Below are positions 1 through 64,000 of a stretch of 64,000 bases of DNA, in pieces. The position numbers and the translations under genes were made by a program. This stretch comes from Micromonospora vinacea (lineage in GTDB: Bacteria; Actinomycetota; Actinomycetes; Mycobacteriales; Micromonosporaceae), in the NCBI RefSeq assembly GCF_015751785.1, contig NZ_JADOTY010000001.1, forward strand, positions 248,001 to 312,000. The letters run 5' to 3'. The notes beneath the pieces are model-generated. The model worked only from the letters and a program-made list of their open reading frames with translations. It was not told the origin of the DNA and searched no databases. Numbering within the stretch: the stretch's first letter is position 1; every line of letters begins with the position of its first letter.

Positions 1-1126
1 GACGGCCGAACTCGCTGGACACCATGATCGTCACGTCGGCGGCCTTCGGGCCGAGGTCGGTGAAGAAGGCGGCCATCGCGCTGGCCAGCTCGTTCAGCCG
101 GCGGTACAGCTGGCCGCCCTCGCGGGTGCCCTGGTTCTCGTGGGTGTCGTAGCCGCCCATACCGACAGTGGCGACCCGCACGTTGGCGCCGCCCTTGATC
201 AACTGGGCGAGTTGCTGGAAGGCGTTGCCGACGCCCTCGTACTTGACGCCCTCGGCGGGCTGGTACGGCTTCGCGGCGAGCTTCTGGGCGGTGGCCAGCG
301 CGCCCATGCCCTCCTGCACGGCCTCCTCGACCGGGTGGTTGATCCCGGTGAAGAGCCCCTTGATGGCCTTCTCGGTGGCGGCGCGGAACCGCTCGTCACC
401 GTTGAGGCGCAGGGAGCCGACGCTGTTCAGCGAGAGTGCGCCGTTGTTGCCGACCAGCGAGCGGGGCAGCGTGCTGCCGACGCCGACGCTGCGGAACGCG
501 GTGCCCTTGCCCAGGTTGTCGACCAGACCGTCGAGCCAACCCCGGCCGCCGGTCTCGTTGGGCAGGCCGCCCAGGTTGCAGGCGTCCGCGGCCTGGAAGT
601 GGCTGCGGGACAGCCGCTCGTCGGAGACCGCCGGGATGAAGCCCAGCTGCCCGGCCGAGAGCCACTTCTCCAGCGGCTTGAACGCGCTGGTCATCTTGAA
701 GCCGCGGCCCAGGGCCAGCGAGTCGTTGCCGAGCAGCAGGTCGGGGCGGGCCTTGTTGAGCGTCGGGTCGTTGTCCGGCGCGACAAGGCTCAGCCCGTCC
801 AGCCCGCCGTAGAGGAAGACGTGGATCAGGGTGCCGGTCTTGGTCGCCGCGAACGACGCCGAGGTGGTGACGAACTGGGCGGTGGCCAGCGCGGTGGCGG
901 TGGCCGCGGCACCGGCGACGAAGGTCCGCCGGGTCACGCCCCGCCCGTCCTGCTGGGCTTCCTCCAGGTTCTCCAGGGTGCGGTACCTGTCGAACTCGGC
1001 GGCGTTCTCGGCGGCGACGATGTCCGCCTCGGCGCGCAGCAACGCCTCGGCCGGGTTGTCGGCCAGCCGTCGCACGTCGGGGCATTCGGGGTGCAGGGGG
1101 AAAGAGTTGTACACAGTCTTCTCCAT
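1..1126 (-). CDS. DUF1501 family secreted protein (partial, C-terminus off the left edge)
   Basis: This frame starts at ATG 1126 and is still open at base 1, so the C-terminus is missing. About 75 residues in there is a twin-arginine signal (GVTRRTFVAG followed by an Ala-rich hydrophobic stretch ending SFAA). The mature part then reads IHVFLYGGLDGLSLVAP, the usual opening of DUF1501 proteins, a sulfatase/alkaline-phosphatase-fold family. MVSSEFGR near the edge is the conserved DUF1501 metal-site region. It lies 8 bases downstream of the DUF1800 gene on the same strand, the standard pairing of these families. The product should fold in the cytoplasm and be exported by Tat. The substrate of the family is unknown. 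Confidence 0.88.
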   Translation of the reverse strand, partial: MEKTVYNSFPLHPECPDVRRLADNPAEALLRAEADIVAAENAAEFDRYRTLENLEEAQQDGRGVTRRTFVAGAAATATALATAQFVTTSASFAATKTGTLIHVFLYGGLDGLSLVAPDNDPTLNKARPDLLLGNDSLALGRGFKMTSAFKPLEKWLSAGQLGFIPAVSDERLSRSHFQAADACNLGGLPNETGGRGWLDGLVDNLGKGTAFRSVGVGSTLPRSLVGNNGALSLNSVGSLRLNGDERFRAATEKAIKGLFTGINHPVEEAVQEGMGALATAQKLAAKPYQPAEGVKYEGVGNAFQQLAQLIKGGANVRVATVGMGGYDTHENQGTREGGQLYRRLNELASAMAAFFTDLGPKAADVTIMVSSEFGR

Positions 1127-1134
1127 CGGGTGCC

Positions 1135-3216
1135 TCACCGGAGGTGGTGCTGGGGGGAAGCGAGGATCGCCCGCGCGACGGCGGTGATGGCCCCGTTGAA
1201 CGTGGCGTCGACCTTGGCGGTCGCCGCCACACCGGCCACGCCGAGGATGAGGTTCTTCTCCCGCGTGCTCAACTTCTGGCCCACCAGCCGCTGGGAGAGC
1301 GCGTCCACGTACGCCCCGGCCGTCGCCGGCGGCTTGGCGACCAGCTTCTCCGGCGCCGTGTACGTGAAGGTGGTGCGGTAGCCGGCGAGGATCTCGCCCG
1401 CCTCGTTCCAGCCGTTGACCATGGCACCGGCCGAGGTCCAGGCGACGTAGACGTCCGGGTAGCCGTCCGGAGTGGGCTGGCCCATCGGGTACTGGCCCAG
1501 CTCGCGCATCTTGTCGTGGATCTGGCGCAGCCCACGGGCGTACGCGGTGCGCTTGCTGTCGCCGTTGTTGTGCTTCGGCGACGCCTCCGGCGAGACGCCG
1601 AGGGCGCGGTACGTGGCGACCAGGTACTCCATCGGCCGACGCACCTTCTGGCCCACACCGGCCCAGAACTCCGAGGAGCAGAACAGCGTCATCAGGACCG
1701 GCTTGATCATGCCCTTGTTGGTGGTGTACGTCTTGGCCAGCCGGTCCACGAGGGACTTCGGCGGGGTGTCCGAGACAAACCGGGTGGCGAGGCTCTGCGC
1801 CACGTACTTCGCTGTCGACGGGTGCGTCGCGATGTAGGTGATGTACGCGTCGATCGCCGCTTCGGCCTTCTTCGGGTCGGCCGAGTTGTTCGCGTGGGTG
1901 AAGCCGAGGATCTTCACCTTGCCGACGTAGTGCTGCTCGGGGCGGAAGACGTACTTGCCCTTGTCGTCGACACCGCGGCCGGTCTGCAACATGGCGGCCT
2001 GCCGGACGTCCGGCTCCTTGTAACCGCCGTCGACGCCGACCGAGTAGAGCTCGAGGTTCTCCCGGGCGAGGTTCTCGTTGATCGCGTCCTTGCGGGAGTC
2101 CTTCTGGTTCAGGTAGATCAGCAGCGCCGGGTGCTTGTTCGCGGCGATCAGCATCTCCGGGTAGCTGCCCAGCGCGTGCTTGCGCACGACGTCCTGGTCG
2201 AACGAGTTGCGGTACACCTCGCCGCCGTCGAAGTCCGCCGCGACGTGCAGGAAGTCGTTCCAGAAGTCGACCATCACCTCGAACAGCTGGCGCTTGGACC
2301 AGATCTGCCGGGCGATGGTCGCGTCGACCATCTCCCGCTCCGGGTTGGCGCCCTGCTCGTTGAGGTTGTCCCGCTGGTCGCGCAGCTGCTGCACGGAGAG
2401 CTTCTGGGTCGGCAGCTCGGCGAGCTTCAGCTCACCCTTGCTCGGCTCCAACTTGTCCGGGTCCAGCTGGGCGCGGATCCAGGCGTCCATGCCCTCGCGC
2501 TTGATGTCGGCGACCACCCCGGGCGTCACGCCGAAGGTGGCGCGCCGGGCCAGGTGCAGGATCGGGTCCTTGGACAGCACCGTCTTCACTGTCACCTTGG
2601 TCGCCGCCGCGGCGGCGGCGGGGCCGGAGAAGGTCCGCCCACCGGCGGGCGCGTTCTTCTTCAGCGCCTCACCGGCCCGGGAGCCCATGTAGCTCTCGTT
2701 CTGCTCGGTGTAGGTACGCACAGTGCTGGGCTGCTGGCCGCTGGGCCGCGCCGCGGTGCCATCGGTCACCGTGCTGCCGGTCGCGTCGCCAGCCGCCGCC
2801 TCGTCGCCGAAGAGGCCACGGATCTGCGGGGTCATGGCGAGCGCCGCGCCACCGGCGACGACGGCGGCGGTACCGCCGAGGGCCACCATCGCCTTACGTC
2901 GGCCGACCTTGCGGCCCGACTCGTCGTCATCGTCGAGGGTGGGCAGTCCGGTGCCGGCCGGTCGCGCCGGGGCCGGGCGGCCCAGGCCCTCCGGGCCGAC
3001 CCACTGCGGACCCCGCGGGGCGGGCGCGGGCTGCCCGGCGTACTGCTCACGCGGGTCGGCCTGCGCGGCGTAGCCGCCCTGGTAGGGGTTGGGCGAGTCG
3101 TAGCCGTAGGGCGCGGGCGGGTGGGGGTCGCCGTAGCCGTCAGCGCTGGGGTGCTGATGTCCGTCCCAACCGCGGTCGTCCCGCGGTCGACGTGGTGGCA
3201 CATTCTGGTCGGCCAT
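1135..3216 (-). CDS. DUF1800 domain-containing protein, first gene of the DUF1800-DUF1501 pair
   Basis: The product has 693 residues. Residues 1-105 are a low-complexity Pro/Gly/Tyr-rich tail (PYGYDSPNPYQGGY). RRKAMVALGG and a hydrophobic segment follow at about 107-130, resembling a Tat signal or membrane anchor placed unusually far from the N-terminus. The DUF1800 domain fills the rest: HLARRATFGVTP near 220, FWNDFLHV near 315, LNQKDSRKDAINENLARE near 370, and a C-terminal segment with YPDVYVAW. DUF1800 genes are nearly always next to DUF1501 genes, and both are thought to be exported; no activity is established. The ATG at 3216 lacks a strong ribosome binding site. A start nearer the Tat motif is possible, but the Pro-rich tail is compositionally coherent. 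Confidence 0.88.
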   Translation of the reverse strand: MADQNVPPRRPRDDRGWDGHQHPSADGYGDPHPPAPYGYDSPNPYQGGYAAQADPREQYAGQPAPAPRGPQWVGPEGLGRPAPARPAGTGLPTLDDDDESGRKVGRRKAMVALGGTAAVVAGGAALAMTPQIRGLFGDEAAAGDATGSTVTDGTAARPSGQQPSTVRTYTEQNESYMGSRAGEALKKNAPAGGRTFSGPAAAAAATKVTVKTVLSKDPILHLARRATFGVTPGVVADIKREGMDAWIRAQLDPDKLEPSKGELKLAELPTQKLSVQQLRDQRDNLNEQGANPEREMVDATIARQIWSKRQLFEVMVDFWNDFLHVAADFDGGEVYRNSFDQDVVRKHALGSYPEMLIAANKHPALLIYLNQKDSRKDAINENLARENLELYSVGVDGGYKEPDVRQAAMLQTGRGVDDKGKYVFRPEQHYVGKVKILGFTHANNSADPKKAEAAIDAYITYIATHPSTAKYVAQSLATRFVSDTPPKSLVDRLAKTYTTNKGMIKPVLMTLFCSSEFWAGVGQKVRRPMEYLVATYRALGVSPEASPKHNNGDSKRTAYARGLRQIHDKMRELGQYPMGQPTPDGYPDVYVAWTSAGAMVNGWNEAGEILAGYRTTFTYTAPEKLVAKPPATAGAYVDALSQRLVGQKLSTREKNLILGVAGVAATAKVDATFNGAITAVARAILASPQHHLR

Positions 3217-3648
3217 GTACCAATCCCGATTTCTGATGAGCGCCGAAAGCTGCTACCGGGCAGGTGCGGCAGGTGCGGCGACTGTTGCCTGAGGGGGGTT
3301 GCTACGGCAAGGTAACCAAGGCCCCAGGGCCCTTCAAGGCGGCCGGAACCCACTCGTGAGGGCACTTAAGACAGCGCTCAGTGCGACAGCGGCGGCGCGC
3401 GGTGGGGCGTACCGGTTCGCAGACCTTCCCAGCAGGGCGTACGCGCGGCAGCCGTGCACGGACCGGACCACACCGCCGTACCCGACACTTTCGGCACCGT
3501 TCACCACCACAGGCAAACTTAAGGTTCAGGTAAGCCGGACGTGAAGCGCGCTCGCGTGGAGGAAAAGTAGCAACAGCGGGTGAGCGTGAGCCGCCACCGC
3601 AGCGGGTATGCCGCCGAACCGCTGAACGCGTGAGGGGAAGGCAGCGCC
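3217..3648. promoter_or_regulatory. Divergent promoter region with 11-base spaced repeats
   Basis: This 432-base gap separates the DUF1800 operon from the DUF3040 gene. Around 3517-3537, TTAAGG and GTAAGC recur 11 bases apart, with a GTTCACC heptamer slightly upstream at 3499-3505. That spacing is typical of binding sites for OmpR-family regulators such as PhoP or MtrA. No gene is evident. The regulator assignment is only a guess from spacing. Confidence 0.3.
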
Positions 3649-3906
3649 ATGCTCAGCAAAGAGGATCAGCGCAGATTCGACCAGATCACCCGTCAGCTCC
3701 GGGAAAGTGACCCGGCCTTCTTCAACCGGCTGGACCATCGGGCCCGGGCCCGCAGGGGCCGCTATCTGATGTTGTTGACCATCGTGCTGTGGGCGTCGCT
3801 GCCGGCGATAGCCGTGTTCGCCGGTCGACTGACCGGCGCGATCTGCGCGGTGGTGCTGGTGGCCAACGCGGCGATCATGTGGCGGTTCCGCCGCCGGTGG
3901 ACGTGA
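3649..3906 (+). CDS. DUF3040 small membrane protein
   Basis: The 85-residue protein begins MLSKEDQRRFDQITRQLRES, an acidic/basic amphipathic helix typical of DUF3040. Two hydrophobic segments follow at about 42-58 and 60-75, and the tail is basic (RFRRRWT). DUF3040 proteins are small actinobacterial membrane proteins of unknown function. GAGGGGAAGG lies 8-10 bases before the ATG. The downstream gene converges on it with only four bases between the stops and no visible terminator. Confidence 0.8.
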   Translation: MLSKEDQRRFDQITRQLRESDPAFFNRLDHRARARRGRYLMLLTIVLWASLPAIAVFAGRLTGAICAVVLVANAAIMWRFRRRWT

Positions 3907-3910
3907 CGGC

Positions 3911-4810
3911 TCACCGGTCGGCCGGGCCGAACGCCCGGTACGCGCGTCGCAACCGTTCGAGCAGTCCCGGCCCACCGATGGCCGGGGCCGGGGCGCCGAG
4001 CTGGCGCAGCAGCAGGTCGGTGCCGGTCACCAGTCGGGGCGGCCGATCCGGCAGCGGCACCGGCGCCGACCAGAAGCGATCCGCCGTCTCCGCCAGCGGC
4101 GTCGCCGACAGCCCGGCGAGCGCGCGGGCGGCGCCGACCGGCGCCGGGGACTCCACTGTCGACACGACACCATCCGGTTCGGACGGTGGGTCGGCTGGCA
4201 GGGCGGCACCGGTGGTCGCGGCCCGCCGGGCGCGGAGTGCGTCGAGCAACTCCGCGCGGGACCGGCCGCGCCAGTGCAGCAGCTCGAACGGGTCGGCGTC
4301 GAACGCCTCGGCCAACAGGTAGAACGTCGCCGCGAGGTGCTTGCACGGCACCGCGAAGTCGGGGCAGTTGCAGCGCTGGGTCAACTCGTCCACGGCGGTC
4401 GGGAAGAGCGGCGCGCCGACGGCGGCGAACAGCTCCTCCAACTCGTCGGGGAGGTCCCCGGCGAGCAGCCGGGCGCTGAAGAACGCCTGCCCGGCCAGCT
4501 CGTCCTCGATTCGGGACCAGAGCGCCGCCGGGAACGGCTCCAGCGCGATCGACACCTGGTACGGCTGCGGCCGGGAACCCTGCACCACCGCGCTGACCCG
4601 CCCGGGTCCGATGTCGAGGGTGAGCACCTGACCGGCCCTCGCGTACGACCGGCCCCGGGTCAGCCGGGTGCCGAGCGCGAACGACTCCAACACCTCCAGG
4701 AAACGCCGCGACCACCAGGACCGGCCGATCGCGCCCCGGGCGCTGCGCGCCCGCAGGCCCCCGTCGACCCGACGCGGACGTCCGTAGTCGGCGAACCGGT
4801 CCGTGCTCAC
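3911..4810 (-). CDS. SWIM zinc finger protein, partner of the SNF2 helicase
   Basis: This 299-residue protein carries the SWIM signature CNCPDFAVPCKH at about residues 147-158, giving the CxC...CxH zinc ligands. The N-terminal part (GIGRSWWSRRF-like region, here AIGRSWWSRRFLEVLE) is the usual lead-in of the SWIM proteins that accompany SNF2 ATPases. SWIM domains bind nucleic acid or protein. The start is GTG with GGAG eight bases upstream. It follows the SNF2 gene on the same strand, 76 bases downstream, so they are probably one transcription unit. Function is unknown; a role in DNA-protein remodelling is inferred from the partner. Confidence 0.87.
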   Translation of the reverse strand: MSTDRFADYGRPRRVDGGLRARSARGAIGRSWWSRRFLEVLESFALGTRLTRGRSYARAGQVLTLDIGPGRVSAVVQGSRPQPYQVSIALEPFPAALWSRIEDELAGQAFFSARLLAGDLPDELEELFAAVGAPLFPTAVDELTQRCNCPDFAVPCKHLAATFYLLAEAFDADPFELLHWRGRSRAELLDALRARRAATTGAALPADPPSEPDGVVSTVESPAPVGAARALAGLSATPLAETADRFWSAPVPLPDRPPRLVTGTDLLLRQLGAPAPAIGGPGLLERLRRAYRAFGPADR

Positions 4811-4866
4811 GCCAGCGCTCCGCTGCGCTCCGCGCCGACGTGCGACAGAACGCTGCTGTGCCTGAT

Positions 4867-4890
4867 GGTTCGCTCGCTCCGCTCGCTCAC
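4867..4890. repeat. GCTCGCTCCGCTCGCTC palindromic motif at the end of the SNF2 gene
   Basis: A short palindromic GC-rich tract built from repeated GCTCGCTC and GAGCGAGC halves runs from the last bases of the SNF2 gene into the gap before the SWIM gene. It is followed on the left by a second GCTCCGCTGCGCTCC tract (about 4808-4830). The layout resembles REP-like motifs dispersed in actinobacteria and may form an mRNA hairpin between the two genes. Confidence 0.45.
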
Positions 4891-7800
4891 TCCACCACCG
4901 CGCCGGCTTCCAGGGCGAACAGGTCCCGCAGCTGGCCGGTGGACAGCTCGGTGATCCACTGTTCGCCGGTGCCGACCACCCGCTCGGCGAGGCTGCGCTT
5001 GTCGGCGATCAGCGCGGCCACCTTCTCCTCGACCGTGCCGGCGCAGACGAACTTGCGGACCTGCACACGTCGGCGCTGCCCGATCCGGAACGCCCGGTCG
5101 GTGGCCTGGTCCTCGACCGCCGGGTTCCACCACCGGTCCACGTGCACGACGTGGTTCGCGGCGGTCAGGGTCAACCCGGTGCCGCCGGCCTTGAGTGACA
5201 GGACGAACAGCGGCGGACCCTCCGCCGACTGGAAACGCTGCACCAGGGCGTCCCGCTCGGCCTTGCCGAGACCACCGTGCAGGAACAGCACCTCCCGGCC
5301 GAACCGCGCCGACAGGTGACCGCGCAACATCGCACCGAACTCGGCGTACTGGGTGAAGAGCAGCGCCCGCTCCCCCGCCGCCAACACCTCCTCCAGGATC
5401 TCGGTGAGCCGGGCCAGCTTTCCGGAGCGGCCCTCCAGCGGCGAGCCGTCGCGCAGCAGCTGGGCGGGGTGGTTGCAGACCTGCTTGAGCCGGGTCATGG
5501 TGGCCAGCACCAGGCCGCGACGCTCGATGCCGTCGCTGGTCTCGATCCGGGCGAGCATGTCGTCGACCACCACCCGGTACAGCGCGGCCTGCTCGGCGGT
5601 GAGGTTGCAGAGCACCTCCATCTCCAGCTTCTCCGGCAGGTCCGAGATGATCGACGAGTCGGTCTTGAGCCGGCGCAACACGAACGGGCCGGTGATCCGG
5701 CGTAGCCGCTCCGCGGCCTCGGCGTCGCCGTGCCGCTCGATCGGCTCGGCGAACCGCTTGCGGAACGTCGCGGCCGGCCCGAGCAGGCCCGGGTTGGCGA
5801 ACTGCATGATCGACCAGAGGTCGGCGAGGCGGTTCTCCACCGGCGTACCGGTCACCGCCACCCGTTGCCGGGCGGGCAGCGCGCGAACCGCCTCGGCCTG
5901 CCGGGTCGACGCGTTCTTGATCGCCTGCGCCTCGTCCACCACCACCCGGTGCCAGTCGATGCCGGCCAGGTCGGCGGCGTCGCGGGCAGCCACCGAGTAG
6001 GTGGTGAGGACCAGGTCCGCGCCGTGCGCGGCCGCTGTGAACTCCGCCCCCCGCGCCCGCTCGGCACCATGGTGTACGTGCACCCGCAGCCCCGGGGTGA
6101 ACCGCGCCGCCTCCCGCTGCCAGTTGCCGACCAGCGACATCGGACAGACCAGCAGGGTCGGCCCGGCCTCCGGCGGGTCCCCGGCGAGCAGCGCGAGCAG
6201 TTGCACAGTCTTGCCCAGCCCCATGTCGTCGGCGAGCACACCACCCAGGCCGAGCGAGCGCAGGAAGGCCAGCCAGGCCAGCCCGCGCTGCTGGTACGGC
6301 CGCAGCGTTCCCTGAAAGCCCGGCGGCGGGTCCAGCGGGGTGAGCCGCCGCTCGACCGCGCCGGCGAGCAGGTCGCCCAGCGCCCCGTCGGCTGTCACCT
6401 CCAGCACCGGCAGCGCGCCGGTGGCGTCGCCGTCGGCCAGCCCGAGCCGGAGCAGGTCGGCGACTGTCAACTCGCCCGAGGAGCGGAGCAGGCGGAGGCC
6501 GGCGGCGAGCCGCCCCGGGTCCAGTTCCACCCACCGGCCGCGCAGCCGTACCAGCGGGGTCTTCATCTCGGCCAGCGTTGCCAACTCCTCGGCGGAGAGC
6601 GGCTGGTCCCCGAGCGCGATCTCCCAGCGGTAGTCGACCAGGGCGTCCAGACCGACCCCGGCATCGGCGCCACCCACAGTGCCCGGCGCGGTACGGCTGC
6701 GCGCCTTCAGTCGAGCACCCAGGCGCGCCGACGGACGCTGCCACCACGACGGCAGCAGCACCCCGAAACCGGCAGCGTGCAGCACCGGGGCGCCCGCGCT
6801 GAGGAACCGGTGCGCCCCCTCGACGTCCAGTTCCATCGCCTCCGGGGCGGCGGTCCGCAGCGCGGCGTCCAGGTCCGGCCAGAGCCGGCTGGCCCGGCCC
6901 AGCTCGGCGAGGAGCGTCTCCTGCGGGCTGGCGGTCCGGCCGGCCAGGCCGCCGAGCGTGTGCGGCGCCCGCCAGATCTCCGCGGCGTCGACGTGCAGGC
7001 CGGGCTCGTCCGCGGCCTGCAACCCGAACTCCAGCCGCCAGCGCCCGCCGCCGGCCGACCCGACCGGCACCGGCACGTTCTCGGCGGGCACCGGCACCGG
7101 CGCGCTGTCGGCGGGCACCGCCCGGGTGGCCAGGATCGGTTCGGTGACCTCGTCGGGGGCCGGTTCCACCAGGCGGAAACTGGCCCGCACCGGGCCACCG
7201 GCGGCGTCGCGCTGCCACGCGTCCAGTTCGGCGGCGAGGGCGGCCAACCCGGCCGGGTCGATGGTGAAGTCCCGCTGCGGGCCGGCGAGCGCGGCCAACC
7301 AGGCCGGTGCCGGGCCGCCCGGGCGCAGCCCTCGGGCCAGCGTGGTGGTCGCCAGCGCAGCCCGCGCGGCGGCGTCGGTCAGCGCGTCGAGCGCATCCGC
7401 GACCAGCGCGGCGGCGGTCAGCTCGGTAGCGGGCGGCAGGACTGCGGCTCGGGCGGCGGGTGGCAGGGCCAGCGCCAGCGCCCGCGCCCAGGCGGCGTCG
7501 GTGCCGGTCAGCAGCGGACGCCACACCGCCTGCGCGGGCACCTGCTCGGCAGCACCCGACGCCGCCGTGACGCCGGCGCCGGCCGTCTGGCGGCCTGCCG
7601 TCTGGTCGCCCGACATCGCGGCCCCGCCGGGCGGCTGGTCGCCCGTCGTCGTGCGCACGCCGGGGAGGACGCGGCCACGGGTCACCAGGTCGGCGGCGAA
7701 GTCGGCCAGCTCGGCGAGGTGCCGCAGGGTGGCACCGGGCACCGCCGGGATGTCGTCCAGGGCTTGTAGCAGCGACAGGGCGTCGTCCGGGGCGTACACC

Positions 7801-8123
7801 AGGATGGGGACCCGCCACCCGGCCACTGTGAGCCGGCCGCGGGCCGCGGGTGCGACGGTGGCCCGGATCAGCTCGGGTGAGTCGGTCGGCGCGCCCGCCA
7901 GGGTGGGCAGGGTGAGCAGCGCGGTGTCCGGCCGGGTCGGCTCGGCGGTGTCGGCGAGGGCGGCGGCGAGGTCGGTGTGCCCGGCGGCGAAGGGGTGCTG
8001 GCGTTCCCGGGCCGGTCGGCCCGAACGCGCAGCGGGAATCGGTGCGGTGCTGTCCTCGGCCCAGACGGCGAGGCCGCCGGTCGAGCTCTCGCCGGGCAAC
8101 CACAGCCCGTGGATGACCAGCAC
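4887..8123 (-). CDS. SNF2-family DEAD/DEAH helicase-like ATPase
   Basis: This 1078-residue protein has an N-terminal region of about 450 residues peculiar to the bacterial family. A SNF2-associated domain (DUF3670-like, around VLLPSWWQRPSARLG near residue 465) follows, then a two-lobed SNF2 motor. Walker A is DDMGLGKTVQ near 633 and the DEAQ box is DEAQAIKN near 728. Motif VI lies in QATDRAFRIGQRRRVQVRKF near 1010. SNF2 proteins translocate on double-stranded DNA and displace bound proteins. The start is GTG with GGGGGAG just upstream. It is cotranscribed with the SWIM gene, a conserved bacterial pairing whose biological role is not established. Confidence 0.93.
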   Translation of the reverse strand: MLVIHGLWLPGESSTGGLAVWAEDSTAPIPAARSGRPARERQHPFAAGHTDLAAALADTAEPTRPDTALLTLPTLAGAPTDSPELIRATVAPAARGRLTVAGWRVPILVYAPDDALSLLQALDDIPAVPGATLRHLAELADFAADLVTRGRVLPGVRTTTGDQPPGGAAMSGDQTAGRQTAGAGVTAASGAAEQVPAQAVWRPLLTGTDAAWARALALALPPAARAAVLPPATELTAAALVADALDALTDAAARAALATTTLARGLRPGGPAPAWLAALAGPQRDFTIDPAGLAALAAELDAWQRDAAGGPVRASFRLVEPAPDEVTEPILATRAVPADSAPVPVPAENVPVPVGSAGGGRWRLEFGLQAADEPGLHVDAAEIWRAPHTLGGLAGRTASPQETLLAELGRASRLWPDLDAALRTAAPEAMELDVEGAHRFLSAGAPVLHAAGFGVLLPSWWQRPSARLGARLKARSRTAPGTVGGADAGVGLDALVDYRWEIALGDQPLSAEELATLAEMKTPLVRLRGRWVELDPGRLAAGLRLLRSSGELTVADLLRLGLADGDATGALPVLEVTADGALGDLLAGAVERRLTPLDPPPGFQGTLRPYQQRGLAWLAFLRSLGLGGVLADDMGLGKTVQLLALLAGDPPEAGPTLLVCPMSLVGNWQREAARFTPGLRVHVHHGAERARGAEFTAAAHGADLVLTTYSVAARDAADLAGIDWHRVVVDEAQAIKNASTRQAEAVRALPARQRVAVTGTPVENRLADLWSIMQFANPGLLGPAATFRKRFAEPIERHGDAEAAERLRRITGPFVLRRLKTDSSIISDLPEKLEMEVLCNLTAEQAALYRVVVDDMLARIETSDGIERRGLVLATMTRLKQVCNHPAQLLRDGSPLEGRSGKLARLTEILEEVLAAGERALLFTQYAEFGAMLRGHLSARFGREVLFLHGGLGKAERDALVQRFQSAEGPPLFVLSLKAGGTGLTLTAANHVVHVDRWWNPAVEDQATDRAFRIGQRRRVQVRKFVCAGTVEEKVAALIADKRSLAERVVGTGEQWITELSTGQLRDLFALEAGAVVE

Positions 8124-8193
8124 CTGCTCCCCCTAGTCGCCGCCCGCCCCCAGGATAGGCGGCCCCGCTGACCGGACCGACGCCCCCCACCTG

Positions 8194-8266
8194 CGCGATC
8201 TTGCAGTTCGTGTTGGCGTTCTGCGAACGATGCGCCTTTTGTCGCAACAGAAACCGCAAGATCGCG
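8194..8266. repeat. Palindromic intergenic element, subfamily 1 (copy A)
   Basis: The ends CGCGATCTTGC and GCAAGATCGCG are inverted copies. Pairing extends inward to about 23 bases per arm with a few mismatches, leaving a loop of about 27 bases. It sits between the divergent SNF2 and PfkB genes. Its arms match those of the element at 56510. Confidence 0.75.
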
Positions 8267-8295
8267 GGGCGCTGGAGGTGCGAGCGGTAACGGGC

Positions 8296-8301
8296 TAGCG
8301 T
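8296..8301 (+). promoter_or_regulatory. -10 box TAGCGT for leaderless PfkB mRNA
   Basis: TAGCGT ends seven bases before the GTG start at 8309 and there is no Shine-Dalgarno sequence. This is the arrangement of leaderless actinobacterial transcripts. Confidence 0.6.
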
Positions 8302-8308
8302 CGGCTTC

Positions 8309-9181
8309 GTGATCGATCTGCTGGTTCTTGGCGGGCTCGGGGTGGACGTGCGGGTGCGGGTGCCCGCGCTGCCGCTGCCGGCTGCCGATTCCCACACCGT
8401 CGAGCCGATCGAGCTGCGGATCGGCAACACCGGGGCCGGGGTGGCGCTGGCCGCCCGGGCGCTCGGCCTGCGCGTACTGGTTGTCGACACCCTCGGTGCG
8501 GACCCGGCCGGTGAGCTGGTCCGGGCGGCGTTGACCCGGGCCGAGGTGCCGGCGCTGCTGGCCGAGCACCGGGGCGGCACCCGCCGATCGGTGAACCTGG
8601 TGGACCCGGGCGGGCGGCGCACGTCGTTGTACGACCCGCGCCCATGGCAGGGCGTTCCACCGTTTCCCGCCACCGAGCTGGCCGCGCTGGTCCGCGACGC
8701 CCGGCACGTACACCTTTCGATCATGGATTGGGTGGTGCCGTTGCTGCCCGCCGTGCGGGCCGCCGCTCCGGCGGGCGTGGCCCTCTCCACCGACCTGCAC
8801 GACTGGGACGGCGAGAACACCTACCATCGGCCGTTCGCCGAGGTCGCCGACCTGGTGCTGCTGAGCACGGTGCGGTTGGGCGACCGGGCCGCGTCGCTCG
8901 CCGGCACGCTGGCGCCCCGGACGGTGGTGGTGACCCGCGGCGCGGACGGCGCCGAACTGTACCCGGGCGACGGAACGGCGGTGCCCGTGCCGCCCGCCGC
9001 CCCGGAAAAGCCGGTGGTGGACAGCAACGGGGCCGGCGACGCCTTCGCGGCCGGCCTGATCGCCGCCCGGTTGCGCGGCGAGCCACTGCCGCGTGCCGCC
9101 CGGTATGCGGCGCGGGTTGCCGCTGCGGCCTGCACGCATGACGGGATGGAGTACCCGCCGGGCCTGTTGCCCACCGGTTGA
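8309..9181 (+). CDS. PfkB family carbohydrate kinase
   Basis: This 290-residue ribokinase-fold protein starts MIDLLVLGGLGVDVRV, with the first family signature around RIGNTGAGVALAARALGL (residues 40-57). The second signature is DSNGAGDAFAAG near 237-248, where the Asp of GAGD is the catalytic base. PfkB kinases transfer phosphate from ATP to the hydroxymethyl group of sugars or nucleosides; the substrate cannot be read here. The GTG start is supported by the -10 box seven bases upstream. The gene appears to be a single transcription unit, convergent with the DinB gene. Confidence 0.85.
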   Translation: MIDLLVLGGLGVDVRVRVPALPLPAADSHTVEPIELRIGNTGAGVALAARALGLRVLVVDTLGADPAGELVRAALTRAEVPALLAEHRGGTRRSVNLVDPGGRRTSLYDPRPWQGVPPFPATELAALVRDARHVHLSIMDWVVPLLPAVRAAAPAGVALSTDLHDWDGENTYHRPFAEVADLVLLSTVRLGDRAASLAGTLAPRTVVVTRGADGAELYPGDGTAVPVPPAAPEKPVVDSNGAGDAFAAGLIAARLRGEPLPRAARYAARVAAAACTHDGMEYPPGLLPTG

Positions 9182-9209
9182 CCGCCGACGGCCTGCGCCC
9201 ACCCCGGGT

Positions 9210-9728
9210 TCAGAGTGCGCCGCACTCGCCGTCGGTCAGCTCGCGCAGGATGTCGGCGTGGCCCGCGTGCCGGGCCGTCTCCTCGATCATGTGCACCAGG
9301 ATCCAGCGCACCGACACCTCGCCGAGCTGCGGGTGCGGCACCACGTGGTCGAGGTCGACGCTCGCGGCGACCTCCCGGGAACGGGCGCAGGCCCGCTCGT
9401 ACGCCTCGGTGAGCCCGACGATGGTCTCCTGCTCGTCGAGCGTGAAGCTGGCGACGGCGTCCTCCTCCGAGGTCAGGTAGACGTCGCCGGGCTCGGGGGC
9501 AAGCAGGGTCGGGAACCAGTTCCGCTCGACCAGGGTCAGGTGCTTGACCAGCCCGACGAGCGTGGTCGCCGAGGGCACCAGCCGGCGGCGGGCGTCGGCG
9601 TCGGAGAGACCGCGCAGTTTGCGCAGCAGCACGGCCCGGTGGAAGTCGAGGAACGAGGTCAGGACGGCGCGCTCGTCGCCGGTGCGGGCGAGCACCGGAC
9701 CGAGCGTGGGATCGATCGTCTGCTCCAT
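9210..9728 (-). CDS. DinB/DUF664 family protein
   Basis: This 172-residue four-helix protein has the metal-site histidines of the DinB superfamily: KHLTLVERNWF near residue 63 and HMIEETARHAGHADILRE near 145-162. The DUF664 branch in actinobacteria includes mycothiol-dependent transferases, so thiol transfer or detoxification is plausible but unproven. The ATG is preceded by TAGGGT and six bases with no ribosome binding site, so the mRNA is probably leaderless. Confidence 0.85.
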   Translation of the reverse strand: MEQTIDPTLGPVLARTGDERAVLTSFLDFHRAVLLRKLRGLSDADARRRLVPSATTLVGLVKHLTLVERNWFPTLLAPEPGDVYLTSEEDAVASFTLDEQETIVGLTEAYERACARSREVAASVDLDHVVPHPQLGEVSVRWILVHMIEETARHAGHADILRELTDGECGAL

Positions 9729-9811
9729 CCACCGACCCTAGTCACGGGCCGGGATCCCCCGCTGCCCCGCTATCCGCTGCGGGCAGGCGTCACGCCGGGC
9801 AGGATGGGCGC

Positions 9812-10018
9812 ATGGCTTCATCCGTGCAGATCCTTCTCGTCGGCGGCACGGCGGACGGGGAGACCATCACCGTCGAACTGGACAGCAACGGCCGTCCGCC
9901 GCTGACCCACCACCACCTCGGCTCCGGTGGGCTGGCCGACGCGCAGATCTACGAGTTGGAGACCGCCCGCGAGGAGGCCCGCGAGTGGCGCTACCGGTGG
10001 ACCGGCCCGGCGGTGTGA
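9812..10018 (+). CDS. Small hypothetical protein
   Basis: This 68-residue protein has no recognised domain. It begins MASSVQILLVGGTADGETI, contains a THHHLGSG stretch, and has an acidic/basic helix ending in EWRYRWTGPAV. There is no signal peptide or membrane segment. CAGGAT six bases before the ATG suggests a leaderless message. It converges on the pyruvyl transferase-like gene with 10 bases between the stops. Confidence 0.65.
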   Translation: MASSVQILLVGGTADGETITVELDSNGRPPLTHHHLGSGGLADAQIYELETAREEAREWRYRWTGPAV

Positions 10019-10028
10019 CCCGCCCCGC

Positions 10029-11171
10029 TCAGACCCGGGTGAAGGACTGGCTGCGCAGGCTCTCCAACACGCCGCGGGTGACCTCCGAGGTGCCCCGCGC
10101 CTGATCGCACACCTCAGCCACCCGCCGTGCGGTGGCCTCGGCGCGTTGCTCCCGCTCGTCCCACAGTCGGTCGACCTCGGCCAGCAGCGGCCCCTCGACC
10201 TCGCGTTCCACGCCGCGTAGCGCCGGCACACCGAGCCGTTGGGCAAGGTCGAAGACCTTGCCGGCGTACGGCAGGGGCAGGAACGGCGTACCGACCATCG
10301 CCGCGAAGATCAGGAAGTGCAGGCGCATGCCGACGGCCAGGTCGAAGTGGCGCATCAACCCCAGCACCTGCTGCGGAGAGTAGGTGCCGTGCAGGATTCG
10401 ACCCCGCTCGGCGGCGACCATGTGCGACAGCACCCCGTGGGCATGTCGAATGTCGTCGCGCTCCATCGGCACGAACAGCACGTACGCGTCGATCCGGTGC
10501 ACCAGGAAGTCACCGATCTGGGCCAGCAGCCGGTGGTAACCGTCCACGTCGAGGCGTTCGGCGGCGCGGCCCGGCTCCCGCACGCTGATCCCGACCAACC
10601 GCTTGCCGACCGGCACACCCTCCTCGGCCAGCAGGTGGGCCGGGAACTCCTCGGGTTGCAGGAGGAACGCCGGGTCCGCGGTGACGGTGATGGGGTTCAG
10701 CAGGCCGGCCTCCTCCAGCACCATCCGGGACTCCTGGTCCCGGACGGTCACCTGGATCGCGCTGGAGAGCGTCTCCCGGACCATGCCGGTGTCCACCCCG
10801 TCGCTGAGCGGCCCGACCCCCACCGCGTACGTGATCAGGGGCAGGCCCCGCTCCTGGGCGACCCGGACCACCCGCAGGTAGCGGCGGGCCTCCCGGTCGT
10901 AGAGGATGCCACCGCCGCCCAGGATGAGCAGGTCGAGCTGGGCCAGGACCAGGGCCGAGTCGGTACGGCTCACGCCCTCCCAGGGCACCGCTTCGACATC
11001 CGGGTGGGCGGCTCGGGTGTGCTCCGGGTTCCGGGAGAAGACGATGATCCGGGCGTTCGGTTCCTGTGTACGCAGATCGGTGAGCAGGCCGGTGAGGATC
11101 GCCTCGTCGCCGAGGTTTCGCCCACCGTACGAGCCCAGCACACCGATGGTCAGTCCGGCGCCGTGCGTCAT
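10029..11171 (-). CDS. Polysaccharide pyruvyl transferase family protein (CsaB-like)
   Basis: This 380-residue protein begins with GVLGSYGGRNLGDEAIL, the GxxNxGDE loop of the polysaccharide pyruvyl transferase fold. It continues with LLILGGGGILYD near residue 82 and a C-terminal MRLHFLIFAAMVGTPFLPLPY, the conserved H-containing acceptor-site region. Members transfer pyruvate ketal from phosphoenolpyruvate to cell-wall sugars; some have other roles. The ATG has GGGGAGGAG eight bases upstream. The GNAT gene on the same strand stops 99 bases upstream, and a glycosyltransferase lies close by, consistent with envelope glycan work. Confidence 0.86.
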   Translation of the reverse strand: MTHGAGLTIGVLGSYGGRNLGDEAILTGLLTDLRTQEPNARIIVFSRNPEHTRAAHPDVEAVPWEGVSRTDSALVLAQLDLLILGGGGILYDREARRYLRVVRVAQERGLPLITYAVGVGPLSDGVDTGMVRETLSSAIQVTVRDQESRMVLEEAGLLNPITVTADPAFLLQPEEFPAHLLAEEGVPVGKRLVGISVREPGRAAERLDVDGYHRLLAQIGDFLVHRIDAYVLFVPMERDDIRHAHGVLSHMVAAERGRILHGTYSPQQVLGLMRHFDLAVGMRLHFLIFAAMVGTPFLPLPYAGKVFDLAQRLGVPALRGVEREVEGPLLAEVDRLWDEREQRAEATARRVAEVCDQARGTSEVTRGVLESLRSQSFTRV

Positions 11172-11270
11172 CCGTCGCTCCTCCCCAGGTGCGGTCCGCG
11201 CCGGTTTCCCGCTGGGCAGGTGAACAGTCCTGCCGAAGGGACCCGTCCCCCGGGGTCGGCGCCGACCGGT

Positions 11271-11750
11271 TCAGCTCGCCGGGGTGAGGCGCTTCGCCAT
11301 CTGCTGCGAGGTGACCTCGAAGCCCAGACTGCGGTAGAGGCCGATCGCCACGGCGTTCGTACCGAAGACGTTCAGCCCCAGCTCGGGCACGCCGAGCTGG
11401 GTGAGTTCGGCCTCGATGAGCTGGATCATCCGCCGCGCGTACCCGTGTCCCCGGTGTTCCTCGTGCACCTCGATGTTGTGGATCCACGCCTGTTCCGGGG
11501 CAGCGGCCGTCGGCACTGTCACCCAGATCCAGCCGACCTCGGTGTCACCGATCCGGCCCACCCGCAGCAGCGCCCCGTCGGTGGCCGCGCCCGCCGGCAG
11601 CGACTCCCGAATCTTGCTGACCGACCGTTCCAGGGCCGCCTCCGGGGTCATCCCCCGGTGCGCCACCAGGTCCTCGGCGTACCCCTGCTCCAGTGACCCC
11701 AGCAGGCGGTCCAGCTCCTGGGCCGTCATCGGCGTCAACGTCAACTCCAC
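11271..11750 (-). CDS. GNAT family N-acetyltransferase
   Basis: This 159-residue protein contains IHNIEVHEEHRGHGYARRMI, the acetyl-CoA pyrophosphate loop (R/Q-x-x-G-x-G/A) near residues 90-109. It ends with LNVFGTNAVAIGLYRSLGFEV, the usual GNAT beta4-alpha4 end. The open frame extends further upstream. The GTG at 11750 was chosen because GGGGAG sits seven bases before it and the GNAT fold begins there. Substrate unknown. Confidence 0.87.
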   Translation of the reverse strand: MELTLTPMTAQELDRLLGSLEQGYAEDLVAHRGMTPEAALERSVSKIRESLPAGAATDGALLRVGRIGDTEVGWIWVTVPTAAAPEQAWIHNIEVHEEHRGHGYARRMIQLIEAELTQLGVPELGLNVFGTNAVAIGLYRSLGFEVTSQQMAKRLTPAS

Positions 11751-11871
11751 CGCGTCTCCCCCTCGTCGTCGCCAGCGGGTAGTGCAGCAGAACACGCCCG
11801 GCCACGCCAACCGTTTCCCCGCCCGGGGCGGACGGGTGGGCGGGGGTGCGCGGCCCGGCCACGATGGCACA

Positions 11872-13053
11872 GTGCGGATCGCCCACGTCAGCGACAGCCA
11901 CCTCACCAACCCGGAGGGGGTGGCCACCTCGGTCGGCACCACAGTGGCGCTGCTGCGCGCCGCCGGGTACCGGGTCGTGCTGTACTGCCCCGGCCCACTG
12001 TCCCGGCATCGCCGCCAACCGGGCGAGGTGCCCTCGCTGTCGGTGCCGACCCGGCCGTACCGGCTGGCGCTGCCCCGGCCACCCCACGCACCGGCCGACG
12101 TGGTGCACGTGCACACCACCGGTCCGCTCGGCGTCGCCGGCCTGCGCTGGGCCGCCACCCGGGGCGTACCGACCGTGCTGACCTGGCACACCGACCTCGT
12201 CGCGTACGCCGCGCACTACCCGGAGATCCCGATCGGGGCCGCGTACGCCGGGCTGCGGCTGGGCCTGCGTTGGCGGGCCCGGGACCTGTGGGCGCTCGCC
12301 CACCCCGGGCCGGGTCGACAGGCCCGACTGGTGGCGCTCGGGCGAACCCTGCTGGCCCACACCACTGTCCTGATCGCCCCTTCGGCGAAGACCGCGACGA
12401 TGATGGCGGCGATGGCGGGGCGTACCCCGATCGTGGTCCTGCCGACCCCGGCCGCCGCGCCGCATCCCGACGCCGACGACCGGCGGCGACTGCGGGCCCG
12501 GCTGGGCATCCCGGCGGACGCGCCGGTACTGCTGTCGGTGGGCCGGGCCACACCGGAGAAGAACCCGGATCTGCTGCTGGCCGCGTTCGCCCAGGTCCGC
12601 CGCGAGTTGCCGGCCGCCCGGCTGGTGCTGCTCGGTGCCCGGCGGCACCGGCTCGCGATCCGCCGGATGGCACGCCGGTACGGCGTCAGCGACGCGCTGC
12701 ACCTGCTTCGACCGGTGCCACGCCACCGGGTCGGCGCCCACTACCGGGCGGCGGACGTGCTGGCGTTCGCCTCCACCACCGACACGCAGGGTCTGGTGCT
12801 CGCCGAGGCCGAGGCGTACGGACTACCGGTGGCCATGGTGGACACCCGGCTGGCCGAACGGCCCGGCACCGGCACCACCAGGCCGGTCACCGAGCCCACC
12901 CCGGTGGCGTTCGGGGCGCTGCTCACCCGGCTGCTGACCGGGCGGGAGCTACGCGCGGGCGTGATCCGGGACGGCCGGGCGGCGGCGACGGGCTGGTCCG
13001 CCGAGCACTACCTGGCGGAGCTGGTCAAGCTGTACGCGTCGCTGCCGCCGTAA
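11872..13053 (+). CDS. Glycosyltransferase family 4
   Basis: This 393-residue GT-B fold protein begins VRIAHVSDSHLTNPEGVATSV, the nucleotide-independent N-lobe with a glycine-poor loop. The C-lobe has LLSVGRATPEKNPDLLLAAF near residue 222-241 and the retaining-enzyme motif around QGLVLAEAEAYGLPVAM (EX7E) near 305-321. Likely it transfers a mannose or similar sugar from a nucleotide donor to a lipid or glycan at the membrane face. GTG at 11872 is preceded by CACGAT and six bases, fitting a leaderless message. The upstream frame is open but overlaps the divergent GNAT gene. Confidence 0.88.
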   Translation: MRIAHVSDSHLTNPEGVATSVGTTVALLRAAGYRVVLYCPGPLSRHRRQPGEVPSLSVPTRPYRLALPRPPHAPADVVHVHTTGPLGVAGLRWAATRGVPTVLTWHTDLVAYAAHYPEIPIGAAYAGLRLGLRWRARDLWALAHPGPGRQARLVALGRTLLAHTTVLIAPSAKTATMMAAMAGRTPIVVLPTPAAAPHPDADDRRRLRARLGIPADAPVLLSVGRATPEKNPDLLLAAFAQVRRELPAARLVLLGARRHRLAIRRMARRYGVSDALHLLRPVPRHRVGAHYRAADVLAFASTTDTQGLVLAEAEAYGLPVAMVDTRLAERPGTGTTRPVTEPTPVAFGALLTRLLTGRELRAGVIRDGRAAATGWSAEHYLAELVKLYASLPP

Positions 13054-13115
13054 ACCGGCGTCGGGCACAGCGGCCGTCGTGGCGTTCATCGATGCGGCGG
13101 TGGTAGCGTCCGCCG

Positions 13116-13169
13116 ATGGCCGACCGGGTCCTGCGGGTGAGCAACCGCGGTGATGGTCGCCGCCGCTGA
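13116..13169 (+). CDS. Possible leaderless short ORF (17 residues)
   Basis: TAGCGT at 13104-13109, then six bases, then ATG gives a 17-codon frame, MADRVLRVSNRGDGRRR. The promoter-start spacing is the same as for confirmed-looking leaderless genes in this window. It could be a microprotein, a remnant of a deleted gene, or chance. No downstream gene on this strand begins before 14050. Confidence 0.3.
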   Translation: MADRVLRVSNRGDGRRR

Positions 13170-13195
13170 CTCAACGGCGCACTGGTTGACAGTGG

Positions 13196-13825
13196 TCAGG
13201 GTGCCGTCGGCGTGGACTCCAACTGGCGGGCCAGTTGGGCCAGGTCGGGCAGGCGCAGGTCGCCGTCGAGGCCCTTCAGTGCGGCGGTCATCGCCCCGGC
13301 CGCCCGCCCGGCCCGCAGGCCGACCTCGGCGTCCTCGACGACCAGGCACCGCCCCACGGGTACGCCCAGCAGCGCCGCGCCCCGCAGATAGCCCTCCGGG
13401 TCCGGCTTGCCGACGCTGACGTCCTCCACCGTGACGAGCACCGGCGCCTTGATGCCGGCGGCGCCGAGCCGGGCCTCGGCGAGCCGCCTGTCGGCGCTGG
13501 TCACCACCGCCCAGGGCAAACCCAACCGGGCCAACGCGTCCAGCAGTTCGTGCGCTCCGGGGGTGGCAGTCACGTCGGACAGGTCGTCGTACTGCAACGC
13601 CAACTGCCGGGCCGCCGCAGCGGCGATCGCCGCCTCGTCCAGCGCGGGCAGCAGCCGACGGATGGTCCGGTCGGCGGGGCTGCCGTGCGCGATCGCCAGC
13701 GCCGCCGCCGGGTCGACGGCGTACTCGGCGGCCCACCGTTCCCAGGCCCGCTCGACGGCGGCGTCGGAGTCGACAAGGGTGCCATCCATGTCGAACAGCA
13801 CCGCGACAATGCCTACCAGTTCCAC
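13196..13825 (-). CDS. HAD superfamily sugar phosphatase / phosphoglucomutase-like hydrolase
   Basis: This 209-residue HAD protein has motif I DMDGTLVDSD near residues 11-20, motif II VVTSAD near 106, and motif III/IV in GKPDPEGYLRGA and VVEDAEVGLRAG near 140-170. It is class I with a helical cap, in the beta-phosphoglucomutase / sugar-phosphatase group. The start is the second GTG of the local cluster, at 13825, with GGGGAG seven bases before it. Substrate cannot be told from sequence. Confidence 0.88.
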   Translation of the reverse strand: MELVGIVAVLFDMDGTLVDSDAAVERAWERWAAEYAVDPAAALAIAHGSPADRTIRRLLPALDEAAIAAAAARQLALQYDDLSDVTATPGAHELLDALARLGLPWAVVTSADRRLAEARLGAAGIKAPVLVTVEDVSVGKPDPEGYLRGAALLGVPVGRCLVVEDAEVGLRAGRAAGAMTAALKGLDGDLRLPDLAQLARQLESTPTAP

Positions 13826-13867
13826 GACCACGCTCCCCGAATCCCCCGCCCCACCCTCCCCCACCTC

Positions 13868-13947
13868 GCAAGATCCGCGCAACTTCGGTGATCCTGCCGC
13901 CTGCCCGGCCGCCGAGGCAGCAGGATCCGTGAAGTTGCGAAGACCGT
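13868..13947. repeat. Palindromic intergenic element, subfamily 2 (copy B)
   Basis: The core arms of 24 bases begin GCAACTTC at 13879 and end GAAGTTGC at 13938, with four mismatches, around a loop of about 12 bases. The left flank carries CAAGATCCGC, shared with the element at 27438; the right flank has decayed. It lies between the divergent HAD and SDR genes. Confidence 0.7.
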
Positions 13948-14049
13948 GGGCGCCCGCCGGGTTGCAAGCCGTCGAGGATCGCGGGTATCGGACCTGGCGG
14001 TCGGAGCGAGGCGTCCGATGACCGCCAGACAGGAGGTCGGCTCGGCCAC

Positions 14050-14805
14050 ATGATCGTTTGCATGACGACGACACTCAACGACAAGGTCGCCCTGGTGACC
14101 GGGGGTTCCCGAGGCATCGGGGCCGGCATCGCCCTGCGCCTGGCACAGGACGGGGCCGACGTGGCGCTGACCTACCGGCAGGACGCCGAGCGGGCCGCGA
14201 TGGTGGTGAAGCAGATCGAGGCGCTGGGCCGCAGAGCGCTGGCGATCCAGGCGGACGGCGCCGACCCGGTCGCCGTGGAGGGCGCTGTCGACCGGACGGC
14301 CGCCGAACTGGGTCGGTTGGACATCCTGGTGAACAATGCCGCGGTGTTCCTGGTCGGCGCCCTGGACGAGCTCGGCTCGGCAGAGGTGGAGCAGACGATC
14401 GCGGTCAACGTCCGGGCACCGTACGTCGCCGCGCGGGCGGCACTGCGGCACCTTGGCGACGGTGGACGGATCATCAGCATCGGCAGCAACGTCGGTGAAC
14501 GGGCGGTCTTTCCCGGGTTGACGCTCTACGCGATGAGCAAGACCGCTCTGGTCGGGCTGACCCGGGGCCTGGCCCGTGAACTGGGCCCACGGGCCATCAC
14601 CGTCAACCTGGTCAACCCCGGGCCGACGGACACCGACGCCAACCCGGCGGACGGACCGAACGCGGCGGCGATCAGCGGATTCACCGCCGTCGGCCGGTAC
14701 GCTCGCCCCGCCGACATCGCCGCCACTGTCGCGCACCTGGCCAGCCCCGAGGCCGGCTACGTGACCGGTGCGGTGGTGAACGTGGACGGCGGCTTCACCA
14801 GCTGA
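14050..14805 (+). CDS. SDR family NAD(P)-dependent oxidoreductase
   Basis: This 251-residue classical short-chain dehydrogenase has the cofactor loop TGGSRGIGAG near residue 17, NNAAV near 94, the catalytic Ser region around IISIGSN near 142, and YAMSK (catalytic Tyr160, Lys164). It closes with the usual VTGAVVNVDGGFTS. It is closest in pattern to 3-oxoacyl-ACP reductase-like or glucose dehydrogenase-like enzymes. AGGAGG lies 13 bases before ATG 14050. The inner ATG at 14062 gives the more usual family N-terminus and cannot be excluded. Confidence 0.88.
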   Translation: MIVCMTTTLNDKVALVTGGSRGIGAGIALRLAQDGADVALTYRQDAERAAMVVKQIEALGRRALAIQADGADPVAVEGAVDRTAAELGRLDILVNNAAVFLVGALDELGSAEVEQTIAVNVRAPYVAARAALRHLGDGGRIISIGSNVGERAVFPGLTLYAMSKTALVGLTRGLARELGPRAITVNLVNPGPTDTDANPADGPNAAAISGFTAVGRYARPADIAATVAHLASPEAGYVTGAVVNVDGGFTS

Positions 14806-14898
14806 GGAACCCGGGCGGCGTCGTCGCGCACATCCGGCGCCGCCCGGCCTCAACCATCTCCTGGACGGGAGGCGTTTCTCCTGTGCGAGGGGGTGGGC

Positions 14899-15402
14899 AT
14901 GGTCGAGTCGTTCCACGAGTTCGTGGTGCATCGTTCGCCGGCGTTGTGCCGGACCGCGTACCTGCTCACCGGTGACCACCAGCTCGCCGAGGATCTGGTG
15001 CAGACAGCCCTCGCCCGGACCTACCGGCACTGGCGGCGTGTCCGCGACGGCAACCCGGAGGCGTACGTGCGGCGCGCCATGTACCACCAGCAGATCTCCT
15101 GGTGGCGACGCCGTCGACTGGTCGAGCGGCTGGAGCCGACGCCCACCGAGCGGGCCGACGTGGATCACAGCGAGGCCACCACACTGCGGCTGACCCTGAA
15201 CGCGGCGCTGCGTCAGCTCAGCCCCCGGCAGCGGGCGGTGATCGTGCTGCGCTACTACGAGGACCTGACGGAGGCCCAGGTCGCCGAGGTGCTGGGCTGC
15301 TCGGTCGGTGCCGTGAAGCGACACGGCCACGACGGCCTGCGCCGGCTACGAGCCGTCGCTCCGGAGTTGGTGCAGGACACCGCGGAGAGGAGCACCCGAT
15401 GA
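14899..15402 (+). CDS. SigE-type ECF RNA polymerase sigma factor
   Basis: This protein of about 167 residues has region 2 at RTAYLLTGDHQLAEDLVQTAL and region 4 at LRQLSPRQRAVIVLRYYEDL, ending in the helix-turn-helix AEVLGCSVGAVKRHGHDGL. This is the short SigE-family ECF type common in actinomycetes. ATG 14899 was chosen over GTG 14893 because the AGGGGG tract fits it. The stop overlaps the next start as ATGA, so the two are translationally coupled. Confidence 0.9.
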   Translation: MVESFHEFVVHRSPALCRTAYLLTGDHQLAEDLVQTALARTYRHWRRVRDGNPEAYVRRAMYHQQISWWRRRRLVERLEPTPTERADVDHSEATTLRLTLNAALRQLSPRQRAVIVLRYYEDLTEAQVAEVLGCSVGAVKRHGHDGLRRLRAVAPELVQDTAERSTR

Positions 15403-16775
15403 CCGTCCGACTCCGCGAGGCGCTGCGGTCCACCGCCGAGGACGTGCCCACCTACCCGGTGTACGAGCGCGCTCTCGCCACCGCCCGTCGTTCCCGCCGC
15501 CGCCGGTTGGCCGCTGCCGCCGGGGCGGTGGTGCTGCTCGCGCTGGCCGGGGTGACGGTGCCGCTGACCCGTACACCTGCCCTCGACCCGGCCGCCGCGG
15601 ACGCCGCGCTGCCCGACCGGCTCGGCCTGCCGCCGATCGGCACGCTGTACGTCACCGACCGTCCCCGGCTCGGGTCCGCCTCAGTTGTCTTCACCGGCCC
15701 CGCGCCACGCCTGCGCGGGTGGAACAACACGAGCATCGTCGGGCTGGTCGGCGCGGACTCCGACAACTATCGGATCATGCGTGTGGGTGGGGAGGCGGCG
15801 GCCGGCGAGACGGTGCACCTCTCCCCCGACGGCCAGCACGTCGCTCGACCCGACGGCGAAGAGGACGAGCCCGGCGTCGACGTCGTCGACCTGGGCACCG
15901 GCCGGACCCGGCACCTCAGGTCCAGCGTCACCGACACGGTGGCGAGCACGCCGGTCGGCTGGTCCGCCGACGGCTCGTCGCTGGTCGTCCGGGACGAGGT
16001 GCCCGTCGCCTTCGACGGTGCCACCTACACGTCGGTGCTGAGCATCGTCCCCCTGGACGGTGGGCGCTGGACGGCGTTGGCGTCCGGCGCGCAGGAGGCG
16101 CGCTTCGGGTCGACAGTCGCCGCCGCCCCGGGCCGACTCGCCTACCAGTACGGCCGCACTGTCACGGTGGCCGACGCGCAGGGTCGGGAACTCTCCTCGT
16201 TCCCCCTGCCCGACGAATCCTGGCTGGCCGGCAAGGGTGCGTGGAGCCCCGACGGTGCCACGCTGACGCTGGCCACCCGTCGGGCGGACACCGGCGAGTG
16301 GACCCTGCGCCAGGTCGACCCCCGCACCGGGCGCGACGGCAAGGCACTACGGCTGCCCGCGGTGACCGGGGCGGTCTCCGTCCGGTTGCTCGGCTGGGCA
16401 CCGGACGGTTCCGCGCTGGTGGCCGCCTACCAGCAGGACCCTGACGCGCCCGAGCGTCCACTGGAGGAGCAGACCGGGCCGCCCGCGACGGCCGAGCAGG
16501 TGAGCAGCGTACGGGTGTTGGCGCTCACGCCCGGTGCCACCGCGCCACGGACCGTGCTGACCGCGCCCGCCCAGGTGAACGCCGTCGACATCGCCGATCA
16601 GGTGATCCGCGGCGGACGGGTCCGCGACGCAGAACCACCGGGCGGGGTGGGCGGGCGGTTCTGGCTCTGGACGGGGCTGGTGACGGTGCTCGTCGCCGGG
16701 GCCGTCCTCTACGGCACCCGCAGACGGACCCGACGGTGGCTCGACGGCCGCCGCACGCCGGCCACCGGCTACTGA
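15399..16775 (+). CDS. Anchored beta-propeller-like protein coupled to the ECF sigma factor
   Basis: The product has 458 residues. A cytoplasmic N-terminus of about 35 residues (LREALRSTAEDVPTYPVYER) is followed by RRSRRRR and one membrane helix near 37-55. A long extracytoplasmic region then has repeated WSPDG/WSADG/WAPDG motifs typical of WD40-like propellers. A second membrane helix lies near 430 before a basic tail. The four-base overlap with the sigma gene suggests it controls or senses for that sigma factor, though no zinc anti-sigma motif is visible. Its stop overlaps the convergent downstream gene by 7 bases. Confidence 0.75.
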   Translation: MTVRLREALRSTAEDVPTYPVYERALATARRSRRRRLAAAAGAVVLLALAGVTVPLTRTPALDPAAADAALPDRLGLPPIGTLYVTDRPRLGSASVVFTGPAPRLRGWNNTSIVGLVGADSDNYRIMRVGGEAAAGETVHLSPDGQHVARPDGEEDEPGVDVVDLGTGRTRHLRSSVTDTVASTPVGWSADGSSLVVRDEVPVAFDGATYTSVLSIVPLDGGRWTALASGAQEARFGSTVAAAPGRLAYQYGRTVTVADAQGRELSSFPLPDESWLAGKGAWSPDGATLTLATRRADTGEWTLRQVDPRTGRDGKALRLPAVTGAVSVRLLGWAPDGSALVAAYQQDPDAPERPLEEQTGPPATAEQVSSVRVLALTPGATAPRTVLTAPAQVNAVDIADQVIRGGRVRDAEPPGGVGGRFWLWTGLVTVLVAGAVLYGTRRRTRRWLDGRRTPATGY

Positions 16776-17323
16776 GCGGCGTCGGGATCCAGCACCGGGC
16801 GTACGGCGTCGACGAACGAGATCCGGCGCTTCGTCCGTACCTCGATCGCCGCGAGCCAGCGCTCCCGGTGCCGGTCCCGCAGTGGCGCGCTCCCGTCGCC
16901 CGGCTCGTCGCCGAACCGCCGCTGGTCGGCGTACTCAGTGGTGAGGCTGGTCAACACGGCCCGGCCAGCCTCGGCGACCTCCGCCGGGCCCTCCAGCAAC
17001 ACCAGGTTGTACGCCTCGTCCACGGCGCGCATCGCCGCGTACGCCTCGTCGTAGCCGGGCACCGGCTCACCCCCGCCGACGTCGAGCCACCGCCGGTCCA
17101 ACTGCCGGTACGCCTGGTCGCAGGCGCTCAGGAACCCGACGTACGCGTCCCGCCGCAGCTCGCCCCGACGCGTCGCCCGGCGCTCGACACTCTCCTGTCG
17201 GGCCACGGTGAGCTGGTGGGCCAGTTGCCGACGGGTGCTGAGCGCTCCGACCAGCCCGGTCAGGGCGGCGGCGGCCAGGGTGGACAGTGAGGTGATCAGC
17301 GCGACTGCGACGGTGTCCTGCAC
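16769..17323 (-). CDS. Hypothetical membrane-anchored coiled-coil protein
   Basis: This 184-residue protein has one N-terminal membrane helix (residues 4-26, SLSTLAAAALTGLVGAL) followed by a charged helical segment rich in Arg, Glu and Gln, predicted to be a coiled coil. No catalytic motif is recognised. Similar small anchored helical proteins are common in actinomycetes without known function. The start is GTG; the 3' end overlaps the propeller gene tail to tail. Confidence 0.65.
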   Translation of the reverse strand: MQDTVAVALITSLSTLAAAALTGLVGALSTRRQLAHQLTVARQESVERRATRRGELRRDAYVGFLSACDQAYRQLDRRWLDVGGGEPVPGYDEAYAAMRAVDEAYNLVLLEGPAEVAEAGRAVLTSLTTEYADQRRFGDEPGDGSAPLRDRHRERWLAAIEVRTKRRISFVDAVRPVLDPDAAQ

Positions 17324-17438
17324 CCGCCCATCATGGCGGTGGCCGACGTGAACGTCGTCTTCACAACCCAGAACCTAACTGCTGAGCTGCCGGGGATCGC
17401 ATGCGCCGGGGTGGCTGGAGTTGCGGTACCGCCGGACG

Positions 17439-17642
17439 TCAGGGCAGTTCGTAGCCGGCTTCCTCGACTGCGGCACGTACCTCGGCGATGTCGAGAGGTC
17501 GATCGCTCGTCACCGTGGCGGTGTCGCGTTCGACGTCCACCGCCACGGCGGTGACACCGGGAATCCGTTCGATCTCCTCGGTGACGAAGCCTGCGCAGTG
17601 TCCGCAAGCCATCCCGATCACCCGGTAGCTGCTCACGGTCAT
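17439..17642 (-). CDS. Heavy-metal-associated (HMA) copper-chaperone-like protein
   Basis: This 67-residue ferredoxin-like HMA domain has the metal motif GMACGHC near residues 10-16 and the usual DVERDTATV and AVEEAGYEL segments, like CopZ or the free HMA domain of a P-type ATPase. It should bind Cu(I) or a similar soft metal in the cytoplasm. Its ATG overlaps the stop of the NTF2-like gene (ATGA), so the two are co-translated. No metal ATPase is nearby, which is unusual for a CopZ. Confidence 0.85.
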   Translation of the reverse strand: MTVSSYRVIGMACGHCAGFVTEEIERIPGVTAVAVDVERDTATVTSDRPLDIAEVRAAVEEAGYELP

Positions 17643-18106
17643 GCCGGCGACTGCCTTCGGTCGGGCGCCTCCGGTGGCGAGGGCTCCGAGCTGACCTCGG
17701 CTGGGGTGACACCGTTGGCCTTTACCGGGACCGAGCGGGTGAGCATGTGCGCCCGGCGCATCCGCCCGTCGACCGCGAACTGCCCGAAGAAGTGGACGTC
17801 CACACTGCCCTCGCGCTTGGAGGTCTGGAAATGCAGCGTGTAGCGGGCAGCGATCCGGTCCCCGTCCGCTATCGCCTCGTGCACCTCCCACCGGGCGTCG
17901 GTCTGGTGCTTCCGCGCCGGGCGGGTGTGCGCGATGAGCTTGGCGCGGTCCATCAGGTTGCCGTCGGCGACCTGCACAATGTCGGGCGTGTGGTACCGGT
18001 CGACGACCACTGCCGGATCCTCGTCGCCGTGAACCAGCTCGCCCATGAAGGAGGTGAAGAAGTTGGCGATGAACTCCTTCGGGTCGATGTCGGCGAAAAC
18101 GCCCAT
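17639..18106 (-). CDS. NTF2/SnoaL-like protein
   Basis: This 155-residue protein has the NTF2-like pattern: an N-terminal helix pair (FIANFFTSFMGELVHG) and the pocket segment VVVDRYHTPDIVQVADG. The sheet segments are WEVHEAIADGDRIAARYTLHF and EGSVDVHFFGQFAVDGRM. Such proteins bind small ligands as enzymes or carriers. It is divergent from a TetR gene with an operator-like palindrome between them, and is followed by the HMA gene in a four-base overlap. Confidence 0.75.
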   Translation of the reverse strand: MGVFADIDPKEFIANFFTSFMGELVHGDEDPAVVVDRYHTPDIVQVADGNLMDRAKLIAHTRPARKHQTDARWEVHEAIADGDRIAARYTLHFQTSKREGSVDVHFFGQFAVDGRMRRAHMLTRSVPVKANGVTPAEVSSEPSPPEAPDRRQSPA

Positions 18107-18138
18107 GTCACCACCGTCAGCTCGGGATTCGGCAAACC

Positions 18139-18153
18139 TTTACGGCTTGTAAA
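18139..18153. promoter_or_regulatory. TetR-type operator candidate TTTACGGCTTGTAAA
   Basis: TTTAC and GTAAA form a perfect inverted repeat with a 5-base spacer in the 83-base gap between the TetR gene and the NTF2-like gene. The surrounding AT-rich bases are unlike the GC-rich background and likely hold both promoters. A TetR dimer bound here could repress both directions. Confidence 0.55.
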
Positions 18154-18189
18154 ATATCGACCTCCGAGAACTTTGGCAAGGTGTAAGAG

Positions 18190-18774
18190 ATGAGTGGCTC
18201 AGCAGACCGCAACCGACGCGCCGACGCCCGCCGCAACAACAGCACGATCCTCGACGCGGCGGTCCGACTGCTCGACGCGCAACCCGACGCGAGCCTCGAC
18301 GCCATCGCCGGCGCCGCCGGGGTGACCCGGCAGACTGTCTACGCCCACTTCCCGTCCCGCGAGCACCTGATGGCAGCCGTCGTCCGACGGATCACCGACG
18401 AGGCCGTCGCCGCGATGGACGCCGCCGAGCCAGACAACGGATCCGCTATGGACGCGCTGATCCGCGTCCTCGAGGCCGGCGCCCAGACCGCCGGGCGCTA
18501 CCCGGCCCTCATCCAGCAGATCGCGTCAATTCCGGTAAGCCCGCACGTCGACGAAGAACGCCACGCGCCGGTCGCCGCCCGGATCAACCGAGTGATCCAG
18601 CGCGGTCAGGCGAGCGGCGAGTTCGACAAAGGACTCCCGGCCGCCTGGCTGGCCGCGATCACTATCAAGATCGGCCACGCCGCGGGCGAGGAAGTCGACG
18701 CCGGCCGGATGCCCCGGAGCGAGGCCGCCGACGCGCTGCGTACCGTCCTGGCCAGGCTGCTGCGCCCCGAATAA
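18190..18774 (+). CDS. TetR/AcrR family transcriptional regulator
   Basis: This 194-residue protein has an N-terminal TetR DNA-binding domain: ILDAAVRLLDAQPDASLDAIAGAAGVTRQTVYAHFPSR spans residues 21-58, shown here only by its key TRQTVYAHF recognition helix. An all-helical ligand domain follows. It is divergently arranged with the NTF2-like/HMA pair, the typical layout for a local repressor whose ligand is handled by the neighbouring genes. Confidence 0.9.
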   Translation: MSGSADRNRRADARRNNSTILDAAVRLLDAQPDASLDAIAGAAGVTRQTVYAHFPSREHLMAAVVRRITDEAVAAMDAAEPDNGSAMDALIRVLEAGAQTAGRYPALIQQIASIPVSPHVDEERHAPVAARINRVIQRGQASGEFDKGLPAAWLAAITIKIGHAAGEEVDAGRMPRSEAADALRTVLARLLRPE

Positions 18775-18998
18775 TCGTGTGCGAGGTGGCCGACCAACGG
18801 GCGGAGGCCGAGGTGGTCGCCTCCTACGGTGACCCTCCAGCCGGATGGTGAGCAGCCTTCTGCCAGGTGCACACAACCCTCGGCCGCGCGAACAACCAAA
18901 AGGACGGTGCGGGCCGCCTCTGGGCGGCCCGCACCGTTATCGAACGCCGGGCGCGTTACGCCCGTCTGCCGGAATGCTGGCGGGTGGGAGTTCCCGGC

Positions 18999-20144
18999 CT
19001 ACAGGTCGGCCTTCGTCACGCGGGAGGATTCGTACGTCGTGGAGGACTGGGGGAGGCCCGGCACGGTGGAGACGTCCTTGACCAGCATGCCGGTCTTGGC
19101 GTCGATGGTCAGCACCTCGCTGACCCCGCCGCCGAACACCTCGGGGCCAGCGGTGATCGTCAGCGTGGCCTTGCCGTGGGTGGTCGAGTTCTTGACGCTG
19201 ACCGCGGAGATGGTGGACAGCAGACGCAACACACCGGCCCGGACCTGCGTGTTGCCGTCGCCAGCGGACAGCGCTTGGGTGCTGAACGTCCACAGGGCGT
19301 TGTCGAGGTGCCGCTGAACGGCCTGGGGGCTGTACGGCTTCGGCTCGGCGTTGCCGCCCTTCTGCTTGATAATCACCTGGGCGGCGGCCTGCTGCTTGTC
19401 CCACACCGCCTTCTGCGCTGCGGGGTCGAGGCCCACCAGCGGATCCTTGGCCGCCTTGAGCATCTGGGTCCGGCCGTCGGCCGGGCTGATGTCCGCCGCG
19501 GCGACGGCTGCCTTGAGGAGCGGAGCGTACCCGCCGTCCGTCATCTGATCCTGGTTACGGGCGATCGCACGCTTGATGTCCTGCACGCTGTTGCCCGTAT
19601 AGATCGCGTGACCGTCGGTGTACAGCGTGTAGACGACCTGCATGGTCTTGGTGCCGTGGACCTGCGTCGCCTTCACCAGCCACGCGTCGCCCGCCGACGG
19701 GGTGATCGTCGTGATGGAGCCGGCCAGGGTCATCAGCGGTGCGCGCTCGGCGGACCCGTCGACGGTGGTCGAAGCCGAGGTGGCGGCCGACGAATCCTTG
19801 CCGGCCTCCAAGCCCCCGGTCGCCGGCGAGTTGAGCACCACAGCGACGACTGCCGCCGCGGCGGCAACCCCCACCCCGGCGCCGATGCCCAGTCGGCCCG
19901 CGATACCGATCCGGCGGCGGCGCTGAATCGCCGGGCTGGATTCGTGGTCCCGCGTGGTTGTCGTCGTTTCCATGGTTGAAGTCGCCTCCATAGTCGTGTC
20001 CTCCGCTGATATCGCGCCCAGCAGCCGCACGGTTCCGGGGTCGGCCATAGCCGCCCGCAGCACCGCCCGCGCCCGCTGATACGCCTCCGGGCGAAGTGGT
20101 TCTGCGCTGCCCAACGCACCGACCAGATCGAGCTCGTCTGTCAT
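18999..20144 (-). CDS. CU044_5270-family anchored protein coupled to an ECF sigma factor
   Basis: This 381-residue protein has a cytoplasmic N-terminus of about 85 residues (LGSAEPLRPEAYQRARAVLR), then one membrane helix near 88-106. The extracytoplasmic domain continues to the end with TLTITAGPEVFGGG and SEVLTIDAKTGMLV, the pattern of the actinobacterial CU044_5270 family. These genes regularly follow ECF sigma genes, and an anti-sigma or stress-sensing role is inferred. The ATG overlaps the sigma stop as ATGA. Confidence 0.78.
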   Translation of the reverse strand: MTDELDLVGALGSAEPLRPEAYQRARAVLRAAMADPGTVRLLGAISAEDTTMEATSTMETTTTTRDHESSPAIQRRRRIGIAGRLGIGAGVGVAAAAAVVAVVLNSPATGGLEAGKDSSAATSASTTVDGSAERAPLMTLAGSITTITPSAGDAWLVKATQVHGTKTMQVVYTLYTDGHAIYTGNSVQDIKRAIARNQDQMTDGGYAPLLKAAVAAADISPADGRTQMLKAAKDPLVGLDPAAQKAVWDKQQAAAQVIIKQKGGNAEPKPYSPQAVQRHLDNALWTFSTQALSAGDGNTQVRAGVLRLLSTISAVSVKNSTTHGKATLTITAGPEVFGGGVSEVLTIDAKTGMLVKDVSTVPGLPQSSTTYESSRVTKADL

Positions 20145-20713
20145 CGGTGTCTCTCCTTCGCGCTGTTGCGGTCCTTCAGAAGCGCGGACACTCCCGGCGC
20201 GTCGCGCAATGCCGTCCTGGCCTGGCTCAGCAGCCGCCGCGCGGTGCCGGCCGGTATGCCGAGTGCCCGCGCGGCGTCGGCTGCGGTCAGGTCCTCCCAG
20301 GCGACGAGCCTCAGGACCTCCCGCTCTTCGGGTTTGAGCCGCGTCAGGGCCGACCGGAGCACCGCCCGGGCGTCCACGCCGAGGTCCACCGCCGACCACG
20401 GATCCCATTCAGTAGCCACGTCCGGTACGTCCGCGACCAGGTCCTCGGCCGGCCGGGACCGCCAGTAGCGCCGCAAGCGATTCAATGCCACCCCGTACAG
20501 CCACGGCCGCGCATCGTTGTACGACCGGTCGTACAACCGCCGCGACTCGAACGCCGCAACCCACACCTCGCCCAGGAGGTCCTCAGCCGCATCCCGCCCC
20601 GCCCGGCGAACGAGGTAAGAACCGACGGCGACCTCATGACGCTCGACCACCTCCACGAAGGCGTCGACATCGCCATCCAGCGACCGGCCTATCAAATCCG
20701 CATCCGAAGCCAT
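20141..20713 (-). CDS. ECF RNA polymerase sigma factor
   Basis: This 190-residue protein has region 2 around RRAGRDAAEDLLGEVWVAAF and region 4 around RLKPEEREVLRLVAWEDL, ending in the helix-turn-helix AARALGIPAGTARRLLSQAR. The ATG at 20713 is chosen because GAGGAGG sits four bases upstream. The longer frame would need a TTG. It is coupled to the CU044_5270 gene by a four-base overlap, repeating the arrangement at 14.9-16.8 kb with different proteins. Confidence 0.9.
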   Translation of the reverse strand: MASDADLIGRSLDGDVDAFVEVVERHEVAVGSYLVRRAGRDAAEDLLGEVWVAAFESRRLYDRSYNDARPWLYGVALNRLRRYWRSRPAEDLVADVPDVATEWDPWSAVDLGVDARAVLRSALTRLKPEEREVLRLVAWEDLTAADAARALGIPAGTARRLLSQARTALRDAPGVSALLKDRNSAKERHR

Positions 20714-21042
20714 GGCCCTCCTCGGCAAAGTCGGCGCTTCAACCTGTCATTGCCGATCAGGCGAGAAAGTGTTCAGGCGCCGAGGTCCGAGGGCGAGCGG
20801 CGCTGTCGCCGCACCTGCTCCGCGGACTGGCCGTCGAGTCGATCTCAGGTCGCCCCGCCCCGCGTCGCGTTGACGCCCGAAAGGACTGCCCTGATGTGCT
20901 CCGAACCGCTCGGGAACTGGTCAAATGCCTTGGCAGCGCAGCGGCGGGGACGGCGTTCAGTTTCATGGGGTGTCCAGGTCGAGGGCATGGCTGCACAGGT
21001 CGCCGGGCTGCTCTGGAAGGCCGACTGAGACGACAACTGAGA
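20714..21042. other. Gap without a clear gene; possible remnant of a deleted gene
   Basis: About 330 bases separate the sigma gene from the tRNA terminator. On the plus strand a short segment ending at a stop at 21026-21028 reads like a protein C-terminus (VEGMAAQVAGLLWKAD), but no start or domain supports a gene. I see no RNA gene or inverted-repeat element. Confidence 0.3.
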
Positions 21043-21078
21043 CGAAGAGGGCCACCGGTGATCCGGTGGCCCTCTTCG
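21043..21078 (-). terminator. Terminator hairpin downstream of tRNA-Val
   Basis: There is a perfect 16 bp stem with a 4-base loop. It starts 17 bases past the tRNA 3' end in the direction of transcription. T-tract is weak, as is common in high-GC actinobacteria. Confidence 0.8.
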
Positions 21079-21094
21079 CTTACTGGTCGGAGTG

Positions 21095-21166
21095 TGGGCG
21101 CGGCAGGTTTCGAACCTGCGACCCCCCGCTTGTAAGGCGGGTGCTCTCCCACTGAGCTACGCGCCC
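21095..21166 (-). tRNA. tRNA-Val (anticodon TAC)
   Basis: Read on the minus strand, the 72-base gene has acceptor stem GGGCGCG/CGCGCCC, a D arm with GTAGCTCAGTGGGAGAGC, anticodon loop CTTACAA, and T arm GCAGGTTCGAACCTGC. The anticodon TAC decodes GTA and other valine codons. The CCA end is not encoded. The anticodon stem and T arm pair perfectly. Confidence 0.97.
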
Positions 21167-21242
21167 GGATCGCCCGTGTGGCGGGCCGGTGGCTGGCAAG
21201 CTTACCTGCCCGCCACCGACCCGGGCGCACGGCGTACCCCGG

Positions 21243-21707
21243 TCAGCTGGTCGCTTCAGCGATGGCCTTGCGCCAGCCCTGCTGGTCGCGGGCCTCGCCC
21301 GGGCCGTTCATCTCGGCGAAGCGGACCACGCCGGTCCTGTCGATGACGAAGGTGCCCCGGTTGGCGAAGCCGGCCACGTCGTTGAAGACCCCGTACGCCT
21401 GGGCGACGGCGCCGTGCGGCCAGAAGTCGGCCAGCATCGGGAACTGGTAGCCCTCACGGTCGGCCCAGATCTTGTGGCTGTAGGCCGAGTCGACGCTGAT
21501 GGTCAGCACCTGGACGTCGTCGTTCACGTACTCGCCGAGGTTGTCCCGCACCTCGCCCAGCTCGCCCTGGCAGGTGCCGGTGAAGGCGAGCGGGTAGAAG
21601 ACCAGCAGGACGCTGCGCCTGCCCCGGAAGTCCGAGAGTCGGACTTCCTGGTTGTTCTGGTCCTTGAGCACGAAGTCCGGTGCCTCGGCACCAACCTCGA
21701 TGGGCAT
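21243..21707 (-). CDS. ahpE: One-cysteine peroxiredoxin AhpE
   Basis: This 154-residue thioredoxin-fold peroxiredoxin has the peroxidatic site PLAFTGTCQGEL, giving Cys46, and the near-invariant AhpE stretch FWPHGAVAQAYGVFN. It ends with NRGTFVIDRTGVVRF. It reduces peroxides and peroxynitrite in the cytosol, recycled by mycothiol/mycoredoxin in actinobacteria. GAGGAG lies about eight bases before the ATG. The order AhpE-DUF3052 near a pyruvate dehydrogenase E1 gene matches the mycobacterial arrangement. Confidence 0.94.
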   Translation of the reverse strand: MPIEVGAEAPDFVLKDQNNQEVRLSDFRGRRSVLLVFYPLAFTGTCQGELGEVRDNLGEYVNDDVQVLTISVDSAYSHKIWADREGYQFPMLADFWPHGAVAQAYGVFNDVAGFANRGTFVIDRTGVVRFAEMNGPGEARDQQGWRKAIAEATS

Positions 21708-21796
21708 GCGAACTCTCCTCGCGTCGAGTCGGGTGAACGGCACCAGCCGGCTACCCGGCGGTGGGCGGACCGTCGGGCGAGCGAGAGCGGCGGCGG

Positions 21797-22234
21797 CTAC
21801 TTCTTGGCCTTGGCCCCTCGGCGCAGCACCAGGCGTGCGCCGCTCCAGTCCCGGCCGGCGTTGACGGTCGAGGTCTGCTGAAGGCCGGCGGTGGGCGCGG
21901 ACTCCGCGACCTCGCTCGGCTCGACGTGCCCCTCGCGCCCTGCCTTCGGGGTGAGCAGCCACACGACGCCGTTGTCGGCCAGCGGGCCGAGGGCATCGAC
22001 GAGCAGCTCGAAGAGGTCACCGTCGCCGTCCCGGTACCAGACCAGCACCGCGTCGACCACCTCGTCGGTGTCCTCGTCGACCAGATCTCCACAGCGGTCG
22101 GTCAGGGCGTCTCGGAGATTCTGGTCGACGTCGTCGTCGTACCCCATCTCCATGACGACCATCCCCGGTTCGATTCCGAACCGGTCCGCCAGGCTGCGTA
22201 CCCCGTCGGCGGCCTGACCAGCGGTCGCGCTCAC
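21797..22234 (-). CDS. DUF3052 family protein
   Basis: This 145-residue protein has the DUF3052 pattern GIEPGMVVMEMGYDDDVD at the N-terminal third and NGVVWLLTPKAGREGHVEPSE at residues 88-108. The family is conserved in actinobacteria, usually beside ahpE and aceE; function unknown. GTG 22234 is preferred since AGGAGG stands nine bases upstream. An in-frame ATG at 22252 precedes that site and has no ribosome binding site of its own. Confidence 0.87.
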   Translation of the reverse strand: MSATAGQAADGVRSLADRFGIEPGMVVMEMGYDDDVDQNLRDALTDRCGDLVDEDTDEVVDAVLVWYRDGDGDLFELLVDALGPLADNGVVWLLTPKAGREGHVEPSEVAESAPTAGLQQTSTVNAGRDWSGARLVLRRGAKAKK

Positions 22235-22346
22235 TGTCGCGTGCCTCCTCATCTCGTCCCTGCTCGCGGCGTCGCTGCGACGCCGTCAGGCAAAGTCCAC
22301 ACAGTTGTTGGTCTGCGCGCAAGTGGCGCACCGGGTGGAACGGAAT

Positions 22347-24878
22347 TTACCGTGCCAGCAGCGTACGGGCACCGTCGGTAATGGCTTCCGCGGAGACCAG
22401 TACGTGACGTGCTGCCGGACCTAATGGTACAAACGAGTCAACTCCCGCCACTCGACGCGCGGCACCGACATATCCGGCGTCGACCAGCGCGGCGATCACC
22501 CCCTCGCCCACCCCGCCGGAGCGGCGCGTCTCGTCCACCACCAGCACCCGGCCGGTCGCCGAGGACTCCCTGATGATGTCGGCCACCGGCAGCGGGGCGA
22601 GCCAGCGCAGATCCACCACGCGGGTGCCCACCCCCTCCTCGGCGAGGACGGCCGCGGCCCGCAGCGACATCCGTACCCCGTTACCGAAAGTGATGATGGT
22701 GAGGTCGTCCGCCGAGCCCACCCGGTAGACCCGGGCCCGCCCGATCGGCACGTGCCCGGCCACCCACCCACCCGGCTCCGGATAGCCGGCCAGCCACTCT
22801 CCGTCACCTTCCGCGTACAGGTCGCGGGTGTGGTAGAGCGCGATCGGTTCCAGGAACACGCAGACACTGCCGTCCACCGCCGCGCTCGCCAGACAGGTCC
22901 GCAGCATGGGCGCGGCATCGTCCGGCCGTGCCGGCACCGCGATCACCAGACCGGGCACATCCCGGAGTACGGCCACCGAGTTGTCGTTGTGGAAGTGCCC
23001 GCCGAACCCCTCCTGGTACGCCAGGCCCGCCACCCGCACCACCATCGGGTTGCGGAACGCCCCCTGCGAGAAGAACCGCATCGTGGCCGCCTCACCGCGC
23101 AGCTGGTCCTCGGCGTTGTGCAGGTACGCCAGGTACTGGATCTCCGGCACCGGCAGCATCCCGGCCAGCCCGGCACCCAGGCCCAGCCCGAGCACCGACG
23201 TCTCGTCGAGCAGGGTGTCGAAGACCCGGGCCGCCCCGAACCGGTCGCGCAGCCCCTTCGTCACCCCGTACACGCCGCCCTTCGCGGCCACGTCCTCCCC
23301 GAAGATCGCCATCTGCGGGTGGTCGAGCATCCCGTCGGCGAGCGCGGCGTTGATGCTCTGCGCCAGCGTCATCGGCCCGGCCAGCTCCGGCGGCTTGCCG
23401 CCGAACGCCTCGGCCCGGGCGCCCGCCCCCGGTCCGCTGGCCCGCGCCGCGGCGTCGGCCACCGCCCGCGCCACCCGCACCGGACGGCGGGGTGCCAGCG
23501 TCGACACCACGTCGGCCGCGGAGGCCAGCTTCGGCTCGCCCAGCACCTCCTCGGCCAGCCGGCGTACCTGCCAGCCGGTCTCGTCGTACCGGGCCAGCAG
23601 CTCCTCGCCGGTCGCCACGCCGGCGTCGACCAGCAGCCGCGCGGTGGCGGCCACCGGGTCCCGGTCCAGGTCCTCGGCCAGCTCGGCGGGGCTCCGGTAC
23701 GCCGACTCCGCGTCCGCGCCGGCGTGCCCCATCAGCCGTACGGTGCGCAGGTGCAGCACGGCCGGCCGCCGGTTGCGGCGTACCCAGGCCGCGGCCTCCG
23801 CCGCCACCTCGTACGTCCGCACCGGGTCGGCCCCGTCGGCGCTGAAGTAGCGGATGCCCGGCTTGGCCCGCAGGGTCGCCTCGACCCAGCCCTCCGGCGA
23901 GCGGACGCTGATGCCCAGCCCGTTGTCCTCGCAGACGAAGAGCACCGGAATCCGCAGCCCGGCGTGGTCGTACCACCCGGCGGTGTTGAAGGCGGCGGTG
24001 GCGCTGGCGTGGTTGACCGAGGCGTCACCGAAGGAGCAGACCACAATCGCGTCCGGTGGCCAGGGGGCGTGCGCGGCGCCCGCGCCGCTGCCCACCCGCA
24101 CCCCGGCGCCGGTACGCCGACCGGCGCTGTCCAGCCGGCGCAGCCGCTCCACGGCCAGTCCCATCCCGACCGCGCGGGGCAGGTGCGAGGCGATGGTGGA
24201 GGTGGTCGGCACGATGGCCAGGTCGGCCCGGCCGAACACCTTGTGCCGGCCCCCGGCGATCGGCTCAAGGCTGGACGCGACCATCCCGCGCAGCACGTCC
24301 CGGGCCGCGTCGGCGTACGCCGCGAACCCGTTGGCGGCCACGGTCGGTTCGGTCCCGGGCGACTCCGATTCGGACAGCTCCCGATCGGCGGTCGACTCGG
24401 GGCCAGGGTTCGGCCCCCCGTCGACTGTCGACTCGGGGCCGGCGGGCGGCCCGGAGTCGACGGTCCGCGACGGGTCAGCGGCCCGCGACGGGTCAGCGGC
24501 CAGGGCTCGGTCGGCGGCCAACGCTGGGTCAGCGGCGGCCTGGGAGGTGCGGAGGCAGTAGAAGGCGCCCGAGCGGTAGTGCAGCAGCGCCGGATCGGTG
24601 GGACGCAGCGCGGCGGCGACCGCGGCGTTGCCCTCGTGCCCGGCCGAGCCGATCGTGTAGAAACCCTCCCCGAAGCTGCGCAACCAGCGGCCGGCCAGGT
24701 CGAGCTGCCGGCTGGTCACCTGCGCGTCGAACAGGTCCAGCACCTGCGCGCCGGTCAGTGGGGCGTCGTCGGTGACCGGGTCGGCGGGGTCACGCCGCCG
24801 CTCGGCGGCAGGCAGCGCCGCCAGCGTCTCCCGGAACCGGTCGTCGAGATCTTGCGGGGTGGTCACGTCGGACAGCAT
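22347..24878 (-). CDS. Fused alpha-beta E1 component of a 2-oxoacid dehydrogenase
   Basis: This 843-residue protein joins an E1-alpha half (residues 1-480) and an E1-beta half (510-843). The thiamine site is GDASVNHA...EDN near 285-320, where the usual GDG is GDA. The beta half has [17 protein letters not shown] and a C-terminal [15 protein letters not shown]. Such fusions act with E2 and E3 subunits on pyruvate or branched-chain 2-oxoacids; no E2 or E3 gene is in this window. Residues 114-175 are a low-complexity insertion of repeated AADPSR and GPEST motifs. A MarR-type gene lies 51 bases upstream on the same strand. The ATG at 24878 is not strongly supported; a GTG four codons later is possible. 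Confidence 0.87.
24465..24536 (-). repeat. 18 bp tandem repeat inside the E1 gene
   Basis: Four consecutive 18-base units related to GACGGGTCAGCGGCC encode [18 protein letters not shown] and AADPSR. Two units are nearly identical, suggesting recent slippage. A second repeated tract (GTCGACTCGGGGCC) follows at about 24400-24450. Confidence 0.8.
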
Positions 24879-24929
24879 TACCGACGGAAGCCCTGCTCGC
24901 CCAGTGGGACACGGCCGGCGGGGGTGCGC

Positions 24930-25409
24930 TCACTCCGACCCGCAGGACTCCGGACAGCCGTCGTCGGACACCTTCCAGACCAGGTCACGAAGGGTGCCAA
25001 GCTCCTCGTCGCTCATCCCGGACAGGAGTCGGGAGTCGGACATTACCTCGATCACCCGGGCCCGCACGACCCGGCCCTCCCCGGTCACCAGCAGCGTCTT
25101 CTGCCGCCGGTCCGTCGGGTCGGTGCGGCGCTCGACCAGCCCGGCCTGCTCCAGCTTGTCGACCAGCACCGTCACGTTCGACCGGTCGCAACCCAGCTGA
25201 CCGGCGAGATCACGGGCCGGCAGCGGGTGGTCCGGGTCCAACTCCCGCAGCGCCCGGGCCGCCGCCGGGGTGAGCCCCAACTCGGCGAACGCGGAGCCCT
25301 GCCGGTGTCGCAGAGCGTCGGTGACGTGCGCCATCCGCCGCACCACGTCGGCGGCGAGACCGGCCCGATCCACCGGCTCACCTGTTGCGGGAACGACCTG
25401 CTGCGCCAC
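24930..25409 (-). CDS. MarR family transcriptional regulator
   Basis: This winged-helix protein of about 159 residues has the MarR core: [20 protein letters not shown] recognition helix region and the wing [21 protein letters not shown] with the conserved DxRxK-like Arg. The open frame reaches further upstream. Start 25409 (GTG) was chosen because TACGAT stands exactly six bases before it, the leaderless pattern. It precedes the E1 gene on the same strand, so it probably regulates that gene and itself. Confidence 0.87.
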
Positions 25410-25579
25410 CGCCACATCGTACGCACGCCATCTCGCCGCCGGGTCATCGATCAAACTCCTCGGCGAGGACTGAAGCCCGGCACTGACGGATCGACCGCGA
25501 TCATCGGTGTTCGACTGCCGGCGACGGGCCGGGGCCCTCGTCGTCACCTCCCGGCCACCAACGCTCGCGAGGCTCCCCT

Positions 25580-25744
25580 AGGGCGTGTTTCAGAAGAATT
25601 AGCCGGCCTGCGGCGGGCCCAGGCGACGACCGGCGGCGTTGCGGTTTCGTCCGGATACAACACCGGTATCCGAACAAAACCGCGCCTTGCCGGACCGCCG
25701 CCTGGACTCCCCCTCGGCTCGACCGCCCTTCTGAAACACGCCCT
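25580..25744. mobile_element. MITE-like element with 17 bp terminal inverted repeats
   Basis: AGGGCGTGTTTCAGAAG at 25580-25596 is repeated inverted and perfect at 25728-25744. The 131 bases between them hold a further long hairpin (GCGGTTT...AAACCGC with CGGATAC/GTATCCG, about 25637-25680), and CCAGGCG pairs with CGCCTGG outside it. There is no coding capacity and no clear target duplication. The size and ends fit a nonautonomous DNA transposon remnant mobilised by an IS elsewhere. It lies 34 bases upstream of the PhoD start and may affect its transcription. Confidence 0.75.
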
Positions 25745-25777
25745 GGTCACGAGAGATCGGATTCTGGGGAGGATTTC

Positions 25778-27427
25778 GTGTCACTGTCCCGACGTACCAT
25801 CCTGCTGTCCGGCGCCGCACTCGGCGCCGCGGGCGCGGTCACCGGGCTGCCGGTGCCGGCCGGCGCGGCGGCGGCCCACCGGCCGCTGTCCTATCCGTTC
25901 ACCCTCGGTGTGGCCTCCGGCGATCCCGACCACGACGGGTTCGTGCTGTGGACCCGCCTGGCCCCGCAACCACTGGCCGAGGACGGCCTCGGCGGCATGC
26001 CGGACCGCGACATACCGGTCCACTGGGAGCTGGCCGCTGACGAGCGGTTCCGGCACGTGGTGCGCCGTGGGGTTTCGGTCGCCCGCACCCGCTCGGCGCA
26101 CAGCGTGCACGTGGAGCTGGCCGGCCTGCTGCCCGGGCGCGAATACTTCTACCGGTTCCGCGCCGAGCGACACCTCTCGCCGATCGGGCGCACTCGCACC
26201 GCTCCCTCGCCGTCGAGCATGCCGGCCGCCCTGGCGATGGGCTTCGCGTCCTGCTCCCAGTACGAGCACGGCTACTTCACCGCCTACCGCCGCCTCGCCG
26301 AGACCGAGCCGGAGCTGATCCTGCACCTGGGCGACTACCAGTACGAATACGCCCCGGACACGTACAACATCCCGGGTGGCAACCCGCGTGACCATGAGGG
26401 ACCGGAGACGCGGACGCTGGCCAACTACCGGCAGCGGCACGCCCAGTACAAGACCGACACCGACCTGCAGGCCGCGCACGCGGTGGCGCCCTGGGTGGTG
26501 GTGTTCGACGACCACGAGGTGGAGAACAACTGGGCCGACGAGGTGCCCGAGGCGCCGGACCCCGAGTTTCCCACGCGTCGGGCGGCGGCGTTCCAGGCGT
26601 ACTACGAGAACATGCCGCTACGACGCACCTCGATCCCCCGGGGCATCGACATGCAGCTCTACCGGCGGGTGCGCTGGGGGCGGCTGGCCACGTTCCACAT
26701 GCTCGACACCCGGCAGTACCGCGACGACCAGGCCTGCGGCGACGGCTACCGGGACTGCGCGGCGGCGTCGGACCCGGCCCGTTCCATCACCGGTGCGGAG
26801 CAGGAGGCGTGGCTGCTGGACGGCTTCCGCCGGTCGGACGCCCGGTGGGACATCCTGGGCCAGCAGGTCTTCTTCGCCCAGCGGGACAACAACGCGGGCC
26901 CGCTCACCGTTACCAGCATGGACGCCTGGGACGGCTACGTCGCCTCCCGGGACCGGATCACCCGGGGCTGGCTCGGCGCCGGGGTACGCAACCCGGTGGT
27001 GCTGACCGGCGACGTGCACGCCCACTGGGCCAGCGACCTCAAGCTGGATTACTCCGACCCGACCTCACGCACGGTCGGCACCGAGCTGGTCTGCTCGTCG
27101 ATCACCTCGACCGGCGACGGCGCGGACTCGGTCTCCGGCTCGCACCCGTGGTTCGCGTTCAACCCGCACCTGCGCTTCCAGAACAACCTGCGGGGGTACG
27201 TCCGCACGACGATCACTCCGGGGCAGCTCACGGCCGACTTCGACGTGCTGCCGTACGTCACTCGGCCGGACGCGCCCGCGTACACACGGGCCTCGTTCGT
27301 GATCGAGGACCGCGTGCCCGGCCTGCACCAGACGGCGGACAACCCGCTCCCGTCAGCGGCCCGCACTGCCACGCCATCCACGGACCCTGGCCAGCAGACC
27401 GTCCAGCAGGAGACAGTTCGCCCGTAA
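25778..27427 (+). CDS. phoD: PhoD-type alkaline phosphatase, Tat-exported
   Basis: This 549-residue protein starts with a Tat signal ([19 protein letters not shown]). The PhoD core follows with [17 protein letters not shown], the metal-site motifs [10 protein letters not shown] near 180, [11 protein letters not shown] near 242, and [10 protein letters not shown] near 410. PhoD enzymes use calcium and iron to hydrolyse phosphomono- and diesters outside the cell during phosphate limitation. The GTG start has GGGGAGG upstream. No PHO-box repeat was recognised; the MITE-like element occupies most of the upstream region. Confidence 0.93.
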
Positions 27428-27437
27428 CCCGCCCGAC

Positions 27438-27525
27438 GCCTCAAGATCCGCGCAACATGAGGGAACTTGTTGCCTCGCCACGGGCTGAGGCAGCAGTTTC
27501 GGGGAAGTTGTGCGGATCTTGAGGC
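27438..27525. repeat. Palindromic intergenic element, subfamily 2 (copy C)
   Basis: The 14-base ends GCCTCAAGATCCGC and GCGGATCTTGAGGC are perfect inverted copies; inner pairing continues with TGCCTC/GAGGCA. It lies 10 bases past the phoD stop, between two convergent genes, and may double as a terminator. The left arm matches copy B at 13868. Confidence 0.78.
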
Positions 27526-27560
27526 ATAGGGCGGCGCGGGACGACGGACCGGGACGGCGG

Positions 27561-27965
27561 TCAGGCCGGGAGGAAGGAGAAGCGGACCTGGCGGGTCGGG
27601 TTGTCGCCGTTGGTGTCGACGAGGCAGATCGACTGCCAGGTGCCGAGCGCCAGCCGGCCGCCGAGCACCGGCACTGTGGCGTACGGGGGGATGAACGCCG
27701 GCAGCACATGGTCGCGGCCGTGGCCGGGCGAGCCGTGGCGGTGCCGCCAGCGGCCGTCGGTGGGGAGCAGGTCGTCCAGGGCTCTGAGCAGGTCGTCGTC
27801 GGAGCCCGACCCGGTCTCGATGATCGCCAGGCCGGCGGTGGCGTGCGGCACGAAGACGTGCAGCAGGCCGTCACTCTCGCCCGAGACGAACTGCTGGGCC
27901 TCGGCGGTGATGTCCCGGACGGTCGGCCGGGACCCGGTCTGGACGGTGATCACGTCGCTGCGCAT
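27561..27965 (-). CDS. YjbQ/UPF0047 family protein
   Basis: This 134-residue protein has the family signature HVFVPHATAGLAIIETGSG and the metal-ligand HRHGSPGHGRDHVLPAF, and ends GTWQSICLVDTNGDNP. The family is annotated as secondary thiamine-phosphate synthase on the basis of weak activity in Escherichia coli; the true role is uncertain. CAGAAT seven bases before ATG 27965 supports that start over the upstream ATG 27974. Confidence 0.88.
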   Translation of the reverse strand: MRSDVITVQTGSRPTVRDITAEAQQFVSGESDGLLHVFVPHATAGLAIIETGSGSDDDLLRALDDLLPTDGRWRHRHGSPGHGRDHVLPAFIPPYATVPVLGGRLALGTWQSICLVDTNGDNPTRQVRFSFLPA

Positions 27966-27991
27966 ACGTCGCATTCTGCCGCAGGGTGCGG

Positions 27992-28459
27992 TCAGGAACT
28001 GCCGCCACCGCCGCCGCCGCCAGAGTCGCCGCCGCCGGACCAGCCGCCGCCGGAGTCACCGCCGGACCAGCCCCAGCCGGACCAGCCGCCCCCGGAATCG
28101 CCGCCCCCGGAATCGCCGCTGCTGCCGGCTGGCTCCGTATCGTCGGAGCTGTCGTGGTCGCCGTCCCGCTGGCGGCCGACGTGCCCGCTCCCGGCATCCC
28201 CGGCAGGCACCGGGTAGAAGCCGTACCCGCCGCCGTCCGAGTCCGGACGACGGCGACGACCTCCGGACTGGCCGCTCAGACGGGCCGCGCGGATCGCGTC
28301 CCGCAGCAGGCCCACGCCGAGCACGGCCACCAGGGCGCCGACGGCCACCAGTCCGACCATCGGCAGGCTGCCGGAGGCGAGGGCGACCGCGCCGACGACC
28401 AGGCCGATCACTCCGACAACGATCATGCTCGCGGCGACCGCGACACGGCGTCCGTTCAT
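27992..28459 (-). CDS. Hypothetical membrane protein with Gly/Ser/Trp-rich tail
   Basis: This 155-residue protein has two membrane helices near residues 8-28 and 35-55 and a basic loop. The C-terminal 45 residues are almost only Gly, Ser, Asp and Trp (repeats such as DSGGGWSG). The tail is likely disordered and surface exposed or cytoplasmic. No family was recognised. TACCGT seven bases before the ATG indicates a leaderless message. It runs toward YjbQ with 26 bases between them. Confidence 0.65.
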   Translation of the reverse strand: MNGRRVAVAASMIVVGVIGLVVGAVALASGSLPMVGLVAVGALVAVLGVGLLRDAIRAARLSGQSGGRRRRPDSDGGGYGFYPVPAGDAGSGHVGRQRDGDHDSSDDTEPAGSSGDSGGGDSGGGWSGWGWSGGDSGGGWSGGGDSGGGGGGGSS

Positions 28460-28637
28460 GTCGGCAACGGTAGGAGTGGCGGTCAAACCCCTCAGGTTCC
28501 ACCCGGTCGTCGCGCTAAGTTACCGGCGAGTACCTGTGTTCAGCATCGCGTCGGGGGCACCTAGACGTGACGAGGGGTGCCACCAGGGGGCAGGATGGCG
28601 CTAGAGACCTATCCCACACACAACCGAGGGAACGCCT

Positions 28638-31376
28638 GTGGCTACGGAACGCAAGCGCCCGGTGATCAGCGACGGCCTACCGAGCCAGCTTCCGGACATC
28701 GACCCTGAAGAGACAAGCGAATGGGTCGAGTCGCTTGACGGTGTCATCGACGAACGCGGCGCCAAACGCGCCCGCTACGTCATGCTGCGCCTGCTGGAGC
28801 GGGCCCGTGAGCGCCAGGTCGGGGTTCCGCCCCTGACCACCACCGATTACATCAACACCATCCCGTCCGAGCGCGAGCCCTGGTTCCCGGGTGACGAGCA
28901 CGTCGAGCGGCGGATCCGGGCGTACGTCCGGTGGAACGCCGCCATGCTGGTGCACCGGGCGCAGCGCCCGGAGATCGGCGTCGGCGGGCACATCTCCACC
29001 TTCGCCAGCTCGGCGTCGCTCTACGAGGTGGGCTTCAACCACTTCTTCCGGGGCAAGAACCACCCGGGCGGTGGCGACCAGATCTTCTACCAGGGCCACG
29101 CCTCCCCCGGCATGTACGCGCGGGCGTTCCTGGAGGGGCGGCTCAGCGAGCACCAGCTCGACGGGTTCCGCCAGGAGCTGTCGCACCCCGGCGGTGGGCT
29201 GCCCTCGTACCCGCACCCTCGGCTGATGCCGGACTTCTGGGAGTTCCCCACCGTCTCGATGGGCCTCGGCGGTCTGAACGCGATCTACCAGGCCCGGTTC
29301 AACAGGTACCTGCAGCACCGCGGCATCAAGGACACCTCCCAGCAGCACGTCTGGGCGTTCCTCGGCGACGGCGAGATGGACGAGCCGGAGACGCTCGGCG
29401 CCATCGGTGTGGCCGCCCGCGAGGAGCTGGACAACCTCACCTTCGTGATCAACTGCAACCTGCAGCGGCTGGACGGCCCGGTCCGGGGCAACGGCAAGGT
29501 CATGCAGGAGCTGGAGGCGTTCTTCCGGGGTGCCGGCTGGAACGTCATCAAGGTCGTCTGGGGTCGTGAGTGGGACCCGCTGCTCGCCGCGGACACCGAC
29601 GGCGCGTTGGTCAACCTGATGAACACCACCACCGACGGCGACTACCAGACCTACAAGGCGGAGTCCGGCGCGTACGTGCGGGAGCACTTCTTCGGCCGGG
29701 ACTCCCGGACCCGCAAGATGGTCGAGCCGCTCAGCGACGACGAGATCTGGAACCTCAAGCGGGGTGGGCACGACTACCGCAAGCTCTACGCGGCCTACAA
29801 GGCGGCCACCGAGCACACCGGTCAGCCCACCGTCATCCTGGCGAAGACGATCAAGGGCTGGACCCTCGGCTCGCACTTCGAGGGCCGCAACGCGACCCAC
29901 CAGATGAAGAAGCTGACGCTGGAGGACTTGAAGACCTTCCGCGACCGGCTCTACCTGGACATCCCGGACAAGGCGCTGGAGGACAACCCCTACCTGCCGC
30001 CGTACTTCCACCCGGGCGAGAAGTCCGAGGAGCTGACGTACCTCAAGGAGCGGCGCGAGCAGCTCGGCGGGTACCTGCCGTCCCGGCGGACCAGCACGAA
30101 GCGGCTGGCCATCCCCGGCCCGGAGCGGTTCGCCGACATCAAGCGCGGCTCGGGCAAGCAGAAGGTGGCCACCACGCAGGCCTTCGTCCGTCTGCTCAAG
30201 GACGTGATGAAGGACAAGGAGTTCGGCAAGCGCTGGGTGCCGATCATCCCGGACGAGGCCCGCACCTTCGGTCTGGACTCGATCTTCCCGACCGCGAAGA
30301 TCTACTCGCCGCACGGCCAGCGCTACACCTCGGTCGACCGCGAGCTGTTCCTGTCGTACAAGGAGTCGACCTCCGGGCAGATCCTGCACGAGGGGATCAA
30401 CGAGGCCGGTTCGGTGGCCTCGTTCACCGCGGCCGGCTCGGCGTACGCCACGCACGACGAGCCGATGATCCCGATGTACATCTTCTACTCGATGTTCGGG
30501 TTCCAGCGGACCGCCGACGGGCTGTGGGCTGCGGCCGACCAGATGGCCCGGGGCTTCCTGCTCGGCGCCACAGCGGGTCGGACCACGCTCAACGGTGAGG
30601 GCCTTCAGCACGAGGACGGGCACTCGCTGCTGATCGCGGCCACCAACCCGGCAGTGGTGGCGTACGACCCGGCGTTCGCGTACGAGATCGCGCACATCCT
30701 GGAGCAGGGTCTGCACCGGATGTACGGGGACGCGCAGGAAAACGTCTTCTACTACCTGACTGTCTACAACGAGCCGACGCTCCAGCCGGCCGAGCCGGCC
30801 GACGTGGACGTGGAGGGCCTGCTCAAGGGCATCTACCGCTACTCGCCGGCACCGCAGGTCGACGGCCCGAAGGCCAACCTGCTCGCCTCGGGCACGGGGA
30901 TGCAGTGGGCGCTCAAGGCCCAGCAGCTGCTCGCCCAGGACTGGGGTGTGGGCGCGGACGTCTGGTCGGTGACCTCGTGGACCGAGCTGCGCCGCGACGC
31001 GGTGGAGACCGAGGAGTACAACCTGCTCAACCCGGGCGCCGAGGCGAAGGTTCCGTACATCCAGCAGAAGCTGGCCGACGCGGACGGCCCGAAGGTCGCG
31101 GTCAGCGACTTCATGCGTGCGGTACCGGATCTGATCGCCCGCTGGGTACCCGGCGACTACACGTCGCTCGGCACCGACGGTTTCGGCATGTCGGACACCC
31201 GGCACGCGCTGCGCCGGCACTTCCACGTCGACGCGGAGTCGATCGTGGTGGCCACGCTGCGGCAGCTCGCCCGCAGCGGCGCGGTGGCGACCACGGTTCC
31301 GGCCGAGGCCGCCAAGAAGTACGCGATCGACGACGTCAACGCCGCCCCGGTCGGCGAGACCGGCGGCGACAGCTGA
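28638..31376 (+). CDS. aceE: Pyruvate dehydrogenase E1, homodimeric type
   Basis: This 912-residue protein matches the single-chain AceE family over its length. The thiamine-diphosphate site is [16 protein letters not shown] near 250 with [18 protein letters not shown] near 277. [20 protein letters not shown] lies near 116-135 and [13 protein letters not shown] near 650. It decarboxylates pyruvate and acetylates the lipoyl E2 of the pyruvate dehydrogenase complex in the cytosol; E2 and E3 are not nearby. The GTG start has CGAGGGAAC eight bases upstream. It has its own terminator, so it appears monocistronic. Confidence 0.96.
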
Positions 31377-31392
31377 CCCAGCACCACTGAGG

Positions 31393-31420
31393 AGGGCCCG
31401 GCGCATCCGCGCCGGGCCCT
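31393..31420 (+). terminator. aceE terminator
   Basis: A perfect 12 bp GC stem with loop ATCC is followed by TTT, starting 16 bases after the aceE stop. Confidence 0.88.
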
Positions 31421-31509
31421 TTCGGTGTACGGAGCGGCGGTGGTCCGGGGGCCCTGGCGGGGATCCGGACCACCGCCGTCGCGGGTGACGCCGGGAGGAT
31501 GGGCTCTCG

Positions 31510-31956
31510 TCAGCCGACGGCGGCCAGGTCGGTGAGCCGGGCCAGCGAGTCCTCCAGGTCGGCGCCGACCCGACGCAGTCCGAGGCGCAGCAGGGCCGCC
31601 TTGACCGGGCCGGCCGGCCAGCGGACCACGATGAGGCGCACGATGGTCCCGCCCTCCTCCTCGTCTCCGGTGAGCTGGACGTAGATCTCGGTGCGCGCCT
31701 CCGCGCGAGATCCCGCTCCCTTGGCCCGTTCCCGCCAGCCGATCAGCGTCGGCTCCTGGTAGGCGATCACCTCGGCCTCATGCGCCGAGCCGCGCCCCGC
31801 CTGGACCAGTTGTCGCCGCCCGAAGCCCTCTCCCGAGAGCACTTCGGCCGCGCGGACCCCGGCCAGCCAGGCCGGCAACTGCTCGGCCCGCTGCACGACA
31901 TCCCAGACCACTTCAATTGGCGCCGCCACGTGCGCACTGCGTTCCACGAGGATCAT
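31510..31956 (-). CDS. SRPBCC family (START/polyketide cyclase-like) protein
   Basis: This 148-residue helix-grip protein begins MILVERSAHVAAPIEVVWDV and has the characteristic WLAGVRAAEVL and VRWPAGPVKAALLRLGLRR segments. Such proteins bind hydrophobic ligands or act as cyclases. The ATG at 31956 is preferred to the longer frame because GGAGG lies ten bases before it. No partner gene indicates a ligand. Confidence 0.83.
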   Translation of the reverse strand: MILVERSAHVAAPIEVVWDVVQRAEQLPAWLAGVRAAEVLSGEGFGRRQLVQAGRGSAHEAEVIAYQEPTLIGWRERAKGAGSRAEARTEIYVQLTGDEEEGGTIVRLIVVRWPAGPVKAALLRLGLRRVGADLEDSLARLTDLAAVG

Positions 31957-32144
31957 TTCCGTCTTTCCTCCGGTGAGGACATCCCACGATATCGGCACTC
32001 TATGCGTTAAATCGGACTTACCTGGACGGGTTCGGAAAAAGACACGCCGATCAACCATTGCGGAATGCGCCAGGCCGGCCTATGGCGCATTCATCGACAG
32101 CGCCCTAAAGTCCCGAGCACGTTTCACGTTGACCGGGAGGGCGC

Positions 32145-33494
32145 ATGTCGACCGCACCGTTGCCCCAGTTCCCCACCGGCTTCCGCTGGGGCGTCTCCAC
32201 ATCGGCCCACCAGATCGAGGGCGCCACCACTGCCGACGGCCGAGCCCCGTCCATCTGGGACACCTTCGCGCGCTCCCCCGGGCGGATCAGCGACGGCAGC
32301 AGCGGCGAGGTGGCCTGCGACCACTACCACCGGCGCACCGAGGACGTGGCGCTGCTGGCCGGCCTGGGCGTCTCCGCGTACCGGTTCTCCATCGCCTGGC
32401 CCCGGGTCCAGCCCACCGGCGCCGGCCCGGCCAACCCGGCCGGCCTGGACTTCTACGACCGGCTGGTGGACGAGTTGCTGGCCGCCGGCGTCGACCCGGT
32501 CGCCACCCTCTACCACTGGGACCTGCCGCAACCCCTCGAAGACGCCGGCGGCTGGCTGCACCGCGACACCGCCGCCCGGTTCGCCGAGTACGCCGAGAAG
32601 ACCGCCGCCCGGCTCGGCGACCGGGTCCGGCTCTGGATCACCCTGAACGAGCCGTTCATCCACATGAGCCTCGGCTACGGCATGGGCGTGCACGCCCCCG
32701 GCCGCATGCTGCTGTTCGACGCCTTCCCGGTCGCCCACCACCAACTGCTCGGGCACGGACTCGCGGTCGCCGCGCTGCGGGCGCATACCGCCAGCCCTGT
32801 GGCGATCGCCAACAACTACTCGCCGGTGCGGGTGCTCGGCGACCGCGACGCCGACCGGGCCGCCGGGGCCGCGTACGAGGCGCTGCACAACCGGCTCTTC
32901 ACCGACCCGCTGCTCGGCCGCGGCTACCCGGAACTGCCCGGCTTCGACCCGAGCGTCATCCACCCCGGCGACCTCGACACGATCGCCGCGCCGCTCGACG
33001 TGCTCGGGGTCAACTACTACAACCCCACCGGGGTACGTGCTGCCGAGGAGGGCTCGCCCCTGCCGTTCGACCTCGTGCCGCTGGACGGCTACCCACGTAC
33101 CGCCTTCGACTGGCCGGTGGCCCCCGACGGGCTACGCGAACTGCTCGGCTGGCTGCGCGACACGTACGGCGACGAGCTGCCACCCATCGAGATCACCGAG
33201 AGCGGCTGCGCGTACGACGACGTACCCGACGCCGACGGGCAGGTGACCGACACGGAGCGGATCGCGTACCTCGACGGGCACCTGCGCGCGGTGCGGGCCG
33301 CCGTCGACGACGGGGTGGACGTCCGCGGGTACTTCGTCTGGTCGTTGCTGGACAACTGGGAGTGGGCCGAGGGGTTCACCAAGCGCTTCGGTCTGGTGCA
33401 CGTCGACTACGCCACCCAGACCCGTACGCCGAAGTCGTCGTACACCTGGTTGCGGGACGTGATCGCGGCCAGCCGGCCGGGGTCGACGCGGTGA
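32145..33494 (+). CDS. GH1 family beta-glucosidase
   Basis: This 449-residue enzyme has the GH1 N-terminal signature FRWGVSTSAHQIEGA, the acid/base motif TLNEP (Glu169) and the nucleophile motif ITESG (Glu352), plus the substrate-binding WSLLDNWEW near 398. There is no signal peptide, so it acts in the cytoplasm on imported beta-glucosides such as cellobiose. ACCGGGAGGGCGC precedes the ATG. Its stop overlaps the GTG of the MFS gene (GTGA), tying hydrolysis to uptake. Confidence 0.95.
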   Translation: MSTAPLPQFPTGFRWGVSTSAHQIEGATTADGRAPSIWDTFARSPGRISDGSSGEVACDHYHRRTEDVALLAGLGVSAYRFSIAWPRVQPTGAGPANPAGLDFYDRLVDELLAAGVDPVATLYHWDLPQPLEDAGGWLHRDTAARFAEYAEKTAARLGDRVRLWITLNEPFIHMSLGYGMGVHAPGRMLLFDAFPVAHHQLLGHGLAVAALRAHTASPVAIANNYSPVRVLGDRDADRAAGAAYEALHNRLFTDPLLGRGYPELPGFDPSVIHPGDLDTIAAPLDVLGVNYYNPTGVRAAEEGSPLPFDLVPLDGYPRTAFDWPVAPDGLRELLGWLRDTYGDELPPIEITESGCAYDDVPDADGQVTDTERIAYLDGHLRAVRAAVDDGVDVRGYFVWSLLDNWEWAEGFTKRFGLVHVDYATQTRTPKSSYTWLRDVIAASRPGSTR

Positions 33495-34768
33495 CCACCC
33501 TCGACCCGACGCCGGCGTCGCTGCCGGCGTCGCTCGCCGAACCGACGGTGCCGGTGCGGCGCAGCTGGATCGGTTTGATCTTCGCGGCCAACCTCGGCGT
33601 GTGGATGGCGTTCTTCACGCCCATCCAGGTGCTGCTGCCGCAGCAGATCGAGCAGATCGCGCCCGGCGACAAGGAGAACATGCTGGCCGTGGTCACCGGC
33701 CTCGGTGCGCTGGCCGCGGTGCTGGCCAACCCCCTCGCTGGCGCACTCTCCGACCGGACCTGCCTGCGCATCGCCGGCCGCGAGTTCGGTCGGCGGCACA
33801 TCTGGACGGCGGGCGGGGCCGTGCTGGGCGCGGCGGCCCTGGTGCTGCTGGCCCAGCAGCGGACCATCCTCGGGGTCGCCCTCGGCTGGGTCGCCGCGCA
33901 GGTCTGCTTCAACGCGATGCTGGCCAGCCTCAGCGCGGCCATCCCGGACCGGGTTCCGGTGCGTCAGCGCGGCGGGGTCTCGGGTTGGGTGGGCATCCCG
34001 CAGGCGCTCGGGTTGGTGCTCGGCGCGGTGCTGGTCACCGCAGTGGTCACCGGCAACACCGCCGGCTACCTGGCCATCGCCGTGGCCATCCTGCTGTTGT
34101 CGCTGCCGTTCGCGCTGCTCACCCCCGACGAGCCGCTGCCGCGTACGCATCGGCCGGCGATCCGGACGCGGGCGCTGCTGGCCTCGATGTGGATCAGCCC
34201 CCGCCGGCACCCGGATTTCGCCTGGGCCTGGATCACCCGGTTCCTGGTCCAGTTGGGCAACGCGCTGGGCACCCTCTACCTGCTGTACTTCCTCAGCGAC
34301 GGGGTGCGCCACCCCGACCCCGAGGGCGGCCTGCTGGTGCTGATCCTGCTCTACACGCTCGGGATGATGCTGACCGCTGTGGTCGCCGGCCGGATGTCCG
34401 ACCGGTCCGGCCGGCGCAAGATCTACGTGATCGTCTCCGGGCTGATCATGGCAGTGGCGGCGCTGCTGCTCGCTGTCGCGCCGGTCTGGCCGATGGCCAT
34501 CGTCGCGGCGCTGCTGCTCGGCGCCGGCTACGGCATCTACCTCTCGGTGGACGCCGCGTTGATCACGCAGGTGCTGCCCCGGGCCACCGACCGGGCCAAG
34601 GACCTGGGAGTCATCAACATCGCCAACTCGGCGCCGCAGGTGCTCGGCCCGGCGCTCTCCGCCCCGCTCGTGGTCTACCTGGGTGGCTATCCCACGCTCT
34701 ACGCGGTCACCGCCGTGGTCACAGTGCTCGGCAGCGCCCTGGTCGTCAAGATCCGCTCGGTGCCGTGA
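33491..34768 (+). CDS. MFS transporter, probably for sugars
   Basis: This 425-residue protein has about 12 membrane helices and MFS-type loops: ALSDRTCLRIAGREFGRRH after helix 2 and GRMSDRSGRRKIYV after helix 8. The pattern is close to the glycoside-pentoside-hexuronide and actinobacterial sugar MFS groups. Translational coupling to GH1 beta-glucosidase (four-base overlap) suggests import of the glucoside that the enzyme hydrolyses; the substrate itself is not visible. Confidence 0.88.
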   Translation: MTTLDPTPASLPASLAEPTVPVRRSWIGLIFAANLGVWMAFFTPIQVLLPQQIEQIAPGDKENMLAVVTGLGALAAVLANPLAGALSDRTCLRIAGREFGRRHIWTAGGAVLGAAALVLLAQQRTILGVALGWVAAQVCFNAMLASLSAAIPDRVPVRQRGGVSGWVGIPQALGLVLGAVLVTAVVTGNTAGYLAIAVAILLLSLPFALLTPDEPLPRTHRPAIRTRALLASMWISPRRHPDFAWAWITRFLVQLGNALGTLYLLYFLSDGVRHPDPEGGLLVLILLYTLGMMLTAVVAGRMSDRSGRRKIYVIVSGLIMAVAALLLAVAPVWPMAIVAALLLGAGYGIYLSVDAALITQVLPRATDRAKDLGVINIANSAPQVLGPALSAPLVVYLGGYPTLYAVTAVVTVLGSALVVKIRSVP

Positions 34769-34806
34769 GCCTGGGGGCGGTGGCGGAAAGCAGTCGCGTA
34801 CCGCCG

Positions 34807-34812
34807 TAGGCT
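34807..34812 (+). promoter_or_regulatory. -10 box TAGGCT for leaderless gltX mRNA
   Basis: TAGGCT ends seven bases before the gltX GTG. The intervening GGGGGAC could be read as a Shine-Dalgarno, but the distance fits transcription starting at the GTG. Confidence 0.6.
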
Positions 34813-34819
34813 GGGGGAC

Positions 34820-36229
34820 GTGACAGTACGTGTGCGATTCGCCCCCTCCCCGACCGGTATGTTCCACGTCGGCGGCGCCCGCTCGGCGCTGCAGAACTGG
34901 ATCTTCGCCAAGCAGCAGGGCGGCGTGTTCGTGCTGCGCATCGAGGACACCGACGCGGCGCGCAACAAGCCCGAGTGGACCGAGGGCATCCTCTCCGCGC
35001 TGGACTGGATCGGGATCTCCCGGGGCAGCTACGAGGGCCCGTACTTCCAGTCGGCGAATGCGGGCGAGCACCGGGCCGCCGCCGCGCGCCTGTACGAGTC
35101 GGGCCGCGCCTACTACTGCGACTGCACCCGCGAGGACGTGCAGGCCCGCACCGGCTCGCAGTACCAGGGCTACGACGGCTACCACCGCGACCGTGGCCTC
35201 GGCCCGGGCCCGGGGCACGCGCTGCGCTTCCGTACGCCGGACGAGGGCACGACAGTGGTGGTCGACCTGATCCGCGGTGAGCCCACCTTCGAGAACAAGC
35301 TCATCGAGGACTTCGTCATCGCCCGGGGCGACGGCTCGCCGGTCTTCCTGCTGGCCAACGTCGTCGACGACATGACCATGGGGATCACCCACGTGATCCG
35401 GGCCGAGGAGCACCTGCCCAACACCCCCAAGCAGCAGCTGCTCTGGGAAGCCCTCGGGGTCAAGCCGCCGGTCTGGGCGCACGTGCCGGTGGTGGTCAAC
35501 GAGAAGCGGCAGAAGCTCTCCAAGCGCCGGGACAAGGTCGCCCTGGAGGCGTACCGCGACGAGGGTTACCTCGCCGGCGCGATGCGCAACTACCTCATGC
35601 TGCTCGGCTGGGCCCCCTCCGGCGACCGGGAGATCGTCCCCTGGTCGGTGATCGAGGACGAGTTCCGGCTGGACGAGGTCAACCTCTCCTCGGCGTTCTT
35701 CGACGAGAAGAAGCTGCGGGCGTTCAACGGTGAGTACATTCGCGCGCTGCCGGTGGCCGAGTTCGTCGACGCCTGCCAGCCGTGGCTGACCGGCACCGGG
35801 ACCATCCCGCCACCGCCGTGGCAGCCAGAGGAGTTCGACGCCGACGCGTTCGCCGCCGTGGCGCCGCTGGCCCAGACGCGCATCGCGGTGCTCAGCGAGA
35901 TCGTGCCGAACGTCGACTTCCTCTTCCTGGCCTCGCCGCTGATCGACGAGGCCGCCTGGACCAAGACCATGAAGGACGGCTCCGCCGAGCTGCTGGACGA
36001 CGCGGTCGCAGCGTTCGAGGCACTGGAGTCGTGGGACGCCGAGTCGCTGAAGTCGACGCTGGAGGCGGTCGGCGCCGAGCGGGGCCTCAAGCTCGGCAAG
36101 ACGCAGGCGCCGGTGCGGGTCGCGGTCACCGGCCGCACCGTGGGCCTGCCGCTGTTCGAGTCGCTGGAGGTGCTCGGTCGCGAGCGCACCCTGACCCGGA
36201 TCCGCGCCGCCCGCCTGCGCCTGGTCTGA
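34820..36229 (+). CDS. gltX: Glutamyl-tRNA synthetase
   Basis: This 469-residue class I synthetase has the HIGH-type motif [13 protein letters not shown] at residues 9-21 (His-Val in place of His-Ile) and the KMSKS-type motif [14 protein letters not shown] near 233-246. It loads glutamate on tRNA-Glu. In actinobacteria it usually also mischarges tRNA-Gln for the amidotransferase pathway (inferred from the lineage). The gene follows the MFS transporter by 51 bases but has its own promoter. Confidence 0.97.
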
Positions 36230-36285
36230 TTGTCGCTCGTCGACGCCTCACGAGCGCGTCGCCGACCTAACTCCGCATCGCCCTG

Positions 36286-36358
36286 TCCTTTGCTCTGCAC
36301 CCCAATAGGCGCCGGTCGCAGACCGTAGCCGTCGCATCCGCGGGTGCAGAGCAAAGGA
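36286..36358. repeat. Palindromic intergenic element with TCCTTTGCTCTGCACCC ends (copy D)
   Basis: The 17-base ends at 36286-36302 and 36342-36358 are perfect inverted copies around a 39-base middle. It sits between the convergent gltX and copC genes. Size and placement equal the other intergenic palindromes, though the arm sequence is unrelated. It may also act as a two-way terminator. Confidence 0.75.
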
Positions 36359-36401
36359 TGACCCGCACGCCTGACCACCAGGAGCGGTGAGTAGCAGAGG
36401 G

Positions 36402-37043
36402 TCACTGAACCCGTCGGCGGCGGCGGAACACGAGGCCGGCCGCGAGGGCAGCGAGCAGCACCAAACCGCCAAGCGCCCAGGGCCACCAACGACTGCCGGA
36501 GTCGGACCGCTCCGACGCCGCCGGCACCGTCGAACTGCCGGACGTCGCCGACGTAGGCCCTGCGGAGGGTGCGCCGACGGCGGGCGCGCCAGCCGAGGGC
36601 GACCCGACCGGGCTGGTGCTGGCGGCGGCCGACGGCGAGGCGGACGGGTCCGCCGCGGTGCCGCTGGTCAGGGTGAACCGCACCTCGCCCTTCACCGGAT
36701 GCCCGTCGGACGACGCGAGCTGGTAGCCGACGATGTAGAGCCCCGCGGCGGCCGGCTTGAACGGCACCCGCACCCGGCTGCCGTCGAAGGCGGGAGTCCC
36801 GCCAGCGACCACATTGTCCGGTCCGGTTATTGTGATCTTCGTCGAAGCCGGTGACGGCTTGGCGAGGAACCGCAGTTCGATCCGGGCAGGTGCCGTCGCC
36901 ACGCGGGCGCCGTTGCGCGGGTCGCTGCCGGTCAGCTCGTTGTGGGCGGCGGCTGGTGTCGCCGGCACCAGAAACGACACACCGAACGCCACGCCGAGCA
37001 CCACTGGCATGACCCGCACCGTACGTGTAACCCTGCCCCCCAT
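36402..37043 (-). CDS. copC: CopC-domain copper-binding protein with C-terminal anchor
   Basis: This 213-residue protein has a signal peptide ending PAAA, then His34 as the mature N-terminal residue (HNELTGSDPRNGA), the histidine of the CopC Cu(II) site. The second site residue lies in SSDGHPVKGEVRF near 120. A long Ser/Pro/Ala linker (about 130-180) leads to a membrane helix and a basic tail, so the domain is anchored outside the cell. No CopD fusion is present. GGAGGGG lies just before the ATG. Confidence 0.88.
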   Translation of the reverse strand: MGGRVTRTVRVMPVVLGVAFGVSFLVPATPAAAHNELTGSDPRNGARVATAPARIELRFLAKPSPASTKITITGPDNVVAGGTPAFDGSRVRVPFKPAAAGLYIVGYQLASSDGHPVKGEVRFTLTSGTAADPSASPSAAASTSPVGSPSAGAPAVGAPSAGPTSATSGSSTVPAASERSDSGSRWWPWALGGLVLLAALAAGLVFRRRRRVQ

Positions 37044-37262
37044 GAACCCCTCCGTAAGGGTACGATCCGCCCGCTGATCAAACGGCTCCTCATTAGTCGA
37101 GCAGAGATCGCAGATAGTTCCAATTAGTGTTCCAAAAGCTGCAACTCATCGACGTTCTGCGGAGTCTGTAGGAGTGGACGCGACCATCTGGTCGATGCCG
37201 CACCGGCAGGTCGGTCCGGACGTCACGACGAAGCCATCCATCGAACGGGGCGAGGAGGCGGG

Positions 37263-37913
37263 ATGGTCCGACACATGAGGCGGTTGGCCGCCGTGTTGGC
37301 GGGCACGCTGGCGGCGGCGCTGCTGACGCTGGGCACCGCTGGTTCGGCCTCGGCGGCGCCGAAGCCGGCACCCGCCGGAGTGGACATCACCGGCACGGGA
37401 CTGTCCGCGCCGCTGCGGATGCACGCGGACAAGGAGCCGGCCCTCGTGGGCGCGGTCATCGACCAGGTCAACTTCCTCGCTCGCACCGGCATGCCGACCG
37501 GTCCGAAGGCTGCCAACCTCGGTCCGAAATACACTGTCGTGGTGCTCGCCGGCGAGACGCCGAAACAGACCTACGACCTCTATCCCAAGGCGATCGGCGG
37601 CCCGCGTGTCTACCGGCCGGCGAAGCAGCCGGACGGCCGCAAGACCAGCGCCGGCTGGTTCCTGGGGCGGCTCAGCATGTCCGAGACCCTGCGCACCGCC
37701 GGTGTGCCGCTGGAGCGGCAGTTCGACACTGTCAGCGGCGGCGCGGGCGGCGGCGAGCGGGTGCTCCCGGAGGACACGCTCGACCCGGCGAAGGACCTCG
37801 ACGAGGCGCTCGGCGACCTGCAACGCCTACTGCTGCTCAACATCGGCGTGATGCTGACCATCACCGTCGGCCTCGCCGGAATCGCCCTGCTGATCCGCCG
37901 CCGCACTCGCTGA
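37263..37913 (+). CDS. Hypothetical exported protein with C-terminal membrane helix
   Basis: This 216-residue protein has a signal peptide (residues 1-32, ending GSASAAP), an extracytoplasmic domain with KYTVVVLAGETPKQTYDLYPKA-type segments, and a C-terminal helix near 190-210 followed by RRRTR. No family is recognised. AGGAGG precedes the ATG with short spacing. The stop codon lies in the first unit of a 17 bp tandem repeat that runs past the gene end. Confidence 0.68.
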   Translation: MVRHMRRLAAVLAGTLAAALLTLGTAGSASAAPKPAPAGVDITGTGLSAPLRMHADKEPALVGAVIDQVNFLARTGMPTGPKAANLGPKYTVVVLAGETPKQTYDLYPKAIGGPRVYRPAKQPDGRKTSAGWFLGRLSMSETLRTAGVPLERQFDTVSGGAGGGERVLPEDTLDPAKDLDEALGDLQRLLLLNIGVMLTITVGLAGIALLIRRRTR

Positions 37914-37964
37914 CCCGACACACTCGCTGAGCCGACGCACTCGCTGATCAGCGAGTGCGTCGGC
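37904..37964. repeat. 17 bp tandem repeat over a stop codon, ending in a 34 bp perfect palindrome
   Basis: Three head-to-tail units beginning CACTCGCTGA (37904, 37921, 37938) include the gene's own stop codon in the first. The third leads into a perfect 34 bp palindrome (37931-37964, centre TGATCA). It likely serves as a terminator and looks like a recent duplication of the gene end. Confidence 0.8.
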
Positions 37965-38594
37965 GGTGGTCAGCACCAGCGACGCGGTGGGCGTTCCCGG
38001 CGGGTGGCCCGTGGCCGCGGCCGGACCGCGCCATGCCGATGCGCCCCGGCCCAGCCGGGAAGTTCACTGAGGCAACCAGCGGGAACGTCCGAGTCGGGCT
38101 CGGCGGGACCGGCGGGCTCGGCGGAGCGCTGACGCGGGATGTCCTCGTCGGCCCGGCCGGCGAGCGGCTCCACCGGGTGCGATGGTGCGCCACCGACCGC
38201 CCGGCGGTGCTTGCCAGCCGCCTGCGGGTCGTGGTGTCCCGGCCGGCAGGGCTCGCCCTGGGCGCAGCCGTGCTCGGCCTCCCCGTGCGCCATCCCCGGT
38301 CTCCTCACGCTCGTCCCACCCTCGGGTGCTCTCCCCGAGGTGCCCTGTCACCGTACTGGCCGGGACCGACGGGCCGCGCGCAGCGTACCCGGGGTCCCGG
38401 CCGGCCGGTCCGCGAAGACGCCGCTGAGCGCGGGGCCCGGTTACGCAGTTCACAGCTTCTTTCCGCGCCGTTCACCCGGCGCGTCACGGCCGAGGGCGCA
38501 CCGGCTGCGGGGAGCGGTCCGGGTACCCCTTTCGGCGCATGGCGGTGCGGTCGAGGTCCTCCCCCGGTCGGAGTTGGGCGGGCGACGGCTGTGG
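37965..38594. other. 630-base gap without a supported gene
   Basis: GC-rich DNA with open frames on both strands (for example plus 37955-38650 and minus 37970-38308), none with a ribosome binding site, a -10 box at the right distance, or recognisable domain content. No RNA gene was recognised. It may be a decayed gene. Confidence 0.35.
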
Positions 38595-38606
38595 TGGGAT
38601 CGGGGC

Positions 38607-39791
38607 ATGCGTCCGCCACCATGGCTCGACTCCGGCACCCTCGGCCGTGACCTCGTGCTGGCCGGTGCGTCGCTGGCCGGCGGCCTGGTGCTCTACACCC
38701 TGGGTTGGCAACCGCAGGTCCGTCCGGACGCTGACGTGCCGTCGGCGTTGTTCCTGCCGCCGCTGCTGGCGGTCTGCGTCGCCGTCGGCCTGCGGCGGGT
38801 CGCACCGCGCGCCAGCCTGGCCGTGGGGACCGGCGCGCTGGTGGTCGACACGGCGCTGGGCAGTTCGCTGGGCACGCTCCTGGTCTACACGCAGGTGCTC
38901 TACGACGCCTGCGTGTACGGCCCGTCCCGGCTGTGGCGGTGGTTGCTGCGGATCACCGTGGCGCTGAGCCTGATCGGGGTGGTCGTCGGTGTGCTCGTGC
39001 ACGGTCAGTGGAGCGGGGCGGCGCTCGGGGTGCTGGTGGTGCTCGTCGGGCTGCTGCCGGTGCTGACCGGCATCAGTGTTCGGCAGTACCGCGACCAGGC
39101 CGCCGCCGAGCGGGCGCGGGCCGAACAGACCGCCCGGTTGGTGGAGTTGGACCGTCGGCAGGCGGTCAGCGCCGAGCGGGCCCGGATGGCCCGGGAGCTG
39201 CACGACGTGGTCGCGAACCACCTGAGCGCGGTGGCCATCCACGCCACCGCCGTGCTCTCCGTGCCGGGGTTGGATCGCGGGCAGGTGGAGTCGGCGTTGC
39301 GGGTGATCAGGGAGAGCAGCGTGCAGGGGCTGGCGGAGATGCGGCAGATGATCGAGGTGCTGCGCGAGCCCGGGACCAGCGCCGGGCCGGGTACGCCGGA
39401 GGTGGTCACCGCGCGGCTGGCCGAGGCGGACGGACTGGTCGAGCGGGCTCGGGCGGCCGGCCTCGCGGTGCGGGTCCGGACCGACGGCACGCCGGGCGCA
39501 CTGCCGGTGGGGGTGGACCTCGCCGCGTACCGGATCGTGCAGGAGTCGCTGACGAACGCGCTCAAGCACGGTACGGGTGAGGCGGAGCTGACGATCGCGT
39601 ACCGGCCGGCCGAGGTGGTGCTGACTGTGGAGAACCCGGTCCGGCGGGGCGGTGCCGGCCTGCCGGGCGCCGGGGCCGGGCTGATCGGTATGCGGGAGCG
39701 GGCCACCCTGCTGGCCGGCCGATTCACCGCCGGGCCGCACGACGGTCGCTGGCGGGTGCGGGCGGCCCTGCCCACCGGGGAGGTCGGGTGA
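38607..39791 (+). CDS. NarL-type sensor histidine kinase
   Basis: This 394-residue protein has five membrane helices in the first 155 residues with almost no external loop. A coiled segment and the HisKA_3 dimerisation helix ARMARELHDVVANHLSAVAI follow, with the phosphorylated His199. The ATPase domain has QESLTNALKHG near 312 and GAGLIGMRERATLL near 352. TGGGAT six bases before ATG 38607 supports a leaderless start. It overlaps the response regulator by four bases (GTGA). Confidence 0.92.
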   Translation: MRPPPWLDSGTLGRDLVLAGASLAGGLVLYTLGWQPQVRPDADVPSALFLPPLLAVCVAVGLRRVAPRASLAVGTGALVVDTALGSSLGTLLVYTQVLYDACVYGPSRLWRWLLRITVALSLIGVVVGVLVHGQWSGAALGVLVVLVGLLPVLTGISVRQYRDQAAAERARAEQTARLVELDRRQAVSAERARMARELHDVVANHLSAVAIHATAVLSVPGLDRGQVESALRVIRESSVQGLAEMRQMIEVLREPGTSAGPGTPEVVTARLAEADGLVERARAAGLAVRVRTDGTPGALPVGVDLAAYRIVQESLTNALKHGTGEAELTIAYRPAEVVLTVENPVRRGGAGLPGAGAGLIGMRERATLLAGRFTAGPHDGRWRVRAALPTGEVG

Positions 39792-40489
39792 CCGGGCCGG
39801 CGCGGCCACCGGACACCGCGGGCGTGGCGACGGTACGGGTGGTGCTCGCCGACGACCAACCGGCGGTACGGGCCGGACTGGCACTGATTTTGAACGGCTC
39901 ACCGGGTGTCGAGGTGGTCGGTGAGGCGGCCGACGGCGACGCCGCGGTGCGCCTGTGCCGGGAGTTGCGCCCCGACGTGGCGGTGCTGGATGTGCGGATG
40001 CCGCACCGGGACGGGATCTCCGCGACCCGGGCGATCGTCGGCGACGGGCTCGCCGACGTGCTGGTGCTCACCACCTTCGACCTCGACGAGTACGTCTTCG
40101 GGGCGTTGCGGGCCGGCGCGGCCGGGTTCCTGCTCAAGGACACCGACGCCGACGGCCTGGTCAGCGCGGTGCGGACGGTGGCGCGGGGCGACGGGTTCAT
40201 CGCGCCCACCGTGACCCGCCGGCTGATCACCGCGTTCGCGGCCACCGCGCCCGGCGCGTCGGCGGACGCCCGGGCCGCGTTGGGCACCCTCACCCCGCGC
40301 GAGCGTGACGTGCTGGCCTGCCTCGGGTTGGGCCTGTCCAACCAGCAGATCGCCGACCGGCTGGTGCTGGCGGAGAGCACCACCAAGACCCACGTGAGCC
40401 GGATCCTGGCGAAGTTGGACCTGCGCAGTCGGGTGCAGGCCGCGATCCTGGCCCAGGAGGTGGGTCTGCCCCCTCCCCCGCAGCCGTGA
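39788..40489 (+). CDS. NarL/FixJ-type response regulator
   Basis: This 233-residue protein has a receiver domain starting VRVVLADDQPAVRAGL with phosphorylated Asp68 in AVLDVRMP, and a LuxR-type helix-turn-helix (LTPRERDVLACLGLGLSNQQ then VSRILAKL). It is co-translated with its kinase. The signal is unknown; a kinase with only membrane helices often senses the membrane itself or a lipid-soluble compound. Confidence 0.93.
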   Translation: MTGPARPPDTAGVATVRVVLADDQPAVRAGLALILNGSPGVEVVGEAADGDAAVRLCRELRPDVAVLDVRMPHRDGISATRAIVGDGLADVLVLTTFDLDEYVFGALRAGAAGFLLKDTDADGLVSAVRTVARGDGFIAPTVTRRLITAFAATAPGASADARAALGTLTPRERDVLACLGLGLSNQQIADRLVLAESTTKTHVSRILAKLDLRSRVQAAILAQEVGLPPPPQP

Positions 40490-40562
40490 GACGGGCGCCG
40501 ACGCTGGCCGGCGGACCGGTGCCGGCGTGGTTGGCCTGCTCACGACGTGTCAGGCTAGGGCG

Positions 40563-41828
40563 GTGAGCACGCCGGGCGGTGGGGAGCTGTCGGCCACGCT
40601 GCGCCGGATCGAACGATCGGCGGGGGCGTTGGCCACCTCCAGCGTGGCCCGGATGGACGAGACGCTGCCCTGGTTCCGGGCGCTGCCCGCCGACCAGCGT
40701 TCCTGGGTGATGCTGGTCGCCCAGGCGGGCGCGAGGTCGTTGGTGCAGTGGCTGCGCGAGGGCGGCGGCACGGCGGACAGCACCCAGGAGGTCTCGGACG
40801 AGGTCTTCGCCGCCGCCCCGCAGGCGCTGGCCCGGTCGATCACCCTCCAGCAGACCGTCGCGTTGATCAAGGTGACCATCGACGTGGTCGAGGAGCAGGT
40901 GTCGCACCTGGCCGCCGAGGGCGAGGAGCAGCAGCTACGCGAGGCGGTGCTGCGCTTCTCCCGGGAGATCGCGTTCTCCGCCGCCCGGGTGTACGCACGG
41001 GCCGCCGAGTCGCGCGGCGCCTGGGACGCCCGGTTGCAGGCGCTGCTGGTCGACGCGCTGTTGCGCGGTGACTCGCCGGACGTCCTGGCCAGTCGGGCCG
41101 CCGCGCTGGGCTGGGCGGACGCGCCGCCGGTGGCGGTGGCGGTCGGCCGGTCGCCCGGCGGTGAGGTCTCCGCGGTGCTGCACGTGGTCTACCGGCAGGC
41201 CCGCCGGATCGGCGTGGAGGTGATCGGCGGCGTCCACGGCGACCGGCTGGTGATCGTGCTCGGCGGCGCACCGGACCCGCTGACCGCTACCGCGAAGCTG
41301 CTGGGCGCGTTCGGGGACGGCCCGGTGGTGGTCGGTCCCGCCGTACCGAGCCTGGACGAGGCGACCGAGTCGGCGCGGGCCGCGCTCTCCGGTTTTCGGG
41401 CCGCCCCGGCCTGGCCCAGCGCACCCCGACCGGTGCCGGCCGCGGACCTGCTGCCGGAGCGGGCGCTCGCCGGCGACGCGGAGGCCCGTCGGCGGCTCCG
41501 TCACGATGTGTACGCGACACTGGTGCGCGCCGGTGGGGAACTGCTGGCGACCCTGGACGCCTTCCTGGCCGCCGGTGGCACGCTGGAGAGCGCGGCCCGG
41601 GCGCTGTTCGTGCACCCGAACACGGTGCGTTACCGTTTGCGCCGGATCGCCGAGGTGACAGGGTTCTCGCCGCTGTCGCCGCGGGACGCGTTCGCCCTTC
41701 AGGTCGCGCTGACAGTGGGTCGGTTGGACCCGGTCGCCCCGCTCGCCTCGCCGGTCCCGACTCAGACAATCACCCCGGGCAGCCGGAAATCTGCCCAAAC
41801 CGAGGATGATCCCCGCCGATCTTTGTAG
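40563..41828 (+). CDS. fasR: PucR-type regulator of fatty acid synthesis (FasR-like)
   Basis: This 421-residue protein has a central GGDEF-like/CdaR region and a C-terminal PucR helix-turn-helix (AARALFVHPNTVRYRLRRI near 360). In Streptomyces coelicolor the same gene directly before fabD is FasR, an activator of the fabDHPF operon. The identical order here supports the same role. CAGGCT six bases before GTG 40563 supports a leaderless start. The last codons overlap the promoter of the fab operon. Confidence 0.88.
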   Translation: MSTPGGGELSATLRRIERSAGALATSSVARMDETLPWFRALPADQRSWVMLVAQAGARSLVQWLREGGGTADSTQEVSDEVFAAAPQALARSITLQQTVALIKVTIDVVEEQVSHLAAEGEEQQLREAVLRFSREIAFSAARVYARAAESRGAWDARLQALLVDALLRGDSPDVLASRAAALGWADAPPVAVAVGRSPGGEVSAVLHVVYRQARRIGVEVIGGVHGDRLVIVLGGAPDPLTATAKLLGAFGDGPVVVGPAVPSLDEATESARAALSGFRAAPAWPSAPRPVPAADLLPERALAGDAEARRRLRHDVYATLVRAGGELLATLDAFLAAGGTLESAARALFVHPNTVRYRLRRIAEVTGFSPLSPRDAFALQVALTVGRLDPVAPLASPVPTQTITPGSRKSAQTEDDPRRSL

Positions 41829-41851
41829 GAAACCTCCAAAGGTCCTAGTGT
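41822..41851 (+). promoter_or_regulatory. fab operon promoter with FasR-like palindrome
   Basis: TTGTAG (41823-41828), 17 bases, then TAGTGT (41846-41851) form a good -35/-10 pair. The -35 box contains the fasR stop codon. Over it lies TTTGTAGGAAACCTCCAAA (41822-41840), a near-perfect inverted repeat and the likely regulator site. Confidence 0.62.
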
Positions 41852-41906
41852 GGTTTGGTCGAAGGCGGCACCGCGTTACCCGCCTTTATCCGGGAGAGTC
41901 ATAGGC

Positions 41907-42833
41907 GTGCTCGCCGTACTTAGTCCCGGCCAGGGTTCTCAGAAACCCGGCTTCCTGACCCCCTGGCTCGACCTGACCGGCACCGAGGCGCGACTGCGCG
42001 AGTGGTCGGCGTTGGCCGGGGTCGACCTGCTGCACCTGGGCACCGCCGCCGACGCCGACGAGATCAAGGACACCGCCCGCACCCAGCCGTTGCTGGTCGC
42101 CGCGGCGCTGCTCGCGGCCGAGCACCTGCCGCTGGACGGCATTGCGCTCACCGCCGGCCACAGCGTCGGCGAGCTGGGTGCCGCCGCGCTGGCCGGTGTG
42201 CTGTCGGCCGACGCCGCGATCACCCTGGCCGGCGTACGCGGCCGGGAGATGGCCGCGGCGTGCGCGCTGGAGCCGACCGGAATGGCCGCGGTGCTCGGCG
42301 GCGACCCCGACGAGGTGATCGCCGCGATCGAGGCGAACGGGCTCTACCCGGCCAACCGCAACGGCGCCGGGCAGATCGTCGCCGCTGGCGCCCTGGACGG
42401 GCTCGACAAGCTCGCCGCCGCGCCGCCCGCCCGGACCCGGATCATCCGGCTCCAGGTGGCTGGCGCGTTCCACACGCCGTACATGGCTCCGGCCGAGACC
42501 GCGCTCGCCGCGGAGGCCGCCGGAATCACCCCCGCCGACCCGGCCCGGACCCTGCTGTCGAACCTCGACGGCACCGCTGTCGACGACGGCGCGGCCATGG
42601 TTCAGCGCCTCGTCCGTCAGGTCACCGCGCCGGTGCGCTGGGACCTGTGCATGCGTACGCTGGCCGACCTCGGGGTCACCGGCGTGATCGAACTGCCCCC
42701 GGCCGGCACCCTCGCCGGCCTGGTCAAGCGGGAACTCAAGGGCGACGGCGCCCCGGAGATCGTCACCCTCAACACCCCGGACGACCTGCCGGCCGCACGG
42801 GACCTGATCGCCCGTATCGGAGGTCGTTCATGA
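41907..42833 (+). CDS. fabD: Malonyl-CoA:ACP transacylase
   Basis: This 308-residue enzyme has LSPGQGSQKPG at the N-terminus and the nucleophile elbow GHSVGELGAAAL (Ser near residue 92). The catalytic His lies in VAGAFHTPYMAP near 190. It loads malonate on acyl carrier protein for FAS II. GTG 41907 was chosen since it places the GQGSQ motif at the usual distance; the upstream frame has no support. Its stop overlaps fabH as ATGA. Confidence 0.95.
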   Translation: MLAVLSPGQGSQKPGFLTPWLDLTGTEARLREWSALAGVDLLHLGTAADADEIKDTARTQPLLVAAALLAAEHLPLDGIALTAGHSVGELGAAALAGVLSADAAITLAGVRGREMAAACALEPTGMAAVLGGDPDEVIAAIEANGLYPANRNGAGQIVAAGALDGLDKLAAAPPARTRIIRLQVAGAFHTPYMAPAETALAAEAAGITPADPARTLLSNLDGTAVDDGAAMVQRLVRQVTAPVRWDLCMRTLADLGVTGVIELPPAGTLAGLVKRELKGDGAPEIVTLNTPDDLPAARDLIARIGGRS

Positions 42834-43774
42834 CTGGCAGTCGCATCGTCTCGATGGGGCACTACCAGCCCTCCCGGGTGGTGACCAACGACGACATCGC
42901 CCAGCTCGTCGACACCAACGACGAGTGGATCCGCGACCGGGTCGGCATCGTCAGCCGGCGGATCGCCGACAGCGAGACGGTCGCCGACATGGCCGCCGCG
43001 GCCGCCGGCAAGGCGCTGGCCAACTCGGGCCTGACCGCCGCCGACATCGACCTGGTCGTGGTCGCCACCTGCTCCTCCATCGACCGCAGCCCCAACGTGG
43101 CCTGCCGGGTCGCCGCCAAGCTGGGCATCACCGCGCCGGGCGCGTTCGACCTCAACACCGCCTGCTCGGGCTTCGCCTACGCGCTGGGCACCGTCGACCA
43201 CGCCATCCGGGCCGGGGCGTCGCGCAACGCGATCGTCATCGGTGCGGAGAAGCTGTCCGACTTCACCGACTGGACCGACCGCTCCACCTGCATCATCTTC
43301 GCGGACGGGGCCGGTGCCGCGGTGGTCTCCGCCACCGCCGACGACGAGCCGACCGGAATCGGCCCGGTCGTCTGGGGTTCGGTGCCGGACAAGAGCGACG
43401 CGGTCCGCATCGAGGGTTGGCGCCCGTACATCCAGCAGGAGGGTCAGGCGGTCTTCCGCTGGGCCACCACCGCGATCGCGCCCCTGGCGCTCCAGGCCTG
43501 CGAGCGGGCCGGGGTCGACCCGTCGGAGCTGGCCGCTTTCGTGCCGCACCAGGCCAACGCCCGGATCATCGACGGCATCGCCAAGCGGCTCAACATCCCC
43601 GACGCGATCATCGCGAAGGACATCGTCGAGTCCGGCAACACCTCCGCGGCGAGCGTGCCGCTGGCCCTTTCCAAGCTGGTCGAGCGCCGGGAGGTGCCCT
43701 CGGGCGCGCCGGTGCTGCTGTTCGGCTTCGGCGGTGGCCTGACCTACGCCGGTCAGGTCGTCCGCTGCCCCTGA
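42830..43774 (+). CDS. fabH: 3-oxoacyl-ACP synthase III
   Basis: This 314-residue thiolase-fold enzyme has the catalytic triad Cys (NTACSGF near 111), His (HQANARI near 240) and Asn (SGNTSAAS near 270). It starts fatty acid chains from acyl-CoA; actinobacterial FabH enzymes prefer branched primers, which is inferred here. GGAGG is placed just before the ATG inside fabD. It is the second gene of the fab operon. Confidence 0.96.
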   Translation: MTGSRIVSMGHYQPSRVVTNDDIAQLVDTNDEWIRDRVGIVSRRIADSETVADMAAAAAGKALANSGLTAADIDLVVVATCSSIDRSPNVACRVAAKLGITAPGAFDLNTACSGFAYALGTVDHAIRAGASRNAIVIGAEKLSDFTDWTDRSTCIIFADGAGAAVVSATADDEPTGIGPVVWGSVPDKSDAVRIEGWRPYIQQEGQAVFRWATTAIAPLALQACERAGVDPSELAAFVPHQANARIIDGIAKRLNIPDAIIAKDIVESGNTSAASVPLALSKLVERREVPSGAPVLLFGFGGGLTYAGQVVRCP

Positions 43775-43859
43775 TGACCCCCTCGGGCGCGTACGCGTCG
43801 AGGAGTGGCGGTCGGCGACGCCGACCGCCGGAGAACCCCGATGAAAGGAACCAACCGCA

Positions 43860-44099
43860 ATGACCCGTGACGAGATCACCACCGGCCTCGCCGAGATCCT
43901 CGAAGAGGTTGCCGGAGTGAACCCGGACGACGTGGCCGAGGGGAAGTCCTTCACCGACGACCTCGATGTCGACTCGCTCTCCATGGTGGAGGTCGTTGTC
44001 GCGGCCGAGGAGAAGTTCGGCGTCAAGATCCCGGACAACGAGGTGCAGAACCTCAAGACCGTCGGCGACGCTGTCAGCTACATCGCGGCGCAGTCCTGA
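43860..44099 (+). CDS. acpP: Acyl carrier protein
   Basis: This 79-residue acidic four-helix protein has the phosphopantetheine attachment site DVDSLSMVEVV with Ser39. Having Ser-Met after DSL instead of Asp-x is frequent in actinobacteria. AAAGGAA precedes the ATG at the right distance. It lies between fabH and fabF with 85 and 2 bases of spacing. Confidence 0.96.
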   Translation: MTRDEITTGLAEILEEVAGVNPDDVAEGKSFTDDLDVDSLSMVEVVVAAEEKFGVKIPDNEVQNLKTVGDAVSYIAAQS

Positions 44100-44101
44100 T
44101 C

Positions 44102-45328
44102 ATGAGTCGTCCTGACGTCGTCGTCACCGGGCTCGGCGCGACGACCCCGCTTGGCGGGGACGTCGCGTCGACCTGGGACGCCATGCTCGCCGGCCGCTCC
44201 GGGGTGAGTGCCCTCACCCAGGAGTGGGCCGCGCAACTGCCGGTCCGGATCGCCGCCCAGTTGGCCGTGGAGCCGTCCGAGGTGCTGGACCGGGTCCGCC
44301 TGCGCCGCCTGGACCGTTCCGAGGCGATCGCGATCATCGCGGCGCAGCAGGCCTGGGCGGACGCCGGCCTCGCCGGCTCCGACCTCGACGGCGAGCGGTT
44401 GGCCGTCAGCGTCGGCTCCGGCATCGGCGGTGCCACCACCCTGCTCGCCCAGGACGACATCCTGGAGGCCTCCGGGCCACGGCGGGTGTCCCCGCACACC
44501 ATCCCGATGCTGATGCCGAACGGTCCGGCCGCCTGGGTCGGGCTGGAGCTGGGCGCCAAGGCCGGCGTGCACTCGGTGGCCAGCGCCTGCGCCACCGGCG
44601 CCGAGGCGATCGCCCTCGGCCTGGACATCATCCGTTCCGGCCGGGCCGACGTGGTGGTGGCCGGCGGCACCGAGGCGGTCATCCACCCGCTGCCGATCGC
44701 CGGCTTCAGCTCGATGCGGGCCATGTCGACCCGCAACGACGACCCGGAGCGGGCCTCCCGCCCGTGGGACCGGGGCCGGGACGGCTTCGTCCTCGGCGAG
44801 GGCGCCGGCATCGTGGTGCTGGAGCGGGCCGAGCACGCCGCGGCCCGGGGCGCCCGGGTGTACGCGCGCCTCGCCGGCGCCGGCATCACCTCCGACGCGT
44901 ACGACATCGTGCAGCCGCACGCCGAGGGTGAGGGCGCCATCCGGGCCATCGCCAAGGCGATCGCCGACGCGGACGTGGCGAAGCGGGACATCGTGCACGT
45001 CAACGCGCACGCCACCTCGACCCCGGTCGGGGACATGCTGGAGATCGGCGGGCTGCACAAGGCGCTCGGCGACCACCCGGTGCTGTCCGCGACGAAGTCG
45101 ATGACCGGTCACCTGCTCGGTGCGGCCGGTGCGCTGGAGTCGATCGCCACCATCCTGGCGATCCGCGACAGCGTCGTCCCTCCGACGATCAACCTCGACG
45201 ACCCGGAGCCAGGCCTCACCCTGGATGTCGCCGCGCACAAGGCCCGCCACATGGAGATCCCGGCCGCGTTGAACAACGCGTTCGGCTTCGGCGGCCACAA
45301 CGTGGCGCTCGTCTTCGCTCGTCCCTGA
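44102..45328 (+). CDS. fabF: 3-oxoacyl-ACP synthase II
   Basis: This 408-residue condensing enzyme has the catalytic Cys in VASACATGAEA near 163 and the two histidines in NAHATSTPVGD near 303 and MTGHLLGAAGALES near 337. It elongates acyl-ACP with malonyl-ACP. It starts two bases after the acpP stop and is the last gene before a strong terminator. Confidence 0.96.
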   Translation: MSRPDVVVTGLGATTPLGGDVASTWDAMLAGRSGVSALTQEWAAQLPVRIAAQLAVEPSEVLDRVRLRRLDRSEAIAIIAAQQAWADAGLAGSDLDGERLAVSVGSGIGGATTLLAQDDILEASGPRRVSPHTIPMLMPNGPAAWVGLELGAKAGVHSVASACATGAEAIALGLDIIRSGRADVVVAGGTEAVIHPLPIAGFSSMRAMSTRNDDPERASRPWDRGRDGFVLGEGAGIVVLERAEHAAARGARVYARLAGAGITSDAYDIVQPHAEGEGAIRAIAKAIADADVAKRDIVHVNAHATSTPVGDMLEIGGLHKALGDHPVLSATKSMTGHLLGAAGALESIATILAIRDSVVPPTINLDDPEPGLTLDVAAHKARHMEIPAALNNAFGFGGHNVALVFARP

Positions 45329-45340
45329 GATCCTCCGCAC

Positions 45341-45369
45341 GGGCCCCTCCTCTCATCGAGGAGGGGCCC
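45341..45369. terminator. Two-way terminator after fabF
   Basis: A perfect 12 bp stem (GGGCCCCTCCTC) with a 5-base loop is followed by TTCG. It serves fabF and the convergent small gene at 45380. Confidence 0.85.
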
Positions 45370-45379
45370 TTCGCGTCGT

Positions 45380-45598
45380 TCAGCCCCGGTTGCGGGGGTG
45401 CTGTTTCGCGGTGCGCTCGTTGCCGTGGCGGTAGTTGCCGGTCCAGCGGGCCATCACCAACTGCGGGTCGTCGTCGACCTCGGCCAGGAACTCCGCGGCC
45501 CGAGCGCCGCGCAGCGTGCCGGCGACCCGTCCGTGGTGGGTGATCACCACGGTGCCGTCCGCCCGTTGCGTGTGCCGGAATCCTGCTGCCGCTCCCAT
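45380..45598 (-). CDS. Small conserved hypothetical protein
   Basis: This 72-residue protein begins with RHTQRADGTVVITHHGRVAG, then a helix, and ends MARWTGNYRHGNERTAKQHPRNRG-like; the last 20 residues are basic and rich in Asn, His and Arg. No domain is known to me. CAACCT six bases before the ATG suggests a leaderless mRNA. The basic tail may bind nucleic acid, which is only a guess. Confidence 0.68.
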   Translation of the reverse strand: MGAAAGFRHTQRADGTVVITHHGRVAGTLRGARAAEFLAEVDDDPQLVMARWTGNYRHGNERTAKQHPRNRG

Positions 45599-45730
45599 GG
45601 GGGGAGGTTGTCAGACCGACCGGGGCGGGGCGACCCGATTTCGGTAGGGGGTGCGGCGATCGCGATTGACGTCGGGAGACCCCACGGCTTAGATGGGCCG
45701 ACTGAAGATCGACTGACGGGGATCACCACC

Positions 45731-46405
45731 ATGGACACTCGTACCCTCGTCGCCGTGTCGGCGGCGGCGCTCACCCTCGGCCTGCTGACCGGCTGCGGCG
45801 ACGACGCGGACGCTCCCGCCGGGCCCGCGGCCGGCGCCCCGGCCCCGCAGGCCACTGGTGAGCCCTGGTACGACGAGGTGGCCCCGGCGTCGCCCAGCGG
45901 CACCGCCGGCGGCACGGGTTCCCCCTGCCCGGTACCTGTGACGTTTCCGCTGGCCGACGGGTGGACGGCCAAGGCGATCGAGCCGCCCAAGGGTGAGCTG
46001 GCCGAGCTGCTCGGCGAGGCGCTCACCAAGCGCGGCGGCACCACGGTGCGCTGGGAGGTGGACGGGCGCCCGGCCGGCGGCGGATTCCTGCGGATCTGGG
46101 CGGCGGACTCGCCGACGGTCACGCCGCGCGCCGCGCTGGAGGGTTTCGCCGCCGGGGCCGGCGAGACGGTCGCCGGCCAACAGTTCCGCGACCTCCGCGC
46201 CGGCGGCTTCGACGCCACCGAGATGACCTGGCTCGCCACCAACCCGCTGGTCGAGGAGGAGGATGAGTCGCGGAACTGGGCGCTGGCCGTCCAGTCGGCG
46301 GGGCAGACGCTGGTCTTCGCCGTCAACGAGGGGCTGATCGCCGAACGGACCGACGTGCTGCCGGCGTACCGGCTCGCGGTGCGAGGCCTCACGAAGGGCG
46401 AGTGA
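45731..46405 (+). CDS. Hypothetical lipoprotein
   Basis: This 224-residue protein has a lipoprotein signal ending LGLLTGC (lipobox Cys near 22), an acidic/Pro/Ala-rich linker, and a C-terminal domain with FPLADGWTAKAIE and LRIWAADSPTVT. No enzyme motif is visible. The frame is open far upstream, but the lipobox fixes the ATG at 45731. Single gene convergent with the GH3 gene. Confidence 0.75.
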   Translation: MDTRTLVAVSAAALTLGLLTGCGDDADAPAGPAAGAPAPQATGEPWYDEVAPASPSGTAGGTGSPCPVPVTFPLADGWTAKAIEPPKGELAELLGEALTKRGGTTVRWEVDGRPAGGGFLRIWAADSPTVTPRAALEGFAAGAGETVAGQQFRDLRAGGFDATEMTWLATNPLVEEEDESRNWALAVQSAGQTLVFAVNEGLIAERTDVLPAYRLAVRGLTKGE

Positions 46406-46447
46406 GGTGGGCGACTGAGGTGGCGCCGACCCGTCCGGGCCGGCCGG

Positions 46448-48181
46448 TCAGGTGCGACAGGTCGTGGCGGGCAGTCCGGGGACGGTCACCGGGGATCGGC
46501 CGCCCGGGCGGGCCTTGCCGGCGAGCACGGCGGCCAGGCCGGTCATCGACGCCCGACTGGACGAGTACGTGGCCAGCAGCGTCGGTGACTTGGCGTCGGC
46601 CAGCACGTACGGGGTGTCCATGGCGACAGTGACCGCCGCGTCCGGGCGCAGGTCCTTGGCGCCGTCGCCGTAGCCCACCAGGTGCACGATCGTGCCGCCG
46701 CTGGGCTTGACCTGCACACCGGCGGCGGTCAGCGCGGCGGTGAGCGTGGCCCGGGTTCCGTCCCGACCGCCGGACGAGGTGACGGTGACCGGCCCGCGTA
46801 CCGCTGCGCCGCAGGAGCCTCGCAGCACTGTGACGGCGGCGGCGGCCAGCGCGTCGGCGGCCGCCCGGTGCTCCGGGGTGTTCAGCGTGGACATCTGTGC
46901 CGCCGGCACCTGCGCGAGCTGGAACTTCATGGTCAGCACGCGGGTGACCGCCTCGACCAGCCGGGTGCGGGGCAGCGATCCGCCGCGCAGTGCGGCGAGC
47001 AGCCCGTCGTACGCCTGACCGACGTTCGGGGTCATCAGAATGAGGTCGTTACCGGCGTTGAGCGCCCGGACCGCCGCCTCACCGGGAGCCCAGCGCTTCG
47101 CGGGCGGCATGTTCATCCCGTCGGTGATCACCACGCCCTTGAAGCCGAGTTGGCCGCGCAGCACGTCGGTGAGCAGCTTGTGCGAGAACGTCGCCGGGGT
47201 CCCCGGGTCGATCGCGCGCGCGTCCAGGTGACCGGACATCACGGCCATCGCGCCCGCGTCCATCCCGGCGGTGAACGGCGGCCACGCTCCGCTCTGCAAC
47301 GCCGCGGCGGACTGGGTGAGCACCGGAAGGTCCTGGTGCGAGTCGTCGGCGCTGTGGCCGTGCCCGGGGAAGTGCTTCAGGGTGGCGGCGACCCCGGCCG
47401 CCTGGAGGCCACGGACCGCGCCGCCCACCTGCGTGGCGGCCTGCTTCGGGTCGGCGCCGTACGACCGGGAGCCGATCACGGTGCTGCGGGTGGCCAGCAC
47501 GTCGGCCACCGGAGCGAAGTCGATGTTGATGCCCATCGCGGCCAACTCGGCGCCGGCGGCCCGCCAGGCGGCCTCGGTGAGCTTCGGGTCACCGGCGGCG
47601 CCGGCCGCGAGGGCGCTGGGCAGCACTGTGACCCCGTCGGTCACCCGGGTGACCACGCCGTACTCCTGGTCGGTGCCGATCAGCAGCGGCGCGGGACCTG
47701 CGGCGAGCCGACCGGCGGCGGTACGCAGCCCGGTGGTGAGCTCGTGCACCTGCTTGGGGTTGTCGACGTTCGTGGTCTCCTGGTTGCCCTTGGTCGGGTC
47801 GTCGGCGCTGAAGCCGACCAGGATCAGGCCACCCAACCGGTACTTGGCGATCATGTCGGCGGGGGTGTCGACCCCGGCGAGGGCCTGGTTACCGGCCGCC
47901 GAGCCGGCGGAGACCTTCGTCGCCGAGTCGCCGTAGGCGTACGGCATCAGCACCTGGCCGACCAGGTCCTCGTCGGAGAGCGTCGCGACCAGCGCGGCGG
48001 CCCGGCCGGCGGGGTCGCTGGCCGGCGGTACGGCCGGGACGCTCGGGCCGGCGGACGTGCCGACCGGGCTGGGCGTCGGAGCGGGGCGGGGCGAGCCACC
48101 CGAGCAGCCGGAGACGAGCAGGGCGGTCAGGGCGGCGACAGCGATACGGGCGCGCCACGGGCGATTCGACACGCCGCCCAT
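46448..48181 (-). CDS. GH3 family beta-N-acetylhexosaminidase-like lipoprotein
   Basis: This 577-residue protein has a lipoprotein signal ending LLVSGC and a Ser/Pro linker. The GH3 domain has LIGTDQEYG near 165, the NagZ-type signature KHFPGHGHSADDSHQDLP near 272 (His of the Asp-His acid/base pair), and the nucleophile region VVITDGMNM near 350. A C-terminal GH3_C-like sandwich domain follows. Members release N-acetylglucosamine from peptidoglycan or chitin fragments outside the cell. The ATG lacks a close ribosome binding site. Confidence 0.87.
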   Translation of the reverse strand: MGGVSNRPWRARIAVAALTALLVSGCSGGSPRPAPTPSPVGTSAGPSVPAVPPASDPAGRAAALVATLSDEDLVGQVLMPYAYGDSATKVSAGSAAGNQALAGVDTPADMIAKYRLGGLILVGFSADDPTKGNQETTNVDNPKQVHELTTGLRTAAGRLAAGPAPLLIGTDQEYGVVTRVTDGVTVLPSALAAGAAGDPKLTEAAWRAAGAELAAMGINIDFAPVADVLATRSTVIGSRSYGADPKQAATQVGGAVRGLQAAGVAATLKHFPGHGHSADDSHQDLPVLTQSAAALQSGAWPPFTAGMDAGAMAVMSGHLDARAIDPGTPATFSHKLLTDVLRGQLGFKGVVITDGMNMPPAKRWAPGEAAVRALNAGNDLILMTPNVGQAYDGLLAALRGGSLPRTRLVEAVTRVLTMKFQLAQVPAAQMSTLNTPEHRAAADALAAAAVTVLRGSCGAAVRGPVTVTSSGGRDGTRATLTAALTAAGVQVKPSGGTIVHLVGYGDGAKDLRPDAAVTVAMDTPYVLADAKSPTLLATYSSSRASMTGLAAVLAGKARPGGRSPVTVPGLPATTCRT

Positions 48182-48268
48182 CCCACCAGCTTCTCCCTTA
48201 TCGGGGCAACTTGACCTTACCGGTCGTCACCGACTCGACGGCGTACGGCCAGCGGCCCGGCGGCCGGG

Positions 48269-48760
48269 TCAACCGACCCGAGTGAGCAAGGTCACCGGGG
48301 CGCCGTCGCCGGCGTACCGGTAGGGCTCCAGGTCAGCGTCCCACGCCGTGCCGAGCGCCTTGTCGAGGGCGTGCGCCAGCGCCTCCGGGGCCCGGGAGGC
48401 CGCCATCAGCGCCCGAAGTCGGTCCTCGCCGAGCTGGATGTCGCCCGCCACGCCGACCGTCGCCCGGAACAGGCCACGCGCCGGCACGTACATGAAGCGC
48501 TCACCATCGGCACCGGGACTCGGCTCCTCGGTGACCTCGAAACGGATCATGGGCCACTGCCGTAGGGCAGCAGCCAGCTCGGCGCCCGTCCCCGGACGAC
48601 CGGTCCACCCGCACTCGGCCCGGCGTGCGCCGGGGTCGACGGGCTGAGCCGTCCACTGCAGGTTGACCGGCGCGGCTAGGACGCGCGCGATCGCCCACTC
48701 GACGTGCGAGCACACGGCGAGCGGGGTCGAGTGGACGTATACGACGCCACGCGTTGGCAC
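48269..48760 (-). CDS. DUF3145 family protein
   Basis: This 163-residue protein begins MPTRGVVYVHSTPLAVCSHV and contains GWTGRPGTGAELAAALRQWP and ERFMYVPARGLFRATVG, the conserved DUF3145 segments. The family is restricted to actinobacteria, often close to fab genes as here. Function is unknown. GTG start with GGGAGG five bases upstream. Confidence 0.87.
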   Translation of the reverse strand: MPTRGVVYVHSTPLAVCSHVEWAIARVLAAPVNLQWTAQPVDPGARRAECGWTGRPGTGAELAAALRQWPMIRFEVTEEPSPGADGERFMYVPARGLFRATVGVAGDIQLGEDRLRALMAASRAPEALAHALDKALGTAWDADLEPYRYAGDGAPVTLLTRVG

Positions 48761-49068
48761 GGTGACCTCCCGGAGAGCGAGGTGCGTCTTCCCCTACGAC
48801 CTCGTCCACCCAGGTGGCTGCTGCAACACATGATGACTCCTGTGACGCGTGGTGCGCCAGGGAATCGGAAAAAACGCCGGGTGGAATAGCCGGACGGGTG
48901 GTCGCCGTTGCCTCTCAGGACACCGCGACGACCAGCATGATGTCGTGGTCCTGTACAGTTCCACCGGCGGCTTATGCCGCGTTACACCTTCGCGGGCCGA
49001 GTCACGTACGACCCGCACACAGCCCCCGGACGTCCAGTCCTCCCGTACGTCTTGCAAGGAGTACCTCC
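48761..49068 (+). promoter_or_regulatory. Promoter region of the conserved small gene
   Basis: This 308-base gap holds an extended -10 box (TGTACAGT, with TACAGT at 48954-48959), giving a leader of about 105 bases before GTG 49069. No further gene or hairpin was seen. Confidence 0.4.
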
Positions 49069-49398
49069 GTGGCGAGCAACACCTCTAAGACCGCGCGCGC
49101 GTCCGTCCGGGCCGGCCAGGCTGGCCAGGGTGGCGCCCTCAGCGTGCTGGGCGAGTTCAAGTACCTCATCCCGCTCAACGGCGGCAAGCACGCCTACGTG
49201 CGGAACCTGACCAACGGCAAGACCGCGCACCTGCGCACGGACTCCGACGCCTTCGTCGAGGAGATCCGCGTGCTGGCCGCCGCCGGCCACGCCGCCAAGA
49301 TCCGGGCGGAGATCAACAACCTGGCTGCCACCCACCCGGGTGACGGCTGGGAGGCCACCGAGAAGCGCCTGGTCGCGGCCGGCGTCTTCGAGGGCTGA
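49069..49398 (+). CDS. Conserved hypothetical protein of about 109 residues
   Basis: The protein has a 25-residue basic/Gln-rich N-terminus, then [20 protein letters not shown], a lysine-rich beta segment, and a helical C-terminus with [16 protein letters not shown]. There is no membrane helix or signal. AAGGAG stands seven bases before GTG. I do not recognise the family; the strong ribosome binding site and strong terminator suggest high expression. A nucleic-acid-binding role is possible but not shown. Confidence 0.75.
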
Positions 49399-49419
49399 GC
49401 CCTCCCCACCGCACCACTG

Positions 49420-49453
49420 AAACCGCCCGCCGGGAGTTCCCGGCGGGCGGTTT
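49420..49453 (+). terminator. Strong terminator
   Basis: A perfect 16 bp stem, AAACCGCCCGCCGGGA and its complement, with a 2-base loop ends in TTT. It lies 22 bases after the stop and also faces the carbonic anhydrase gene. Confidence 0.88.
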
Positions 49454-49472
49454 CGCGTGTCCACGGTCCGGG

Positions 49473-50099
49473 TCAGCCCGGATCGAGCAGGGTGACCTCG
49501 CCGGTGGCCAGGTCGTAGAGGCCACCGACCACGGCGACCCGGCCGGCAGCCACGGGGCCGGCCAGCAGGTCGTCCTCGCGCAGGGTGCGCACTGTGCGCC
49601 GGACGTGCCGGCGGATCGCCAGCGGCTGCACCGCCGGATCGTCGATCCCCGCCTCGGCCACCGCCGGGGCGATCTCGTCCACCAGGTGCGCCAGCGACCC
49701 CCCGGGACGCTGTCCGGTGCGCAGCGCCGCCACAGCGGCCTCCACCGCGCCACACCGCTCGTGGCCGAGGACCATCACCAGCGGTACGCCGAGCTGGCCG
49801 ACCACGTACTCGATCGAGCCGCAGACCGCGCGATCGAGCACGTGGCCCCCGGTACGGATCACACAGATCGCACCGAAGGTCTGGTCGAAGATCGCCTCCA
49901 ACGGCACCCGGGAGTCGATACAGCCCAGCACCACGGCGTACGGCTGCTGGTCGCCGGAGGCCGCGGCGGCGGCGGCCGTGACGTCGTGCCCGTGCACCGG
50001 CTGACCGCTGATGAACCGCCGGTTACCGGCGAGCAGGTCGGCCAGCGCGGCGCGGGGTGTACCGCCGGCCTGCCGTCCCTGCCCCGACGTCGCCCCCAT
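49473..50099 (-). CDS. Beta-class carbonic anhydrase
   Basis: This 208-residue protein has the zinc ligands Cys60 in GCIDSR, with the Asp62-Arg64 dyad, and His113 and Cys116 in GHERCG. It interconverts carbon dioxide and bicarbonate in the cytosol. ATG 50099 was chosen as GGGAG stands five bases before it; an in-frame ATG at 50120 has no ribosome binding site. Bicarbonate supply to acyl-CoA carboxylase is a plausible use. Confidence 0.93.
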
Positions 50100-50268
50100 G
50101 GGTGCTCCCGACGACACCATGCCGTTCAGCTTGGCCCGCCGCCGTCCCGCACGGGCGAGGTCGGGAATGTTCGCGACGGCGCGATTGGCGTGGTGTCATG
50201 GCGGGTAGCCGGTGTTACCGCCGGGTATCCCGGTGCTGGTGGTACTGGGCGGCCCTGGGGAGGTGGCG

Positions 50269-51216
50269 ATGCCGGAGCGGTTCGAGGTCGGCCTGCCGGA
50301 CGGTGTACGGCTCAACGTCGAGGCGACGGGTCCGACGGACGCCCAGGTCACCGCCATCCTGCTGCACGGCTGGACGCTGGACGGGCGGGCCTGGCACCGG
50401 CAGGTCGACGCGCTCACCGCGGCACCGTTCGGCGACGCGGTACGCGTGGTCACCTACGACGCGCGGGGGCACGGCCGGTCCAGCTGCATGGCGCTGCCCA
50501 CGGCCACAGTCGCCCAGTTGGGTGACGACCTGGCCGCGGTGATCGACGCCGTGGCGCCGACCGGCCCGGTGGTGCTGGTCGGGCACTCGATGGGCGGTAT
50601 GACGATCATGGAGTACGCCCACCGCCACCCCGCGCACTTCGCCGCCCGCACCACTGGTCTGGTCTTCGTCTCGACCACCGCCGAGGGGCACACGCACACC
50701 GTCTACGGGCTCTCGCCGCGGATCGCCCGGTTGATCCGGCTGGCCGAGACGACCGGCGCCGGCGTGCTGGCCCGGTGTGGCTCGTGGCGCGCGCCCCGGG
50801 CACTGCTGAACGCGCTGCAACCGAGCATCCGGTGGATGCTCTTCGGTGACCGCTGCGAGCCGGCCGACATCCGCCTGGTGACGTCGGCGGTGGCCCGGGC
50901 CTCGCTGCGCTCGATCGGTGGGTTCCGCGCCTCCATCGGCACCCAGCACCGACTGGACACCCTCGCCGCGTTGGCCCACCTGCCGGCCGCCGCCCTGGTC
51001 GGCGACCGGGACCGGTTGACCCCACCGCCGTGCGCCGAGTCGATCGCGGCCGCTCTGCCGGCCACCGAGCTGACCGTCTGCCCAGGTGCCGGGCACATGC
51101 TGATGATGGAACGGCCGGACGAGGTCAACGCCGCGCTCACCGGCGTGCTGCGGCGGGTGCTCACCGAATCGTCGCCGGCCCACCCTGGAGCGACCCCCGC
51201 CGAGACGGGTGCCTGA
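50269..51216 (+). CDS. Alpha/beta hydrolase
   Basis: This 315-residue protein has the oxyanion-hole region LLHGWTLDGRAWHRQ near 46, the nucleophile elbow VGHSMGGMT near 120, the catalytic Asp near VGDRDRLTP at 248, and the His in PGAGHMLMMERP near 277. The order is that of esterases or lipases; substrate unknown. ATG 50269 has GGGGAGG five bases upstream. It ends 107 bases before the HelR-like gene. Confidence 0.87.
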   Translation: MPERFEVGLPDGVRLNVEATGPTDAQVTAILLHGWTLDGRAWHRQVDALTAAPFGDAVRVVTYDARGHGRSSCMALPTATVAQLGDDLAAVIDAVAPTGPVVLVGHSMGGMTIMEYAHRHPAHFAARTTGLVFVSTTAEGHTHTVYGLSPRIARLIRLAETTGAGVLARCGSWRAPRALLNALQPSIRWMLFGDRCEPADIRLVTSAVARASLRSIGGFRASIGTQHRLDTLAALAHLPAAALVGDRDRLTPPPCAESIAAALPATELTVCPGAGHMLMMERPDEVNAALTGVLRRVLTESSPAHPGATPAETGA

Positions 51217-51323
51217 GTACGTTCGCGCACCTCGGGCGCGGCGGGTCGGGCCCGGGGCCGTACTCTTCTCGGTTGGCCCGCGCGGTTCCCGCCGCCTGCC
51301 GGCGACCTCTGAAGGAGCGTGCG

Positions 51324-53441
51324 TTGACCGACCAGACCGGCCTGGAGCAGGAGATCGCCGTCGAGCAACGACACCTCGACCGGGTGTACGCCCGACTGGC
51401 CGAGCTGCGACGGTCGGCCGTGCGCGCCGAGCGTGACGGCTACCGGATGGCCCGGGTGGGCACGCACGGCGCTCTGGTCGAGCGCGACGCGATGGTCTTC
51501 CACGCGGCGCAGCGGCGGCACACCCTGGACGCCGAGCACGAGGGGCTCGTCTTCGGCCGGCTGGACCTGCGCGACCGTCAGGTGCTGCACGTCGGGCGAC
51601 TCGGGATCCGCGACGAGGACGCCGTCACGCTTGTCGTCGACTGGCGCGCGCCGGCCGCCGCCGCCTTCTACCAGGCCACCCCGGCGCAGCCGCTTGACGT
51701 GGTGCGGCGGCGCACCATCCAGTCACGCGCCGAGCGGGTCACCCGGATCGAGGACGACCTGCTGGACCCGTCGGCCGCCCCGGAGGGGATGACTGTCGTC
51801 GGTGACGGCGCGCTGCTGGCCACCCTCTCCAAGGCCACCGGCCGGGGCATGCGCGACATCGTGGCGACCATCCAGCGGGAGCAGGACGAGGCGATCCGCT
51901 CGCCCGGCTCCGGGGTGACGATCGTCGCGGGCGGCCCCGGCACCGGCAAGACCGCTGTCGCCCTGCACCGGGCCGCGTTCCTGCTGTACTCCGACCGCAG
52001 CCGCTACGCTGGCGGCGGCATCCTGGTGGTCGGCCCGTCCTCGGTCTTCGTCGAGTACATCGGCTCCGTGCTGCCGTCGCTCGGTGAGGACACCGCGACC
52101 CTGCACTCGCTGGGCACGCTCTTTCCGGGGATGACCGCCACCCGCCCCGACCCACCCGAGGTGGCGGCGGTGAAGGGCTCGCTGCGGATGCGCCGGGTGC
52201 TGGAGCGGGCGGCCCGCGACGCGGTGCCGGGCGGCCCGGGTGAGCTGCGGCTGCTCTACCGGGGCACGTTGCTGCGGTTGGACCGGGCCGCGCTGGACCG
52301 GATCCGGGACCGCGCGCTGCAACGCGGCGCGCGGCGCAACGAGGTGCGCCGGGCCGGTTTCGACGGGGTGTTCGCGGCGCTCTGGGCGCAGGCCCGTGAG
52401 CTGAGCAGCGGCCGGCTGCCGGAGCAGCCGGCCTTCGAGGCGGAGATCGCCGAGCGGTCGGAGTTCCGGGAGTTCCTCAAGGCGTGGTGGCCCCGGCTGC
52501 ACCCCCGGCACGTGCTCGGCTGGCTGGCGCAGCCCGACCGGCTGCGCCGCTACGCCGGGGGCATCCTCTCCTCGGCGGAGATCCGGCTGCTCAACGCCGC
52601 GTACCGGAACCTGGACTCGGCCGGGCTGACCATCGCCGACGTGGCGCTGCTGGACGAGTTGGACGCCCTGCTCGGTAAGCCCGCGCAGGCGGCCAAGGCC
52701 CGACGCGACCCGTTCCAGCTCGCCGGCGGCGTGCGCGAGTTGAGCACGCTCGGCGAACGGCAGCGGGCCGCCCGCGCTGCAGCCCGGGAGCGTCCGGAGG
52801 ACTACCGGGAGTACGCGCACGTGGTGGTGGACGAGGCGCAGGACGTCTCGCCGATGCAGTGGCGGATGATCGGTCGACGCGGCCGGCTGGCGTCCTGGAC
52901 CGTGGTGGGCGACCCGGCGCAGACCGCGTGGACCGGCGACCCGGAGGAGCTGACCCGAGCCCGCGACCAGGCGCTGGGCCGGCGCAAGCGACACGATTTC
53001 ACGCTCACCACGAACTACCGCAACTCGGCGGAGATCTTCGCGGTGGCAGCGGCGGAGATCCGTCGGCTCTACCCCGACCTGCCGCTGCCGACCGCCGTCC
53101 GCTCCACCGGGGTCGAGCCGGTCGAGCTTGTGGTGCCCGCGTCGGGGTTGGAGACCGCGACAGTGGAGGCCGCCGCCGGCCTGCTGGCCGAGGTGGAGGG
53201 CACGGTCGGGGTGATCACGCCGGTCCCCCGCCGGGACGAGGTCGCCGGTTGGCTCGGCGCACTCGGCGCGCCGAGGTTGCAGGTGGTAACCAGCCTGGAG
53301 GCCAAGGGCATGGAGTACGACGGGGTGGTGCTGGTCGCCCTGAGCGAGATCCGGGCCGATCCGGGCGCCGGGGTACGCACCCTGTACGTGGCGCTCTCCC
53401 GGGCCACCCAGCGGCTCACCACCATCGACCCGACCGGCTGA
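51324..53441 (+). CDS. helR: HelR/HelD-like RNA polymerase recycling ATPase
   Basis: This 705-residue UvrD-like superfamily 1 protein has an N-terminal coiled coil (residues 1-60), Walker A GGPGTGKTAVALHRAAFLLY near 206, motif II VVVDEAQDVSP near 500, and motif VI LYVALSRATQRLTTI at the C-terminus. The N-terminal coiled coil and missing 2B domain are those of HelD/HelR, which insert into RNA polymerase, release stalled polymerase, and in some actinobacteria give rifampicin resistance. The start is TTG 51324 with AAGGAG six bases before it. I saw no rifamycin-associated element upstream. Confidence 0.85.
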   Translation: MTDQTGLEQEIAVEQRHLDRVYARLAELRRSAVRAERDGYRMARVGTHGALVERDAMVFHAAQRRHTLDAEHEGLVFGRLDLRDRQVLHVGRLGIRDEDAVTLVVDWRAPAAAAFYQATPAQPLDVVRRRTIQSRAERVTRIEDDLLDPSAAPEGMTVVGDGALLATLSKATGRGMRDIVATIQREQDEAIRSPGSGVTIVAGGPGTGKTAVALHRAAFLLYSDRSRYAGGGILVVGPSSVFVEYIGSVLPSLGEDTATLHSLGTLFPGMTATRPDPPEVAAVKGSLRMRRVLERAARDAVPGGPGELRLLYRGTLLRLDRAALDRIRDRALQRGARRNEVRRAGFDGVFAALWAQARELSSGRLPEQPAFEAEIAERSEFREFLKAWWPRLHPRHVLGWLAQPDRLRRYAGGILSSAEIRLLNAAYRNLDSAGLTIADVALLDELDALLGKPAQAAKARRDPFQLAGGVRELSTLGERQRAARAAARERPEDYREYAHVVVDEAQDVSPMQWRMIGRRGRLASWTVVGDPAQTAWTGDPEELTRARDQALGRRKRHDFTLTTNYRNSAEIFAVAAAEIRRLYPDLPLPTAVRSTGVEPVELVVPASGLETATVEAAAGLLAEVEGTVGVITPVPRRDEVAGWLGALGAPRLQVVTSLEAKGMEYDGVVLVALSEIRADPGAGVRTLYVALSRATQRLTTIDPTG

Positions 53442-53482
53442 CGTGTGCGGACTGCCGCCGGCGGGAGGCGCTGCCCGTACAC

Positions 53483-53511
53483 TTGCACACATAGCGATGT
53501 GAGCATACATT
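53483..53511 (+). promoter_or_regulatory. CDF promoter with palindromic operator in the spacer
   Basis: TTGCAC (53483-53488), 17 bases, TACATT (53506-53511). Over the first half of the spacer lies CACATAGCGATGTG (53488-53501), a perfect inverted repeat with a 4-base centre. This layout is typical of ArsR/SmtB-type repression of metal exporters. No such regulator gene is in the window. Confidence 0.6.
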
Positions 53512-53547
53512 TGACCGGGTCCCGACCAGCGGCGGAAGGTGGTTCTC

Positions 53548-54465
53548 GTGGGCGCAGGTCATGACCACCACCATGGGTCCGTCGCCAATGCCGCACACCA
53601 GCACCGAGGTCGACTCTGGGCGGCGTTCGGGCTGCTCGCCACCCTGATGGTGGTCGAGGCGGTGGTCGCCCTGCACACCGGCTCACTCGCCCTGCTCTCC
53701 GACGCCGGGCACATGTTCACCGACGTGCTCGGCATCGGGATGGCGCTCGCCGCGATCACGGCGACCCGGCGGGCCACCGGCGACCCGCAGCGCACCTTCG
53801 GGCTCTACCGGCTCGAGGTGCTCGCCGCGCTGGCCAACGCCGTCCTGCTCTCCGGCGTGGCGATCTACGTGGTGATCGAGGCGATCCGCCGTTTCGGCGA
53901 CCCGCACCAGGTCATCGCCGGCCCGATGCTCGCGGTGGCAGTGCTCGGCCTGCTCGCGAACGTCGCCGCCTTCGCCCTGCTGCGCGCCGGGGCCCGGGAG
54001 AGCATCAACCTCCAGGGCGCCTACCTGGAGGTGGTCGGCGACCTGCTCGGCTCGCTCGGCGTCATCGGCGCGGCCCTGCTCATCACCGTCACCGACTGGT
54101 GGTGGGCAGATCCCCTGGTCGCGGTCGCCATCGGCGTATTCATCCTGCCGCGCACCTGGCGGCTGGCCCGCGCCGCCATCCGCATCCTGGTGCAGGCCGC
54201 CCCGGAGCACCTCCAGGTGACCGCCGTGCACGACCGACTGGCCGCCGTCCCGGGTGTCGTCGAGGTGCACGACCTGCACGTCTGGACGCTCACCTCGGGC
54301 ATGGAGGTGGCCTCCGCACACCTGACCATGGCACCCGGCGCGGAGGTCGGCGCGGTGCTCACCGCGGCGCGTACCGCCCTGCACGACGACTTCCGCATCG
54401 AGCACGCGACGTTGCAGATCGAGCCGGGCGCCGCCTCCGGAGCGTGCGGCTCCATCGAGTGGTGA
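53548..54465 (+). CDS. CDF family divalent metal exporter (CzcD-like)
   Basis: This 305-residue protein has a His-rich N-terminus (GHDHHHGS), six membrane helices, the helix 2 metal site SDAGHMFTD, and a C-terminal cytoplasmic domain with VVEVHDLHVWTLTSG. It exports zinc or cobalt in exchange for protons. In helix 5 the usual HxxxD site reads EVVGD, with Glu in place of His. GTG 53548 was chosen because GGAAGG is eight bases upstream. The upstream promoter carries a metal-sensor-like operator. Confidence 0.9.
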   Translation: MGAGHDHHHGSVANAAHQHRGRLWAAFGLLATLMVVEAVVALHTGSLALLSDAGHMFTDVLGIGMALAAITATRRATGDPQRTFGLYRLEVLAALANAVLLSGVAIYVVIEAIRRFGDPHQVIAGPMLAVAVLGLLANVAAFALLRAGARESINLQGAYLEVVGDLLGSLGVIGAALLITVTDWWWADPLVAVAIGVFILPRTWRLARAAIRILVQAAPEHLQVTAVHDRLAAVPGVVEVHDLHVWTLTSGMEVASAHLTMAPGAEVGAVLTAARTALHDDFRIEHATLQIEPGAASGACGSIEW

Positions 54466-54604
54466 GGGCTTTTCGGAGCCTTCCTCCGCTCTTGCCGTAA
54501 TTTTCCGTGGTGACGCACGCACCGTCCGTCACATTGGCTGCAGCCGCCCCACCGGCACCGGTAGGCTCGGTCCCGGCCTCCACCAGGCGGCGCCTTCCCG
54601 GCGC

Positions 54605-54730
54605 CGGTGGCGGCCGCCGCCTAATCGCCCAAGCGGGCGAACCGGGGAACCATGTTCCTGGGGTGTATCCGCGTCAGCGGTAGGGATCTTCCGTCCCGAA
54701 CCCGTCAGCTAACCCGGTCGGCGGCTGACG
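54605..54730 (+). promoter_or_regulatory. Cyclic di-AMP (ydaO-yuaA) riboswitch
   Basis: Conserved blocks in order: CTAATCGCC, CCGGGGAACCA, GGGGTGTATCC, GTAGGGATCTT, CCCGAACCCGTCAGCTAACC. P1 is closed by GCCGCC (54613-54618) and GGCGGC (54720-54725). These are the signatures of the ydaO class, which in actinobacteria precedes cell-wall hydrolase genes and switches expression off when cyclic di-AMP is high. A -10 box TAGGCT lies at 54562-54567. Confidence 0.9.
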
Positions 54731-54744
54731 GAAGGACATGCGCA

Positions 54745-55809
54745 GTGGCACCAGCACGACCACCCGCCGCCCGACTGGCGGCCCTGATCGTCGCGATGTT
54801 CACCCTCGGCGTCGCGCTCCCGGCCGGCACCGCCTCGGCCGCTCCCCCGACCGGCCTGCGGGCCGCCGCACCCGACTCAGACGAGGAGGGCGGCACCCCT
54901 GCGTTGCGCGCCCAACTCGAGGCCGCCAGCAAGGGCTACCTGGACGCGAAGCGCGCCCTGGACACCTCAGTGAAACGGCAACAGCAGCTCGCCACCCAAC
55001 TGAAGACCATCGAGGTCGAGATCGGCCAGCGCAACGGCAAGGTCGGCGAGATCGCCGAGGTGGCGTACCGCACCGGCCGGCTCGGCGCGATGTCGGCGCT
55101 GCTCAACAGCAACACCCCGGAAGGCTTCATGGACCGGGCCGCCGCGCTGGACGCGGTGGCCGCCAACGAGGACCGGGTGCTTCGCGACCTGCTCGACAGC
55201 AAGGACAAGGCCAACCGCACCCGGGTGGCCCTGGACGGCGAGATCAACGAACAGCGCAAGCAGGTCGCGGTGATGGCCAAGCGCAAGGACCAGGCCGAAC
55301 GGGCCCTGACCGTGGCCACCACGCCCAAGCCGCAGACCACCGCCGACGCCGGCTCCAACCGGGGCACCTCCAGCGCCAACGCGAAGGCCGCGCCGCGCAA
55401 CTCCGACGGCTCCTGGCCCTCCGAGTCGTGCAGCGTCAACGACCCCACGCCGGCCAACGGCTGCATCACCCCGCGCACCCTGCACGCGCTCAACCAGGCC
55501 AAGTCCGCGGGCTTCACCCGGTACGTCTCGTGCCACCGCCCCAGCGGCTCCGGTGAGCACCCGAAGGGCCGGGCCTGCGACTTCGCCGCGCAGAAGAACG
55601 GCTTCGGCGGAAACGCCACCGGCGGCGACAAGACGTACGGCAACAACCTGGCCGCGTACTTCATCCGCAACGCCGACCGGCTCGCCGTGCTCTACGTGAT
55701 CTGGTACAGGCAGATCTGGCTGCCCAGCAGCGGGTGGAAGTCGTACAGCGGGGCGCACGGCACCCCGTCCACCGACCACACCAACCACGTGCACCTGTCG
55801 GTCTACTGA
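54745..55809 (+). CDS. Secreted coiled-coil protein with M15/VanY-like peptidase domain
   Basis: This 354-residue protein has a signal peptide (about 1-35, ending TASAAPP), a coiled coil of about 130 residues like that of RipA/PcsB cell-wall hydrolases, a Ser/Thr/Ala linker, and a C-terminal domain. That domain has SGEHPKGRACDF (His and Asp ligands) and DHTNHVHLSVY (HxH), the zinc site of peptidase M15-like or D,D-carboxypeptidase-like domains. It likely trims peptidoglycan peptides. The riboswitch 5' of it agrees. GTG 54745 is in frame; an ATG at 54738 is not. Confidence 0.83.
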   Translation: MAPARPPAARLAALIVAMFTLGVALPAGTASAAPPTGLRAAAPDSDEEGGTPALRAQLEAASKGYLDAKRALDTSVKRQQQLATQLKTIEVEIGQRNGKVGEIAEVAYRTGRLGAMSALLNSNTPEGFMDRAAALDAVAANEDRVLRDLLDSKDKANRTRVALDGEINEQRKQVAVMAKRKDQAERALTVATTPKPQTTADAGSNRGTSSANAKAAPRNSDGSWPSESCSVNDPTPANGCITPRTLHALNQAKSAGFTRYVSCHRPSGSGEHPKGRACDFAAQKNGFGGNATGGDKTYGNNLAAYFIRNADRLAVLYVIWYRQIWLPSSGWKSYSGAHGTPSTDHTNHVHLSVY

Positions 55810-55818
55810 CCCACGCGT

Positions 55819-55860
55819 CGTGATGCCTGTGAGCCACCGGGACGGCTCACAGGCATCACG
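55819..55860. terminator. Terminator of the peptidase gene
   Basis: A perfect 17 bp stem with an 8-base loop lies 10 bases after the stop. There is no T-tract. Confidence 0.83.
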
Positions 55861-55951
55861 CGTGTCCGGGGCCGGGCTACGTCGCCGGGCGTACCCCTGA
55901 TGTCGTCGCTCGTCGGACGACCCGGCCGGGGCCGGCGGGCAGCATCGGCGT

Positions 55952-56461
55952 ATGCCTCGGATCCGACCCGCCACCCGCAAGGCGCTGCTCACCCTGCACC
56001 TCGTCACCTCGCTCGGCTGGCTGGGCGCCGACCTGGTGCTACTCACCCTCGGCATCGCCGTGCAGCGGGGCGCCGACCCGGCGGTGGTCTATCCGGTCAC
56101 GGCCCTGGTCGGGACGCTGCTGTTCGCGCCGCTGAGCGTCCTGGTCTGGCTGATCGGAGTCGCCAGCTCGCTGCTCACCCCGTGGGGCCTGCTGCGCCAC
56201 CGGTGGGTGCTGGTCAAGCTGGTGCTCACCACTGTGATGGTCGGGCTGGTGCTGTTCCTGCTCACCCCCAACCTGCGCCACGCCGGAGCGGTCGGCGCCG
56301 CCCTGCCCGCACGCGATCGCGCCGATCTGGTCATCGCGCCGGCGGTGTCGACCAGCCTGATGATCATCGCGACGGTGCTGTCCACCTACAAGCCGTGGGG
56401 CCGGCGTCCCGCCGCCCGAACCACCCGCACGAACCGCGCTCGCGCCGAAACCACAACCTAG
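55952..56461 (+). CDS. Four-helix membrane protein (DUF2269/CopD-like)
   Basis: This 169-residue protein has four membrane helices with LLTLHLVTSLGWLGADLVL in the first and LMIIATVLSTYKPWGR after the last. The His/Trp pattern of helix 1 resembles DUF2269 and CopD-type proteins. No redox or metal motif is certain. CAGCAT six bases before the ATG fits a leaderless start. It stands alone. Confidence 0.7.
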   Translation: MPRIRPATRKALLTLHLVTSLGWLGADLVLLTLGIAVQRGADPAVVYPVTALVGTLLFAPLSVLVWLIGVASSLLTPWGLLRHRWVLVKLVLTTVMVGLVLFLLTPNLRHAGAVGAALPARDRADLVIAPAVSTSLMIIATVLSTYKPWGRRPAARTTRTNRARAETTT

Positions 56462-56509
56462 GTGCCTCCGCCCGCAGTACGCGCCAAGGCCACGGCCTGT
56501 CCTGCGCCG

Positions 56510-56578
56510 CGATCTTGCACTTGCTGTCCCGACAAAGGGGGCATCTCACCGATATCGACAACCGGAACTGCAAGATCG
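56510..56578. repeat. Palindromic intergenic element, subfamily 1 (copy E)
   Basis: The ends CGATCTTGCA and TGCAAGATCG are perfect inverted copies with looser inner pairing (TGTC/GACA). Same family as the element at 8194. Placed between convergent genes. Confidence 0.75.
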
Positions 56579-56612
56579 ACGAAGCGGGTGCGCGAGCCTC
56601 GGGGCGCCGGGT

Positions 56613-57077
56613 TCAGGTGGGCGGCGGGTTGCCGGTGCGGTCGAGGGCCGCGCCCAGCCGGGTGGCGAGGGCCAGGTGAGCGGCTTGCGCCTGGCGGAAC
56701 GCGTAGCGGAACAGTGGCGTCGGCGCGGTCAGGGTGATCTCGACGTCGATGCGGACCAGGCCGTCCGGCTCGGCGCGTAGTCGGGTGTGGTTGCGCACGG
56801 TGGTGGCGGGCCACTGGCGGGCCACCATGACGATCTCGTCGGCCTCGCTGATCAGCACGTCCGCGTGGTAGGTGGTCCGAAAGCGCAGCGGACCGGCCGC
56901 CAACCGGTCGTTGATCGTGTAACTGGCCTGGGCGCCGGGCCGGGGCGGCACCCGGCGGACCCGGACGATCAGCGGATGCAGCTCGCCCTGCCGGGTCAGG
57001 TCACTGAGCAACGCGGCCGCCTCGGCGGGTGAGCACCGGGCCTGGACGGTGTAGCTGAAGGTATCGCTGCTGAGCAC
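56613..57077 (-). CDS. SRPBCC family protein
   Basis: This protein of about 154 residues begins VLSSDTFSYTVQARCSPAEA and has the helix-grip pattern with FRTTYHADVLISEADEIVMV and a C-terminal helix with LFRYAFRQAQAAHLALATRL. It likely binds a hydrophobic small molecule; the ligand is unknown. GTG 57077 has GGGAG five bases upstream; the longer frame lacks support. Confidence 0.77.
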   Translation of the reverse strand: MLSSDTFSYTVQARCSPAEAAALLSDLTRQGELHPLIVRVRRVPPRPGAQASYTINDRLAAGPLRFRTTYHADVLISEADEIVMVARQWPATTVRNHTRLRAEPDGLVRIDVEITLTAPTPLFRYAFRQAQAAHLALATRLGAALDRTGNPPPT

Positions 57078-57266
57078 ACCGTCTCCCGCCGTCGTTGGTC
57101 GCCCGATCGTCCCGTACCGATGTCTGCCTGGCAACGCCCGGCGGCCCCCAGCGCCGCGCCGGACCGGGCGGATGCGACGACCTGTCACCACCTGCGCCAT
57201 TAAGGTCGGTTAGTACAAAATCTTCCGAAGATGCCGGAGGGCGGCCAGCATGAACGGCGACGACCG

Positions 57267-58244
57267 ATGAGCGGGCACGTGATGGTCTTCGCGCCCACTC
57301 CACAGCTGACGGTGACAGTGGACCAGCCCAACGACCACCCCGAGCTGCACCTGCACCCCGGCGGGCAGGGCGTCTGGCAGGCCCGGATGGTGATCTCCCT
57401 CGGAGTCGACGTGGTGCTCTGCGCCGCCCTCGGCGGTGAGATCGGCCAGGTGCTGGAGCCGCTGCTGGTCAGCGAGGGCGTCAACCTCAAGGTGGTGGTC
57501 CGTGACTCCGGCAGCGGCGGATACGTGCACGATCGCCGGGAGGGCTCCCGGCAGGAGATCGCCGACGTGCCCGGACAGCCGCTGAGCCGGCACGAGATCG
57601 ACGAGCTGTACAACCTCGCCCTCGGCGAGGGCCTACGGGCCTCGGTGAGCATCCTCAGTGGGCCGAACGAGCCCTGGCTCGTACCCGCCGACCTGTACCG
57701 ACGCTTCGCCGCCGACCTCGGCGCCAACGGCGGCCGGGTGGTGGTCGACCTCTCCGGCGACCACCTCGGTTCGGTGTTGGAGAGCGGGGTGTTCTTCCTC
57801 AAGGTCAGTCACGAGGAGTTGATCCGCGACGGCCGCGCCCGCAGCGACGACACCGAGGAGCTGACCCGGGCCATGTACGAGCTGCACGCGGGCGGCGCCG
57901 AGACGGTGGTGGTGAGTCGCGCCGACCAGCCGGCGTTGGCACTCATCGACGGGGAGTTGTTCCAGGTCGAGATGCCCCGACTGGAGGCCGCCGACCCGCG
58001 CGGCGCTGGTGACTCGATGACCGCCGGGGTGGCTGCCGTCGTGGCCAGGGGCGGTGACATCAGGACCGCCATCCGCACCGGGGCCGCCGCCGGCGCGCTC
58101 AACGTCACCCGGCACGGCCTGGGCACCGGGCGGCTGGACTCGATCACCGGCCTGGTGGACCGGGTTCGGCTGGTGCCGGCAGACAGTCGGCAACAGGAGC
58201 GGACCACCCCTGACGAGTTGGCCGGCCGGGTGGTCGAGCGATGA
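57267..58244 (+). CDS. PfkB family sugar kinase (FruK/LacC-like)
   Basis: This 325-residue protein begins with HVMVFAPTPQLTVTVDQP, the 1-phosphofructokinase/tagatose-6-phosphate kinase type start. It has the glycine-rich LHPGGQGVWQARMVISLG and the catalytic DPRGAGDSMTAGVAAV near 252. It phosphorylates a sugar phosphate or similar; exact substrate unknown. Its stop overlaps surE as ATGA. A weak ribosome binding site precedes ATG 57267. Confidence 0.83.
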   Translation: MSGHVMVFAPTPQLTVTVDQPNDHPELHLHPGGQGVWQARMVISLGVDVVLCAALGGEIGQVLEPLLVSEGVNLKVVVRDSGSGGYVHDRREGSRQEIADVPGQPLSRHEIDELYNLALGEGLRASVSILSGPNEPWLVPADLYRRFAADLGANGGRVVVDLSGDHLGSVLESGVFFLKVSHEELIRDGRARSDDTEELTRAMYELHAGGAETVVVSRADQPALALIDGELFQVEMPRLEAADPRGAGDSMTAGVAAVVARGGDIRTAIRTGAAAGALNVTRHGLGTGRLDSITGLVDRVRLVPADSRQQERTTPDELAGRVVER

Positions 58245-59068
58245 CAGTGCGGGTGCTGATCACCAACGACGACGGGATCGCGGCACCTGGCATCCAGGCG
58301 CTTGCCTGGGCGGCCCGGCAGCGGGGCCTGGACGTGGTGGTGGCCGCGCCGATGGAGGAGGCGAGCGGCACCAGCGCCGCGATGAGCGCCGTGGAGCGGG
58401 ACGGGCGGGTCGTCGTGAACAACCACCCGCTGCCGGACCTGGCGGGGGTGCCGGCGTACGGGGTCGCCGGGTCCCCCGGCTTCATCACGCTGATCGCCCT
58501 GCACGGGGCGTTCGGTCCACCGCCGTCGGTGGTGCTCTCCGGGGTCAACCGGGGCGCCAACGCCGGCCGGGCGGTGCTGCACTCCGGGACCGTGGGCGCC
58601 GCGTTCACCGCCGCCACGAACGGCTGCCGGGCGATGGCGGTCTCCCTCGACGTGCTCTCGGCCGGTGAGGCGACGGCCGCGAGCGGTGGCGCGGCGGTGG
58701 ACGCCGCCGCCCGGGTACGCGACGCCGAGCGGCACTGGGGCACGGCCGCGCGGGTCGCCCTGGACCTGCTCCCCCGGTTGACCTCCGCGCCGATGGAGAG
58801 CGTGCTCAACGTGAACGCCCCGGACCTGCCGCACGGGCAGTTGCGCGGGGTGCGGCGAGGCAGCCTGGCCAGCTTCGGTCAGGTGCAGATGACGGTGGCC
58901 GAGTCCGGCCACGGGTTCGTCCGTACCTCGCTGGAGGAGCCGGGGCAGGCCGCACAGCCCGGCACGGACGTGGCGTTGCTGGCCGCCGGGTACGCGTCGG
59001 TGACGGCCATCCGGGCGGTCACCGAGGCGACCGACATCGACCTGACCGGCCTGGACGAGCAGCCCTGA
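58241..59068 (+). CDS. surE: SurE 5'/3'-nucleotidase
   Basis: This 275-residue protein has the metal motif TNDDG at residues 8-12, SGVNRGANAG near 99, and HSGTVGAAFTAA near 113, the SurE active site. SurE removes phosphate from nucleoside 5' or 3' monophosphates and exopolyphosphate. Translational coupling to a PfkB kinase is unusual and suggests linked substrate turnover. Confidence 0.92.
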   Translation: MTVRVLITNDDGIAAPGIQALAWAARQRGLDVVVAAPMEEASGTSAAMSAVERDGRVVVNNHPLPDLAGVPAYGVAGSPGFITLIALHGAFGPPPSVVLSGVNRGANAGRAVLHSGTVGAAFTAATNGCRAMAVSLDVLSAGEATAASGGAAVDAAARVRDAERHWGTAARVALDLLPRLTSAPMESVLNVNAPDLPHGQLRGVRRGSLASFGQVQMTVAESGHGFVRTSLEEPGQAAQPGTDVALLAAGYASVTAIRAVTEATDIDLTGLDEQP

Positions 59069-59086
59069 CGGAGTGCCGCGGCGCGC

Positions 59087-59449
59087 TCAGGCGCCGGGCA
59101 GCACCTCGGGGGTGGCGGCGCCGGCGAAGTAGGGCTCCGGGGCACCGAAGAGGCCGAGCAGACCGGTCACCCACAGCTGCCGGTGCACGAACCGGCTCGG
59201 CTCGGTGACCACCAGCTTGACGTCGCTGACCTCGGCCGTCTGGAAGCCGGCCACCATGGCGCTGATGCCGACGGAGTCGATGAAGGTGACCAACCTCATG
59301 TTGAGTTCGATGCGCAGCGGGCGGCCCTTGGCCAGCACCTCTGCGATCGCTTCGCGCACCTCGTACGCTGTGTCGACGTCGATCTCGCCCCGAGGGGCGA
59401 TCTCCACGACACCACCGGACAGAACCGACTTCACGATCGACAGGCTCAC
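59087..59449 (-). CDS. STAS domain protein (anti-sigma antagonist-like)
   Basis: This 120-residue protein has the STAS fold of SpoIIAA-like antagonists: EIAPRGEIDVDTAYEVREAI and RLVTFIDSVGISAMVAGF. In place of the usual DS(S/T)G, the loop reads DSVG, so the canonical phosphorylated Ser is Val. It may bind an anti-sigma kinase constitutively or be regulated otherwise. GTG 59449 has GGAGG seven bases upstream. Confidence 0.82.
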   Translation of the reverse strand: MSLSIVKSVLSGGVVEIAPRGEIDVDTAYEVREAIAEVLAKGRPLRIELNMRLVTFIDSVGISAMVAGFQTAEVSDVKLVVTEPSRFVHRQLWVTGLLGLFGAPEPYFAGAATPEVLPGA

Positions 59450-59835
59450 GCGAGCACCTCCACCCGCCCGTCCCCCGGGCGCCTCATCAGTACGCGGGCC
59501 GCGACCGAGAGTATTCCTCCGACGGCCTCGGTCGCCACCCCTCGGGATGAGCAATTCGCGGATCCGGGCCCACAAAGCCACCCATATCCGCACTTTTCAG
59601 TATCTGATTACTCAAGACTTTTTGTTATTTGAGCACCGACGATCGGTCGTGACCGACGCGCCGCCGAACCAGGGTAGCGGTCCGCGGCCGGCACACCCGA
59701 CAACCGGTCCACCACCTACACCTTCCCCGTGTGCCGTCGGCGTGTCGCCCACCGCCGGCCGGCGGCGATCCACGCCCCGGTTGCCGACGCGTCCTAGCAT
59801 CGGCCGGGACACCACCGCGACGGAGAGGATCTTCG
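59450..59835. promoter_or_regulatory. Divergent gap with an AT-rich patch
   Basis: This 386-base gap has a strikingly AT-rich stretch at about 59590-59640 (CTCAAGACTTTTTGTTATTTGAG, given here by its inverted CTCAA/TTGAG ends). It likely holds promoters of the STAS gene. A -10 TAGCAT at about 59796 may serve the small lipoprotein gene. No gene was seen. Confidence 0.4.
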
Positions 59836-59979
59836 ATGATCAAGCGACTTGCCGGGCTGGCCGGCGTCGGCGTTCTGCTTGCCCTCGTCCTGGCCTGCGG
59901 TTTCGGTGGCGGGGGCGACGATGACGACGATGACGACGACGACTTCGCCCGGGGCGTGGCCGTGTCAGCGGTGCGCTGA
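59836..59979 (+). CDS. Small lipoprotein-like peptide with a nine-Asp tract
   Basis: This 47-residue peptide has a hydrophobic signal ending LVLAC, a GFGGGG spacer, nine consecutive Asp residues and FARGVAVSAVR. A GGAGAGG site precedes ATG 59836. If lipidated at Cys21 the Asp tract would sit on the outer membrane face and could bind calcium or cations. No family is recognised. Confidence 0.62.
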   Translation: MIKRLAGLAGVGVLLALVLACGFGGGGDDDDDDDDDFARGVAVSAVR

Positions 59980-60145
59980 GTCGGGGGCCGGAGTTCCGCT
60001 GCCCCGAATTACCGGTGCTCCGCGGCGGTCGGGGTTTGCGGCCGGCTGACGCGGGGCACTGCGGGGTAGGCGACACCGTGACGCGCTGGAAAGACGCCGA
60101 AGTCCGAAGTGGCCGGCGGCTTCGGCACCTGAGGAGGTAACCACG

Positions 60146-60544
60146 ATGTTCGGAACCAACCTGCTGGACCGCCGCAGCAAGCCGGAGCGGATCGCGGACC
60201 AGGCCTGGGAGCACCTGCTCTCAGCCGTCAGCTACGCCGGAGACAGCGTGCGGGACACCGCCCGCTCGGCCCGCCAGAACAGCAGCGACCTCGCCGACGG
60301 AGCGGGTGACCTGGTGGGATCCGCGGCCGAGGAGGCGCGACGCCGCGCCTCGCTGGCCTTCGACGCGCTCGCCGGCCGCCAGCCGGCACTGCCCTGGACG
60401 CTCCTGATCGGCGCCGCGCTCGTCGGGGCGGCGGTCGGCTGGGCCGTCGGCTCCGCCGCACGGGCCGCCGGCAGCCGGGACGACCGCGCCGTCGAGGACG
60501 TGGAGTTCGTCGACGTCGACCGCCCCAACTCCCCCGCCGTCTGA
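60146..60544 (+). CDS. Hypothetical protein with one membrane helix (YtxH/DUF883-like layout)
   Basis: This 132-residue protein has an amphipathic Ala/Arg/Asp-rich helical first half (residues 15-75), a membrane helix near 83-105 (ALPWTLLIGAALVGAAVGWAVG), and an acidic tail. The layout resembles YtxH or DUF883 stress proteins but identity is unproven. GAGGAGG precedes the ATG. A strong hairpin follows the stop. Confidence 0.66.
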   Translation: MFGTNLLDRRSKPERIADQAWEHLLSAVSYAGDSVRDTARSARQNSSDLADGAGDLVGSAAEEARRRASLAFDALAGRQPALPWTLLIGAALVGAAVGWAVGSAARAAGSRDDRAVEDVEFVDVDRPNSPAV

Positions 60545-60558
60545 ACGACAGCACCACT

Positions 60559-60594
60559 GCGGGCCCCGATCGACTCAGGTCGATCGGGGCCCGC
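60559..60594. terminator. Terminator between convergent genes
   Basis: A perfect 16 bp stem, GCGGGCCCCGATCGAC and its complement, with loop TCAG. No T-tract. Confidence 0.82.
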
Positions 60595-60697
60595 TGCGGT
60601 AGTGGGGTGGGACCGGTCCGCCGGGTGCCGGACCCCTCAGGCGGCCCGGCGGACCGGTGCTTCGTGGTGATCCGGGGTTCCGGCCCGGATCACCTGC

Positions 60698-63391
60698 TCA
60701 GCGACTCGTGCAGGTGATGGCGGCCGGGGACGTGTTGCTGCCAGTCCACGAGCCGAGGAAACCGGCGGTGGTGCTGGCCCCGGCGGCGAGCGCGCCGTTC
60801 CAGCCACTGTCCCGGACCGACACGGCGGCCCCGGTCTGGGTGTGGGTGCCGCCCCAGAGCTGGTCGATCCGCTGGCCGTCGGCGAAGGTCCAGCCCAGCG
60901 TCCAGCCGGCGATGGGGGCGCTTCCCGCGTTGCGAACCACCAGCTCGGCCTGGAATCCGCCTGACCAGGAGCCGGTCACCCGGTAGGTCGCCGCGCAACC
61001 AGTGGATGGCGGCGGAGTGGTCGGGGGCGGAGTGGTCGGGGGCGGGGTGGTGGGCGGTGGGGTCGTCGGCGGTGGCGTGGTCGGGGGCTCGCCGCTGGTG
61101 GGGTCGGCGACCAGGATGCCGCGACCGTTGGTGCCGAGGTAGACCCGACCGTAGACCCGCGGGTCGCCGGTCAGCGCCTCGGTCGGATTGCCGTACTGGT
61201 GGCGGTCGTCGTTGACGCGTACCCAGGTCGCGCCGGCGTCGTCGGAGCGGTGCACGCCCGGTTGACCGTTCACTGTGCCGTAGAGGAACACCGCAGGGTT
61301 GGTCCGCCCGGGTGCCGCCTTGCCGAAACCGACGTTGCCGGAGGCGCTGACGCCGTCCAGCCTGGTGAAGCTGGCGCCGGCGTCGGTGGAGCGCCACAGA
61401 CCACCGGGCCCGGCCAGCCACAGTTCGCCGGCCCGACCCGGCAGGGCCTTGAACCGCACGTCGGTGGTGGGCAGCCCGGTCGCCGCGGTCGGGGTGAAGC
61501 TGGCCCCGCCGTCGGTGCTCCGGTAGAAACGCCCGCCGCTGAAGCCGTAGAACCGGGTGGGGTCGACCCGGTCGGACTCGATCGTGGCGTTCGCCGGGAT
61601 GCCGGTCGAGGCTGCCCAGGAGTTGCCGAACCCGACCGAGTGGACGACGCGTTGGCCCGCGTCACCGGGTGCCCAGACGAAGCGGCTGCCGTCGGCGGCG
61701 GCGGCCACCGTGCCGCCCAGGTTGACCCCGGACGGTTCGGTGCCCTGGAACCAGGTGGCGCCGCCGTCGGTGGAGAAGGCGACATGACTGTCGTTGGGCC
61801 GGTCGGCGTCGGTGAAGTTGCCGGCGCGCACCAGCACCGCGGGTTTGCTCTCGGCGTAGTCCAGGCTGGTGGTGCTCGTGAACACCGGCTGGGTGAACAG
61901 CATCGACGGAATCGCGTCCAGGTCGGTGTGTCGGAAGCCGCCCACGTCTCCGAGCGCGCTGATCAGGGGTGCCCCGCTGGGCGGGCTGATCAGGTCGAGG
62001 ACGGCGGTCTCCTCCAGCCCCCGGACCATCGGCCGGAGGGTGAACTGACCGCCGGTGTCCCACCTGGTCAGGTCGGTGGTGCCGTAGATGGTGGCGCCGG
62101 TGCCGTACATCATGCGGTTGGAGTCGTGCGGGTCGATCTCCACCGACTCGTTCATCCAGCCGAGCTTGGGCGCGTCCTCCGGGGGTGCCGGGTTGAGTCC
62201 GAAGGTCAGCCAGGGCACCGAGCTGATGTCCATGGTGTAGCGGCGGGACCTCTCCGGATAGTTGCTGAACTCCCAGATCCGCGTCCAGGTCGCCCCGCCG
62301 TCGGTGCTGCGGAAGAAGATGGCGTCGGGCCACCAGGAGACCTGGGTGGCCACCAGCAGGGTGTTGGGACGTTGCCTGTCGATGGTCAACCCGCTGTAGC
62401 CGAAGTAGGCGTCGGCGCTGGTGGAGGGCACCGGGCTGATCCGCGTCCAGGCCCCGGTCGACCGGGTGAACTTCCAGACGTCGCCCTTGCCGCCGTCGTA
62501 CGGGCCGCCGGTGTCGCTGGTGGCGATGTAAAGGTGTCCACCGACCGGGTCGACGACGCCCTTGTGGGCCAGGTAGCCGGTGGGCTGACCGGGGATGCGC
62601 GCCCAGGTGACGCCGCCGTCGGTGCTGCGGTAGACGGGGTTCTCCTTGTCCGCCACGCCCACGTAGATGGTCTGCGTGGTGGAGCCGGCGGTGCCGGTGC
62701 TCTTGTCGAAACTGACCCAGGTCAGGCCCTGGTTCTGCCCGTTGTAGCCGTTCGGGTCGCTGGGGTCCGCGCGGTAGTTACCGACGTTGGGGAAGGCGGC
62801 GACGCGGGCCCAGGTCACGCCGTGGTCGGTGCTGCGCCAGAGCCCGTTGCCGCCCTCGGCGCCGTAGTACACGATGCTGTTCCGGTTGGGGTCGACGGCG
62901 AGCCGCTCCCCCATTCCCCGGCCCGGCATGTTGCCGCCGTTCTTGAACGGCAGCTCGGTGGCCTGCCAGGTGGCGCCCTTGTCGGCCGAGCGCAGGATCG
63001 CGCCGTTGTTCGGGTCCCAGCCGTTGGTGTACATGCCGACAGCGGCGTACACCCGGTTGGTCTGCACCGGGTCGGTGGCGATGCTGACCACGCCGTTGTA
63101 GCCCCACCGGTCGGCGCCGACCCAGTCGAGCAGCGGCGTCCAGGACTGGCTGGCCTGTTCCCAGCGGTACGCCCCACCGATGTCGGTGCGCGCGTAGATG
63201 AGGTTCTTCTCGGTGGGGCTGAAGACGATGCCGGGTACGAAGCCGCCACCGCCCACCCTGACGTTTCGCCAGGTGTACGCCTCCGCTGCGGCCGGGGTGG
63301 GGGCCGACCCAGCGGCGGTGAACGGGACCACCACGACGGCTGTGGCGGCGGCCAACACGGACACGACCGTGGCGGCGAGACTTCTCCGCAT
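60698..63391 (-). CDS. Secreted GH74 xyloglucanase with CBM2
   Basis: This 897-residue protein has a signal peptide (1-37), a two-propeller GH74 catalytic domain with repeated RSTDGGATW-type motifs, catalytic Asp70 in YARTDIGG and Asp near 481 in ALGDVGGF, a PPTTPP linker near 770-795, and a C-terminal CBM2 cellulose-binding domain. It hydrolyses xyloglucan in plant cell walls. GAGAGGAAC precedes the ATG. A CebR-type operator lies 176 bases upstream. Confidence 0.94.
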   Translation of the reverse strand: MRRSLAATVVSVLAAATAVVVVPFTAAGSAPTPAAAEAYTWRNVRVGGGGFVPGIVFSPTEKNLIYARTDIGGAYRWEQASQSWTPLLDWVGADRWGYNGVVSIATDPVQTNRVYAAVGMYTNGWDPNNGAILRSADKGATWQATELPFKNGGNMPGRGMGERLAVDPNRNSIVYYGAEGGNGLWRSTDHGVTWARVAAFPNVGNYRADPSDPNGYNGQNQGLTWVSFDKSTGTAGSTTQTIYVGVADKENPVYRSTDGGVTWARIPGQPTGYLAHKGVVDPVGGHLYIATSDTGGPYDGGKGDVWKFTRSTGAWTRISPVPSTSADAYFGYSGLTIDRQRPNTLLVATQVSWWPDAIFFRSTDGGATWTRIWEFSNYPERSRRYTMDISSVPWLTFGLNPAPPEDAPKLGWMNESVEIDPHDSNRMMYGTGATIYGTTDLTRWDTGGQFTLRPMVRGLEETAVLDLISPPSGAPLISALGDVGGFRHTDLDAIPSMLFTQPVFTSTTSLDYAESKPAVLVRAGNFTDADRPNDSHVAFSTDGGATWFQGTEPSGVNLGGTVAAAADGSRFVWAPGDAGQRVVHSVGFGNSWAASTGIPANATIESDRVDPTRFYGFSGGRFYRSTDGGASFTPTAATGLPTTDVRFKALPGRAGELWLAGPGGLWRSTDAGASFTRLDGVSASGNVGFGKAAPGRTNPAVFLYGTVNGQPGVHRSDDAGATWVRVNDDRHQYGNPTEALTGDPRVYGRVYLGTNGRGILVADPTSGEPPTTPPPTTPPPTTPPPTTPPPTTPPPSTGCAATYRVTGSWSGGFQAELVVRNAGSAPIAGWTLGWTFADGQRIDQLWGGTHTQTGAAVSVRDSGWNGALAAGASTTAGFLGSWTGSNTSPAAITCTSR

Positions 63392-63566
63392 CTGCGGTTC
63401 CTCTCGGATGGAGCCCCGGGGGACGGGGTCGATCGCACGGGTGACGCCGTGGCTCGGGGGACGAGCACGACGACGGGGACGGGCGGAGCTGCCCTGGCTC
63501 CACCACCCGACGCGACGGCTCCCGCGATCGAGGAACGCGATTACCGTAACCGAAAGCGGCTCGCTT

Positions 63567-63580
63567 TGGAAGCGCTCCCA
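63567..63580. promoter_or_regulatory. CebR-type operator upstream of GH74
   Basis: TGGAAGCGCTCCCA differs at one base from TGGGAGCGCTCCCA, the 14 bp site of CebR, the LacI-type cellobiose-responsive repressor of cellulase genes in actinobacteria. It lies in the 357-base gap between GH74 and the BON gene, which otherwise shows no gene. Confidence 0.78.
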
Positions 63581-63748
63581 TCATCGATGTTCGTCCGCGT
63601 CTCCCGCCCGCTCCGCCCAGGTCCGGCCATGCCGTCACCCGGTCCGGGCGAGGACGGCTCACCCGGGGCGGCGGCAGGATCGCAGCACGGCGGACCTCCG
63701 GCCGCAGCCACCACCCGGTCCGCCAACGGAACAGCGGAGGAGGGACAG

Positions 63749-64000
63749 ATGGCCATCGCCGAGATCAACCGCACCGACCAGGACATCCAGTCCGCCGTGC
63801 TCGACGAGCTGACCTGGGAACCACGGGTGCAGCCGCACGAGATCGGCGTGACCGTCGCCGAGGGCGTCGTCACCCTGACCGGCCGGGTGGACAGCTACGC
63901 CAAGAAGTGGGCCGCCGAACGGGCCACCCACCGGGTCGCGTCGGTCCGGGCCGTCGCCAACGACGTGGCCGTACAGCTCACCAACGACACCGAGCGCGCC
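63749..64000 (+). CDS. BON domain protein (partial)
   Basis: The visible 84 residues form one BON domain (DIQSAVLDELTWEPRV, then IGVTVAEGVVTLTGRVDSYA). BON domains bind phospholipid membranes, and such proteins are stress-related in OsmY-type families. GGAGGAGGGACAG precedes the ATG. The frame is still open at the right edge, so the length and any second domain are unknown. Confidence 0.87.
   Translation, partial: MAIAEINRTDQDIQSAVLDELTWEPRVQPHEIGVTVAEGVVTLTGRVDSYAKKWAAERATHRVASVRAVANDVAVQLTNDTERA

Follow-up and report, generated by a model that had tools for sequence, protein, structure and literature searches.

Two sigma factor modules and their features

The window, a 64,000-nucleotide stretch of the genome of the soil bacterium Micromonospora vinacea, holds two unrelated genes for ECF sigma factors, each of which shares a 4-bp ATGA with the gene of a membrane-anchored protein. 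The initial annotation had pointed out this layout and had also stated that neither partner carries a known anti-sigma motif, and the sequence confirms both: we find no zinc anti-sigma motif and no known anti-sigma domain in either partner, HxxxCxxC is absent from the N-terminal part of both and there is no cysteine in either cytoplasmic tail. Module 1 comprises:

14849..14876, + strand: promoter-like motif CTCAACC-N-GGCGTT, 22 bp before the start codon of sigma 1
14899..15402, + strand: sigma 1, SigE-family ECF sigma factor of 167 aa (TIGR02983; Pfam sigma regions 2 and 4)
15399..15402, + strand: ATGA start/stop overlap of sigma 1 and partner 1 (sequence)
15399..16775, + strand: partner 1, 458 aa, consisting of tail, transmembrane helix, beta-propeller and second transmembrane helix
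15399..15506, + strand: cytoplasmic tail of partner 1, 36 aa, putative minimal anti-sigma domain (tail/sigma association, profile matches behind other sigmas, co-divergence)
15507..15563, + strand: transmembrane helix 1 of partner 1 (hydropathy)
16659..16715, + strand: C-terminal transmembrane helix of partner 1, followed by an Arg-rich end (hydropathy, sequence, alignment)

Module 2 comprises:

20750..20775, - strand: promoter-like motif TGAACACTT-N-TCGGCAA, 36 bp before the start codon of sigma 2
20141..20713, - strand: sigma 2, generic ECF sigma factor of 190 aa outside TIGR02983 (TIGR02937)
20141..20144, - strand: ATGA start/stop overlap of sigma 2 and partner 2 (sequence)
18999..20144, - strand: partner 2, 381 aa, consisting of tail, variable linker, transmembrane helix and RseB/LolA-like outer domain
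20046..20144, - strand: conserved 33-residue core of the partner 2 tail (two predicted helices, residues 5-13 and 19-33)
19836..19892, - strand: transmembrane helix of partner 2 (hydropathy)
18999..19754, - strand: outer domain of partner 2, weakly RseB/LolA/LprG-like fold (AF2, VIA-align)

Sigma 1 scores 185.2 bits against TIGR02983, over the curated cut-off of 141.55, whereas sigma 2 reaches only 60.3 bits with this model and 61.9 bits with TIGR02937 (cut-off 42.9), and is thus not a member of the SigE family. By profile similarity to solved propellers, the outer part of partner 1 is a predicted beta-propeller of the WD40/PD40/TolB-like kind. The family profile, run against the PDB with hmmsearch, matches WD40 and TolB chains (2ymu at E 2.2e-31, TolB at 5e-15), and PD40 is matched by 19 of 20 family members at E<=0.1. 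The label given earlier is confirmed through the family profile; the window protein by itself stays sub-threshold in Pfam (PD40, E 0.018).

Partner 2, which was searched mostly as residues 1-379 of 381, had been assigned to the CU044_5270 family (NF038083, cut-off 100 bits). It does not match this model at E<=1 and is absent from the 10 matches in its own genome (E<=0.001), whereas 23 of 40 relatives do match, the best at 7.7e-10, and for this reason the label is right at the superfamily level only. Eight of the 10 genomic matches were examined as loci and an ECF sigma match was found in six of the eight; the other two lie at most 0.6 kb from sigma places. VIA-align of the AF2 model of the outer domain gave RseB as the best hit, at Z 7.0 (below 8) and 6% identity, followed by LolA and LprG, and the best Foldseek match had E 0.012, with nothing at E<=0.001. 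AF2 also placed two helices in the tail, at low pLDDT, and the tail core is mostly kept in two relatives whose linker is shorter (L180 and L184).

The 4-bp overlap recurs beyond chance, being found in 92 of the 95 sigma-associated propeller loci and in all 24 long-tail loci of the partner 2 family that have a sigma gene. The proximity of the two modules, which lie within 6 kb, is a coincidence, as the genome holds about two dozen such modules, for the most part with differing outer domains, a count that applies to this genome alone. Of the 30 best SigE-family loci in this genome, 24 encode a membrane protein that is tightly coupled to the sigma and begins with a short N-terminal tail; L060 was counted from a first gene calling and fell below the coding score in a second. 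A conserved pairing of the two modules was rejected: in six other genomes with a long-tailed partner 2 homologue (G002, G020, G028, G029, G030 and G034, some of them draft assemblies) no propeller match was found on the same contig.

The promoter-like motif of each module is conserved and confined to its own sigma gene, in module 1 together with its paralogue, both patterns having been defined after inspecting the sequences. The strict module 1 motif precedes 29 of 95 propeller-module sigmas, with further variants seen by eye, and its relaxed form has just two occurrences in the whole genome of 7.34 Mb, each of them before a propeller-module sigma. The module 2 motif is conserved upstream of sigma 2-type genes and occurs once in the genome.

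Tails and sigma factors across related loci

The propeller loci were the top-scoring places of three search lists, one of which contributed 30 loci and 80 regions rather than all of its entries; removal of duplicates with identical outer domains reduced the set from 155 to 133, two ectodomain pieces without a usable transmembrane helix (the L204 and L313 fragments) having been dropped before this count. Near copies are numerous among these loci. A locus was scored as having a sigma if a sigma match ended at most 400 bases upstream of the transmembrane helix. Of the 133 proteins, 95 have an intact sigma and 94 of these carry a tail of 34-46 residues, with tail-profile scores of 31 bits or more; the lone exception (L282) is frameshifted and its tail is readable in another frame. 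Among the 38 propellers without an intact sigma the tail is missing in 32 (at most 1.4 bits) and present in six. Five of the tailed proteins (L031, L233, L246, L247 and L303) lie beside sigma genes that by eye appear decayed or truncated, L303 being the least clear, and L309 is an unbroken 592-aa fusion of sigma, tail, transmembrane helix and propeller. The sigma-less propellers mostly retain a transmembrane-like stretch while the tail is gone (L039 has no clear transmembrane helix). The conserved part of the tails includes an N-terminal LRxAL helix, and an Arg-rich stretch at their end adjoins the membrane.

On supported branches of the outer-domain tree we obtained eight independent contrasts, counting a sigma or a sigma remnant as present, of which on average 7.9 were concordant and none was opposed (median p 0.008). 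Outside the propeller family, in a search that took at most six candidates per genome, L338 combines a sigma gene and the overlap with a tail that scores 42 bits (it was not in the training set), and L333-L337 have neither sigma nor tail.

In the partner 2 family the same outer domain is found under two tail types, with 24 long tails, all beside a sigma 2-type gene, and 23 short tails, all beside a SigE-type gene, so that tail type and sigma type are matched in 47 of 47, the switch being a single event on the tree (the remnant L053 was excluded, and L186 was scored as having a sigma, although at a distance of 186 bases).

A profile built from 22 propeller tails, of which this genome contributed one, was searched against the 7.34 Mb, with 150 of 827 first-look candidates scored, and its best five matches all lie directly behind SigE-family sigmas. 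They belong to the two propeller modules, to a very distant propeller (L062, 23.5 bits) and to L066 and L068, which carry the propeller-type tail under outer domains without detectable relation. The same profile gives values close to zero for many partners of SigE-family sigmas in the genome and -7.6 bits for partner 2, so the tails of the two modules are not recognisably homologous.

Divergence of the tail correlates with that of sigma segments 2.1-2.2 and 4.1 above all 20 outer-domain control windows, as measured by p-distances with overlapping windows and no tree correction, and with region names that are our own reading of the alignment. Region 4.2 is not above all 20 controls, and the linker between sigma 2 and sigma 4 co-diverges with the tail too, one of the 20 controls being higher. 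A non-redundant version of the test is weaker, as two of 40 control windows reach the partial correlation of the tail.

Proposed role of the tails and alternative explanations

We consider it probable that the membrane-anchored protein of each pair is the anti-sigma factor of the ECF sigma encoded beside it, with a transferable minimal N-terminal tail as the anti-sigma part and a swappable outer domain as the sensor. Judged from sequence, the short inner tails most likely hold the sigma factors captive until an outside signal is sensed. Translational coupling on a shared mRNA would keep the production of the sigma factor and its partner in step, and the anti-sigma part would be the cytoplasmic N-terminal tail alone, i.e., the 36 residues of partner 1 and the 33-residue core of partner 2. 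The tail may fold into a pair of short helices that contact the sigma directly at regions 2.1-2.2 and 4.1 and, once bound, would keep it off RNA polymerase, as CnrY does, and both CnrY and RsbN set a precedent for such binding (PMC7406223, PMC4598750); we infer inhibition rather than activation, the sign of the effect not being readable from sequence. The outer domain, a beta-propeller in module 1 and RseB/LolA-like in module 2, would be the sensor of a presumed signal that, by ligand binding or proteolysis, may free the sigma, and the freed sigma would then transcribe its own operon from a putative private promoter. In an AF2 model of the L309 fusion (pTM 0.47) the tail continues sigma region 4 as a single helix that enters the membrane and does not dock on the sigma; the model tests little because its alignment comprised sigma rows only and no tail relatives.

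To judge by their distribution, the outer domains are sensors that can replace one another; what tracks the sigma is the short N-terminal tail, and this tail also sits under outer domains without detectable relation. The suggestion that the two modules represent undescribed anti-sigma classes is upheld in part: co-loss, co-switching and co-divergence argue for unrecognised anti-sigma factors, and not for two classes defined by the propeller and by CU044_5270. With less assurance, we lean towards a broader proposal: a large class of membrane sensors in Micromonosporaceae, each made in one piece, would bind their sigmas through a shared element, an inhibitory tail of about 35 residues that can be transferred. 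Mostly unrelated outer domains would be exchanged while tail and sigma stay matched, and module 2 would represent a second, unrelated tail type of like origin. If the tails do act as anti-sigma domains, some of the actinobacterial ECF systems that are now unassigned would gain an inhibitor, a sensor and a self-promoter together, and the parts would be modular enough for tail swaps between two modules.

The Arg-rich end of the short propeller tails beside the membrane is what one would expect of a mere topology signal, positive inside, with partner and sigma just operon-mates. Such a signal would hardly be dropped by 32 of 38 propellers without an intact sigma that mostly retain the transmembrane-like stretch; moreover, the LRxAL helix is conserved and not the arginines alone, and under a single kind of outer domain the types of tail and sigma switch together, making this explanation quite unlikely. 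The partner could instead be a positive factor whose tail tethers or delivers the sigma at the membrane and is needed for its activity, as co-loss, co-switching and co-divergence suit any direct partner. We know of no positive ECF partner of such layout. Coupled co-transcription and co-divergence with the surface of regions 2 and 4.1 resemble known inhibitors (PMC7406223), and we regard a positive role as unlikely.

It could also be argued that the partners belong to class I (ASDI) but have diverged too far for profiles to recognise them, with no short minimal domain, class I being the most widespread type and found beside about 32% of ECFs (PMC7406223). This is very improbable, however, as an ASDI has on average 101 aa and four helices (PMC7406223), whereas the propeller tails, with 34-46 aa in 94 of 94, have room for two. 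According to the same source, the survey counting class I domains removed those of fewer than 50 residues as possible divergent class II, and tails of this length would therefore have been passed over (PMC7406223). Shared ancestry, together with the choice of top-scoring homologues, could have created the association of tail and sigma artificially, given that the loci came from the tops of lists and that near copies abound. Yet none of the eight independent contrasts is opposed, and six loci that belong to other families in this class are concordant, which renders such an artefact exceedingly improbable.

Comparison with known anti-sigma factors

Membership of the CnrY family by sequence was rejected, as matches to PF17524, to NF033790 and to anti-sigma models remain far below cut-off. 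The best PF17524 match had E 0.0086 among members of the partner 2 family (5 of 40 at E<=1) and 0.027 among tails (2 of 52), with scores of 14.9-15.2 bits for a cut-off of 25, and NF033790 was matched by 1 of 40 at E 0.23; in two tails examined closely the PF17524 match covers residues 30-60, the Arg-rich and transmembrane part. Identity by sequence with RsbN or another solved anti-sigma factor was likewise rejected, there being no anti-sigma entry among the PDB matches listed for the partners and profiles (for the propeller profile, 60 of 136). The NF038083 model of the CU044_5270 family bears a name without an anti-sigma label. Our literature searches on beta-propeller anti-sigma factors, a SigE/WD40 pair and CU044_5270 found none, and the same topics with Micromonospora gave only titles on other subjects; the 2021 ECF re-classification and the 2015 actinobacterial survey may mention them.

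About 56% of class I ASDIs carry a zinc motif (PMC7406223). The genes of class I ASDI/ZAS proteins such as RseA, RskA and RsrA, as here, adjoin ECF genes and their products are often membrane bound, whereas the tails described here measure 33-46 aa, with no cysteine in either window tail. RseB is a separate periplasmic protein, whereas the weakly RseB-like domain here belongs to the membrane protein, partner 2. RsbN, the anti-sigma factor of Streptomyces BldN, is, like the partners here, membrane-linked and without a zinc motif. It belongs to class III and is an actinobacterial anti-sigma factor with dual binding of sigma 2 and sigma 4 (PMC7406223), as is proposed for the tails here; RsbN differs by its three helices. 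The class II protein CnrY of the CnrH/CnrY system of Cupriavidus metallidurans is a membrane anti-sigma factor whose two helices embrace sigma 2 and sigma 4 (PMC4598750, PMC7406223). Like CnrY, the proteins described here have a short cytoplasmic N-terminal domain before the transmembrane helix, in the form of 34-46 aa in all 94 tailed propellers with an intact sigma and of a conserved 33-aa core with a variable linker ahead of the membrane in the partner 2 family. For sensing, CnrY relies on a second protein, CnrX; in the proteins described here the sensor is presumably built into the polypeptide itself as its outer part.

Two sigma/partner pairs in the window

The window (248001-312000) lies in a 7.34 Mb, single-contig genome and carries two modules, each pairing a sigma factor with a partner whose cytoplasmic N-terminal tail precedes a transmembrane segment (TM). 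In window coordinates:

14899-15402, + strand: sigma 1, SigE family (TIGR02983), above the curated cut-off
15399-16775, + strand: partner 1, 36-residue tail, TM, beta-propeller, second TM near the C terminus
20141-20713, - strand: sigma 2, ECF, not SigE family
18999-20144, - strand: partner 2, conserved 33-residue core, variable linker, TM, outer domain
21094-21166, - strand: tRNA-Val (anticodon tac), just past module 2

The ATGA overlap of sigma and partner genes described in the initial annotation is present in both pairs, and a purine-rich sequence resembling a ribosome site stands ahead of each start. An Arg-rich end follows the second TM of partner 1 (16659-16715), and with a TM on either side the propeller would be anchored at each end. 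Named loci of module 1 number 21, with 19 in Micromonospora, one in Verrucosispora and one in a Hamadaea record.

The beta-propeller of partner 1 is supported by matches of its family profile to solved structures (a WD40 protein, E 2.2e-31; TolB, 5e-15). For the outer domain of partner 2, a structural model has pLDDT of 77-95 per block of ten in all blocks beyond residue 130, and the best structural alignments of this model were with RseB (Z 7.0), followed by LolA-type carriers. As Z is under 8 and Foldseek returned nothing for the model at E<=0.001, the apparent RseB/LolA resemblance is taken as a lead only.

Association of the tail with the sigma factor

The propeller outer domain was found in 231 of 250 family genomes at E<=0.001, and in the 133 different proteins classified the tail follows the sigma factor, the two being lost together. 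An intact sigma gene lies upstream in 95, with an overlap of exactly 4 bp in 92, and 94 of these 95 have a tail of 34-46 residues; the sole tailless protein, L282, carries a frameshift and its tail is legible in another frame. Among the 38 without intact sigma, 32 have no tail (at most 1.4 bits in the 70 residues searched before the TM, with a profile trained on, and thus biased in favour of, sigma-linked tails), and one of them, L039, has no clear TM either. The remaining six keep the tail, and these exceptions, like L062, L066, L068 and L338 discussed below, are outside the training set. Frame translations inspected by eye revealed an apparent internal deletion of sigma in L233, a sigma reduced to its 3' end in L246 and L031, and short 3' remnants in L247 and L303, the latter the least clear. 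The sixth, L309 (199-1974, - strand, G078:C455), encodes a SigE-family sigma, tail, TM and propeller in one unbroken frame of 592 residues and appears to be a natural fusion of a sigma with its putative anti-sigma factor.

On the outer-domain tree, with sigma or its remnant counted, supported branches yielded 8 independent contrasts, of which an average of 7.9 were concordant and 0 opposed (median p 0.008). When the count was restricted to intact sigma there were 12 contrasts, about 7 of them concordant, 0 opposed and 5 undecided (p with a median of 0.016 and ranging up to 0.06). Among 296 genomes searched across the class, propellers were detected at E<=1e-20 in six that belong to other families: L338 (propeller 84 bits) has sigma, the 4-bp overlap and a tail (42 bits), and L333-L337 have neither sigma nor tail.

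Within region 4, the sigma remnants of L246 and L031 start at about the same point and with short sequences that resemble each other, as though a shared element or a recombination event had made the cut.

In relatives of partner 2, whose outer domain is found in 45 of the 250 genomes, the type of tail follows the type of sigma. Sigma lies upstream of 47 of 49 different proteins; of the remaining two, L167 sits on the edge of its contig, and L191 has lost both its sigma and the 5' portion of the tail. All 24 long-tailed proteins with a sigma have one like sigma 2, and all 23 short-tailed ones have a SigE-type sigma. As one switch suffices on the tree (support 85), this is one event seen repeatedly rather than many events. 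L180 and L184 have a far shorter linker but still recognisable first 33 residues, which points to the 33-residue core as the functional part of the tail. At L053 (991-1746, + strand) a sigma reading to about region 4.1 runs directly into the C-terminal part of an outer domain of this type, apparently a deletion remnant.

Tail and sigma also diverge together. Across 91 propeller pairs their distances correlate at 0.83, above all 47 equal-width windows of the outer domain (maximum 0.79); with the outer-domain signal removed the value is 0.60 (best control window 0.61, control mean 0.31). By our reading of the sigma alignment, the two segments that span regions 2.1-2.2 and the one leading into 4.1 give the tail a value above every one of the 20 control windows; these surfaces are where anti-sigma factors of classes I, II and III bind (PMC7406223). 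The linker segment of sigma scores high too, with 1 of 20 windows above the tail, and region 4.2 and the N terminus show no co-divergence above all 20 controls. The effect weakens with 24 non-redundant pairs, in which the partial value of the tail is matched or surpassed by 2 of 40 control windows.

The same design across the genome

The SigE-family model matches 86 places in this genome, 18 above cut-off. At 24 of the 30 best, a gene begins -14 to +14 bases downstream whose product has its first TM starting at residue 33-65 (23 in one set of gene calls, L060 in another). Of the other six, L069 has no downstream gene within reach and L071 an unrelated one at a distance of 61 bases; L074 is followed by a gene for a secreted protein, L083 by one for a protein whose N domain has 147 residues, L082 by a zinc anti-sigma and L084 by a protein with a zinc motif. 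The initial annotation pointed to two modules within 6 kb; since the design recurs genome-wide, their proximity is nothing special. In the six other genomes where the search for partner 2 gave a long-tailed relative, none of the matches of the propeller search lay on the contig of that relative.

BLASTP at E<=0.001 joins only three pairs among the 24 outer domains (L057/L058, L059/L061, L073/L080), so by sequence most of these parts are unrelated to one another. The propeller profile gives strong matches to L057 and L058 and weak ones to L062 (23.5 bits) and L055 (12.8 bits). A profile of 22 propeller tails retrieved as its best five places in the genome both propeller modules, followed by the tails of L062, L066 and L068 (E 0.005-0.03), all directly downstream of a SigE-family sigma; among matches 6-14 (E 0.066 or weaker) one, the eleventh, lies behind a sigma. 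No relation to the propeller was detected in the outer domains of L066 and L068. The genome also holds a propeller relative without tail or sigma (L323, G000:C1:170393-171421).

Upstream motifs, proposed mechanism and known relatives

The motif CTCAACC-N-GGCGTT is found upstream of sigma 1, and in strict form upstream of 29 of the 95 propeller-module sigmas (34 in total over both strands of these loci, 1.03 million bases), with variants visible by eye before other sigmas. Its relaxed form occurs exactly twice in the genome, both before propeller-module sigmas (reversed-pattern control, one). A different motif, conserved among relatives, precedes sigma 2 and occurs once (control, none); both patterns were defined after inspecting the sequences. 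If these motifs are promoters, they would fit a small self-activating regulon. By eye, clade-specific conserved motifs also appear to lie upstream of the L187-L198, L050-L178 and L030-L261 sigmas, e.g. TGACAACGTC...GGGTCTTACC, and promoter specificity could be readable by clade.

As the best-supported model we propose that sigma and partner are made as a coupled pair, that the tail would hold sigma while the outer domain senses, and that ligand binding or proteolysis would release sigma, which may then activate its own genes. An AF2 model of L309 did not place the tail on sigma.

By sequence the tails are not members of class II (CnrY), the matches to its family models staying below cut-off. 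The 52 tails, scanned with the TM included, gave weak matches to the NCBIfam anti-sigma models NF052375 (17 of 52, best 0.0026) and NF010501 (5 of 52, best 4e-5), and in the one case where the aligned stretch was inspected (15.4 bits, cut-off 100) it includes the TM. Literature searches, whose scope did not take in the likeliest classification papers, found none on these modules. PMC8999054 suggests that some ECF extensions derive from fusion with the anti-sigma factor, a view that the L309 fusion would match. In having a short domain ahead of the TM and no zinc, the modules are like class II (CnrY) anti-sigma factors and would work in the same manner.
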